Part shown: positions 1 to 37,350 of the stretch, one piece after another | Layout of the letters: every line of letters begins with the position of its first letter | Position numbering within the stretch: position 1 is the first letter of the stretch | Source of the DNA: a virus | Strand: one strand, 5' to 3' | IMG/VR virus record: IMGVR_UViG_3300044675_004034 | Span: 1-37,350 of that record | Length of the DNA stretch: 37,350 bases | The notes under the pieces: model-generated | What the model was told of the DNA's origin: nothing | The model's database searches: none | The model's input: only the letters and a program-made list of their open reading frames with translations | Made by a program: the position numbers and the translations under genes

Positions 1-306
1 GCGACCACACCGGCGCCGACGCGCGCGCCATGAACGTGAACGCGGTGTCGACCAATGGGTCGAGCCACTCGGCTTGAACCAGTCCAATATGCGGCCCCAT
101 GAGGCGAAGCTTTTCCTCTTGCCGCCCGAGCCATTCCGTCGCGGTCATGTTCGCGCGGTCTGCCATCAGCAAGAGCGTTGCGTAGAACGCATCGCGGATT
201 GCCTCGCGGCGCTGGTTTTCGAGTTCCAACGTCAGGCCGGTAGGTCCGCCCGCTTGGAAGGGCTGGTACATTGGGCGGCCTTGCGCATCGACACCGCCGT
301 AGACAA
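1..306. repeat. Left copy of near-identical terminal overlap
   Basis: These bases align without gaps to 37045-37350. I count nine mismatches, at 10, 11, 26, 83, 86, 101, 103, 122 and 140; everything from 141 to 306 is identical. Both copies lie inside the portal gene. The overlap shows that the window ends meet, so the molecule is circular or circularly permuted with a unit length of about 37,044 bp. A true packaged terminal repeat should be identical, so I read the mismatches as two strain variants in one sample. Confidence 0.9.
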
Positions 307-1261
307 TCGAGCCGGGCGAAAAGCGAATGCCCTTCATCCCGTTTTCGTCCGGCGCAAGGATCGTCGGATCAGCCTGCTTTTGAGCGGCAACGATGGTCGT
401 CTTAGCCATCGCGTTGACCATCTTCACGTCGGGCAGCGCCAGCATCGCCGGGCTGTCGCCGTAGGGGCCTTGGTTGCCAATCGACCAGCGCGCGACCTGA
501 TACGGGAAGGCGTACATCCCGCCGACTTGAACGATCTCTTTCGTATCGACACAGATGTAAACCGCCGCCGTCGTCATCTCGCTGTTCGGCAGCTTCTTGC
601 CCTTCCAATCCTTCGCGGGAAGGCAAGCAAACATGAACGTGAATTCGGCTTCGGGGTTCTTCTCGGCAACCTTGCGCACCTTTTCGGGCGCGGCGTCGCC
701 CCAACGGTGAACCGCTTGGCGCGCCGTGTACTTGAACCGCTCGAAGACGGTATCGACACGGCGCTTGTCGTTTTCCGCAATGTAGCAACGCGCAAGCGGC
801 TTGCTTTCGAACGTCAGGATGTTCTGTGCCGGGTCGCCATGCTCAGCGTAGAAAACCATCGTCCCGAACGCGGCAAGGTCGCGATAGGCGGCAATAGCCT
901 GCGCGTAGAACCGCATACCGTTCGCGCCGAACGCGGCAAGCATCCGCTCGGTCACGGCGTCGCACCACGTCTTTACCTCGTAGTCTCGCATCATCGACGG
1001 GTCGGCGGTTTGAACCTCGAACCATTTGTTGGCGCTGTTCGTCACCGTGCCCCAAAGTCCGCCCGCCAGATTGTCTAGCGACGTAAGCGCCGTGCTGTCG
1101 AACAGCTTGTCGGTGCGCTTCTGACCCGGCACGCGCTTTACGATGAAATCGCTACGATTGGGCAGCATCAAATCGGCAATTTCTTGCCAATGCGTCTCGT
1201 AGTTGGAGCGGTCGGAAGCAAGCCGCTCTTGGCGCCGAATGAGTTCGTCAGCCGTGGTCAT
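1..1261 (-). CDS. Portal (head-tail connector) protein, N-terminal part
   Basis: This is the first 420 codons of the podovirus portal, the dodecameric ring at the capsid vertex through which DNA is packaged and to which the tail attaches. The ATG is at 1259-1261 and the protein opens MTTADELIRRQERL. Segments typical of the head-tail connector family (Pfam Head-tail_con) are visible: NRSDF near residue 35, LFDSTA near 53 and NLAGGLWG near 64. The frame leaves the window at base 1 and continues in frame at 37044 to the stop at 36614, giving 563 aa, a normal length for the family. A 56-aa gene ends 10 bases upstream. The start has little Shine-Dalgarno similarity, so translation may be coupled to that gene. 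Confidence 0.9.
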   Translation of the reverse strand, partial: MTTADELIRRQERLASDRSNYETHWQEIADLMLPNRSDFIVKRVPGQKRTDKLFDSTALTSLDNLAGGLWGTVTNSANKWFEVQTADPSMMRDYEVKTWCDAVTERMLAAFGANGMRFYAQAIAAYRDLAAFGTMVFYAEHGDPAQNILTFESKPLARCYIAENDKRRVDTVFERFKYTARQAVHRWGDAAPEKVRKVAEKNPEAEFTFMFACLPAKDWKGKKLPNSEMTTAAVYICVDTKEIVQVGGMYAFPYQVARWSIGNQGPYGDSPAMLALPDVKMVNAMAKTTIVAAQKQADPTILAPDENGMKGIRFSPGSIVYGGVDAQGRPMYQPFQAGGPTGLTLELENQRREAIRDAFYATLLLMADRANMTATEWLGRQEEKLRLMGPHIGLVQAEWLDPLVDTAFTFMARASAPVWS

Positions 1262-1271
1262 CGGGGGTTAT

Positions 1272-1442
1272 TTATTCCGGATCGGGGATGTTAAGCAGCG
1301 CAACGCTTTGAAGCGTCGTCGCTGTATCATCATCGTAGTGATGAACCAAAACCAAGTCGCCGCGCGCCATAGCCTCAGCCCTGGCGCGCGAGTTGGCGTC
1401 AAGCCGATTGCGAAGAATTTGCAAAATCTGTTCGGGGGACAT
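1272..1442 (-). CDS. Small hypothetical protein upstream of portal (56 aa)
   Basis: A short frame that reads MSPEQILQILRNRLDANSRA at the start, contains an acidic HHYDDDTATT stretch in the middle and ends NIPDPE. It fits exactly between the 451-aa virion-type gene (ends at 1452) and the portal (starts at 1261). The N-terminal half looks helical. Small genes directly before the portal are common in podoviruses, but I do not recognise a family. The tight spacing and minus-strand direction place it in the late operon. A longer overlapping frame at 1268-1540 has an arginine-rich, shadow-like composition and was not preferred. Confidence 0.7.
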   Translation of the reverse strand: MSPEQILQILRNRLDANSRARAEAMARGDLVLVHHYDDDTATTLQSVALLNIPDPE

Positions 1443-1451
1443 TTTTTTGCC

Positions 1452-2807
1452 TCACGCAAAAAAGAGTTCGCCGACGATTTCGTTCGCGCCAACCGGCGTC
1501 CCGTCCGCGTCGGCGGCACCCGTGACGGTGGTGTACCCAATGCCAGCAGAGAACGTTATGCCGCCTTCGGAATAGATTACCGACATACCGTTAGGCGAAA
1601 TAGGAATGGTCCGTGCCACGCCCGCGCCAGCGGTCGGAGCCGTCGCGCTGTTGTGAAGCTTGACGTAGCGCCACGATGCGGAGTTGTTCGCAAGGCACCA
1701 TCCGAAGACCTTCCCGGCGGACGCCTTCAAGTTGGTGGCGTTTGTCGAAGCCGCCGAAACGACGTGACCGCCCGCGTTAAGCCCGGAAGCTGTCGGGCGA
1801 TATTGCACGGCAACGTCGCCGACGAGGTTTGAACCGGCGCCAAGCGTCGGCGTGTTGAACATCGAAACCGGCAAGGGGTTTTGCGAGCCTTGGGCGCGCA
1901 CGCCTTGAAGGAAAAGCCCCTGGTTGGCGAAGCGTTCAAGCGACAAAAACCCAATCGTCCAAGTCGTCGTCGATGCGGGCGCCGTTGAACCGTTAAAGCT
2001 CCAGATGAAAATATACATCCCGGTTTCGACATCGGGGATAGCTTCAACCCGACTGGCGCGCGTCGTAACCGTGGGAGCCGTAGAGGTCGCGCGCAGCGTG
2101 TCGCTGAAAAACACGTCGCGCCCCGTCAAGTCGTTCTGAATGATCGTGCCGGGCGAAGCGGTCGTGTTGACGGTTCCTACGGTGTCGCCGGTGTTCCAGC
2201 CGTTGCGCTGAGCGTCGAAATTGATGCTTGTCGCAGTCGTGCCCGTCAGGAGGTTTCGAACATAGTTCCACGCAAACAGCGTCAGCGTGCCGGTGCCGGA
2301 AGCGGGCCACGCCGCAACCGTAAACCGGATAGTGTTTGCGTTGGGGATAGACGCGATAGCGTATCGGCCCGGCACGCCAGCGGCGCCGGTAATCCCGCCG
2401 ATATGCATAGACTGCCCGACGTTTACGGCAGTGAAGCGATGCGCCGGAAGCGTGACATCAAGCGTCGTCGAGTTCACGATGTTATAGGCCAAGCCTTCGC
2501 CGACAAGATCGGCCAGCAAAATGGCGAGGTTCTGGTTTGCAATGCGTTGGGACGCGACGACGGACGCGCGCAGGCGCATGGCGCCGGAAAAGATTTCCGA
2601 CGAACGCGTTAGAAATTCGGCGTTCGTGCCGATGCCCGTCGTGATGTTTAGCGCCCCGGATGTTTGGTTATACCCAACGCCCGCGCCAACGATAGGCGCC
2701 GTGAAGAACGCCGGATCAAGGTAAGACGCGCCCGAATTAGTGAACGAGCAGACCCAAGTGTCCTGACCTTGTTCCTGAGTTGGAAGCGATCCGCGATTTC
2801 CGAACAT
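1452..2807 (-). CDS. Virion-type structural protein (451 aa)
   Basis: A long Thr, Ser, Gly and Ala-rich protein with few charged residues and many short beta-type segments, as in phage tail, decoration or receptor-contact proteins. It opens MFGNRGSLPTQEQGQDTWVC. The last 90 residues (KVFGWCLANNSASWRYVKLHN to the end) resemble C-terminal modules found in many phage virion proteins; this is from memory and not verified. It lies in the late operon between small genes and the portal, and AGGT sits just before the ATG. The exact role (fibre, decoration or adhesin) cannot be decided from sequence alone. No coiled coil or signal peptide is seen. Confidence 0.65.
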   Translation of the reverse strand: MFGNRGSLPTQEQGQDTWVCSFTNSGASYLDPAFFTAPIVGAGVGYNQTSGALNITTGIGTNAEFLTRSSEIFSGAMRLRASVVASQRIANQNLAILLADLVGEGLAYNIVNSTTLDVTLPAHRFTAVNVGQSMHIGGITGAAGVPGRYAIASIPNANTIRFTVAAWPASGTGTLTLFAWNYVRNLLTGTTATSINFDAQRNGWNTGDTVGTVNTTASPGTIIQNDLTGRDVFFSDTLRATSTAPTVTTRASRVEAIPDVETGMYIFIWSFNGSTAPASTTTWTIGFLSLERFANQGLFLQGVRAQGSQNPLPVSMFNTPTLGAGSNLVGDVAVQYRPTASGLNAGGHVVSAASTNATNLKASAGKVFGWCLANNSASWRYVKLHNSATAPTAGAGVARTIPISPNGMSVIYSEGGITFSAGIGYTTVTGAADADGTPVGANEIVGELFFA

Positions 2808-2816
2808 GGTTTTACC

Positions 2817-3071
2817 TCATCCAAGAAGGGCTTTGAGAGCAGGCTTGCCGATGACCGGATCACCGCCAGCGTTGCCCGGCGCAAAACCGAGTTGCGAACC
2901 GCCGCGCGCCGCTTTGGCGCTGTTGAACGAAGCGGCGTAGGCGTCATCGTATGCCTTGGAGAACTGCCCCGAACCGGCAGGCCGCGCCCGTTGCGCGCCC
3001 GTTGCGGCGTCGCTTGCGCCCGCTTTTGTCGCGTCGGCGCGCATCGGATTGAGCAGGTCGGTAGGGCACAT
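2817..3071 (-). CDS. Small virion-module protein with ALLG tail (84 aa)
   Basis: The frame opens MCPTDLLNPMRADATKAGAS and ends GKPALKALLG. I chose the ATG at 3071 because the longer frame upstream is arginine and cysteine-rich and overlaps two other good small genes. The protein is rich in Ala and Gly and looks disordered apart from a central KAYDDAYAASFNSAKAA stretch. Its last eight residues, PALKALLG, are identical to those of the neighbouring 67-aa protein although the codons differ. Both proteins also begin Met-Cys. The function is unknown; position suggests a virion or assembly role. Confidence 0.65.
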   Translation of the reverse strand: MCPTDLLNPMRADATKAGASDAATGAQRARPAGSGQFSKAYDDAYAASFNSAKAARGGSQLGFAPGNAGGDPVIGKPALKALLG

Positions 3072-3076
3072 CGCGT

Positions 3077-3280
3077 TCAACCTAGCAACGCTTTGAGCGC
3101 GGGACGTTCGACCGGCGCGCCCGTCGTATCGCCCTGTCCGCCCGTCAGGATCGTTGATGCCCGGCCCTTGGCGTTTGACGCGCGGCGGCGTTCGGCTTCG
3201 GCAGCGGCCTTCACGGCGCCGTCGTCTTGCGTTGGGGCAGGAGGCGGCGCGGAAGGCATCGAGGGGCCAAACATGCACAT
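3077..3280 (-). CDS. Conserved small phage protein, MC...STILTG type (67 aa)
   Basis: The protein opens MCMFGPSMPSAPPPAPTQDD, has a short helical KAAAEAERRRASNAKGRA segment, then ASTILTGGQGD, and ends RPALKALLG. This layout (Met-Cys start, Pro-rich N-terminus, STILTG motif, LLG tail) is familiar from small proteins near the portal of many podoviruses; this is recall, not a search. Its role is not known to me; a minor virion or connector-associated function is plausible. The gene follows the GTG-started 58-aa gene by 2 bases and precedes the 84-aa gene by 5 bases, so the three are probably co-translated. Confidence 0.7.
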   Translation of the reverse strand: MCMFGPSMPSAPPPAPTQDDGAVKAAAEAERRRASNAKGRASTILTGGQGDTTGAPVERPALKALLG

Positions 3281-3282
3281 CG

Positions 3283-3459
3283 CTATTCACTCCCCGCCAG
3301 CAATTCAGAAACCGGAACGCGGTCGAGTTGCGCCCGCGTTGTCCCGCCGCGAATTCCAAGATTGAACAACAACCGGGCGCGCTCCCAATGATCCGGCTCG
3401 CAGTTTGCAGCCACGATTGCGAAAATCCGGCCCGTTGCAATTTCGTTTGTGTCAGACAC
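3283..3459 (-). CDS. Small hypothetical protein with GTG start (58 aa)
   Basis: The frame starts with GTG at 3457-3459 and reads MSDTNEIATGRIFAIVAANC, then a DHWERARLLFNLGIRGG segment, ending SELLAGSE. A purine-rich GAGAGG lies 9-14 bases upstream and supports the GTG start. It sits between the acetyltransferase-like gene (stop at 3466) and the 67-aa gene (start at 3280) with almost no gaps, so the whole interval is coding. The composition is normal for the phage, unlike the overlapping frames. I do not recognise the family. Confidence 0.65.
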   Translation of the reverse strand: MSDTNEIATGRIFAIVAANCEPDHWERARLLFNLGIRGGTTRAQLDRVPVSELLAGSE

Positions 3460-3465
3460 GAGTCG

Positions 3466-3993
3466 TCACCTCTCCCAGCCGAACAGAGTAAACCGCTCGC
3501 CAGCCTTGCCCCGCACCGCTTCGCACTCGGGCTTGAAGCCGAACCACATAAGCCAAGCGTGCGCGCTTCGATGCCCGACTTGCGACCAGCACTCCGCCCG
3601 GCGCGCGTCGGTCGACAGTAGCGCGGCCTTGAACGTCGTCTTGCACCAACGCGAGAAAGGCCGGGCGATGCGCGGCCACTCCGTCGTCGTGAACATCCCG
3701 ACCGAAAGCACCGCCGGGGAAACCGCTACCGCGTTGACCACGGCAACCGGCGTCCCGTCCGGCGTTGACGCCACGGCCCCGAGCGTCGAAAACCGGCAAA
3801 TCTGCCGCGTCATCTCGATTGGGTCGTATTCCCAACGCCCCGAAAATATCTCGGCACGATCCGCCGGGCGCATTGCCAGCGCTACGCGAGCGACTGCCGT
3901 TTCGGAGAGGGGCGCAATCCATAGGCTATTGTTTACCCCAAAATGGGGGTTTGCGCAACTATCCCTTGAGGATTGACAATTTAGCAACGCCAT
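3466..3993 (-). CDS. Acetyltransferase-like phage protein (175 aa)
   Basis: The protein contains WIAPLSETAVARVALAMRP, then PADRAEIFSGRW, and later IARPFSRWCKTTFKAAL and HAWLMWFGFKPECE. This is the pattern of phage proteins related to GNAT acetyltransferases (DUF2833-type, often annotated internal virion protein A in podoviruses); the assignment is from recall. I take the ATG at 3993, 8 bases after the terminase stop. The first 25 residues are not family-like, but no later in-frame start lies before the conserved WIAP. A small inverted repeat (ACCCC, loop CATTTT, GGGGT) falls inside this N-terminal stretch, at about 3937-3952. Confidence 0.55.
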   Translation of the reverse strand: MALLNCQSSRDSCANPHFGVNNSLWIAPLSETAVARVALAMRPADRAEIFSGRWEYDPIEMTRQICRFSTLGAVASTPDGTPVAVVNAVAVSPAVLSVGMFTTTEWPRIARPFSRWCKTTFKAALLSTDARRAECWSQVGHRSAHAWLMWFGFKPECEAVRGKAGERFTLFGWER

Positions 3994-4001
3994 ATGTTGC
4001 G

Positions 4002-5381
4002 TCACCACTCGAACGGGCTGTAGTCGGAAACCGGCGCGGGCGCGGCGATCTGCCACTCGGGGCGGCGGACCAGCGCCCGGCCTTCGCCGCCGCCGAGCAG
4101 CGCGTATTGCAGCGCGTCCGCAACGTGGGAAAACTGGTTCTTGTCGGGCTTATCCATGAACCGCTCGGCACCCGATAGCTGAATGCGTCGGTAGCAGTAC
4201 CCGCCGGACATAGCCTTGCGCAGCACGCGGCAAGACGGCGACACGATGAAGCCCGGCGCCCCGTCGATCAGGCGGCGCAAGGCCGACGACACGGCTTCAA
4301 CGCGGATCACGGGATCGTTGGTCGGAGCGGGTCTGGCTTGCACGCCTTCGGACCGCAGGATTTGAAACGGCGTCGTTTCGTCCGTTTGCGCCCTGTTGTC
4401 GCCCGCCGGATCGCCCACCGCGTCAACCTCGTGCGCGCCGTAGCGGGATCGTAGCTCGGCAGCGAGCATCTCGCCAAAGCGCTTGGCGCCCATATCTTCG
4501 GCGACGAGTTCGCCTAGCACGCGCCATTGCCCCGTCATCGAGCGCTGCGAGAACACGGCGGCAGGCGTCAGCCCGAAGTCGATGCCGACACGGATAGGTA
4601 AGCCGGGGATCGGCGCAATCTCGGCACAATGAACGTTGTCCCGATAGTCAGGCCAAACGGGCTTACCGTCGCGCACAAATCCGTAGTCGCCCCGGACATA
4701 TACCCTGATCCAGTCTTCATCTTTGCCAGCCTTCGCGCGCTCGTAGTAGCCCGGCGGCAGGTTGGCTAGGTTCTCCGCCCCTTTGCTGTCGCCCGCCGGT
4801 TGCGCGAAGAATTCAAACCCGTTCGGCTTCGTTTCTTCGGCGAGCTTGTACCACCAGTGATCGCTGTCAGGCGGGTTGGTGTCGAGCATCACGCCGAACC
4901 AGGACGGCCCGCCTTGCAGCGTCGAGGGGTAGCGACCGACGCGGCCCGTCAGCCCGTCAAGCACGGCCTTGGGCACCTCGCGCGCTTCGTTGACCCAAGC
5001 GCCCGTCAGTTCGAGCGATAGCAGCTTGCGGATGTCGTCGGGCCGGTCAAGAGCGAGAAACATAACCTCGATGTCGAGATCGCCCTCTTGGACGCGATGC
5101 GTCGGCGGGCCTTCGGCTTGCCACTGCCCCCACTCGGGCGGCACCCAAGCGTGCCAAGTCTTGATCGTGGTCGTCTTCAACTCTGGGTAGGTGTTCCGAA
5201 TAACCGCCCACCTAGAGCGGCGCTTGCCATCAGGGCCGGGTTTTTGGAGATGCGCGCGACGCAGGATTTCAACCACACAAGCTGTCGACTTGCCCGAGCC
5301 AATCGGCCCGCGTATCCCGCGCACGAAAGCGTTCGACGCGCGAAAGCGTTCGAGGATGCGGCCAGCGGGCGCGTATTTCAT
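4002..5381 (-). CDS. Terminase large subunit (459 aa)
   Basis: The motor and nuclease that pumps DNA into the prohead and cuts it. The ATG at 5381 overlaps the small-subunit stop (ATGA). The ATPase domain shows Walker A GPIGSGKST at residues 25-33, unusually close to the N-terminus, and a Walker B region LSLELTGAWVNEA with Glu132. The RNase H-like nuclease domain shows acidic positions Asp268 (VGIDFG), Asp324 (AVGDPAGDN) and Asp422 (SHVADALQYA). Length is at the short end for large terminases but both domains are complete. The packaging strategy cannot be read from the sequence; the near-repeat at the window ends does not settle it. Confidence 0.93.
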   Translation of the reverse strand: MKYAPAGRILERFRASNAFVRGIRGPIGSGKSTACVVEILRRAHLQKPGPDGKRRSRWAVIRNTYPELKTTTIKTWHAWVPPEWGQWQAEGPPTHRVQEGDLDIEVMFLALDRPDDIRKLLSLELTGAWVNEAREVPKAVLDGLTGRVGRYPSTLQGGPSWFGVMLDTNPPDSDHWWYKLAEETKPNGFEFFAQPAGDSKGAENLANLPPGYYERAKAGKDEDWIRVYVRGDYGFVRDGKPVWPDYRDNVHCAEIAPIPGLPIRVGIDFGLTPAAVFSQRSMTGQWRVLGELVAEDMGAKRFGEMLAAELRSRYGAHEVDAVGDPAGDNRAQTDETTPFQILRSEGVQARPAPTNDPVIRVEAVSSALRRLIDGAPGFIVSPSCRVLRKAMSGGYCYRRIQLSGAERFMDKPDKNQFSHVADALQYALLGGGEGRALVRRPEWQIAAPAPVSDYSPFEW

Positions 5382-5878
5382 TCGGCGGGCACCGCGTTGG
5401 CGGGCACCGCGTCGATCATCGTCGCCGTATCCGGCGCGGGCGGCGCAATCTCGATGATGAAGCGTTGCGCGATTTCGCCGGTATGATTGTGATCGATTTT
5501 GTCGCCGTAAATCTTCGGTAGAACTTTGCAAGCGATCCATTTGCGCGTATCGACGCGAAGGCGAGAGCGCGCGATAGCTTCGCCGTTCACAACTTCGTTT
5601 CCGTTCTTGTCGACAGTGAAATCCTTCGAAGTGTCGTCGGAGATTTCGATGATCTCATCGACCCATAGCTGAGCCTGAACTTTGCGAGCCAGCGCGTACT
5701 GTTCCCGGAAGGCTTCGTTCTTGTCGAGCCACCGAAAAACCATCGACAAAGACGGCATACCCGGCTCTCGAAGAATGGTGCGAAGGCTTTCACCGTCGGC
5801 CATGCGAACGCAAAGCTTGTCCGCGACTTCCTGCGTGAACGATGAGGGGCGCCCGATGCGTTTCGGCTTTGCTTTCAT
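5378..5878 (-). CDS. Terminase small subunit (166 aa)
   Basis: The DNA-recognition partner of the large terminase. It opens with a basic MKAKPKRIGRPSSFTQEVAD and continues with a helix-turn-helix-like segment (ADGESLRTILREPGMPSLSMVFRWLDKN). Mid-protein, IARSRLRVDTRKWIACKVLPKIYGDKI is a familiar stretch of this terminase family. The tail is Ala and Pro-rich. It overlaps the large subunit by four bases, as is usual. It is the first gene of the leftward late operon, so a late promoter should lie between here and 6.2 kb, but I see no clear minus-strand consensus there. Confidence 0.85.
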   Translation of the reverse strand: MKAKPKRIGRPSSFTQEVADKLCVRMADGESLRTILREPGMPSLSMVFRWLDKNEAFREQYALARKVQAQLWVDEIIEISDDTSKDFTVDKNGNEVVNGEAIARSRLRVDTRKWIACKVLPKIYGDKIDHNHTGEIAQRFIIEIAPPAPDTATMIDAVPANAVPAE

Positions 5879-5980
5879 GGTATTGGGAAAATAGCAACGG
5901 GGCGGCGGGAAGGCAAGGAGTTACGAACGCAACAGCAAGGCGGGTCGGTGTAACGGATTTTGAAACTCCGTTAAGCCATT

Positions 5981-6064
5981 GGAAAAAAAGTCAGACCCCC
6001 TCTTAGTTAGTTAGTTAGTTACATAATTACAAGAAAAAAAAGAATAGGGGGGTCTGTCTTTTCC
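5981..6064. repeat. Long inverted repeat enclosing TTAG repeats
   Basis: The inner arms CAGACCCCC (5992-6000) and GGGGGTCTG (6048-6056) pair perfectly. Flanking bases extend the stem with one mismatch and a 3-base bulge to GGAAAA/TTTTCC (5981 and 6064). The 47-base loop is AT-rich and carries TTAG four times. A T tract follows the stem on each strand, so it could act as a bidirectional terminator, but its place between divergent operons makes an origin-like or regulatory cruciform equally possible. Confidence 0.6.
6003..6018 (+). repeat. TTAG tandem repeat (4 copies)
   Basis: TTAG occurs four times in a row, followed by TTAC, inside the loop of the 5981-6064 inverted repeat. Copy number could vary by slippage. 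Confidence 0.85.
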
Positions 6065-6210
6065 AAAGGGTATTCCCCTTCATATCTCTATAAGCGTCTT
6101 TGTCCCCGGAAGCGTTACCGTTACCAAAAACCCGTTTATCTTGTAAGATCAATTGGTTAAGTGGTTACGGAAAAAATTGACCGTTACCGCTATAGCAGCG
6201 CGTTGGGATA

Positions 6211-6239
6211 TTGACAAGCAGGAATAGATTAGTTAAGGT
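6211..6239 (+). promoter_or_regulatory. Candidate early promoter
   Basis: A perfect TTGACA (6211-6216) is followed after 17 bases by TAAGGT (6234-6239), a weak -10. It lies about 30 bases upstream of the 77-aa gene and points right. The -35 is strong but the -10 matches only three of six positions, so an activator or a different start may be involved. Confidence 0.45.
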
Positions 6240-6271
6240 ACAGTCCTTAACGTCAACAACGGAGAACAAAA

Positions 6272-6505
6272 ATGAGCTTTGGAATTGAAAAGAATATACC
6301 AATTCCCCAAGACGCATACGCCGGGAATTTGGTATGGCCGCTAAATCAAATGAACCCCGGCGATAGCGTGTTTGTTGCCGGAAAAACGATCTATCAAGCA
6401 AGCAGCAGGATAGCCCAAGTAAAATCGAAAAAGGGTTGGAAATTTACAAGTCGAACCGTGACCGAAAACGGCGTGACCGGCGTTCGCATTTGGCGGACTG
6501 AATAG
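6272..6505 (+). CDS. Small conserved phage protein (77 aa)
   Basis: The first gene of the rightward early region. It opens MSFGIEKNIPIPQDAYAGNL and contains MNPGDSVFVAG, SKKGWKFTSRTV and ENGVTGVRIWRTE. Proteins of this shape, with a short 'GDS' turn and a C-terminal 'GVRVWR' motif, are common small early proteins in phages of Gram-negative bacteria; they may bind nucleic acid but no function is established to my knowledge. A GGAG Shine-Dalgarno lies a few bases before the ATG. It has its own upstream promoter candidate and is followed by a hairpin, so it may be a single-gene unit. Confidence 0.75.
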   Translation: MSFGIEKNIPIPQDAYAGNLVWPLNQMNPGDSVFVAGKTIYQASSRIAQVKSKKGWKFTSRTVTENGVTGVRIWRTE

Positions 6506-6514
6506 GGGCTAGGC

Positions 6515-6544
6515 GGGCCGGTCTTAATAAAAAAAGATCGGCCC
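6515..6544 (+). terminator. Hairpin after the 77-aa gene
   Basis: GGGCCGGTC (6515-6523) pairs with GATCGGCCC (6536-6544), nine pairs with one G-U, around a 12-base A-rich loop. No T-run follows on the plus strand, so it is at best a weak intrinsic terminator or an RNA-stabilising hairpin. Confidence 0.5.
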
Positions 6545-6558
6545 CCTAAAAAAGAGCG

Positions 6559-6587
6559 TTGACAAAAAGACAACGCCGTATTAGATA
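6559..6587 (+). promoter_or_regulatory. Candidate promoter for the pentapeptide-protein operon
   Basis: TTGACA (6559-6564) is followed after 17 bases by TAGATA (6582-6587); a better TATAAC overlaps slightly further on at 6586-6591. It lies just after the hairpin and 45 bases before the pentapeptide-repeat gene, and would drive the small-gene cluster. Confidence 0.55.
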
Positions 6588-6631
6588 TAACCCATCAACG
6601 GCGCACAACGCGCCACGCCAAGGAGAAAAAA

Positions 6632-7177
6632 ATGGACCCGGAAAAACTCAAAGAAATTCTTGCGGCGCATAAGCTGTGGCGTGTAACAGGCGGCGAGAAG
6701 GGTACGCGCGCCAACCTCGCGCGCGCCGACCTCGTGGGCGCCAACCTCGCGCGCGCCGACCTCGCGGGCGCCAACCTCGCGGACGCCTACCTCGTGGGCG
6801 CCGACCTCGCGGGCGCCAACCTCGCGGGCGCCAACCTCGCGGGCGCCAACCTCGTGGGCGCCAACCTCGCGGACGCCTACCTCGTGGGCGCCGACCTCGC
6901 GCGCGCCAACCTCGCGCGCGCCAACCTCGCGCGCGCCGACCTCGCGGGCGCCGAACAGGTCATTGACGTAGGAATGCCAAACGGCTGGCGCTGCGTTGGC
7001 TGGATGGATAAAGGCGCGCTTTCCGTCCGCGTCGGGTGCCACAACAAGACAATTGCCGATGCCCGCGAATATTGGGCGGGAAAAAAGGATCGCCGCGAAG
7101 TCATGGCCGCTTTGGATTACGTCGAAGCGGTCGCAAAGCTGCGCGCTGAAACAGACAAGTATTGGGAGGCACGCTAG
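6632..7177 (+). CDS. Pentapeptide-repeat protein (181 aa)
   Basis: Residues 1-26 form a short head (MDPEKLKEILAAHKLW...). Residues 27-106 are 16 consecutive pentapeptides of the A(D/N)LXX type (ANLAR, ADLVG, ANLAD, AYLVG and so on), which in the family fold into a right-handed four-sided beta-helix; this length gives about four coils. The remaining 75 residues (VIDVGMPNGWRCVGWMDKGA... to KYWEAR) form a separate, non-repeat domain. Some pentapeptide proteins (Qnr, MfpA) mimic DNA and shield gyrase; whether this one does is unknown. The start is supported by AAGGAG 8 bases upstream. The repeat DNA is open in other frames too, but only this frame has a sensible head, tail and Shine-Dalgarno. Confidence 0.85.
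   Translation: MDPEKLKEILAAHKLWRVTGGEKGTRANLARADLVGANLARADLAGANLADAYLVGADLAGANLAGANLAGANLVGANLADAYLVGADLARANLARANLARADLAGAEQVIDVGMPNGWRCVGWMDKGALSVRVGCHNKTIADAREYWAGKKDRREVMAALDYVEAVAKLRAETDKYWEAR
6710..6949 (+). repeat. 15-bp tandem repeat array (16 units)
   Basis: Sixteen 15-base units of the form GCC-(A/G)AC-CTC-G(C/T)G-(C/G)GC encode the pentapeptides. Units differ by only a few bases and larger blocks recur: the stretch containing the ANLAD-AYLVG-ADLA codons appears twice, 75 bases apart. This points to recent expansion by slippage or unequal recombination. Confidence 0.9.
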
Positions 7178-7375
7178 ATGTCCCGCTATTCAAGCACCGA
7201 CGAAATTCACTGCGTCTGCGGCTACGAAGGAAACGCGATCCTCGTGCGCGTTGGCGACGGCTCGGACGAAATCGACTGCCCGCTCTGCGGAAACTACGTC
7301 GAGGCGGTCGAGCCTGAAGAGGATGACGAAGACGACGAAGACGAAGGCCCGGAACTGCGCGTGGTGCCGTCGTGA
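7178..7375 (+). CDS. Small zinc-ribbon-like protein with acidic tail (65 aa)
   Basis: It starts directly after the pentapeptide-protein stop. Cysteines in HCVCGYEG (two Cys) and DCPLCGNYVEA (CxxC) could hold one zinc ion. A very acidic stretch follows (EPEEDDEDDEDEG), then ELRVVPS. Such small zinc ribbons are common in phages and may bind DNA, RNA or protein. Its stop overlaps the GTG start of the next gene, indicating coupled translation. The function is unknown. Confidence 0.65.
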   Translation: MSRYSSTDEIHCVCGYEGNAILVRVGDGSDEIDCPLCGNYVEAVEPEEDDEDDEDEGPELRVVPS

Positions 7376-7551
7376 TCAACGTGATCCTGTATCGCGGCAA
7401 GCGTATTGAAGAACTCACGCACGACGAGTGCTTGGTCGCCATCCGGCAAATGATGAACGAAGTGAACCGACTTACCGCGCTCATGCCGTATGTCGATTTT
7501 CGCCAGAAGGCGCGCGACATGATGAACGCAAATAAGGGGGGCAAACAATGA
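7372..7551 (+). CDS. Small hypothetical protein with GTG start (59 aa)
   Basis: GTG at 7372 overlaps the previous stop (GTGA), and the frame closes in an ATGA overlap with the next gene. The protein reads MINVILYRGKRIEELTHDEC and continues LVAIRQMMNEVNRLTALMPY, a mostly helical protein. The perfect overlaps on both sides, and the absence of another gene filling the 170 bases, support it. No family recognised. Confidence 0.65.
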   Translation: MINVILYRGKRIEELTHDECLVAIRQMMNEVNRLTALMPYVDFRQKARDMMNANKGGKQ

Positions 7552-7745
7552 GCAAGCTTGCGGACAAAATTCGAGCGCGCTCAAACGATGCGCCGCTGCA
7601 AACAGAGTACATGCTTGACGAAGCCGCCGCCGCCCTTGACGTTGCGTATAACGCGTTGCGGGATGTTCGTAACGATATAGACGGCCCAGCAGAGTCCATT
7701 CGCACTATTGACGCCGCACTCGCCAAGCTGGAGGCCGCGCGATGA
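7548..7745 (+). CDS. Small helical hypothetical protein (65 aa)
   Basis: The protein opens MSKLADKIRARSNDAPLQTE and is followed by heptad-like helices (DEAAAALDVAYNALRDVRNDI, AALAKLEAAR). It overlaps its neighbours by ATGA at both ends. GGGGGG lies upstream as a possible Shine-Dalgarno. It resembles the many short helical proteins of phage early regions; no specific function can be given. Confidence 0.6.
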   Translation: MSKLADKIRARSNDAPLQTEYMLDEAAAALDVAYNALRDVRNDIDGPAESIRTIDAALAKLEAAR

Positions 7746-7936
7746 TCTGCGCCATAGCAGCGTGCGCGCTCGTCGTCGGTGGCGCGACGTGCCAGCCCAA
7801 GGCGCCGCAAGCCGTGCTCTATGCCGACGTATTGGAGCGCGTCGAGTGCGTGACGCTGGTCGATTTCATTCGCCACGTCGGCCCGCGAAACGGCGTGTCG
7901 ATGCGGCGCTTTGAGTACTACAGGTTTGAGAGATAG
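7742..7936 (+). CDS. Small exported-like hypothetical protein (64 aa)
   Basis: The N-terminus MICAIAACALVVGGATCQPK is hydrophobic with little positive charge and could be a weak signal or membrane segment; the cysteine at position 17 is not in a good lipobox. The rest (YADVLERVECVTLVDFIRHV... to YYRFER) is soluble. It overlaps the previous gene by four bases. The upstream sequence GAGG within that gene can serve as Shine-Dalgarno. No family recognised. Confidence 0.5.
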   Translation: MICAIAACALVVGGATCQPKAPQAVLYADVLERVECVTLVDFIRHVGPRNGVSMRRFEYYRFER

Positions 7937-7938
7937 CC

Positions 7939-8157
7939 ATGCCGATACGCTTGCGATTTAACCAACGTGACCGAGCGGCGCTGTTGTCCGCCGACGCGAT
8001 AGGCCGGATAGAGGCGTCGCGCGTGACGCTGCGGCGCTTGATCGCGTTGGGTCTGGTTCGGGTAGGGACTTGGCAAAAGCGGATCGAATACACGCTGACC
8101 AACGAAGGCCGTGTTTGGAAAAAGCAGATTGAGGAGAAAGAGAAATGGACAAGCTGA
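7939..8157 (+). CDS. Winged-helix-like small protein (72 aa)
   Basis: The sequence VTLRRLIALGLVRVGTWQKR followed by IEYTLTNEGRVWKKQIEEK has the helix, turn and beta-hairpin rhythm of small winged-helix proteins, with a 'LTxEG' segment typical of such wings. It could be a transcription regulator of the cluster or a nucleic-acid binding factor; this is inference from pattern. The start follows the previous stop by 2 bases, and the 3' end overlaps the next gene by 13 bases. Confidence 0.5.
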   Translation: MPIRLRFNQRDRAALLSADAIGRIEASRVTLRRLIALGLVRVGTWQKRIEYTLTNEGRVWKKQIEEKEKWTS

Positions 8158-8765
8158 CGCCGGGGATGCTGCGGGATGCAGCGGAGTTTATACGTGTTTT
8201 CTCCGGTTTTCCCGTTGAGGAACAAGTAGCCGCGTTGTTGGAAGAAGCCGCCCGCCGCGAGGGTGGGCAAAAGCCGGAGAATGACGGCCATACTTTTGAT
8301 GCGGTGTGCAAAAAGTGCGGATTTACGCACGCCGGATCAACCGAGCGCGAAGGTCTGGGCAGCGCCGCCAAACAGCGCGTCGAGAACCAAGACGAAATTG
8401 CTTCGTTGCTTATCTTCGACTGGGGGACAGACAAGCTTCCAGATGAAGCCGCAAAGCCGTGGATCGTGATTGACCAGGACTTTTATGTTCTCGTCCCGGC
8501 CGATTTGCTATCAAAGTTCCGCGCATCCGCACGGCAAGCCGAAGCGCAGGCGCCGCAGACGGACGCGGAGGACGAATACCGCAAGGGCTACGCGGCAGGT
8601 GTGGAAATATTCAAGGCCGAACGCGACGCGCTCAAGGCCCGCGTGGCGCGGCTGGAGGATGCGTTGCGAAGAATTCGCGATGGAAATTCATCTGGTCACT
8701 ACACCGAAGCTGGTATGCGGCTGATTGCCGAAGCAGCCCTCGCAGGAGACAAAACCAATGGCTAA
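8145..8765 (+). CDS. Hypothetical early protein, mosaic (206 aa)
   Basis: Segments in order: a helical N-terminus (MDKLTPGMLRDAAEFIRVFS, then a PVEEQVAALLEEAARR helix), a CKKCGFTH pair that could be part of a small zinc site (about residues 55-62), a middle section with WIVIDQDFYVLVPADLLS, and a long Glu/Arg/Ala coiled-coil-like helix (KAERDALKARVARLEDALRRI) near the C-terminus. The last stretch, AGMRLIAEAALAGD, is typical of phage Ead/Ea22-like proteins, which are modular and of unknown function. GAGG lies before the ATG, inside the previous gene. Confidence 0.6.
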   Translation: MDKLTPGMLRDAAEFIRVFSGFPVEEQVAALLEEAARREGGQKPENDGHTFDAVCKKCGFTHAGSTEREGLGSAAKQRVENQDEIASLLIFDWGTDKLPDEAAKPWIVIDQDFYVLVPADLLSKFRASARQAEAQAPQTDAEDEYRKGYAAGVEIFKAERDALKARVARLEDALRRIRDGNSSGHYTEAGMRLIAEAALAGDKTNG

Positions 8766-9048
8766 ACCCAAGACGATCAAGCCGGTGCGTATGTACGCGC
8801 TTTACAGAACAGGTTTTGGCTTTTTGCCAAGAATATTTAAAGACAAAGACAAAGCGCGTTGCGACCCGGCTGCAGTCACGCTTTCCGAATACGAATTGCA
8901 AATCGTCTGCGTCGAAATCCGCGACGCCGCGACGGCGAAGCTGGAGCGGGCCGCGATCTACGCCAAGTGCAAAGCCGCTGGCCTGTCGTTCCGCGACCTG
9001 CGGGGCTCGGGCGACGCCGCTGCCAAGGGAGGGCGCGCCGATGGGTAA
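8758..9048 (+). CDS. Hypothetical early protein (96 aa)
   Basis: The frame from the ATG at 8758 opens MAKPKTIKPVRMYALYRTGF, includes LSEYELQIVCVEIRDAATAK and ends GGRADG. AGGAG lies 10-14 bases before the ATG, which decides this start over an earlier one in the same frame. It overlaps the previous gene by 8 bases and the following gene by 8 bases. The mix of beta and helix with a basic N-terminus is compatible with a small nucleic-acid binding protein, but no family is recognised. Confidence 0.6.
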   Translation: MAKPKTIKPVRMYALYRTGFGFLPRIFKDKDKARCDPAAVTLSEYELQIVCVEIRDAATAKLERAAIYAKCKAAGLSFRDLRGSGDAAAKGGRADG

Positions 9049-9346
9049 GAAGATGACCACAACCGAGGCTGCACGCACTCGTGCGGCACGATTTGCCTCG
9101 TTGCAAGATGGCCGCTACGCAGCGCACGTTTCCGGCTACATCGCGGGCCACCGCGCCGGGTCGCGGCTCACGAAGGCGGAGCGGGCGATTATCGGGGCCG
9201 CGTGTAATTGGTTCGCAAGTAAACAGGGGGCGGGAGAAACGCTGGAAGCACAAATCGAAGAACCGACATGCAATTGCGTCGGCCCGTGGGAGCACGATCT
9301 TGCCAAGAAAGTCGCGGCATACGAAGCAAAGAAGGTGCGCAAATGA
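9041..9346 (+). CDS. Hypothetical early protein (101 aa)
   Basis: It starts MGKKMTTTEAARTRAARFAS and continues GRYAAHVSGYIAGHRAGSRL, a helical, basic first half, then a more acidic second half with the Cys pair TCNCVG. GGGAGGG 9-15 bases upstream is an excellent Shine-Dalgarno and fixes the start. It ends in an ATGA overlap with the Lar-like gene. I do not recognise a family; the pairing with Lar could mean a shared anti-host role, but that is only context. Confidence 0.6.
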   Translation: MGKKMTTTEAARTRAARFASLQDGRYAAHVSGYIAGHRAGSRLTKAERAIIGAACNWFASKQGAGETLEAQIEEPTCNCVGPWEHDLAKKVAAYEAKKVRK

Positions 9347-9519
9347 CCGACACGCTCAAGCCATGCCCGTTTTGCGGAAAGAAGCCGGAAACCATGCCAT
9401 CTGGCGAAGGCGGGCGCGGGCTGATGATCCAGTGCATTACGCCGAAATGCGTCAACCCGCATGTCAGTTACTACAAGCACGACGACGCCATCGAAGCTTG
9501 GAACAGGAGAACGCCATGA
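9343..9519 (+). CDS. Lar-family restriction alleviation protein (58 aa)
   Basis: The short zinc-binding pattern is clear: LKPCPFCGKKPE at the N-terminus, a second Cys pair (QCITPKCVN), and HDDAIEAWNRRTP at the end. This is the signature of Lar-like proteins (Rac prophage Lar, phage Ral type), which relieve type I restriction by modulating the host enzyme. The assignment follows from motif recall; activity in this phage is not shown. The ATG overlaps the preceding stop (ATGA), and the gene again ends in an ATGA overlap. Confidence 0.75.
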   Translation: MTDTLKPCPFCGKKPETMPSGEGGRGLMIQCITPKCVNPHVSYYKHDDAIEAWNRRTP

Positions 9520-9953
9520 CCGACACGCCGGATGCGCTGATTAAAGAGTTCAAAGAAAGCCTTTTCGATTTTTGGGCAAACGGCATCGCCCCGGACACAG
9601 AAATGCTGCGGAGCATGTGCACAGAAGCAGAAAACGCCCTCCGCGCCCGCCTCACCGCAAGCGACGCGGCAATAAAGCGCGTGGCGGAGTTGGAAGCGGC
9701 ATACGCCACGTTGGCAGCGGACCGGAACACACTGGACGCCGACTATTGCCGAGAGATGTGCCGCGCCGACAAAGCAGAGGCAGACTTCGCCGCCGCGCGT
9801 GCCGAGATTGAGCGCAAGGATGCGGCCAAGCAGGAACTTTTGGACGTTATCCAGAACGCCATCGACCACCCGCACGATGGCATCGCGTATCTGCGCGAGT
9901 GGATGGACGGCGGCGAACCCGCCCTCGCGCCAAAGGAGACGAACAATGGATGA
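9516..9953 (+). CDS. Coiled-coil early protein (145 aa)
   Basis: After MTDTPDALIKEFKESLFDFW the protein is dominated by long Ala, Glu and Arg-rich helices (AENALRARLTASDAAIKRVA; AELEAAYATLAADRNTLDAD) up to about residue 110. It ends with a NAIDHPHDGIAYLREWMDGG stretch. This is the make-up of Ead/Ea22-like early proteins with no assigned function. It starts in an ATGA overlap with the Lar-like gene and overlaps the next gene by 8 bases. GGAG precedes the ATG at about 9506. Confidence 0.6.
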   Translation: MTDTPDALIKEFKESLFDFWANGIAPDTEMLRSMCTEAENALRARLTASDAAIKRVAELEAAYATLAADRNTLDADYCREMCRADKAEADFAAARAEIERKDAAKQELLDVIQNAIDHPHDGIAYLREWMDGGEPALAPKETNNG

Positions 9954-10449
9954 AGCCGAACGGTTGCTAAATGACTTAATCGAGCGCGCAGAGCAAGCGT
10001 GCCGGTATGCGCTAAAGCATCAAAACGGTGAAGATGTTGGCGCGGAAGTGATGGCCCGTGTTTGCGAGGAAGCCATTCGCCCTCACCTTGAACGCCACGG
10101 ACATATCTCCGCCGTCCTCGCCGCGATGCGCAAGCCGGGCGGGATGTCGGATAGTTGGCGGTTGGTGCCGGTCAAGCCTACCGCCGAGCAAATGCTTGCG
10201 GCTGATCGAGTGACCGAACAGCGCCACGAGTTTGCAATGGGGTGCAACAAAGCGAAGATCAATGTGACCAATTACGAGGCTTATTCCGCCATGGTCGCAG
10301 AAGCCCCGCAGCCGCCCGCACTCGACCGCGACGGCATTATTGAGGAGTGTGCGAAGGTGGCAGAGGCTGAGCATGCATGCGGCGATTACCGCTACGAAGG
10401 CCCCGCAGAAATAGCCGCCGCGATCCGCGCGATGAAGGTGCAGAAATGA
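9946..10449 (+). CDS. Ead/Ea22-like early protein (167 aa)
   Basis: It begins MDEAERLLNDLIERAEQACR, has a central segment SWRLVPVKPTAEQMLAADRV, and ends with RDGIIEECAKVAEAEHACGD and AEIAAAIRAMKVQK. The central 'W.LVP.KPT.EM' and the C-terminal 'IIEECAKVAE...IAAAIRA' modules are familiar parts of mosaic phage early proteins. No biochemical role is known to me. AAGGAG upstream fixes the start, which overlaps the previous gene; the end overlaps the next gene by four bases. Confidence 0.6.
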   Translation: MDEAERLLNDLIERAEQACRYALKHQNGEDVGAEVMARVCEEAIRPHLERHGHISAVLAAMRKPGGMSDSWRLVPVKPTAEQMLAADRVTEQRHEFAMGCNKAKINVTNYEAYSAMVAEAPQPPALDRDGIIEECAKVAEAEHACGDYRYEGPAEIAAAIRAMKVQK

Positions 10450-10580
10450 GAAATTGGATGTTCGAGGCAACGGGGACGCTTTGGGAGATTATAGTGTTCT
10501 TGCTTACGGTACTAACAGCGCTGTTTCATTTTGCCTGCGTCGCATACGCGCTTGTCTCTATCTGGAGGATTTTTCAATGA
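10446..10580 (+). CDS. Small membrane protein (44 aa)
   Basis: A single hydrophobic segment, IIVFLLTVLTALFHFACVAY, spans roughly residues 15-35, enough for one membrane helix, with a short MRNWMFEATG head and an RIFQ tail. It overlaps both neighbours by ATGA, which supports it as a gene despite its size. Small early membrane proteins in phages often act in superinfection exclusion or membrane signalling; which, if any, applies here is unknown. Confidence 0.55.
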   Translation: MRNWMFEATGTLWEIIVFLLTVLTALFHFACVAYALVSIWRIFQ

Positions 10581-10813
10581 CCGACCCCAGCGAAGTCGTC
10601 GTGAGCGACGAAGATGCTCAAAGGTTTTTGGCCGAATTAGGGATGCGTTGGCGGGCCAAGAACTCTATAGGCGTCGTCTCCACAAAGATAGCCCTTGCCG
10701 CGTTCATCGCAAAGCGCGTGCCGGATGCACCGCCACAAGATAACGGCGAATGCGCGGGGGTTTGGCACGACGGCTTCAACGCCTGCCGCGCCAAAGTGCT
10801 GACCGGCAAATAA
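10577..10813 (+). CDS. Hypothetical early protein (78 aa)
   Basis: It opens MTDPSEVVVSDEDAQRFLAE and contains a VVSTKIALAAFIAKRV helix, ending HDGFNACRAKVLTGK. GGAGG lies 9 bases before the ATG. It is the last of the overlapping small genes; a 48-base gap then separates it from the primase-helicase, which has its own Shine-Dalgarno. I do not recognise a family. Confidence 0.55.
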   Translation: MTDPSEVVVSDEDAQRFLAELGMRWRAKNSIGVVSTKIALAAFIAKRVPDAPPQDNGECAGVWHDGFNACRAKVLTGK

Positions 10814-10861
10814 CGCGCCGTCAAGATTGCGATAAACGCAAGCCCCCGCTAAGGTCCGACA

Positions 10862-13564
10862 ATGAAAAAAATCGACTTCGACAACATCGCGGCACAACAT
10901 ACGCTTTCGGCAGTCGTTGGCCGGGCGGTTCAATTGCGGGCGAACGGCGCGGGGGAATTCGTCGGGCTTTGTCCGTTTCACAACGAACGAACGCCAAGCT
11001 TTACGGTGAGCGACCGAAAGGGTTTCTTCTACTGCCACGGGTGCGGCGAACATGGCGACGTGGTGGATTTTGTCGCCAAGACGAGCGGCGTTGCGATTGG
11101 CGAGGCCGTCAAGATTTTGACCGGCAACGAATACACGCCGACGCCGCGACCGGCAAACGCGCCCGCGTATGACGATTATGCGGGGATCGAGGCGGCGACG
11201 GTCCCCGATAGTCACGAGATGTTCGAACCGGGGCAGGATATTGAGGTGTTCAACCCGCGTCGTGACCGGGTTTGGAAGATGCGCCCGGTTATGGTGTTCC
11301 CCTATCGAGCGCTTGACGGGCGTTTATTGGGGTACGTTTTTCGCGTCGAGTTTGACGACGGCAAGAAGGTAACGCCAACGGTGCGTTTTGTCCGTTTGCC
11401 GGACGGGCGCGAGGTTTGGGCGACGGTTCCGTTTGAGAAGCCGCGCCCGTTGTATTGGGCGGACGCGCGCGGCGGTCAAGTCGTCGTCACAGAAGGCGAG
11501 AAAGCCGCCGACGCAGCCGCCCGGCTGCTTGGGAATATCGCCGTCGCGACGTGGCCGGGCGGGACGCAAGGCGTAAAATACGCCGACTGGTCCGTGCTGG
11601 CAGGCCGTAGCGTGGTGATCTGGCCCGACGCCGACGAGCCGGGCCGGGAAGCCGCGCGCGATATTGCAGACCGCTTGCTTGCGATTGGCGCGACGGTCAA
11701 GGTTGCCGAGCCGGAAGATAACCGCCCCGCCGGATGGGATGCCGCCGACGCTGAAGCCGAAGGATGGGACCGCGCCAAAACGCTTGGCTGGCTGAAAGTC
11801 CGTTGCGTCGTGATCGAGCCGACGCAACCGGAAACCGAACCGCCGCCGCACGAAGGATATAACGAAGGCCCGGCAGACGACGAGCCGGATATTGACGAAC
11901 CCTTGCCTCCGGCACCGCCTATTGACGAAGGAGAAAACGCGCCGTTTCGCGTGCTTGGGTACGACAGCGGGCACTATTTCTATCTGCCGCGCGCGACGCA
12001 ACAGGTTGCCGCCTTGCCTGCGCAATCGCATACTTGGAAAAACCTGATGCAGCTTGCGCCGTCGCATTGGTGGGAAGCAAACTTTCAGGCGATGAACAAG
12101 GCGGGCGAAATGGCCGCAACCGCCGCGCTCTTGGCGAAGGCTCACGCGGTCGGGCCGTTTTTCCCCGAGCGCTTGCACGGTCGCGGGGCTTGGCGGGACG
12201 GAGAACGGGTCATCTATCACTTGGGCGACAAGGCCCTGACGCCGGACGGGACGCGCCGCTTGTACGAGGTCGAAGGCGAAGCGATCTACCAAGCGACCCG
12301 GCCTATTCGCGGGCTAGACTTGGAAACGATGCCCGCCACGTCGCAAGAGTGCCAAGCCCTCGTCGGTATCTGCAAACGCCTGCCGTGGGCAAACCCGCTG
12401 TCAGGCGTCGCGCTAGCAGGCTGGATTGCGATTGCCCCGATCTGCGGCGCGTTGAAATGGCGTCCGCATATTTGGATCACGGGCGGCGCCGGGTCGGGCA
12501 AGTCAACGGTGATGATGGACGTAGTGATGAGGCTCTTGCAGTCGTTTGCCGTCCAGTTCGAGGGAAACACGAGCGAAGCCGGTATCCGGCAAAAGCTCGG
12601 CACCGACGCGCTGCCGATTGTGTTTGACGAAGCGGAAGCAGAAACGGAACGCGCGCAAGGCCGGATTGGCGCCATTGTTGACCTTGCCCGCTTGGCGTCG
12701 TCGGGTGCGCGCGTCGTCAAGGGGTCCAAGAGCGGGGAAGCCGTCGAGTTTACGGTTAGATCGGCGTTTTGTTTCAGCAGTATTGAACACTCGATCAAGC
12801 AGCACGCCGACGAAACCCGTATTAGCAAGCTGGCGCTGGTACGCCGGACGGACGCGCACGCCGACGAGGAATACAAGGCGATGATGTCCGACATTCGAAA
12901 CCTGTTCACGCCGAAATTTGCGTCGTCGTTGTTTTTGCGTATCTGGCACAACATCCCGACGGTGCTTGACAACATCGCCGTTTGTATCGACGCGGCGGCG
13001 CAAGAGTTGCGGGACCGGCGCGCGGCGGATCAGGTCGGCACGCTAATTGGCGGTTACGTTTCGCTGCACATGACGCGCCCGATTGAGTTTAAGGAAGCGG
13101 TTGAATTCGTCCGACGTTATGACTGGTCGGAACATACGGCCATCGCCAGCGCCGACGATAAGACGCGCCTGCTGGAACGCATCCTGACATTCTCCGTCGC
13201 CGTTACCACCGAGGCCGGAAAGAATATGCGCGTCACGATTGCCGACATGCTGCGCGCGGCGCGGTCGATGCACGGCGGGATCATCCCGCAAAGCGACGCT
13301 GTTCGGTTGCTCGGGCCGATGGGGATCAAGGTTGACGATGACGGCGCGATTATCTCGGCCACGTCGCAGCGCTTCAGCCGGGAAATCCTGCGCGGGTCGC
13401 AATGGGAGGCCGACTGGTCGCGGCCCTTGCGCGAATTGAAGGGCGCGCGAAAGGCGAACGTGACCTATTTTGCCGCCGGAGTTCGCGCGCGTGGCACGCT
13501 GATACCTTGGGAGACAATCGGCCTCGATGAAACGCTTGACGATATGGCCGGAGCATTGGTATAA
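10862..13564 (+). CDS. Fused primase-helicase (900 aa)
   Basis: This replication protein makes RNA primers and unwinds DNA. Residues 37-61 form a CHC2-type zinc finger (CPFH, then CHGC). A Toprim catalytic domain follows, with TEGEK at 210-214 and PDADE at 255-259. An acidic, Pro-rich linker covers about 320-360. The C-terminal half is an ATPase with Walker A GGAGSGKST (541-549) and Walker B IVFDEAE (D589, E590), resembling the DUF927-type helicase half of plasmid and phage primases. At 900 aa both activities are complete in one chain. AAGG stands before the ATG. The gene is closed by a terminator at 13614. Confidence 0.9.
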   Translation: MKKIDFDNIAAQHTLSAVVGRAVQLRANGAGEFVGLCPFHNERTPSFTVSDRKGFFYCHGCGEHGDVVDFVAKTSGVAIGEAVKILTGNEYTPTPRPANAPAYDDYAGIEAATVPDSHEMFEPGQDIEVFNPRRDRVWKMRPVMVFPYRALDGRLLGYVFRVEFDDGKKVTPTVRFVRLPDGREVWATVPFEKPRPLYWADARGGQVVVTEGEKAADAAARLLGNIAVATWPGGTQGVKYADWSVLAGRSVVIWPDADEPGREAARDIADRLLAIGATVKVAEPEDNRPAGWDAADAEAEGWDRAKTLGWLKVRCVVIEPTQPETEPPPHEGYNEGPADDEPDIDEPLPPAPPIDEGENAPFRVLGYDSGHYFYLPRATQQVAALPAQSHTWKNLMQLAPSHWWEANFQAMNKAGEMAATAALLAKAHAVGPFFPERLHGRGAWRDGERVIYHLGDKALTPDGTRRLYEVEGEAIYQATRPIRGLDLETMPATSQECQALVGICKRLPWANPLSGVALAGWIAIAPICGALKWRPHIWITGGAGSGKSTVMMDVVMRLLQSFAVQFEGNTSEAGIRQKLGTDALPIVFDEAEAETERAQGRIGAIVDLARLASSGARVVKGSKSGEAVEFTVRSAFCFSSIEHSIKQHADETRISKLALVRRTDAHADEEYKAMMSDIRNLFTPKFASSLFLRIWHNIPTVLDNIAVCIDAAAQELRDRRAADQVGTLIGGYVSLHMTRPIEFKEAVEFVRRYDWSEHTAIASADDKTRLLERILTFSVAVTTEAGKNMRVTIADMLRAARSMHGGIIPQSDAVRLLGPMGIKVDDDGAIISATSQRFSREILRGSQWEADWSRPLRELKGARKANVTYFAAGVRARGTLIPWETIGLDETLDDMAGALV

Positions 13565-13613
13565 ACGCAATGTCCCTTGGCGGGATTTCTTGGGTGTTTC
13601 CTCGCTAAACTTG

Positions 13614-13650
13614 CCCCGGCGCCGGTCCTCCTGGCGTCGGGGTTTTCTTT
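13614..13650 (+). terminator. Intrinsic terminator after primase-helicase
   Basis: CCCCGGCGCC (13614-13623) pairs with GGCGTCGGGG (13633-13642), ten pairs with one G-U, around a 9-base loop, followed directly by TTTTCTTT. It lies 50 bases after the primase stop and should end the first early operon. Confidence 0.9.
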
Positions 13651-13659
13651 AAGTAGAGA

Positions 13660-14030
13660 CACTGCTTCGGCGGTGAGCCTTGCCGTAGGGTCGGCGGTCG
13701 AAAGACCAATGATGTGCCGGAAACGGACATAGCAAGGCTCTCCGACGCAGCGGCGTGGATGGACACGCTAACGAATGGTCGTGCGGTTACGCGGGGCGCT
13801 GAACTCGGCGCTGTCTGGCACCAGTCTGGAGCAGAGACACAAACTATGCCCGCACGATTAGAGCAGCCGGTATCAAGCCCGGCCCGCGTCATTCTACCCC
13901 GGTCAGAATTCCCGATCCCGCAAAGGTCGGGTAAGTAGGCCGGTGCGCGGGGCGGCGGTGCAGGCACAAGCTTGCTAGACCAGCCGCAAGGCGAAAGCCG
14001 AGGTGTCAGGCCATAGCCGCCGCCCCGTTG
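13660..14030 (+). ncRNA. Candidate structured non-coding RNA (about 370 nt)
   Basis: No convincing gene lies between the terminator and the repressor, but the stretch is full of complementary arms. Helix A: 13675-13683 with 13732-13740 (9 bp), enclosing GGTC-GAAA-GACC (13696-13707) and a 7-bp hairpin with a bulged G and another GAAA loop (13712-13730). Helix B: 13776-13786 with 13850-13860 (11 pairs, two G-U). Smaller hairpins: 13753-13768, 13866-13883, 13891-13909 and 13911-13931. Helix C: 13948-13958 with 14017-14027 (11 bp), enclosing GGCGAAAGCC and a competing GCCGCAAGGC. GNRA loops appear only when read as plus-strand RNA, which suggests the direction. I match it to no known RNA family. 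A promoter was not identified. Confidence 0.6.
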
Positions 14031-14032
14031 CT

Positions 14033-14605
14033 TTATGGCCGTATCCAAAGGATCGGCGTTGCGGCGGATAGCTCGGCATTTTCAATCACCGTGCCCGGCC
14101 ATTGAAGATCAAAGCGCCCTGGGTCGACACCCGGCTCGATCCTGCGGACCAGCCAAGGCCCCGACGCGATGCGAACCGTTGCCAAGCGCCCGATAGCGGC
14201 GGCGTCAACGGCGGCGTTGGGCCGGAAGAATATCAGCGCCCCGGCCATCAAGTCCCGGCTGCGGGATCGGACGGCGACCGTCCCTTCTGGCGTCGCGGCG
14301 GGCGCGTCAACGTCCGACGCCGGGCCGTCAAGGTGAATTTCTCCCACCTCGTCAACCCAACCTGCGACCTTGACGCGGCGCCCGCCCTTTGAGGACACGG
14401 GCAGGCCCGCGTGCGCCAGCACCTCTTCGACGCCGACGCCAAGGAATTGCGCAATTATCGAGGCTTCCGGTAGCTGCATACGTCGTGTCCCTTGAAACAA
14501 AGCGGTTATCTGTGCGGGATCGACGCCGAGCATTTTAGCCAAGCCGCGCTGCGTTTTGCCTTGGTCGCGTATCAATCCTTGAAACCACCTAGCATCGATA
14601 GACAT
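14033..14605 (-). CDS. CI-like repressor (190 aa)
   Basis: Residues 8-40 form a lambda-repressor type helix-turn-helix (QGKTQRGLAKMLGVDPAQIT), followed by ASIIAQFLGVGVEEVLAHAG. The C-terminal part (about 95-190) has the outline of the S24/LexA-type dimerisation domain (TVAVRSRSRDLMAGALIFFR, and LATVRIASGPWLVRRIEPG) but the usual GDSMxP serine motif is missing, so self-cleavage looks unlikely. It would keep the rightward promoter at 14684 off in lysogens. The gene points left, away from the Cro-like gene. GGGG 10-13 bases before the ATG serves as Shine-Dalgarno. Confidence 0.8.
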   Translation of the reverse strand: MSIDARWFQGLIRDQGKTQRGLAKMLGVDPAQITALFQGTRRMQLPEASIIAQFLGVGVEEVLAHAGLPVSSKGGRRVKVAGWVDEVGEIHLDGPASDVDAPAATPEGTVAVRSRSRDLMAGALIFFRPNAAVDAAAIGRLATVRIASGPWLVRRIEPGVDPGRFDLQWPGTVIENAELSAATPILWIRP

Positions 14606-14645
14606 GAATTTCGCCCCTTACAACCGCATGGAGTAGCGCGCGGAA

Positions 14646-14700
14646 CATTGCATAAAAAGCAATGAGGGGCAACGGTTCAAGCGTTGACAAAAGCGCAATG
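14646..14700. promoter_or_regulatory. Operator array for the repressor
   Basis: Related six-base half-sites lie at 14646 (CATTGC), 14659 (GCAATG), 14669 (GCAACG), 14682 (CGTTGA) and 14695 (GCAATG), spaced 13, 10, 13 and 13 bases. The first pair is a perfect dyad with a 7-base centre; the next pairs are near-dyads with the same 7-base centre. They cover the leftward -10 and the rightward -35 and spacer, as expected for a lysogeny switch. Confidence 0.65.
14652..14680 (-). promoter_or_regulatory. Candidate repressor promoter (PRM-like)
   Basis: On the minus strand, TTGAAC (14680-14675) is followed after 17 bases by TTTTAT (14657-14652), each four of six matches. It points at the repressor gene 47 bases on. 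Its -10 is the centre of the first operator dyad, suggesting autoregulation. Confidence 0.5.
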
Positions 14701-14712
14701 CTTGTCTATATA
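14684..14712 (+). promoter_or_regulatory. Rightward lytic promoter (PR-like)
   Basis: A perfect TTGACA (14684-14689), 17-base spacer and TATATA (14707-14712) make this the best sigma70-type promoter in the window. It drives the 68-aa and Cro-like genes and probably the helicase to integrase operon. Half-sites at 14682 and 14695 overlap its -35 and spacer. Confidence 0.8.
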
Positions 14713-14743
14713 TAGGGAGTACCCCAACAGACGGGAGCGCAAT

Positions 14744-14950
14744 ATGAAGCCAGCTTTTGACTTGACACTTACACTTGTCGTCGACACGCCAATCGAAGAC
14801 TTCATCGATGCTTTATCAAAAGCTGCCGCTTCCGCAAAAGAAGAAGGAGCAGACTTCGTGACTATCATCAATGCAAAAACTGAATATAACCCAATTATAA
14901 ACAACAAAATAATCGGGCTTTTGATAGCTGGTTGGCACAAGGAAAAATGA
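14744..14950 (+). CDS. First gene of the lytic operon (68 aa)
   Basis: It reads MKPAFDLTLTLVVDTPIEDF, then IDALSKAAASAKEEGADFVT, and ends GLLIAGWHKEK: a strand-helix-strand pattern suited to a small alpha/beta fold. GGGAG lies 8 bases before the ATG at 14744, which is preferred over an earlier in-frame start that would sit inside the promoter. Its stop overlaps the Cro-like start (ATGA). Codons are more AT-rich than in neighbours. The function is unknown; its position just after the lytic promoter suggests a regulator or anti-host factor. Confidence 0.65.
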   Translation: MKPAFDLTLTLVVDTPIEDFIDALSKAAASAKEEGADFVTIINAKTEYNPIINNKIIGLLIAGWHKEK

Positions 14951-15147
14951 AAATGCGGAAAAAGATCGTTCACAAACTCGGGGAAAAATTCGGAAGCCAA
15001 GCCGAGGTTGCGCGTATTTGCGGCGTCGATCCGGCAAGCGTTTGCCGCTGGCTTCGCGTCCCGGTCAAGCATCACTCGGCGCTGTTGCGTGCGGCGCGCG
15101 AGCGGAAAATCTCGCTCGATCACATGGACCTGATTGGCAATGTCTGA
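14947..15147 (+). CDS. Cro-like helix-turn-helix protein (66 aa)
   Basis: A basic N-terminus (MKMRKKIVHKLGEKF) leads into GSQAEVARICGVDPASVCRW, a compact helix-turn-helix of the YdaS/Cro type at residues 16-36. The remainder is helical and ends ISLDHMDLIGNV. Encoded opposite the CI-like repressor and right after its operator region, it is the natural candidate for the lytic-state regulator that lowers repressor expression. The start overlaps the previous stop (ATGA), with AAGG just upstream. Confidence 0.75.
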   Translation: MKMRKKIVHKLGEKFGSQAEVARICGVDPASVCRWLRVPVKHHSALLRAARERKISLDHMDLIGNV

Positions 15148-15301
15148 CGCGCCCGCGTTGCCGACGTTGCTGCTGGTTATCCCGCTGCCCGGCCTGTTGC
15201 GCGTTGTCGTTGACGGCAAGGTTCACGATAAGCCGATCAATCGCGATCAGGCGTTGCAGTACGCACAGGCGTTTTTGAAAGCCGCCATCGAGGGAAAATG
15301 A
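15140..15301 (+). CDS. Small hypothetical protein between Cro-like gene and helicase (53 aa)
   Basis: The frame opens MSDAPALPTLLLVIPLPGLL and continues VVVDGKVHDKPINRDQALQY, ending in a helical AQAFLKAAIEGK. It overlaps the Cro-like gene by 8 bases and the helicase by four (ATGA). Two hydrophobic beta-like runs followed by a helix suggest a small folded domain. No family recognised, but the overlaps on both sides support it strongly as a gene. Confidence 0.65.
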   Translation: MSDAPALPTLLLVIPLPGLLRVVVDGKVHDKPINRDQALQYAQAFLKAAIEGK

Positions 15302-16683
15302 CCTTCGCGCTTCGCCCGTATCAGTCAGACCTGATCGACCAAGCCCGCGTGGCGTTGCGCCTTGTCCCGCGCGTGCTGATCCAATCGCCTACTGGATCGG
15401 GCAAGACGGCGCTCACCGCTCACATGCTCGGCACGGCGGCAAGCAAGGGGCGGCGTTCGTTCTTCATCGTTCACCGGCAAGAGTTAATCGAGCAGTCGAT
15501 TTCGACGTTCGACACGGTTGGCATATCGACCGGCGTTATTGCGGCGGGCTATCGCGGCAACCCGTTTGCGCCGGTTCAAATTGCTTCAATCGACACGCTA
15601 AAAAACCGGCTCGCCAAGGTACAAGCCCCGGACCTGATCGTATGGGACGAGTGCCACCACGTTGCAGCGGCAGGATGGGCGCGCGTCATGTCCGCCTATC
15701 CGCGTGCGCTACACGTTGGGCTTACCGCAACTCCTTGGCGTTTGGACGGGTCCGGGCTTGGCGCGCATTTCGACCGGATGATTAAAGGCCCGTCCGTTGC
15801 GTGGCTGATCGAGAAAGGTTTCTTGTCGCCATATCGCGCCTTCGCCCCGTCAAACCCCGACCTTGGAAACGTCCATTCGCGCGCGGGCGATTATGTCCCG
15901 GCGGAATTGGAAACGGTCATGGGGCAATCGGCTATTGTAGGCGATGCAGTGTCGCACTATCGGCGCCTCGCGGGCGGCAAGCGCGCGGTCGCGTTCTGCG
16001 TGTCGATCAAGCATAGCCAAGCCGTTGCCGCGCAGTTCAAAGCCGCCGGGTTTATGGCGTACCACTTGGACGGCACAACGCCACGCGACGAGCGCCGCGC
16101 CGCGATCAAGGCGTTTCGCGACGGGCATATCAATGTCCTGACCAACGTCGATCTATTTGGCGAGGGTTTCGACCTTCCGGCTATCGAAGCCGCGATCCTG
16201 TTGCGCCCTACGAAATCCCTGGCGCTCTATCTCCAACAGGTCGGGCGCGCGTTGCGTCCGTATCCGGGCAAGTCGTACGCGATCATTCTAGACCACGCCG
16301 CCAACATCGCCGCGCACGGCTTGCCGGACGAGCCGCGCGAATGGTCGCTTGAAGCCCGCGATCGCAAGCGCGGCGGCAAGTCGGAAGAACCGAATTTTGC
16401 AATCCGCCAGTGCCCGCGTTGTTACACGGCGCACCGCCCCGCGCCCGCGTGTCCGTCTTGCGGGCACGTTTACGAGCAGGCAGGGCGCAACGTCGAACAG
16501 ATCGACGGCGAACTTGCCGAGATTGATCCGGCTATCGCGCGCCGCGCCAAAGCGCGCGAACAGGCGCGGGCGGAAACGCTTGACCAGCTAATCGCGCTTG
16601 CCCGCGCGCGGGGATACAAGAACCCCGAAAAATGGGCTGGATATGTTTGGACCGCCAGACAAGCGAAGGGACGTGCGGCGTGA
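15298..16683 (+). CDS. SF2 DNA helicase, DEAD/DEAH type (461 aa)
   Basis: The protein follows the type III restriction/SSL2 style of SF2 helicases: LRPYQSDLIDQA (motif Q-like), Walker A SPTGSGKT (30-37), DECHH (117-121), LTATPWR (142-148), and in the second RecA domain a TNVDLFGEGFDLP segment and motif VI QQVGRALRP. Near the C-terminus two CxxC pairs (CPRC and CPSC) form a zinc ribbon. Such helicases are common in phage replication and recombination modules; no nuclease is fused to this one. It sits in a run of overlapping genes from the lytic promoter. Confidence 0.9.
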   Translation: MTFALRPYQSDLIDQARVALRLVPRVLIQSPTGSGKTALTAHMLGTAASKGRRSFFIVHRQELIEQSISTFDTVGISTGVIAAGYRGNPFAPVQIASIDTLKNRLAKVQAPDLIVWDECHHVAAAGWARVMSAYPRALHVGLTATPWRLDGSGLGAHFDRMIKGPSVAWLIEKGFLSPYRAFAPSNPDLGNVHSRAGDYVPAELETVMGQSAIVGDAVSHYRRLAGGKRAVAFCVSIKHSQAVAAQFKAAGFMAYHLDGTTPRDERRAAIKAFRDGHINVLTNVDLFGEGFDLPAIEAAILLRPTKSLALYLQQVGRALRPYPGKSYAIILDHAANIAAHGLPDEPREWSLEARDRKRGGKSEEPNFAIRQCPRCYTAHRPAPACPSCGHVYEQAGRNVEQIDGELAEIDPAIARRAKAREQARAETLDQLIALARARGYKNPEKWAGYVWTARQAKGRAA

Positions 16684-16943
16684 GCAAAGAAAGCGCAGCG
16701 GTGCAGCTTCCAATGTTCGAAATGGAAGAGGCATGGAAACAAGAGTGGCACGGTATGCCGGAATTCCGCCAAGAAGATTTGACGCCGTGGAAATCCGTCA
16801 TTGTTCATTTTTCATCGCCCGGCGACATGGCCGCGTTTGCGGAATTGATCGGGCAAAAATTGACGCCAAACACGCGGTCGGTTTGGCACCCCGCCGCAGA
16901 GATTGGGCACTACGCGAACAAGAGGTATATCGATGAACCCTAA
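16680..16943 (+). CDS. Small protein paired with the glycosyltransferase (87 aa)
   Basis: GTG at 16680 overlaps the helicase stop (GTGA). The protein opens MSKESAAVQLPMFEMEEAWK, then WHGMPEFRQEDLTPWKSVIV, HFSSPGDMAAFAELIGQKLT and ends IGHYANKRYIDEP. The W..MPEF.QEDLTP and VHF....D...FA.LIGQ.LT..TRS.W.P pattern is one I recall from phage proteins next to TAGT-type glycosyltransferases and ParB-like genes in DNA-modification loci; this is recall, unverified. It overlaps the glycosyltransferase by 11 bases. Its biochemical role is unknown. Confidence 0.65.
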   Translation: MSKESAAVQLPMFEMEEAWKQEWHGMPEFRQEDLTPWKSVIVHFSSPGDMAAFAELIGQKLTPNTRSVWHPAAEIGHYANKRYIDEP

Positions 16944-17799
16944 GTATCCGGTTTACATCATCAGCAAGGGTCGGTGGGAAACGCGCAAAACCTCAAAGGC
17001 GCTAGAGGAAATGCGCGTGCCGTATCATATCGTTGTCGAGCCGCAAGAGTTCGACCAATACGCCGCCGTGATCGACCCGGCCAAAATCCTGACGCTGCCC
17101 TTTTCCAATCTTGGCCTTGGATCAATCCCGGCTCGCAATTGGGTTTGGGATCACGCGACGGCAAGCGGGGCGGCGCGTCATTGGATTATAGACGATAATA
17201 TCGAGGGCTTCTATCGCCTCAATTACAATCTAAAAACCCCGGCTGGTTGCGGCACGATCTTTCGTTGCTCGGAAGATTTTGTCGACAGATACGAAAACGT
17301 CCACATGGCGGGCTTGAACTATTTCATGTTCGCGTCGCGCAAAACCGCCATGCCGCCGTATTATCTAAATACGCGGGTGTATTCTTGCATCCTTTTAAGC
17401 AACAAGGTAGAGTATCGGTGGCGCGGTCGCTACAACGAAGATACAGACTTGTCGCTTCGCATATTGAAAGACGGTCACTGCACAATCCTATTCAACGCCT
17501 TTCTTTGCGGAAAATCGCAAACGATGACGATGAAAGGCGGGAACACGGAGGAACTGTACCAAGACGACGGGCGCTTAAAAATGGCGCAGTCTCTTGTCGA
17601 ACAGCATCCCGACGTGGCCCGCGTATCGTGGAAGTGGGGACGGCATCAGCATCACGAAGATTACTCGCCGTTCAAGTACAACAAGCTGCGGCGGCGCAAC
17701 GACATACTTATTCCGGCTGGCGTCGATAACTACGGCATGGTTTTGCAAGAACGTATCAGCGATCAGTGGGTAACGATCAAGCCGCGCGAGGTCGCATGA
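16933..17799 (+). CDS. TAGT-type glycosyltransferase, possible DNA-base modifier (288 aa)
   Basis: It starts MNPKYPVYIISKGRWETRKT and contains PYHIVVEPQEFDQY, the DxD-like HWIIDDNIEGFYRL (about residues 87-100) and GRYNEDTDLSLRILKDG. This is a GT-A fold matching the TET-associated glycosyltransferase (TAGT) family, which in other phages is proposed or shown to decorate modified pyrimidines in phage DNA. The substrate here is unknown. No TET/JBP dioxygenase, hydroxymethylase or other base-modifying partner is seen in the window. AGAGG lies before the ATG at 16933. The stop overlaps the VRR-NUC gene. Confidence 0.75.
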   Translation: MNPKYPVYIISKGRWETRKTSKALEEMRVPYHIVVEPQEFDQYAAVIDPAKILTLPFSNLGLGSIPARNWVWDHATASGAARHWIIDDNIEGFYRLNYNLKTPAGCGTIFRCSEDFVDRYENVHMAGLNYFMFASRKTAMPPYYLNTRVYSCILLSNKVEYRWRGRYNEDTDLSLRILKDGHCTILFNAFLCGKSQTMTMKGGNTEELYQDDGRLKMAQSLVEQHPDVARVSWKWGRHQHHEDYSPFKYNKLRRRNDILIPAGVDNYGMVLQERISDQWVTIKPREVA

Positions 17800-18149
17800 A
17801 AGAAGCCAACCTTATGCGGCGGATCATGCTTGCCGTTGGAAACTACGCAACAATCTGGCGCAACCACGTCGGGATGATTAAGGACGAACGCGGGCAGGCG
17901 CACCGCTTCGGGCTTTGCGTGGGATCGTCCGACCTGATCGGCTTTACGCCGGTCACGGTGACGCCGGACATGGTAGGGCAGCGCGTTGCGGTGTTCACAG
18001 CCATCGAGGTCAAGACGCAAACCGGGCGCCTGACCGACGCGCAAGAGCATTTCCTTGAATTCGTCCGGCGTGGCGGCGGCATTGGGATTGTCGCACGGTC
18101 GGAGGCCGACTTATCCCCTGTTATCAGAAAATCCCAATTTCGCGCTTGA
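17796..18149 (+). CDS. VRR-NUC domain nuclease (117 aa)
   Basis: A stand-alone VRR-NUC protein, a PD-(D/E)xK nuclease related to Holliday junction resolvases. Visible motif residues are Asp46 in GSSDLIG, and Glu71 and Lys73 in AIEVKTQTG, followed by QEHFLEFVRRGGGIGIVA. In phages these often occur beside SF2 helicases, as here, and probably process branched DNA during replication or before packaging. The start at 17796 overlaps the glycosyltransferase stop (ATGA). Length is typical for the single-domain form. Confidence 0.87.
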   Translation: MKEANLMRRIMLAVGNYATIWRNHVGMIKDERGQAHRFGLCVGSSDLIGFTPVTVTPDMVGQRVAVFTAIEVKTQTGRLTDAQEHFLEFVRRGGGIGIVARSEADLSPVIRKSQFRA

Positions 18150-18174
18150 CGTATCCGGGCGGCGTTGCTATTTA
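18146..18174 (+). promoter_or_regulatory. Weak promoter candidate before the recombination genes
   Basis: TTGACG (18146-18151), a 17-base spacer and TATTTA (18169-18174) sit just before the YqaJ-type gene. The -10 is weak. It could give extra expression of the exonuclease and RecT. Confidence 0.4.
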
Positions 18175-18206
18175 GTCAACATCGAAACCGCCAAGGAGTT
18201 AACGCG

Positions 18207-19109
18207 ATGCCAAAGATCATCAGCCACGCCACTAAAGCCGAATGGCTCGCGCTTCGCAGCGAGGATGTAACCTCAACCGAAAGCGCCGCGCTGTTCGGGC
18301 TTTCCCCGTACCTGACCGAGTACGAGCTTTATCACCGCAAAACCAAGGCGGTGACGGACGAATTCGAACCCAACGAACGCATGTCGTGGGGCTTGCGCTT
18401 GCAGGACGCTATCGCGCTTGGCGTCGCCGCCGACCTTGGCATCCGCGTGCGCCGGATCAATACCTACTGGCGGCACGACGCCGAGCCGCGCATGGGCGCA
18501 AGCTTCGATTTCGAAGTGATCGACCACCCGGACGGTCCCGGCCTGATGGAAATCAAGAACGTCGATTATATCGTCTACCGCGATAGCTGGTCAGACGACG
18601 AAGCCCCGCCGCACATCGAGTGCCAAGTGCAGCACCAGATGGAAGTCGCCAACCGCGATTGGTGCTTGATCGTGGCGCTGGTTGCGGGGAACACCGTTAA
18701 GACGATCCGCCGCGCACGCGACCGCGAAATGGGCGCGGGCTTGCGCAAGGCCGTCGCGAAGTTCTGGCACAAGGTCGATAAGGGCATCGTTCCCGCGCCG
18801 GATTTCACCAAGGACGCGGACACAATCCGGGCGCTCTACGGCAAGGCGGACGGCGTGCCACTTATCGCCAAAGGGAACAATCATTTGCACTCTTTGGCGT
18901 TGGCCTATTCGCAAGCCGCCGCCGACGAGCGCGACGCCAAAGCCCGCAAGGACGCGGCTAAGGCCGAAATCCTGACGCTGATCGGCAACGCGCCGAAGGT
19001 CGTCGGGGATGGCTGGTCGCTCAGCGCAAGCACGATCAGCAAGGCCGAACACGTTGTGAAGCCGACGACGTATCGGGATTTCCGCATCACGCAGAAGAAA
19101 ACCGCTTAA
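18207..19109 (+). CDS. YqaJ-type exonuclease (300 aa)
   Basis: This matches the YqaJ/lambda-exonuclease family, which degrades one strand of duplex DNA to prepare it for annealing. The N-terminal part EWLALRSEDVTSTESAALFG is the usual opening of the family. Catalytic-type residues are Asp101 (ASFDFEVID), and Glu115 and Lys117 (LMEIKNVDY); the later QVQHQMEVA is the helix with conserved Gln. A helical tail follows. It is paired with RecT, 12 bases downstream. AAGGAG before the ATG at 18207 fixes the start. Confidence 0.88.
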   Translation: MPKIISHATKAEWLALRSEDVTSTESAALFGLSPYLTEYELYHRKTKAVTDEFEPNERMSWGLRLQDAIALGVAADLGIRVRRINTYWRHDAEPRMGASFDFEVIDHPDGPGLMEIKNVDYIVYRDSWSDDEAPPHIECQVQHQMEVANRDWCLIVALVAGNTVKTIRRARDREMGAGLRKAVAKFWHKVDKGIVPAPDFTKDADTIRALYGKADGVPLIAKGNNHLHSLALAYSQAAADERDAKARKDAAKAEILTLIGNAPKVVGDGWSLSASTISKAEHVVKPTTYRDFRITQKKTA

Positions 19110-19121
19110 GGAGCAACCGCT

Positions 19122-19976
19122 ATGAGCAAGCAAGCACTTGTCGAAATCAAAGACGCCGTGACCAAGATGGAGCCGGATTTTCGCGCAGCCCTTCCGGCGC
19201 ACATCCCGTCTGCCAAGTTCATTCGCACCGCGCAGACCGCGCTTTCGGTCAACCCGGACATTGCCGATTGCGACCGGCGTTCGGTCTATGCGTCGATCAT
19301 GAAGGCGGCGCAAGACGGGCTGGTACTCGACGGGCGCGAGGCCGCGCTGGTCAAGTTCAACAGCAAGGCCGGGCCGGTCTGCCAGTACATGCCGATGGTC
19401 AACGGGCTGATTAAGAAGGCCCGCAACAGCGGCGAAATCTCAACGCTCAACGCGCACGTTGTCTATGAGAAGGACATTTTCGCGTACACGCTTGGCGACG
19501 ACGAGAAGATTGACCACAAGCCGTTCCTTGGCGAAGATCGCGGCAAGCCCGTGCTGGTCTATGCTGTCGCGACGTTGAAGGACGGCGGCAAGCAACGCGC
19601 CGTGCTTACGGTTGGCGAGGTCAACCGCGTTCGCGCCGTCAGCCGGGCCAAGGACAGCGGGCCGTGGGTTTCGTGGTGGGACGAGATGGCGAAGAAAACG
19701 GCAATCCGCCGCCTCGCCAAGTACCTGCCGAGCAGCGCAGACCGCGACGAGTTCCACGAGGCGGTTACGCGGGATGACGAGCTTTACCAGCCGGACCCTG
19801 CCGCCGAGCCGACGCCCGCCGCCGACGCCGCTACGGAAGGCAAGAAACCCGGACGCCGCACCCGCGCAGCCGCCGCCGTGATCGACGCGACCGCCGAAGA
19901 AACGGCAACCGACGCCGCGCCGCAACCGGCAACGTCCGCCCCGGCGACGCAAGACGAAGGGGAGGACATGATCTAA
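19122..19976 (+). CDS. recT: RecT-family single-strand annealing protein (284 aa)
   Basis: The protein anneals complementary single strands made by the exonuclease. Typical RecT segments are visible: RTAQTALSVNPDIADCDRRS, SIMKAAQDGLVLDGREAALV, YMPMVNGLIKKARNSGEIST and WWDEMAKKTAIRRLAKYLP. The last 70 residues are Ala, Pro, Thr and Glu-rich with an acidic tip (DEGEDMI), as seen in many annealing proteins and in single-strand binding proteins. GGAG precedes the ATG. The stop overlaps the next small gene (TAATG). Confidence 0.92.
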   Translation: MSKQALVEIKDAVTKMEPDFRAALPAHIPSAKFIRTAQTALSVNPDIADCDRRSVYASIMKAAQDGLVLDGREAALVKFNSKAGPVCQYMPMVNGLIKKARNSGEISTLNAHVVYEKDIFAYTLGDDEKIDHKPFLGEDRGKPVLVYAVATLKDGGKQRAVLTVGEVNRVRAVSRAKDSGPWVSWWDEMAKKTAIRRLAKYLPSSADRDEFHEAVTRDDELYQPDPAAEPTPAADAATEGKKPGRRTRAAAAVIDATAEETATDAAPQPATSAPATQDEGEDMI

Positions 19977-20128
19977 TGCGCTCCCCCTACGAGCAATCGT
20001 GGCAGCAGTTGGAGGCGGCACGACGCCGCTTCCAGCGCATGCTGCTGGTCCGCGATATCATCACCGGCACCGCTTGCGTAGCGGCGTGCCTTGGCCTTGT
20101 GCTTGCGGTCGTATGGTGGGTGCGATGA
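19976..20128 (+). CDS. Small membrane protein (50 aa)
   Basis: It reads MRSPYEQSWQQLEAARRRFQ followed by a single membrane helix, about residues 27-47 (IITGTACVAACLGLVLAVVW), ending WVR. The basic, helical head would stay in the cytoplasm. It overlaps RecT's stop (TAATG) and the next gene (ATGA), which supports it as real. GGGGAGG lies 11 bases upstream in the RecT gene. The function is unknown. Confidence 0.6.
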   Translation: MRSPYEQSWQQLEAARRRFQRMLLVRDIITGTACVAACLGLVLAVVWWVR

Positions 20129-20400
20129 CCGAAAAAGAAGCCAAAGAGAAATGGTGTCCGCACGCGCTTTCGTTTGGGCGACTAATTCAACCGTCCGCAA
20201 GTGGCGAAACCGTAGTCGGCTCCGGGCCGCAAAATCGCGGATACCAAATGGGCGGACCGTTGCACAATTGCATGTGCATCGCTTCCGCGTGCATGGCTTG
20301 GCGGTGGAACGGCCAGCAAACAATCGTTCGCAACGATGTCGAACCCCAAGAAATCTTCACAACCCGGTTTGGCTACTGCGGCTTGGCAGGTGCGCCATGA
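20125..20400 (+). CDS. Cys-containing small phage protein (91 aa)
   Basis: It opens MTEKEAKEKWCPHALSFGRL and later has HNCMCIASACMAWRWNG and FGYCGLAGAP. The W-C-P...C.C....CMAWR...GYCGLA pattern is a recurrent small phage protein, probably binding a metal ion through the cysteines (recall, not searched). It lies between RecT and the integrase genes with ATGA overlaps at both ends. No function is established to my knowledge. Confidence 0.65.
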   Translation: MTEKEAKEKWCPHALSFGRLIQPSASGETVVGSGPQNRGYQMGGPLHNCMCIASACMAWRWNGQQTIVRNDVEPQEIFTTRFGYCGLAGAP

Positions 20401-20783
20401 ACCCTGTCGAGAAAGTCGCGCGCGTACTGTGTGCCCGTTGTGGCGTCGATCCTGACGACACAAACGACGGGACTTGGGACGGCGGTTCTTATCCGCGTGG
20501 CGAGCCTGCCTGGAAAACGTGGGCCGACGATGCCCGCGCCGCAATCGCAGCCATGCCCGGCTGGCAGTCGGTCAAAACGGTGCCGCTAGAAAAAAGCGTT
20601 TTGGTCTCGGGCAAAACGCTTACGGGCGAAACCTATGTCGCGGTCGGTATTCGGCTGCCTCCGATCCTTGGATTTGGTCAGTGGGATTTGGAGTTCGGCT
20701 TAGGGGTGAATAACCTATCATCAAAGCCAGCCCCGCCGACGCATTGGCAGCCGATGCCAGAGCCGCCAGAGGTGCCCGCATGA
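20397..20783 (+). CDS. DUF551-like phage protein (128 aa)
   Basis: The N-terminal part MNPVEKVARVLCARCGVDPD is a short helix-Cys module seen in phage early proteins, followed by WADDARAAIAAMPGWQSVKT. The C-terminal half, from PLEKSVLVSGKTLTGETYVA to THWQPMPEPPEVPA, matches DUF551, with the typical ending 'HW.P.PEPP'. The role of DUF551 is not known. The gene overlaps its neighbours by four bases on both sides. Confidence 0.65.
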   Translation: MNPVEKVARVLCARCGVDPDDTNDGTWDGGSYPRGEPAWKTWADDARAAIAAMPGWQSVKTVPLEKSVLVSGKTLTGETYVAVGIRLPPILGFGQWDLEFGLGVNNLSSKPAPPTHWQPMPEPPEVPA

Positions 20784-21031
20784 CCCCCGCCGGACTGCGC
20801 GAAACCGACGCGGCGGCGTATCTCGGGATCAGCCGCATGTCCCTACGCCGCCACGGCCCGCCGCCCGTTAGGATCGGGCGTGCGGTCGTTTGGCCCCGCG
20901 CTACCCTTGACCAATGGCTTGCGTCAAAGTCCGCCACGGCGCCCGCAATGGACGCCGATCAGGCAACCGAAAGGGCAATCGATGCAATCCGCCAAAACCG
21001 TACGCCGTCGCCTCGCAGACGGAAGCGTTAA
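20780..21031 (+). CDS. AlpA/excisionase-like DNA-binding protein (83 aa)
   Basis: The first 50 residues, LRETDAAAYLGISRMSLRRH, then PPPVRIGRAVVWPRATLDQW, are the MerR-like winged helix of AlpA/Xis proteins (helix-turn-helix 17 type). The tail is basic (RQNRTPSPRRRKR). It overlaps the integrase by 50 bases in a different frame, a common arrangement for phage xis and int. It probably directs excision and may also regulate integrase expression. Confidence 0.75.
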   Translation: MTPAGLRETDAAAYLGISRMSLRRHGPPPVRIGRAVVWPRATLDQWLASKSATAPAMDADQATERAIDAIRQNRTPSPRRRKR

Positions 21032-21887
21032 GACGTACACCTACGAACGGCACCGCCCGCGCGCGTGGACGTTGGGCCGGGTGATTGAGGCGTACAAGCA
21101 AAGCGCCGCCTTCACCCGGCTCAAACCCACGACGCGGCGGCAGTACGCCCGGCTGTTGAACGTCCTAGCCCCGCTTGACGCGGTAGCCGTGGCCGACATT
21201 CGCCGCCGGAATATCCGGGCAATCCGCGACGCCCTAGCCCAAACGCCAGCGATGGCAAACGAGGTCGTCAAGGTCGCGCGCGTCGTGCTGGCGTTTGCGC
21301 TTGATGAGGAACTAATCGAGTTCAACCCCCTTGTTGGGCTAAAACCGCTAGCGATTGGCGAACACGCGCCTTGGCCCGATGCGGCTATCGCGGCAATCCC
21401 CGAGCTTCCCGCGTACATTCGGCGGGCGGCGATGCTCGCGCTCTATACCGGGCAGCGGCAAAGCGACGTTATTCGGATGACGTGGGCGGACTATGACGGG
21501 TCCGCGATCCGGGTTGTGCAAGGCAAGACGGGCGCCCGGCTTTGGGTGCCCTGCCATTCCGCGCTGCGCGAGGCGCTAGACGGGTACGAGCGGCAAGCCG
21601 TGACAATCTGCACAACCGCGCGCGGGCGCCCGTGGGCGACGCCGGGCACGTTTGCGACGATGTTCGGGCTGTCCGCCGCCAAGATATTGGCCATGCGCGG
21701 CGTCGTGTTCCACGGGCTGCGCAAGACGGCGGCGCTACGGTTGGCAGAGGCCGGATGTTCGACCCACGAAATCGCCGCCGTGACCGGCCACGCCTCGCTG
21801 GCGATGATCCAGCACTATACCAAGGGAGCGGACCAAAAGCGCTGCGCGTCCGCTGCAATCGTGAAGCTTGAAGGCCGCAGCGCGTAG
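20982..21887 (+). CDS. Tyrosine-type integrase (301 aa)
   Basis: The phage recombinase that inserts and excises the genome. The core-binding domain (about 30-120) precedes a catalytic domain with Arg159 (TGQRQSDV), Lys182 (QGKTG), His244 and Arg247 (HGLRKTAA), His270 (TGHAS) and Tyr279 (HYTKG), the complete R-K-H-R-H-Y set. The start at 20982 is chosen because sequence before it belongs to the other frame; MQSAKTVRRRLADGSVKTYT is a plausible short arm-binding N-terminus. The attachment site is probably close by but was not identified. A strong hairpin ends the gene region at 21986. Confidence 0.92.
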   Translation: MQSAKTVRRRLADGSVKTYTYERHRPRAWTLGRVIEAYKQSAAFTRLKPTTRRQYARLLNVLAPLDAVAVADIRRRNIRAIRDALAQTPAMANEVVKVARVVLAFALDEELIEFNPLVGLKPLAIGEHAPWPDAAIAAIPELPAYIRRAAMLALYTGQRQSDVIRMTWADYDGSAIRVVQGKTGARLWVPCHSALREALDGYERQAVTICTTARGRPWATPGTFATMFGLSAAKILAMRGVVFHGLRKTAALRLAEAGCSTHEIAAVTGHASLAMIQHYTKGADQKRCASAAIVKLEGRSA

Positions 21888-21907
21888 CTTGGAAAACGCG
21901 GGAAAAA

Positions 21908-21929
21908 CCGCACCTAAGCCCAAGTGCGG
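21908..21929 (+). repeat. Small hairpin after integrase
   Basis: CCGCAC (21908-21913) and GTGCGG (21924-21929) form a 6-bp stem around a 10-base loop, in the 98-base gap between the integrase stop and the main terminator. It could be part of an attachment site or a weak terminator. I found no tRNA-like sequence here. Confidence 0.45.
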
Positions 21930-21985
21930 CAAGGCAATTTAAGAACTGGTACCGTAGTTGAACATTGGCCCATATCAAACGGTTA

Positions 21986-22017
21986 GCCGGGGGCAGTTTC
22001 CCACGTTTGCCCCCGGC
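21986..22017. terminator. Strong hairpin between convergent operons
   Basis: GCCGGGGGCA (21986-21995) and TGCCCCCGGC (22008-22017) pair perfectly over ten bases with a 12-base loop. No long T-run follows on either strand. Its position between the integrase (plus) and Rz1 (minus) stops suggests a bidirectional terminator. Confidence 0.75.
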
Positions 22018-22024
22018 GTTCCCG

Positions 22025-22240
22025 TTATTTGCTTGCGGGCGCGACGTCGCCACACACGCGGCGCCAAGTTTCGTTATGAGTCAAAATCTGGCGCGCAGTT
22101 CCGTCCGTCAGAACGTCGGAACGGCTGACGTAGACCGGGCGCGCCCACTCGCAGCCGCCGCTAGTCACGGGACCAGTCGGAGCGCAGGCGGTCACTAGCA
22201 GCGCCGTCAGGCTGGCGAATAGTTTCGCGGTCAACCTCAT
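22025..22240 (-). CDS. Rz1-like outer-membrane spanin (71 aa)
   Basis: The protein begins with a lipoprotein signal, MRLTAKLFASLTALLVTACA, with lipobox LVTAC, so the mature form would start at Cys19 and sit in the outer membrane. Its gene overlaps the Rz-like gene by 80 bases in another frame, the classical Rz/Rz1 layout. The mature part is short (about 53 residues). Together the pair would fuse inner and outer membranes in the last step of lysis. It is the final gene of the late operon. Confidence 0.75.
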   Translation of the reverse strand: MRLTAKLFASLTALLVTACAPTGPVTSGGCEWARPVYVSRSDVLTDGTARQILTHNETWRRVCGDVAPASK

Positions 22241-22409
22241 CTCGTTTCTCCCTGTTGTGTTCGCGTTGAACCAAGCCCTTAGCCCGCTCTTCGTCGCGTC
22301 CGGCTTTCTTGGCGCGTGACAAGATTAGCAAGACGCCCCAAATCCCCGCGAGGATTGCCGCGCCGATAGCCCATATTCGAGAGCCGACGCCGGATAGCAT
22401 CGCGATCAT
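22161..22409 (-). CDS. Rz-like inner-membrane spanin (82 aa)
   Basis: From the ATG at 22409 the protein opens MIAMLSGVGSRIWAIGAAIL, one membrane helix to about residue 31, followed by a highly charged helix (RAKKAGRDEERAKGLVQREH, then NREKRDEVDRETIRQ) that would lie in the periplasm. This is the i-spanin pattern, though shorter than lambda Rz. The start overlaps the endolysin stop (ATGA); the gene contains the start of Rz1 in another frame. The assignment rests on topology and position more than on sequence similarity. Confidence 0.7.
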   Translation of the reverse strand: MIAMLSGVGSRIWAIGAAILAGIWGVLLILSRAKKAGRDEERAKGLVQREHNREKRDEVDRETIRQPDGAASDRLRSDWSRD

Positions 22410-23089
22410 TCCGACCCCCTGCGCTCTTGCCAAACAAACCAAGCGACCGCGCCGATTGTCGCGACGCCAAGAACAGCTAAGACGAGGTGCGGGCTTATGC
22501 CGACGCTACCTAGGCCGTCCCAAATGTCGGAAGCTTGCGCCACCGCTTGCTGCGCTATGGTCAAAGCACCGCCAATAGAAGCGGCCACGCGCGCGGGCGT
22601 CACCCTCTTGCCGTCCGCGCTTTCGACGGTTGCCGAGCTTGTCGTTTGGCGGTGGTCGTCAACCGGCGTTAGATAGAGCGCGGCTTCGGCGGCACGGCGT
22701 CGGGTCAACCCGGCGCGGACCTGCCCGCCCGCCTTGTTCCACATAGAGAAGGCTTTTGCCGCGTTCGTGAAATCCCCGGCATTGTGCCGCCGTAGAACTG
22801 TAGAACGCTGAAAGCCAGCAAGACCGATATTGAACGCAAGCGAGACCATCGCTGCAAACTGATTGGCGTTTGGTTCTTCGGAGCAAGCCGCGTAAACGCC
22901 GCGCTCAAATTCCGCAAGGTCGCGTGCAAGCAAGGCGTCGGCAGCCTTTTTTGTGATGGTCATTCCTTCGCGCGCAGTCCGAGTATGGCCGTAACCAATC
23001 GTCCAAACGCCAGCGACATCAAGGTAAGCGTTCAACTTGCAACCCTCGAAATCGCGCAAAAGCTTTAGCCCGGTTTCATTCATTTGCAT
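22406..23089 (-). CDS. Endolysin, GH24 lysozyme with C-terminal membrane segment (227 aa)
   Basis: The catalytic triad of T4-type lysozymes is exact: Glu15, then eight residues, Asp24, five residues, Thr30 (FEGCKLNAYLDVAGVWT), followed by GYGHT. NQFAAMVSLAFNIG and GLTRRRAAEAALYL complete the GH24 domain to about residue 145. A linker leads to a hydrophobic segment near the end (ISPHLVLAVLGVATIGAVAW) capped by a charged tail. The C-terminal membrane anchor is unusual for an endolysin. GGAG lies 8 bases before the ATG. Confidence 0.88.
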   Translation of the reverse strand: MQMNETGLKLLRDFEGCKLNAYLDVAGVWTIGYGHTRTAREGMTITKKAADALLARDLAEFERGVYAACSEEPNANQFAAMVSLAFNIGLAGFQRSTVLRRHNAGDFTNAAKAFSMWNKAGGQVRAGLTRRRAAEAALYLTPVDDHRQTTSSATVESADGKRVTPARVAASIGGALTIAQQAVAQASDIWDGLGSVGISPHLVLAVLGVATIGAVAWFVWQERRGSE

Positions 23090-23143
23090 GGTAGTCTCCG
23101 AATAGGGAATATCGCAACCATCAGTGCGACAGTTTAGGCGTGG

Positions 23144-23386
23144 TTACTGGTCGCTTTTCCTCCGACCGTAGTAGTTTGCGGCTTGCTCACGTTGAAGCCG
23201 TTTGAATTTTATCTCTTCGTAGATCAGCCAAATTCGAAGCACCGCCCACACGGCGGTGGCAAGCAGAACAATTTGGGGCAAGACGCCCCAAAAATAACCG
23301 GCCATAACGGCTATTGCGCCAGCGTCGAGCGCGTTAGCTAGAACTTGGGTGTCGGCAGCGCGCAAAATGCTCATGTCGGGTCTCAC
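23144..23386 (-). CDS. Putative holin (80 aa)
   Basis: Two hydrophobic stretches, about residues 17-33 (ANALDAGAIAVMAGYFWGVL) and 37-55 (QIVLLATAVWAVLRIWLIYE), are followed by a strongly basic tail ending YGRRKSDQ. This topology, next to the endolysin, indicates a holin, which would time lysis by permeabilising the inner membrane. The start may be GTG at 23386, overlapping the previous stop (GTGA), or ATG at 23374; two such starts could in principle give two products as in lambda S. Confidence 0.7.
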   Translation of the reverse strand: MRPDMSILRAADTQVLANALDAGAIAVMAGYFWGVLPQIVLLATAVWAVLRIWLIYEEIKFKRLQREQAANYYGRRKSDQ

Positions 23387-23880
23387 GTTGTCAGTGCGTA
23401 GGGGATGACGCGAACAATCCAGTTCGCCGCCGTGATTGCTGTCGCCCCAGCCGGAGGCGTGTTCGTCTTGTGGGAGATGGCCGGTAGAGAGTTGTTGGTA
23501 ATTTCCAACACGGTATTGGTCGCGTCGAAACGGACTTGAATGCCGTAGGTAGTGCCAGAAAACGCCAGCACGCTAGACGACAACGATACGCGGTCGCCAG
23601 GCGAATAGCCGAGTTCCGCTGTCTTGCACTCCAAGAACAGCGCTGCAAATACCGGCGTTGTCCCTAGCCCGTGCGCCGTAGTCGTGCGGGTATTGAGCGC
23701 GATAGGGTCGAGTGTCAACGTAGTGCCCGCGACCCACCGGCCCGCGTTCACACCCGCCGCCAGCTTGGCGCTGGTCACTTGCGCATCCGCGATCTTGGCC
23801 GTGACAATCGCATTGTCGGCGATCTTCGGACTTGTCAACGCCGAGTCGGCTAGTAGAGCCGTCGTCACTTGGGTGGTCAT
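23383..23880 (-). CDS. Tail-fibre-like protein (165 aa)
   Basis: The N-terminal half contains repeated short motifs (SALTSPKIADNAIVTAKIAD, AQVTSAKLAAG) typical of trimeric fibre shafts, followed by a beta-rich tail domain (TTTAHGLGTTPVFAALFLEC to WIVRVIPYALTT). 'ALNTRTTTAHGLGTTP' is a common feature of phage tail proteins. It probably forms a second fibre or a distal part of the main fibre, which carries a related TTQKIADGAVTARK motif. It lies between the main fibre and the holin in the late operon. Confidence 0.65.
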   Translation of the reverse strand: MTTQVTTALLADSALTSPKIADNAIVTAKIADAQVTSAKLAAGVNAGRWVAGTTLTLDPIALNTRTTTAHGLGTTPVFAALFLECKTAELGYSPGDRVSLSSSVLAFSGTTYGIQVRFDATNTVLEITNNSLPAISHKTNTPPAGATAITAANWIVRVIPYALTT

Positions 23881-23926
23881 GTCAAACTCCGGGTCAACGA
23901 TTTGAAAATCATGAAAGGCATTTCCG

Positions 23927-24109
23927 TCACCAGAGCGCTTCGATCTTGGCCGTTAGCGCGGCAAGCTGCGCCAGCAACTGCTCGCGCGTCGGCGCGGGCG
24001 GTGGGGCGGGCGGCGAATACTCGGCCCACTCTTGGGAGATGGCCGCCCGCTCAGCGGCAGACAACTCGATGCGTTGCCCGTTAACCATCCGGTGAGTTGG
24101 CATGTCCAT
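23927..24109 (-). CDS. Small protein after the main tail fibre (60 aa)
   Basis: The ATG at 24109 overlaps the fibre stop (TAATG). It reads MDMPTHRMVNGQRIELSAAE, then RAAISQEWAEYSPPAPPPAP and a helical end LLAQLAALTAKIEALW. 'MVNG..I.L...E.A.I..EWA' with a Pro-rich hinge and a C-terminal Leu-rich helix is common in small proteins next to phage fibres, which may assist fibre assembly or sit in the virion. Role inferred from position. Confidence 0.65.
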   Translation of the reverse strand: MDMPTHRMVNGQRIELSAAERAAISQEWAEYSPPAPPPAPTREQLLAQLAALTAKIEALW

Positions 24110-25770
24110 TACACAATCCTCCGAACGCCGTAGAGACGCGCCGTGCCAGACGCAATGTTTCCGCTGGAAAACAGAAGGCGCACCGCGTTGACCGCAGACG
24201 TTGCGCCCGTGTAGGCGCCAGCAACGGCCATATTCCAATAAGCCCCGTTAACGCCGTAATACAGGCCAAGGCCGCGAATGGGTTTGGGCGTCGCGGTGCC
24301 GTTCGGATAAATCCGAAACTCGCCAGACGCGCCAGACTGGCTTGAAGAATTTGACACGTTGTTTCCAACGGCTGCGCGCGTAAAGTTAACCGCCGTTGTG
24401 TCCATAGCCTGTGTATTTCGCCCCGCCGCCGTGTCGGAAATCGTCACGCCGGAGTAAGATGTCGCGAGATAGCTTGACCCGTTGTTTGTTGAAACGCGCA
24501 AGTATAAATCGACGTCGTTTGTTGCCGGAATGAGCTTGTCGAACGAAACGACATATTCGTCGTAAGTGCTGTCAATTAGAGATGTGAAATCCAGCGACGC
24601 GGAGCCGCTAGCGCTTTGGGAGGACAAGAGAACAAGTCCGGAAGCGGACCCTACCAGCGGCTGGCCGCTCGCGCGTTGAAAGTCCGTCATGCGCCATATA
24701 GCAGTCCCGGCTTCTTTTACTAGTTCGCCCGTATCGCCGGACGCTGTCGTGATGTTGGCCGCTCCGGGCAAAATCAGAGACGCGCTGTTGGTCATCGTAA
24801 GCGAGGCCGCGAACCGCACGCGCATCGTGCGGCCTTCGCCGCCAGTGTTGCCAAACGACGTGATGCCAGTCGTGCCCGTGATAATGGCGTTGCGCGAGTT
24901 TATCACGCCAAGGTCAACAGTGGCCGCCGACGCAACAGAAAACCACGGATCGTCGCTCTCCTTGCGTGCGGTCACAGCGCCGTCGGCGATCTTCTGCGTC
25001 GTCACAGAACTATCTGGCGGCGTTACGGCGCCGACTAGAACGCCTTGGCCCTGTATAACTTCGATGTTGTTTGTACCTACAGGCGGCGCGGTGACAAACG
25101 TTAGCGCCGCGCCCGCAACCGTGTAGCGGTCCTTTTGCTGATAGACGCCCGAGATATAAATATTGACGTTATCGCGTGTCACGGGATCGGCAGGCAAAGT
25201 GAAAACCGTTGTCGAACCGTTTCCGCTAAACTGACTGCGAAGATAGTCGGCATAGATTGCGCCGGTCGCGGCAAGCGCCGCAGGGTCGTAAACCGTCAAG
25301 GCACCCGTCGCGTCGCAGCCAATAACTTTGTTCGCGCGGATTGCCGACGATGGCAGCTCGGTCGAAATTGTCGGCGCGTCCGTTTTAGGGAATTTCACGG
25401 CACGGTCGTTGCCTTCCGCCGTTTCTTGCGCGATGGCCGTCAAACGATCAAGCGCCCGTTCGTGCGTATCGGCCGGAAAGGGATCGTTTGGCGCATAATC
25501 GACAAGCTGCGTGCGCGCTGTATTGCGCCGGATCGTCCATTGCACAGCCGCAGTCGGGGCGACTATAGCCGTCACGGTCCCGGTCGTGCCGTTGCCGCCG
25601 GAAACCGTGTAATTAGTCGTCAGCGCAAGCACCGTTTCGGCGCCGGTTGCAATCACGCGCCGGATCACTTCGAGTTCCGACGCGCCGAAGAATACGAACG
25701 GGACCGAAAACGCGGTTGTTACCCCGTTCCCCGTGTAGCTAACCCGCGTCGTTGTGGTGTTGATGGTCAT
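24109..25770 (-). CDS. Main tail fibre protein (553 aa)
   Basis: The first 150 residues (RVSYTGNGVTTAFSVPFVFF through DPFPADTHERALDRLTAIAQ) form the N-terminal attachment domain recurring in podovirus fibres and tailspikes. A similar GNGSTTVFTLPADPVTRDNV segment appears again near residue 195, suggesting internal duplication. A shaft region with TTQKIADGAVTARK follows, then a beta-rich tip (SASLDFTSLIDSTYDEYVVS to ASGTARLYGVRRIV) that may bind host surface sugars. The final domain is likely the host-range determinant. Confidence 0.85.
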   Translation of the reverse strand: MTINTTTTRVSYTGNGVTTAFSVPFVFFGASELEVIRRVIATGAETVLALTTNYTVSGGNGTTGTVTAIVAPTAAVQWTIRRNTARTQLVDYAPNDPFPADTHERALDRLTAIAQETAEGNDRAVKFPKTDAPTISTELPSSAIRANKVIGCDATGALTVYDPAALAATGAIYADYLRSQFSGNGSTTVFTLPADPVTRDNVNIYISGVYQQKDRYTVAGAALTFVTAPPVGTNNIEVIQGQGVLVGAVTPPDSSVTTQKIADGAVTARKESDDPWFSVASAATVDLGVINSRNAIITGTTGITSFGNTGGEGRTMRVRFAASLTMTNSASLILPGAANITTASGDTGELVKEAGTAIWRMTDFQRASGQPLVGSASGLVLLSSQSASGSASLDFTSLIDSTYDEYVVSFDKLIPATNDVDLYLRVSTNNGSSYLATSYSGVTISDTAAGRNTQAMDTTAVNFTRAAVGNNVSNSSSQSGASGEFRIYPNGTATPKPIRGLGLYYGVNGAYWNMAVAGAYTGATSAVNAVRLLFSSGNIASGTARLYGVRRIV

Positions 25771-25780
25771 GGCTTGAACC

Positions 25781-28700
25781 TCACTGCATCACGGGCATAC
25801 GTTGTTTTTCTTTGCGTTCTCGCTTGTCGTCAACGACTTGGCGCAATTCTACGAAGCGCGGATCGTTTAAAACCTGTTCTTGCGCCAGCGAGCGATATTC
25901 TTGAATAGTGCGACGGATAAACTCAGACTTTCCTCCGTCCTTGCCGTCGGTTCCCATCTTGTAGATCGCGGACATTTCATGTTGACCGGTAACAACGGCG
26001 TTCAAGAAATCGCGCGCACCCAACCCCCAAACGGGATGCTTCAATTCGTTGCCCGCCAAGCGGACATACTCATCGTATGCCTCCGGGAAATCCCCCATGT
26101 TGACGTTGGCGCCATTGAGCGAGGTCTTCTTGGGGATGCGCGCGGGTCCGTAGTTCAAGCGCGACAGTTCCGCGTCGATAGGCGAGCCGCGATCTTGTGA
26201 CACGCGCACGGGCGATAGCACGTCGAACGCTTCGCCAAGCACCGCTTGCGGCTTGATTTCGTCGCCCCAAAGATTGCGGCGCGTCGTCAGGCTTGCGGAC
26301 AAGCCGGGGATACGCGCCATAACCGCGTCCCATGGCGAATTCACTTCCGCCGTAGATGGGTCCATAGAACGTTCGGCAAAACCCAAAGCGGACGTGAACG
26401 GTACCAGCGAGCCGACAAGCTGATTTACATAGTCCTTGGTGTATTTGTTTGGATCGCCCAAAACCTCGAACAGCGACGCCACGCCGCTAAAAAACGTCTT
26501 GTCTACAATGGTTGCGGATACGGCGTGAATTGCCCCGGCAACAACCTCGTTCCATTCGTCCATTTTGTCGGGATCGATTTCGCCGCGCTCGGTCAATTCC
26601 TGCATCGTTGACGCAAAGCCCGCGATCATCCCAAACGGGTCAACGCGGTTATATCCGGCGTAAGTGTCGCCTACCTTGATCGAGTACGGTTGCCAACCGT
26701 TGCGCGTAAGCGCCTCGCGCTGCCCCGCGTCCGTAGGCCCGGCGCCAGTCAACAAGCCGTTTGCCGCAAGGTCTGCAGCCAGCAAAACCGTAGTCGAACC
26801 CATTGCAAGGCGGGCCATCGCCAAGTCGGCACGCGCGCCGCCTGCGGCAATATCCGCGCGCCACTGCCCAACCAACGGCGCAAGCGGCGTCCGTTCAAAC
26901 GTGTAGCTCAGGACGTTCGCGGGCGTGCGGACGAACGGCAACACGAGGAAAAGCGGATTGAGTTTCGCCAATGCGCTTTCGTCCATGCCGCCGTAGTTGC
27001 GAAGCTGCATGATCTTCTGCGCGAAGCCGCCCGGCTCTTTGTTGAACGTGTTGTAAAGCGCCGCGTCAGCCGCCGCCATTTTGATGTTCTCGGGCGGGTT
27101 ATGAACGATTTCCGCCATGCGCCGCGACGCGTCCGGGCCTTGCAAGCCTTCGCTTGCAGCCTGCCGAAACGCTTGCGCGTGCAATTCCATCCGATAGCCG
27201 ATGGTCTGGAAAAAGGCGTCCTGACCGGCAAGCAAGTGACCGGGGATGCGTACCGTATGACCGATGAAATCAACCACCCGGCCCGCCGCGCCCGCCTCGT
27301 CAAGCCGAAACGCCGCCGCCGTGATGGCCGGTTCGCGGACCATATCGAGCGTGCCAGTCGCGGCGGGCTTCGTGCCGGAAACCAACGCCTGACCGCCAAG
27401 CCGGAAAGCGTCCTTGAGCGACGAGACAAGGCCGTAGGTCATCGCCATAGCTTCGCCCGGCGCAACGCCCTCGCCAACGGCGCGGCCCATTGTTTCGCCA
27501 ATGCCAGCCGCCGCAGAACGCTCCGCAACTTGCATCATCGCCGTGACGACGTTCGACGTACTGTTGACGATGTGGGTTGTTGGTGACCAAAGAAGCCCCA
27601 TAACAAAGCTTTCCTTGACCGCGTCCATCGACGCCGCGCCCCACGATTTGCGGATCACGGCGTTAATCGCTTCCGGCGGCGTGCCGTTTTGCGCCAGCAC
27701 GGCCAACCGTTGCGCCATCGCGCGAGAGAGGTCCGGCCCGCCCATGTTTGTCAGCATGTCGCCAACCGCCTTGGCCGTTTCCGTCCCGCCCAAGCCCGCC
27801 GGGATCGCCCACGCTTGCAAAGCGCGTGCCGTTTCCGTCCGGGCCGCGACGACTTCCGCTTGGATCGCGTAGTGAAGCGACATCATCTTGCGGAATTGGA
27901 ATTGATCGACCGAGCTTGCCGTAGGCGCCGCTGCCTTTTGGGCGATTTCCAGAAGCTTGGTCGCGGACTGGTTCAAAATCTGCCGCGCCGCAAGCGATTG
28001 CTCGGCGTTCAACGGTTCGCCCCGGCGCCGCGAAAGCAGATCGCTAACCGACATGCCAAGTTCCGACGCAAGGCGCGCAGTTTCCTCATTCGATTGAACG
28101 CCGCGCCGGGCTTGGTCAATGTCGCCCGCGAAGGCGTCGGCCATCTGCCCGATGACGGATTTTACATCGTCCGGCGTATTGATCCGGGCGAAGTTAACCA
28201 TCACCTCTTTGCCGCCCGGCTCACCCGACGCCGCAAGCCCGCGCGCCGCAACGTCGGTCGGTACGCTGGTTTCCGTCGCCGCCATCCCGGCGCTGACTTT
28301 GGCTTTCGGGTCCGCCGCCGGGCGCGTACCAACGCTGATCAGCGGTTCCGCCGGATCGCCCAACAGCTTGAAATCGTTCTCGTTAACGGTGCCGTACTGC
28401 GCGCGCAGCGTAGCCAGTTCGTCGACACCTTGCCCCACGGCGCCGGTTGCGGCGGTGCGCGCCTGCATCCCGCTACGGACGGCGCGCGCGGCAAGCGTCA
28501 CGCCTTCGGCGATAGCGCCAAGCCCGGCGCCTTCGATGGCGTTCTTGAACCGTTTTTCAACGTCGCTGTTTTCTTCATTGCCAGTTTGAGCAAGCCAGTC
28601 CGTCAGCACGTTTTCGGGCAGATTTGCCTTTTTCCAAAGGTCCGCTAGCCGTTCGCCGTTCGGGTCCGCCGTTAGGAAATCCGAAACCGCGCCCGCCGCA

Positions 28701-29266
28701 ATCCCGCCGGACGTTGCGCCCATCCCAACGGCGGACGCAGCGCGCGAAGCCGGAAGGAACGCGGCAAGGAACCGGACGCCTTCGCGCACTATCCCGCCCG
28801 TTACCGTCTTGGCCGGGGGAACGCCGCGCGCGGTCGGATCGTCCGGCCCGGCCATCGCGGCAAGCGGGTTGAAGCCCTTCCCGTCCCCTATGGTCAGGTC
28901 CGCAACGTTGGTATTTAGCCAGTTTGCCAGCCCGTCAAGCGCCCGGAACGTCCGGTTCACGGCGTCCGATACGCCGCCAAGGGCTTGCATTGGGATTTCC
29001 CGAACGCCCCCGGCAACGTCTTTTGCAAACGTGCCAGCGCCCGCCAGAAGGGCGCCAGACGCGACGGCGGCGGTTGGGGTAGGTTGACCGGGGCCGGGCG
29101 CCGGTTGCGCTTGTGCGGGCTGCGGCTGCGGGGCTGCGGGCTGTTCCTGAGCAAGGACGCGGGCGCGGGCGCGCGAAATCACGTCGTCAGCGCTTGCCGT
29201 CTGCCGGTACGAGGCATAGCCCGGCGCAAGGTCGTTAGCATCCGTCAGGGTTTCAGGCTGGCTCAT
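25781..29266 (-). CDS. Large internal virion (ejection) protein (1161 aa)
   Basis: The longest gene in the window. It has an Ala/Pro/Gln-rich N-terminal linker (about 40-65), then glycine and alanine-rich helical stretches that could insert into membranes (GIVREGVRFLAAFLPASRAA; VGMGATSGGIAAGAVSDFLT), and a long helical body. Such giant proteins, encoded next to two smaller helical virion proteins, correspond by position to the ejection proteins of T7-like and related podoviruses, released into the cell ahead of the DNA. I see no transglycosylase motif. Its start overlaps the 523-aa gene stop (ATGA). Confidence 0.75.
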   Translation of the reverse strand: MSQPETLTDANDLAPGYASYRQTASADDVISRARARVLAQEQPAAPQPQPAQAQPAPGPGQPTPTAAVASGALLAGAGTFAKDVAGGVREIPMQALGGVSDAVNRTFRALDGLANWLNTNVADLTIGDGKGFNPLAAMAGPDDPTARGVPPAKTVTGGIVREGVRFLAAFLPASRAASAVGMGATSGGIAAGAVSDFLTADPNGERLADLWKKANLPENVLTDWLAQTGNEENSDVEKRFKNAIEGAGLGAIAEGVTLAARAVRSGMQARTAATGAVGQGVDELATLRAQYGTVNENDFKLLGDPAEPLISVGTRPAADPKAKVSAGMAATETSVPTDVAARGLAASGEPGGKEVMVNFARINTPDDVKSVIGQMADAFAGDIDQARRGVQSNEETARLASELGMSVSDLLSRRRGEPLNAEQSLAARQILNQSATKLLEIAQKAAAPTASSVDQFQFRKMMSLHYAIQAEVVAARTETARALQAWAIPAGLGGTETAKAVGDMLTNMGGPDLSRAMAQRLAVLAQNGTPPEAINAVIRKSWGAASMDAVKESFVMGLLWSPTTHIVNSTSNVVTAMMQVAERSAAAGIGETMGRAVGEGVAPGEAMAMTYGLVSSLKDAFRLGGQALVSGTKPAATGTLDMVREPAITAAAFRLDEAGAAGRVVDFIGHTVRIPGHLLAGQDAFFQTIGYRMELHAQAFRQAASEGLQGPDASRRMAEIVHNPPENIKMAAADAALYNTFNKEPGGFAQKIMQLRNYGGMDESALAKLNPLFLVLPFVRTPANVLSYTFERTPLAPLVGQWRADIAAGGARADLAMARLAMGSTTVLLAADLAANGLLTGAGPTDAGQREALTRNGWQPYSIKVGDTYAGYNRVDPFGMIAGFASTMQELTERGEIDPDKMDEWNEVVAGAIHAVSATIVDKTFFSGVASLFEVLGDPNKYTKDYVNQLVGSLVPFTSALGFAERSMDPSTAEVNSPWDAVMARIPGLSASLTTRRNLWGDEIKPQAVLGEAFDVLSPVRVSQDRGSPIDAELSRLNYGPARIPKKTSLNGANVNMGDFPEAYDEYVRLAGNELKHPVWGLGARDFLNAVVTGQHEMSAIYKMGTDGKDGGKSEFIRRTIQEYRSLAQEQVLNDPRFVELRQVVDDKRERKEKQRMPVMQ

Positions 29267-30834
29267 TTCGCGCGACCTTGGCCGGAAGCCGGAGCGGCGG
29301 CGGGCTGCTGCTTGATGAACCGCCAGCCCTCGATTTTGCGCAATTCCTGGTCCGCCTGTTCGCGCGACAATTGGCCCGCGTCAAGGCGCCGGATCACTTC
29401 GCTTTCCGCTGTTGCGAGATTTTCCAACGAAATCGCACTCCGTCCGCCTTCAACAAACCTTGGCACGCCAATTGCTAGGCTCAGGTTTTGAAACTGGATA
29501 ATCTGGTAGCGTTTTATCACGTTTTGGGCTTCCGCAACAGCATCCGCTGCATTGGCGCGCGGATTGGCCCTAGCCCAATTGTCGAATTCCACAATCGCTT
29601 GCGCTTGGGCCGAACGCCCGATAGCCGCCGCCGATCCTTGGAAGATCGCGCCAGGGTCAAGCGTCGTCGATACCAGTTCACGGCCAGACTTGTAGGGGGA
29701 CGGCGGCGCGTCGCTTCGATTGTCGGCTCGGTTCTTTTCGACCAGCGCGCGGTAGGTCGAGATTTTCAAGCGCCCGGCCTCTACCGCGCGCGACGCCGCC
29801 GCTTCAAAATCCGCCGGGTTGTCCGCGACCGAGCGGCGCGTGAGGTCGATCACCGTATTCCCGTCGTCTGTTCCGGCGTCTTCCGTCATCGACCGGCGCA
29901 ATACACGCATGTCAGCGGGGGAAATACCGCCGTGCCGCTCCAAGCGGCGCATTTCGTCGGAGTTCGGGATATTCCCCGCCGCAATCCGAGCTTCAACGTC
30001 CTTCATCAGCGCGTCGCCTTCGCGCTGTAGCGCCGCGCGCGCTTGGCTTTCGGCGCGGTCTTGCGCCCGCGCGCGTTCGTTCGCCAACGAGGTGGCGCGG
30101 TTGTTGGCTTGCGTCAACAGACCTTCGCGCGTCTTGGGGTCCATACGGTCGAACCCGCCATCGGCAGGGTCCGACAAGCGGCGAAAGGCTTCGTCCGGGT
30201 TGTCGCGGATCAGGGCTATAGCCCGCGTTTGCGCAACCCGATCATAGAACTGACGTTCCCGCTTTTGCCCATCGTCGGCGCCAATCAGCCCCGCCGACAC
30301 CATCCCCGCAATAGACGAACGCGCCCGGCCCTCGATTTCAGCCGTTGCCAAAGGATCAGACGTCTTTGCTGCGAGTTGCGAATAGGTTTCAAGGGATGTC
30401 TCCAAGTCAGCCTTGCCGCTTTCTACCTGCCGCGTGCGCGCGAGCTTGTTTATCTCGACGCTACCGCGCAAAGTCGAACGCTGAAAATCTCGCGACAGCA
30501 TAGAAAACACGGTCGGGTCCGACGCTAGATTTTCCCGGTACTTATCCAGCAGGCCGCGCGTGCGCTCTTGGTATCGCGCTGGCATGGTTTGCCAATCGGT
30601 ATCGGCTTGGAATTCGTTGTCAACGTCCGCAAGATCGCGCGTCATTTGCGCCTGCGCACCAATCAGCATTTGCGCGCGTTGGGCTTCTTTGAACCGCGCC
30701 GCCGCGTCGAAACCGGCGTCGGCCACGGCCATACCCGCGCGCTGTATCTGCGCGCCGGGGCGCCCGGCTTCTTCCATACTGACGCGCAGGTCCGGAGCGC
30801 TAACTTGCTGCTGATATTGCGGGAGGCGCGGCAT
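29263..30834 (-). CDS. Internal virion protein, coiled-coil rich (523 aa)
   Basis: A long, mostly helical, Arg, Ala and Glu-rich protein. The start MPRLPQYQQQVSAPDLRVSM is typical of middle-sized ejection proteins, followed by helices such as RFKEAQRAQMLIGAQAQMTR and a NNRATSLANERARAQDRAES segment around residue 245. It sits between the 163-aa and the 1161-aa proteins, mirroring the T7 gp14-gp15-gp16 order. It overlaps the former by two bases (TGATG) and the latter by four (ATGA). Likely part of the DNA-ejection channel. Confidence 0.75.
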   Translation of the reverse strand: MPRLPQYQQQVSAPDLRVSMEEAGRPGAQIQRAGMAVADAGFDAAARFKEAQRAQMLIGAQAQMTRDLADVDNEFQADTDWQTMPARYQERTRGLLDKYRENLASDPTVFSMLSRDFQRSTLRGSVEINKLARTRQVESGKADLETSLETYSQLAAKTSDPLATAEIEGRARSSIAGMVSAGLIGADDGQKRERQFYDRVAQTRAIALIRDNPDEAFRRLSDPADGGFDRMDPKTREGLLTQANNRATSLANERARAQDRAESQARAALQREGDALMKDVEARIAAGNIPNSDEMRRLERHGGISPADMRVLRRSMTEDAGTDDGNTVIDLTRRSVADNPADFEAAASRAVEAGRLKISTYRALVEKNRADNRSDAPPSPYKSGRELVSTTLDPGAIFQGSAAAIGRSAQAQAIVEFDNWARANPRANAADAVAEAQNVIKRYQIIQFQNLSLAIGVPRFVEGGRSAISLENLATAESEVIRRLDAGQLSREQADQELRKIEGWRFIKQQPAAAPASGQGRAK

Positions 30835-31325
30835 CAGTTCACCGCCAACGGTTCGGACGGCGGGACCGGCGCGCGGCTAGACCGCGTGCTTGCGTTCATC
30901 CCCATCAAGAGGGACGAAGCGGCGCCCATATACCCGGCTTGGCGAGCCTGAGCGCCGCGCGCTCGCTCTTGACTGGCGCGAACGTCGCCGCCGTACCGAA
31001 CTGTCAGCGCATCAAGTTCGGCGTTTGCAGCGCTATCCGCGATCACTTCCAAGGGCGAGCCGGAAAGCTCGATACCCGACGCGCCAACAGCCGCCTCTTG
31101 CGCTTGACGCACGCGGGTTGCGTTTCGACGTATCGAAGCCTCGTTCGACGCCGCTTGTTGCTGGATTGCCGCCGCGTTGTACTCAGCCGCCCGAGCCTGC
31201 GCGTTGCCGGATTGGATTGCGCCAAGCGCGGAAAGCGCCGTACCCGCAAACCCAATGCCGCTTGCAACCGTGCCAGCCGTTGCGGCGCTCATACCGGCGG
31301 CGATTAGAGCCGTTTCAAGACACAT
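30834..31325 (-). CDS. Small internal virion protein (163 aa)
   Basis: The N-terminal 45 residues are hydrophobic and glycine-rich (AGMSAATAGTVASGIGFAGT, ALSALGAIQSG) and could form a membrane-inserting hairpin. A long Ala, Gln and Arg-rich helix follows (AAEYNAAAIQQQAASNEASI). This is the common make-up of gp14-like internal virion proteins of podoviruses. It also has the conserved GASGIELSGSPLEV stretch typical of the family. The protein begins Met-Cys, as do two small proteins of the same operon. Confidence 0.75.
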   Translation of the reverse strand: MCLETALIAAGMSAATAGTVASGIGFAGTALSALGAIQSGNAQARAAEYNAAAIQQQAASNEASIRRNATRVRQAQEAAVGASGIELSGSPLEVIADSAANAELDALTVRYGGDVRASQERARGAQARQAGYMGAASSLLMGMNASTRSSRAPVPPSEPLAVN

Positions 31326-31331
31326 GACCGA

Positions 31332-33095
31332 TCACCCGTCGTTTGTAATCGTCAGCGGCACCATTGCCGAAATCGTGCAAGGCAACGGCTGATCCTGTAC
31401 CACGCGCACGATCGCACCATCGCGGTCCCAGGTAGCCGGAAATTTCACAGTCTTGTCTCCGGTAAACAGCAAGGGGGCAGCGTCCATTGGCATAGAGGGA
31501 TCGCGGAAAAGCACTTCTTCCATGCCCCCCACGACTGTCTCATCATAACCTACTTTGGCGCCCAAAGTATTCCAAAACCGCACGCCAACCTCGACCACGC
31601 GCGTTGTTTTGGTTTGCGCCGTCCCGTTGGCCGATCCGGCTTCAAGGCTCATTGTCTCCAATCGCGCTGTGCATTTCAGGCCAACTTGGGCTTTTGTCAC
31701 CGCCCGGTTAAGCGTGATCGAGCCGGACGATACGACTACGTCCGGGTGAGCGGCGCCGTTGGCAAGCACTTGCACAGTCTGGCCTTCAAGGTGCGCCAGC
31801 CCCGTGATTGCCGCCGTCGCAACCCCCGAATATGTCAAACCGCTGTCGACAAAGAAGCAGTCTTTTGTGTCGGTATTTGACGCTGCCCAAAACTCGTATT
31901 CCATGAATTCGACGTAGCGCTTTGTCGCCCCGCCGATTGTCCGCTCGACCAACAACCAAAGTTCGTCTTGCCCATCGCCGGGTATGACGGCCACCGACCG
32001 GACCTTTGCGTCAGCACCGCCGATAGGGTGGCGGTGCCAGCCGATCACCTGTTGGTCGCGCATATAGGTGCAACCGACCAAAACGCCATCGTCGCGCGCG
32101 CCCCAAACAATCGACCAAGGCTCGGCCTGATAGGCGAGCGAACGGATTTTCGGGCGCGTGATGTGCCGGGCAAAAAGCGAAACCTCAGGCGAAACTTGCG
32201 CGTCGCTTTCGAAATTGTAGCTCATCTCAAAAATCTTGCGGCGCGCGCGTTGCGCAAACAGCGTCGATTGCCCGACGCGGATAGGCAGGATTTTCGCGCA
32301 GCCCACCGTCGTTTCCGGCGAAGCCGTGATATTGTCCGGCGTCAGAGCTTCGCCCAACGTCGAAGCGCGTATCGAGAATTCGGCGCCAGCGGTACCGACA
32401 AGCAGCGACTTGGCCGACGCCATCCACTGAATTGCGTTGACCTTGCCGTCCGCGATAGTGAATTTCAGCGCGTCAGACGCGCCCGAGCCGGTCGTCAGAT
32501 TTTCGAAATCGTTGGTCTTTGAACCCCAAATAGTCTGAGGCTGCCCCGGCGTGCCGCCCCAAAACAGGCGCTGCTGGTGAAACGCTACAGTCCCCGGCCA
32601 ATTGGCGCCGGTCCATTCCGTAGGCGTCAACGTAAACGTAATCGCCGTCAGCGACCAAGACGTGTGACCCGTGCGCGTAAGCTTGCGAGGTGCATAAGAC
32701 GGGTGCGCAAGATAGAGCGTGTCCGCCGATTGCACCCATTGTAGCAATTCGAGGTCTGCCAACGTGTACGGCGTCGCAATCTCGTACGCTACGCCCGGCG
32801 TCGTCTCGATCCGGCCACGGTCCTTGTAGAAGCGGAAATAGAGGTTTCCCGCTTCGATGATGTAAGCCTGCGTGGTGCTGAATTCAAACGGGATAACGAT
32901 ACCGTCACCCGACGATTTCGTTTCCGCTACAAACCGCGTTCCGGGTCGGCGCGTCGCCGTCCCTTGGGGAAGCGGCACAAAATTCTCCATAATACGCGCG
33001 GCGTTCGCGTATTTTTGAAGATCGACGCGCCCGTATAGCTGCGGCGACCATTCGCCCGCATTGAAGCTTGTGACGATAGGTGCTACGCGCGGCAT
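31332..33095 (-). CDS. Tail nozzle protein (tail tubular protein B-like, 587 aa)
   Basis: It opens with SFNAGEWSPQLYGRVDLQKY, then ANAARIMENFVPLPQGTATR and RPGTRFVAE: the hallmark start of podovirus nozzle proteins (T7 gp12-like). The beta-rich body includes WGGTPGQPQTIWGSKTNDFE and the tail ends with beta repeats. The protein would form the six-fold lower tail tube. It starts one base after the tail-tube A stop. The length is within the range of non-T7 relatives. Confidence 0.85.
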   Translation of the reverse strand: MPRVAPIVTSFNAGEWSPQLYGRVDLQKYANAARIMENFVPLPQGTATRRPGTRFVAETKSSGDGIVIPFEFSTTQAYIIEAGNLYFRFYKDRGRIETTPGVAYEIATPYTLADLELLQWVQSADTLYLAHPSYAPRKLTRTGHTSWSLTAITFTLTPTEWTGANWPGTVAFHQQRLFWGGTPGQPQTIWGSKTNDFENLTTGSGASDALKFTIADGKVNAIQWMASAKSLLVGTAGAEFSIRASTLGEALTPDNITASPETTVGCAKILPIRVGQSTLFAQRARRKIFEMSYNFESDAQVSPEVSLFARHITRPKIRSLAYQAEPWSIVWGARDDGVLVGCTYMRDQQVIGWHRHPIGGADAKVRSVAVIPGDGQDELWLLVERTIGGATKRYVEFMEYEFWAASNTDTKDCFFVDSGLTYSGVATAAITGLAHLEGQTVQVLANGAAHPDVVVSSGSITLNRAVTKAQVGLKCTARLETMSLEAGSANGTAQTKTTRVVEVGVRFWNTLGAKVGYDETVVGGMEEVLFRDPSMPMDAAPLLFTGDKTVKFPATWDRDGAIVRVVQDQPLPCTISAMVPLTITNDG

Positions 33096-33096
33096 G

Positions 33097-33687
33097 TCAT
33101 CGCCTCGAATTTAGCCATTCGTCGGCCACGGTTTCAACGCGCGAGCGGCCTTCGCGCGCGTCGATCATCCTAGCTTCCGTCATTTTGGAAACGTAAGCGT
33201 TGCGAAGCTCGGTCGTCAGCGTAGCGTTTGCCGCCAGCGAGAACGAAATATCCGCCGCGAGCCGCGCCGAAAGCGCGTCGTCTAGCAGCGGGTCGAATAG
33301 CGTCGGGTCTTCGATGCGCGCGACATAGACGATCTGAAGCGGCGCCGCTTCGTTCGTGATGATCGTGCGGCCTTCAATGCGATAATCGATGTCTTGGATC
33401 GGTTCGCCGTTCACCTCGATAAGGCGCAAGCAATACTCGGGCAGCGGCCCTTGCGGAAGCTGAAACGCGCGCTCGTATCCAAACGCCGGAACGTCCGTCA
33501 GAGCGGGAAGCTGAGCGCGCCTCATCGCGCAGTTCCAAGGATAGGACCGCAACACGGCATCGCGCGCCGGGCCGTAGTTTCGAAGGCACAAGCGAGCGGC
33601 CTTGGAGTTGTCGTTAAGCGACGTGATGGCTTCCGCACCCATCAGGTCCAAGGCTCGATTGCAGATTTCGACGGTACTGTTCGCCAT
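33097..33687 (-). CDS. Tail-tube adaptor (tail tubular protein A-like, 196 aa)
   Basis: STVEICNRALDLMGAEAITS, then AARLCLRNYGPARDAVLRSY and PWNCAMRRAQLP are the recognised features of gp11-like adaptor proteins that join the portal to the nozzle. I use the ATG at 33687; a TTG six bases earlier is also possible. No Shine-Dalgarno is visible because a terminator-like hairpin (33698-33721) ends only 10 bases before the ATG, so translation may depend on read-through and local structure. Confidence 0.85.
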   Translation of the reverse strand: MANSTVEICNRALDLMGAEAITSLNDNSKAARLCLRNYGPARDAVLRSYPWNCAMRRAQLPALTDVPAFGYERAFQLPQGPLPEYCLRLIEVNGEPIQDIDYRIEGRTIITNEAAPLQIVYVARIEDPTLFDPLLDDALSARLAADISFSLAANATLTTELRNAYVSKMTEARMIDAREGRSRVETVADEWLNSRR

Positions 33688-33691
33688 GATC

Positions 33692-33721
33692 AAGAAAGGG
33701 CGGGGCTGTTACACCCCGCCC
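33692..33721 (-). terminator. Terminator between capsid genes and tail genes
   Basis: On the minus strand GGGCGGGG (33721-33714), an 8-base loop and CCCCGCCC (33705-33698) are followed by TTTCTT. The stem is perfect. It lies after the capsid and decoration-type genes and before the tail adaptor, so it would lower expression of the downstream genes compared with capsid. Confidence 0.8.
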
Positions 33722-33730
33722 ATCCTCCTG

Positions 33731-34147
33731 CTAGGAGTTGTCCTGCCAGATGATGCGAACCAGCAACCGGCCCGACGCCGGGAGCGCTGCCGCTGCCACC
33801 GTCATGATCAGTTGCTCGTCAGCCGTCAGAACGTCGCCGATGACAGCCGCCGGGTTGGCCTGAACCCACTGATCCGGCGTCGTCAGCGCGGCGGCGGCGC
33901 GGTACTTGCCCGCCGTGCCGACGATGCCGATAGCGAGCGTGGCCGTACCGGTCGAAACCGTCGTATTGAGTTCGACCGCCAGGATACGCGCGCCGGACGG
34001 GATCGGGGCGCTGATGTTGTAAACGCCGACAGCATCGGAAGCGTAGTTGAACACCTCGATGCTGGAACGCTTTTTCGCACTAACCGCCGACTGGGGCGGG
34101 TAGTTGCGGGGAACCGTCGCAAGCGCGGCGGCAATGGTGCTCGGCAT
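33731..34147 (-). CDS. Putative capsid decoration or minor head protein (138 aa)
   Basis: A small beta-rich, Ala, Thr and Val-rich protein: MPSTIAAALATVPRNYPPQS, then SSIEVFNYASDAVGVYNISA, RILAVELNTTVSTGTATLAI, and SGRLLVRIIWQDNS at the end. It follows the major capsid gene by 27 bases and precedes the terminator, so it is expected at high level with capsid. Decoration or head-completion is the most likely role from position and fold type, but no family signature is recognised. Confidence 0.6.
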   Translation of the reverse strand: MPSTIAAALATVPRNYPPQSAVSAKKRSSIEVFNYASDAVGVYNISAPIPSGARILAVELNTTVSTGTATLAIGIVGTAGKYRAAAALTTPDQWVQANPAAVIGDVLTADEQLIMTVAAAALPASGRLLVRIIWQDNS

Positions 34148-34174
34148 GGGTTGATCCTTTCTGCCTAGCTAGGG

Positions 34175-35095
34175 TTAGACGTAGGTCGAGCCGCAACGGA
34201 TTTCGACGCACTTGGCTTCTTCCATGCGCGTCGCACCGAACGTCGATTTCATGTGCAGACGGATGTTGAAACCCTTCGTCGGGTCCGGCGCCGCGTTCGT
34301 CACGGGGCTTTCGCCAATCGCTATCAGCATGCCGGATTTGGCCCACGCCATGACGCGGCGGGGGTTGGCATCGCCGAACGCCGTGCCCGGCGTCACCACC
34401 GGCAGGCGTTCCGTGCGAATGAACTTGAAGCCGAGGAAGGTATCGACTTCGCCGTTCACCAACGCCTTGACCGCGTTGAAGTCCGCCGACACGACTTCGG
34501 TGGTACGGAGAAGCTGGCGAAGCTCGTAAGCGCCGCAAGCGATGTACCGCTCTTCGTCGGGATCGACCCCGGCTTCTGCGGCGTCAAGCAACAGCTTGGC
34601 CTGACGCAGCTTGCCGATGGTAAGCGACGAGTTCGTGGCGCCGCCGGTTTCGACGTAGTTGGTAGCGATCTGGTTCGCCGCGAGGAACGGCGTAGAGGTC
34701 GCACCCGTCTTGCCGGTGCCTGCCGCACGGAAATACGCGGCAATCAGTTCGTCGTCCATCGAGCGGCCCATAGCCGCCGCAAAGGCTTGCGTGTACCAGC
34801 CCTGCGGTTCCATGAGCGTGCGGGCGCGGTCCTGGCTGTCGATGATTTCCGACAGTTCGAAATCGCGCATCGCGACCTGCCGACGAGCATGCGGCACTTC
34901 GGTGAACGGCGTGTCCGAGTGGCGCGACGTGCGCTCCACAGCGTTGACGACACCGATCTGGTCGAAGAAACCGAATTCGCCGTTCAGCGTTTCCTGGCGC
35001 ACGGCCTGAAGCAGCCGCGAACCCTTCTGCTGACTCAGCAGCATCACATTGCTGCTGAACTGGTTCACCATTGCGGTAGTGATCTGCGTGGACAT
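34175..35095 (-). CDS. Major capsid protein (306 aa)
   Basis: The sequence MSTQITTAMVNQFSSNVMLL, then QKGSRLLQAVRQETLNGEFG and FDQIGVVNAVERTSRHSDTP is typical of a podovirus HK97-fold coat family. ARRQVAMRDFELSEIIDSQD and the C-terminal MAWAKSGMLIAIGE segment also fit coat proteins. It lies between the scaffold-side genes and the decoration-type protein. GGAGGG, 10 bases before the ATG, is the strongest Shine-Dalgarno in the late operon, in line with high expression. Confidence 0.88.
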   Translation of the reverse strand: MSTQITTAMVNQFSSNVMLLSQQKGSRLLQAVRQETLNGEFGFFDQIGVVNAVERTSRHSDTPFTEVPHARRQVAMRDFELSEIIDSQDRARTLMEPQGWYTQAFAAAMGRSMDDELIAAYFRAAGTGKTGATSTPFLAANQIATNYVETGGATNSSLTIGKLRQAKLLLDAAEAGVDPDEERYIACGAYELRQLLRTTEVVSADFNAVKALVNGEVDTFLGFKFIRTERLPVVTPGTAFGDANPRRVMAWAKSGMLIAIGESPVTNAAPDPTKGFNIRLHMKSTFGATRMEEAKCVEIRCGSTYV

Positions 35096-35109
35096 CTAAA
35101 GTCCCTCCG

Positions 35110-35286
35110 TCAGTTGGAAGCCCGAAAAGGGCGGTTTGGTTTGACGGACGGAGTATCCGGCGTGCGGGTCCGTGCCTTGCGCGTGCGCCGCGCCGGGCGG
35201 TCGGGCTTTCCGACTAGCAGCGGGTCGCCCCCGGTTGCCCGGCGACGAGTGTCCGCGTTTTTGTTTGAACCGTTGACGAGGGTCAT
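35110..35286 (-). CDS. Small very basic protein before the capsid gene (58 aa)
   Basis: The frame from the ATG at 35286 reads MTLVNGSNKNADTRRRATGG, then DPLLVGKPDRPARRTRKART and ends VKPNRPFRASN. It is rich in Arg, Lys and Pro and looks disordered, suiting nucleic-acid or capsid-interior contact. The longer frame that contains it runs over two good genes and was not used. It overlaps the 56-aa gene (ATGA) and ends 14 bases before the capsid start. Confidence 0.55.
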   Translation of the reverse strand: MTLVNGSNKNADTRRRATGGDPLLVGKPDRPARRTRKARTRTPDTPSVKPNRPFRASN

Positions 35287-35453
35287 TTCAGCACCCACGC
35301 AAAGTATTGCCCCGCGCGCTCGGTCACGGCGTCCAAGCCTTCGCCATCGCGCCGGGTCGTCATCGCGAGTTCCAAGCACTTCGCGCGCAAGCGTGCGCGT
35401 TCCGCCGCCGGAACGGTTTCGATGCTCATGGCCTGTTGGCGTTCGCGGCTCAT
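35283..35453 (-). CDS. Small helical protein between scaffold and capsid (56 aa)
   Basis: Starting at the ATG at 35453, which overlaps the scaffold stop (ATGA), it reads MSRERQQAMSIETVPAAERA, then RLRAKCLELAMTTRRDGEGL and ends ERAGQYFAWVLK. It is helical throughout and closes in an ATGA overlap with the next gene. The overlaps on both sides argue that it is real. The function is unknown; an assembly role is possible from position. Confidence 0.65.
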   Translation of the reverse strand: MSRERQQAMSIETVPAAERARLRAKCLELAMTTRRDGEGLDAVTERAGQYFAWVLK

Positions 35454-36340
35454 GCGGCACCACGCCCGCGCAAGGCTTCAAGCCTTTCAAAAAGCTCGGT
35501 CTGTTCCTTGACCAGCAACCGGTGCTTTGGGTCGTTGCGGTGCTTGTTGTCGAAGAACACCGGATCGGATTGGATTTCGCGGATACGGCTCTGAATTTGG
35601 TCCGCCGACAACGTAGCGGCGCCAACCGTACCCGGCCCCGTGATCGGCGCGGCGTCGTTGCCGAGCGCGGCCATCAGCCGGATGAACTTTTCGCCAAGCC
35701 CGACTTGCGCCATGCGCGCGAAATCGTCGTCGTTGAAACCGACCTTGCGCGCGTGCGCCTCGATAGCCTGATCGGCTAGCGCTTGATTGGTCGCGAACTT
35801 GTCGCCCCAATCCTTTTTGAGATTGTCCACCGTCGCCGCGCGCGCGGCCTCGATAGCGCCGTAAGACGCAGCCTGCCGAGCGGCGTAGGTGTTCAACAGT
35901 TCCTGCGCGGCCTTCGGCGGAATGCCGTTCTTGTGCGCGACCTTGCGGAATTCCGCTTCTCCGTCCTTGTCCCACTTGTCAGCCGGGAACCCCTCTGGCG
36001 GCGCGAACGTGTAGCCTTCGGGCGCGTCCGGCACGCCAAGCGCCTTGCGGAACTGCGCGAGTTCTTCCGGCGCGGCGTTGTCGCCCGGAACCTTGACGCG
36101 ACCGCCGATGGTCTTCTGCAATTCGACGTGCGCGCGCGCCAAAGCATCGACGCCTTGGTATTTGCCCAACGTCTGATCCGAACGGAGTTCGGGCGGCAAG
36201 CCCGCGCGCCAATCAGAGGGAGGAGCGGCCCCCGTACCAGCACCCGCGCTTGCCGGGGTCGCGGTCGAAACCGCGCCCTCGGCGCCAGCGCCAGCCGCAG
36301 GCGGCGGCGCCCCCGTCCCGTTGTTTGTCGTGTCAGTCAT
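35450..36340 (-). CDS. Scaffolding protein (296 aa)
   Basis: An Ala, Gly and Pro-rich disordered N-terminus (to about residue 40) is followed by SDWRAGLPPELRSDQTLGKY, then FRKALGVPDAPEGYTFAPPE and long acidic helices. 'DWRA.LP..L......L.K..D...LA.....LQ..IG' and 'ALG.P..P.GY' are standard features of phage scaffold proteins, which guide coat assembly and leave before or during packaging. It lies just upstream of the capsid gene, as usual. The C-terminus (NDPKHRLLVKEQTELFERLE) is a charged helix suited to coat binding. Confidence 0.85.
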   Translation of the reverse strand: MTDTTNNGTGAPPPAAGAGAEGAVSTATPASAGAGTGAAPPSDWRAGLPPELRSDQTLGKYQGVDALARAHVELQKTIGGRVKVPGDNAAPEELAQFRKALGVPDAPEGYTFAPPEGFPADKWDKDGEAEFRKVAHKNGIPPKAAQELLNTYAARQAASYGAIEAARAATVDNLKKDWGDKFATNQALADQAIEAHARKVGFNDDDFARMAQVGLGEKFIRLMAALGNDAAPITGPGTVGAATLSADQIQSRIREIQSDPVFFDNKHRNDPKHRLLVKEQTELFERLEALRGRGAA

Positions 36341-36617
36341 TGGTTTGCTCCTTCACAAGGTTTGGAAAATCGGCAGGCGTCAAACCCAACATTTCGGCAA
36401 TGTGGTTGAACGCATCCCGCCGCCCTTCGTTAAGCGCCGTCTGGTACGGATCGCCCGGCACGAAAGAGGTCGTCGCGACGTTGCAGTATTTGGCGAGGTC
36501 CGAAAGCACCGCCTTGCCCTGCGGCGTATCGAACACCGCGCCATAGGAAAAACCGACCTGTCGCGCGCGGTCGGGTTTCTTCCAAGCGTTTTGAAGCCAG
36601 ATAACGGCGCGCTTCAT
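36333..36617 (-). CDS. Bbp19-like protein (94 aa)
   Basis: It opens MKRAVIWLQNAWKKPDRARQ and contains YGAVFDTPQGKAVLSDLAKY followed by CNVATTSFVPGDPYQTALNE and GRRDAFNHIAEML. The 'F.T..GK.VL.DL...C......F..gDpy.ta..eGrR.v...I' pattern is that of the Bbp19 family, named from Bordetella phage BPP-1 and found in many podoviruses between portal and scaffold, as here. Its role is unknown. It overlaps the portal stop (ATGA) and the scaffold start by 8 bases. Confidence 0.78.
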   Translation of the reverse strand: MKRAVIWLQNAWKKPDRARQVGFSYGAVFDTPQGKAVLSDLAKYCNVATTSFVPGDPYQTALNEGRRDAFNHIAEMLGLTPADFPNLVKEQTND

Positions 36618-37350
36618 TGCGCACCCCCTGCGGCCTGATCGACCGACATTCCGCCGCCGACGCCCGCCGTTGCGTTCGCTTCCGCCAAGCTCTTGACGGC
36701 AGCGGCGCCATCTTTCATCGGCGCGGCCATTGCGGCCATCTGCTGCATCGCGGCCTGCTGCTGCTTCTGCTGACGCATTTGAGCGACAAGCTTGGGATCG
36801 TTCAGGACCTTGGCCGGTACGCCCGTGCCTTCGGCCATGATCCGCAAGAATTCATCGGCATTGATGTTGTCCAACACCTCAGGCTTGACCTGCGCAACCG
36901 GCGTGACCGACTGCATAAACCGGTCGAGCGACGCGGCCTCTGACGCCTTTTGCGCGCGGGCCAAAGGCGAGACAAACGACACTTTCAGGTTTGGCGCTTG
37001 GGCAATCGACGCGGGCGGCAACGGGAGCCAACCGTTTTGACCGCGCGACCACATAGGCGCCGACGCGCGGGCCATGAACGTGAACGCGGTGTCGACCAAT
37101 GGGTCGAGCCACTCGGCTTGAACCAGCCCGATATGCGGCCCCATCAAGCGAAGCTTTTCCTCTTGGCGCCCGAGCCATTCCGTAGCGGTCATGTTCGCGC
37201 GGTCTGCCATCAGCAAGAGCGTTGCGTAGAACGCATCGCGGATTGCCTCGCGGCGCTGGTTTTCGAGTTCCAACGTCAGGCCGGTAGGTCCGCCCGCTTG
37301 GAAGGGCTGGTACATTGGGCGGCCTTGCGCATCGACACCGCCGTAGACAA
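36614..37350 (-). CDS. Portal protein, C-terminal part
   Basis: This is the C-terminal portion of the portal whose N-terminal part lies at 1-1261; bases 37045-37350 repeat 1-306. Beyond the repeated stretch the protein continues with VSFVSPLARAQKASEAASLD, a standard segment of head-tail connectors, and ends with a Gln, Met and Ala-rich tail (MRQQKQQQAAMQQMAAMAAP to QAAGGAQ). An apparent internal start at 37315 is only a methionine within the frame. In the repeat the two copies differ by a single amino acid (Met in this copy, Val in the left). Confidence 0.9.
   Translation of the reverse strand, partial: VYGGVDAQGRPMYQPFQAGGPTGLTLELENQRREAIRDAFYATLLLMADRANMTATEWLGRQEEKLRLMGPHIGLVQAEWLDPLVDTAFTFMARASAPMWSRGQNGWLPLPPASIAQAPNLKVSFVSPLARAQKASEAASLDRFMQSVTPVAQVKPEVLDNINADEFLRIMAEGTGVPAKVLNDPKLVAQMRQQKQQQAAMQQMAAMAAPMKDGAAAVKSLAEANATAGVGGGMSVDQAAGGAQ
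37045..37350. repeat. Right copy of near-identical terminal overlap
   Basis: Equivalent to 1-306 with nine substitutions in its first 140 bases and none after. See the left copy. Removing one copy leaves a unit genome of about 37,044 bp. Confidence 0.9.

Follow-up and report, generated by a model that had tools for sequence, protein, structure and literature searches.

The stretch analysed here, referred to as the window, is a viral record of 37,350 bases. Within it, a gap of about 470 bases with no recognisable protein separates the gene for a DnaG-type primase (10862-13564) from a minus-strand gene for a Cro/C1-type repressor (14033-14605). Four viral relatives (L002-L005) carry the same primase at about 60% identity, and in these a convergent repressor gene follows the primase stop directly, or after a short terminator hairpin. 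Because the relatives lack these bases, the gap represents an extra segment in the window phage; for the same reason they could not be used for covariation analysis. DNA similarity searches with the region returned no homologues in phages at E<=1e-5 and none in plasmids, and a search for homologues via the antisense ORF also found none.

The 5' end of the gap holds a candidate small RNA of the alpha-r8 type (Table 1). A promoter-like TTGACG-18-TATAAA arrangement overlaps the primase stop and directly precedes the candidate, which contains a UUUCCUC-type motif (GUUUCCUCGCUAAACUU, 13596-13612) followed by a terminator-like hairpin (13613-13643). The earlier note on this DNA had placed the terminator of the primase operon just upstream of its structured region: a terminator-like hairpin does end at 13643, but it probably belongs to this separate alpha-r8 (mmgR-like) sRNA rather than to the primase. 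In Caulobacter, the alpha-r8 sRNAs SisA-D associate with Hfq and regulate by base pairing; the related sRNA of Sinorhizobium is MmgR (PMC12559287). We also observed that the alpha-r8 core motif GTTTCCTCSCTARACTT has at least 120 matches in IMG/VR (L010-L129), with 10 of the first 14 loci passing the Rfam gathering score, which suggests that sRNAs of this type are common among viral contigs. We rejected a general association of the sRNA with the element described below, since among members of the family the two lie within 3 kb of each other in the window alone.

The earlier note had proposed that 13651-14032 is a structured RNA and, from an asymmetry in GNRA loops, that the plus strand is the RNA strand. 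Both proposals are supported by folding. The plus strand reaches -176.6 kcal/mol, compared with -155.6 +/- 5.65 for dinucleotide shuffles (z = -3.72, with 0 of 100 shuffles as good), while the minus strand gives z = -1.40. The absence of a convincing gene was likewise borne out, as no ORF in the region matches Pfam or PHROGs and no frame is open across homologues, and so was the absence of a known class: a scan of the whole window against Rfam 15 gave 0 matches at gathering score. The three long helices of that note, A, B and C, are all present in the predicted fold, but the conserved unit includes neither A nor C, and B belongs to its variable insert. Only 13744-13890 is conserved within 13651-14032, and the conserved parts, P1, P2 and P3, were absent from the earlier description. 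The RNA is thus not the ornate molecule of about 370 nt, of the GOLLD/ROOL type, that had been suggested, but a conserved unit of only about 50-60 nt that encloses an insert of 43-176 nt.

In the window, both flanks of the conserved unit are structured (Table 1), and the helix A domain and the 3' domain are candidate structures outside that unit. The suggestion that GCC-GCAA-GGC and GGC-GAAA-GCC act as a switch concerns the helix C domain, which is not conserved, and finds no comparative support. The 3' arm of that domain extends into GTTGCTTTATGGCCGTATCC, a sequence similar to the one that follows the hairpin of the convergent terminator in relative L004, and the arm aligns with the end of that hairpin. 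We considered whether the helix C domain (13947-14028) is a second copy of the element and rejected it: model R1, described below, gives it 17.1 bits (E 0.08), and it has no GAWGGA loop.

Table 1. Features between the primase and repressor genes, in window coordinates
Feature	Position	Strand	Basis
Promoter-like TTGACG-18 nt-TATAAA	13536..13565	+	By eye; a stricter tool rule omits it
Candidate alpha-r8 (suhB/mmgR-like) sRNA	13566..13657	+	RF00519, 29.5 bits, E 6.6e-4; below the gathering score of 41
Flanking helix A domain (candidate): 9-bp helix enclosing two hairpins	13675..13740	+	Predicted fold; z -2.9
Helix A	13675-13683 with 13732-13740		Predicted fold
Whole conserved element	13742..13892	+	Covariance model R1, 72.3 bits, E 8.4e-13
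P1 5' strand, acceptor-like, 7 positions, one A-C mismatch here	13744..13750	+	R1 alignment
2-nt linker CG (positions 8-9 by analogy with tRNA)	13751..13752	+	Alignment of members
Hairpin P2, D-arm-like, 5 bp, loop GAUGGA	13753..13768	+	Loop invariant, stem covaries
Variable insert ("rope"), 97 nt here, includes helix B	13769..13865	+	Length and sequence comparison
Helix B, within the variable insert	about 13776-13786 with 13850-13860		Predicted fold
Hairpin P3, T-arm-like, 5 bp, loop UAUCAAGC	13866..13883	+	Family consensus UNUCRANY
P1 3' strand	13884..13890	+	R1 alignment
Flanking 3' domain (candidate) with helix C (13949-13958 with 14017-14026)	13893..14032	+	Predicted fold; z -4.0

Homologues and anatomy of the conserved element

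The lead to homologues came from a permissive BLAST search with the region, which gave a weak match in two pieces (E about 2) between genes of Pseudanabaena phage Pan3. The Pan3 pieces, GCGGCGTGGATGGACACGC and AGCCGGTATCAAGYCCGGCCCGCG, have the same order as in the window and similar spacing. Scanned alone over IMG/VR, each piece gave at least 120 matches, and dozens of contigs found with one piece also carry the other, in a fixed polarity. A structural rule then yielded at least 139 viral members besides the window. A scan of one genome per species added 63 well-supported loci, defined as those with a P1 of at least 6 bp.

An alignment of seventy members (A1), unambiguous outside the insert, together with comparison of the wider family, establishes the order of parts: P1, a linker with an invariant C, the GAWGGA hairpin P2, a hypervariable insert, and the UNUCRANY hairpin P3 abutting the partner strand of P1. 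The linker C is found in 128 of 128 aligned members and is followed by G or A in nearly all; a linker of exactly 2 nt and a spacing of 0 nt between P3 and P1 hold in most members, and a single A precedes P3. Pairing in P1 stands at 95-100% over seven positions (95% at position 7) and then at 74, 59 and 49%, so that P1 is a stem of at least 7 bp that exceeds this length in most members. The P2 stem occurs as CGTG/CACG, CACG/CGTG, CGCT/AGCG, CTCG/CGAG and others around its constant loop. The ropes range from 43 to 176 nt and show neither a common sequence nor strong structure across members (mean z -0.41).

Several lines of evidence support the reality of this structure. A covariance model built from 70 other members, with the window excluded (R1), finds the window element at 72.3 bits, whereas it reaches at most 18.5 bits in 537 kb of other viral DNA. 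In the alignment, 96.8% of cells are paired, 18 of 19 pairs vary on both sides and P1, P2 and P3 all covary; the covariation score is 0.605, compared with 0.148 after shuffling and 0.068-0.106 after sliding. Because members were partly selected by pairing, we repeated the tests on loci fetched with no pairing requirement. Among the matches listed for the P3 sequence alone, 72 have an upstream GAWGGA loop, and in 63 of these all 5 of 5 stem pairs form, in stems of widely differing sequence; on the control side there is a single such loop, and it is unpaired. Conversely, among the matches listed for the P2 sequence alone, the six outer P1 positions are fully paired in 124 of 140 loci, a number that drops to 5 when the strands are slid by three.

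The P1 stems across members contain 30 G-U but only 4 A-C appositions. This excess points to an RNA read from this strand, as supporting evidence only, because the selection rule allowed G-U and not A-C. Protein coding was rejected: no reading frame is continuous across members, and the insert lengths are spread without codon phase (45/42/53 by length modulo 3 among the members listed). Homologues with codon-type conservation and no compensation had been named beforehand as the outcome that would speak against an RNA; the homologues are instead strongly compensatory. The comparative data leave us almost certain that the element is a conserved RNA family.

Distribution and gene neighbourhoods

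Genome members come from Alpha-, Beta- and Gammaproteobacteria, Acidobacteria, Planctomycetes, Verrucomicrobia, Bdellovibrionaceae and Humidesulfovibrio; pattern hits in Saccharothrix, Cytophagales and others lack the structure of the family and were set aside as chance. In evenly drawn genomes, with the larger draws scanned under stricter filters, the element occurred in 3 of 190 of the Sphingomonas class and 1 of 185 of the Comamonas class, each count including the seed genome, and in 0 of 99 and 0 of 98 for the classes of the Cytophagales and Saccharothrix genomes. This rarity fits a mobile, phage-borne RNA. Named phages with a copy include Caulobacter phage DMCA (strain CB15) and Komagataeibacter phages phiKX1 and phiKX2, and all 6 of 6 annotated phage records with a copy place it between genes.

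Its neighbours are diverse phage genes, among them those for exonuclease, terminase small subunit, primase, portal, integrase and endolysin. The earlier note had tied a possible role in immunity or superinfection to the adjoining repressor gene, but other copies adjoin terminase, exonuclease, portal, integrase or tRNA genes, and the position beside the repressor is incidental. Upstream and downstream genes are found in every orientation, and the downstream gene shares the strand of the element in 66 of 129 cases, which argues against a cis-acting leader or riboswitch. There is no enrichment of promoters or terminators around members, implying that many copies may belong to longer transcripts. 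Structure is stronger in the 3' flank of members than in sequence further away (mean z -1.22 versus -0.25). Taken together, the comparisons define 13744-13890, at the level of sequence, as a plus-strand, non-coding element borne by phages and prophages and not tied to one neighbouring gene.

There is, nevertheless, one recurrent kind of company. A tRNA gene lies within 1 kb of 17 of 139 viral members (among the matches listed) and 12 of 63 genome members, compared with 3 of 117 and 2 of 118 loci at random places, and the tRNAs near members are on the same strand in 54 cases and on the opposite strand in 1. By these counts the element is over-represented beside same-strand tRNA genes. tRNA-like sequence also occurs inside the insert itself. 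The ropes of Pan3 (L130) and L416 match the Rfam tRNA model at 34.9 and 30.9 bits, both above its gathering score; the other Rfam matches in member loci, to tRNA, tmRNA and Burkholderiales-2, lie outside the element. Nested tRNA-like sequences were seen at L130 2561-2626, in the inserts of L217 and L460, and at L416 2290-2363. In Pan3, L217 and L460 the anticodon arm looks degenerate, while the insert of L416, an Erythrobacter contig, holds an apparently complete tRNA-Arg.

Further features were noted in individual contigs. Phage permuted tmRNAs are present in L213 (3426-3728, tag ANDEVYDNRLAA), L254 (1565-1912, tag ANDNVYAAAA) and L135 (625-1007, tag ANDNAPVTALRLAA); in L135 the tmRNA has the element as its spacer, between its 3'-CCA and 5'-GGGG ends. 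The contigs L303 (5272-5579), L451 (6359-6666) and L160 have two copies each, about 200 nt apart in L303 and L451. A common string around GAATGCGCAGGCTGATGCGC lies downstream of the element in L150, L300, L335 and L401 and upstream of it in L232, and is perhaps another conserved RNA or site. One viral contig with the element also carries a Burkholderiales-2 RNA (RF02917, 93.5 bits; L158 1542-1615, minus strand).

A proposed tRNA-like chassis and its alternatives

The outline of the element recalls tRNA (RF00005). As in tRNA, an acceptor-like stem is followed by a 2-nt linker and a D-arm-like hairpin with GG in its loop, and a T-arm-like hairpin, with a UCRA core in its loop, abuts the 3' strand of the acceptor. 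The tRNA elbow is formed by G18, G19, U55, C56, R57 and A58; invariant residues of the element, GG in the P2 loop and UC, a purine and A in the P3 loop, would correspond to these. The differences are equally clear: the element has a variable insert of 43-176 nt and no conserved anticodon arm, the D-like loop is 6 nt, the T-like loop is 8 nt instead of 7, the residue preceding UC in the P3 loop is usually A rather than U, and the chassis itself gives no Rfam tRNA match. An encoded 3' CCA was found in 4 members, where 3.1 are expected; as CCA is not encoded, charging is not implied.

This analogy makes it probable that the element is tRNA-like in three dimensions. P1 and P3 would stack like the acceptor and T arms, giving 12 bp, and the P2 loop would dock through its GG on the UC in the loop of P3, the contact that forms the elbow in tRNA. 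Because the loop residues are invariant, this contact is beyond the reach of covariation and is only predicted. The reading that we favour, at a probability of roughly 0.45, is that the fold is a chassis handled by the host tRNA machinery. The element would be transcribed inside longer phage transcripts, pass for a tRNA with host factors such as RNase P, T-arm modifying enzymes and nucleases, and so be trimmed and protected as a tRNA-like body. The stable chassis would then show, in place of the anticodon arm, a phage-specific cargo loop, sometimes a tRNA-like domain, whose target may vary among phages. That the insert is cargo is a guess, made from ropes that are weakly structured and have no common sequence. 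The broadest version, in which phages of hosts from many phyla use one host-processed tRNA-elbow chassis to present lineage-specific cargo, including whole tRNA-like domains, to host targets, is more speculative, and we put it forward tentatively.

The same resemblance can be explained in other ways. The fold might serve to process or insulate clusters of phage RNA genes: RNase P and tRNA 3' nucleases would cut it and so separate neighbouring RNAs, such as tRNAs, tmRNA pieces and sRNAs, with the element itself a by-product. The enrichment beside same-strand tRNAs would suit this role, as would the copy in the spacer of a permuted tmRNA, a spacer that must be removed, the position in the window after an sRNA candidate, and an enrichment of U at -1 and A at 73. 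We nevertheless consider it rather unlikely: about 85-90% of viral members (among the matches listed) lack a tRNA within 1 kb, P1 often extends beyond 7-8 bp and so offers no fixed cut site, and the U(-1)/A(73) bias comes partly from an eighth base pair. Somewhat less likely still is a decoy or sponge, by which mimics of the tRNA elbow would flood the cell to counter a host defence that targets tRNA, or a tRNA-binding factor. Phages have been proposed to deploy tRNAs against tRNA-cleaving defences (PMC10264068), and a tRNA-like topology that lacks an anticodon, is restricted to phages and keeps company with phage tRNAs would be in keeping with that proposal; yet the described defences cut the anticodon loop, which the element lacks, and a pure decoy could do without an insert that is hypervariable and reaches 176 nt.

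Two further possibilities have little in their favour, to much the same degree. In one, the element would be a structural RNA that forms RNA-only particles, with the insert as linker, as its GOLLD- and ROOL-like habits (phages, tRNA islands, tRNAs in the linker; PMC12286853) and the tandem copies might suggest; conserved intermolecular loops are not evident, however, and neither the size of the core nor the Rfam search links it to those RNAs. In the other, the invariant linker C, the GAWGGA loop, the A before P3 and the UNUCRANY loop would form the catalytic core of a self-cleaving ribozyme to which the insert is peripheral. P3 does resemble the twister P4 hairpin CCGGUCCCAAGCCCGG, but the Twister-P5 model (RF02684) reaches only 16.1 bits, on member L241, far under its gathering score of 37.6; no counterpart of the rest of the twister core was seen, and there are no matches to other ribozyme families. 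Least likely of all is a feature of the DNA, such as an attachment site, cruciform or packaging signal. The inverted repeats, set between genes that point either way, and the proximity of some copies to integrase or terminase genes could be read in this manner, but the loops are strand-specific, P1 tolerates G-U far more than A-C, no neighbour is constant and the tRNA bias is to the same strand.

The combination of a tRNA-like outline with an interchangeable insert yields direct hypotheses, namely that the element acts as a substrate of RNase P, as an elbow mimic, as a scaffold for cargo or as a decoy, and the copies in sequenced phages of named hosts, DMCA, phiKX1 and phiKX2, make the question open to bench work.

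Comparison with known RNAs

In the window and 22 member-bearing or related loci, the element matched no Rfam 15 family at gathering score. No description of the family was found in the open-access papers searched, a set without the 2017 survey of 224 motifs. Judged by its sequence and pairing, the element appears to be a new, previously unclassified RNA family, although a prior description outside those papers is possible. An abundant phage RNA family with textbook covariation has thus had no counterpart at gathering score in Rfam 15.

The nearest candidates were compared individually. The skipping-rope RNA (RF02924) is a phage RNA motif with some resemblance to the element in outline; 0 of 20 member records scored above its cut-off, 19 of 20 had no match at E<=10, and the only match (13.4 bits, against a gathering score of 36.7) lay elsewhere than the element. 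tRNA mimicry by viral RNA is not new as such, and the bacterial and phage Y RNAs, including YrlA, are RNAs that mimic tRNA. The YrlA model (RF02553) also scored above its cut-off in 0 of 20 records, its best match of 21.1 bits (gathering score 69) not being at the element. The permuted tmRNAs (RF04321, RF01849, RF01850) occur in some of the same phages and, in L135, flank the element. They have a tag reading frame and begin with the T-arm piece, whereas the element carries no tag frame and its pieces come in the reverse order, and no tmRNA was detected in the window by ARAGORN or cmscan.

A parallel in habit exists with GOLLD and ROOL, whose covariance models matched neither the window nor the member loci scanned. 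These are phage RNAs found near tRNA islands, sometimes with tRNAs in the linker (PMC12286853). The element, too, is borne by phages and prophages, lies near tRNA islands and sometimes has a tRNA in its variable linker, but its core of about 60 nt, compared with more than 500 nt, is about ten times smaller. All three RNAs cluster with phage tRNAs, the role of which is itself debated.
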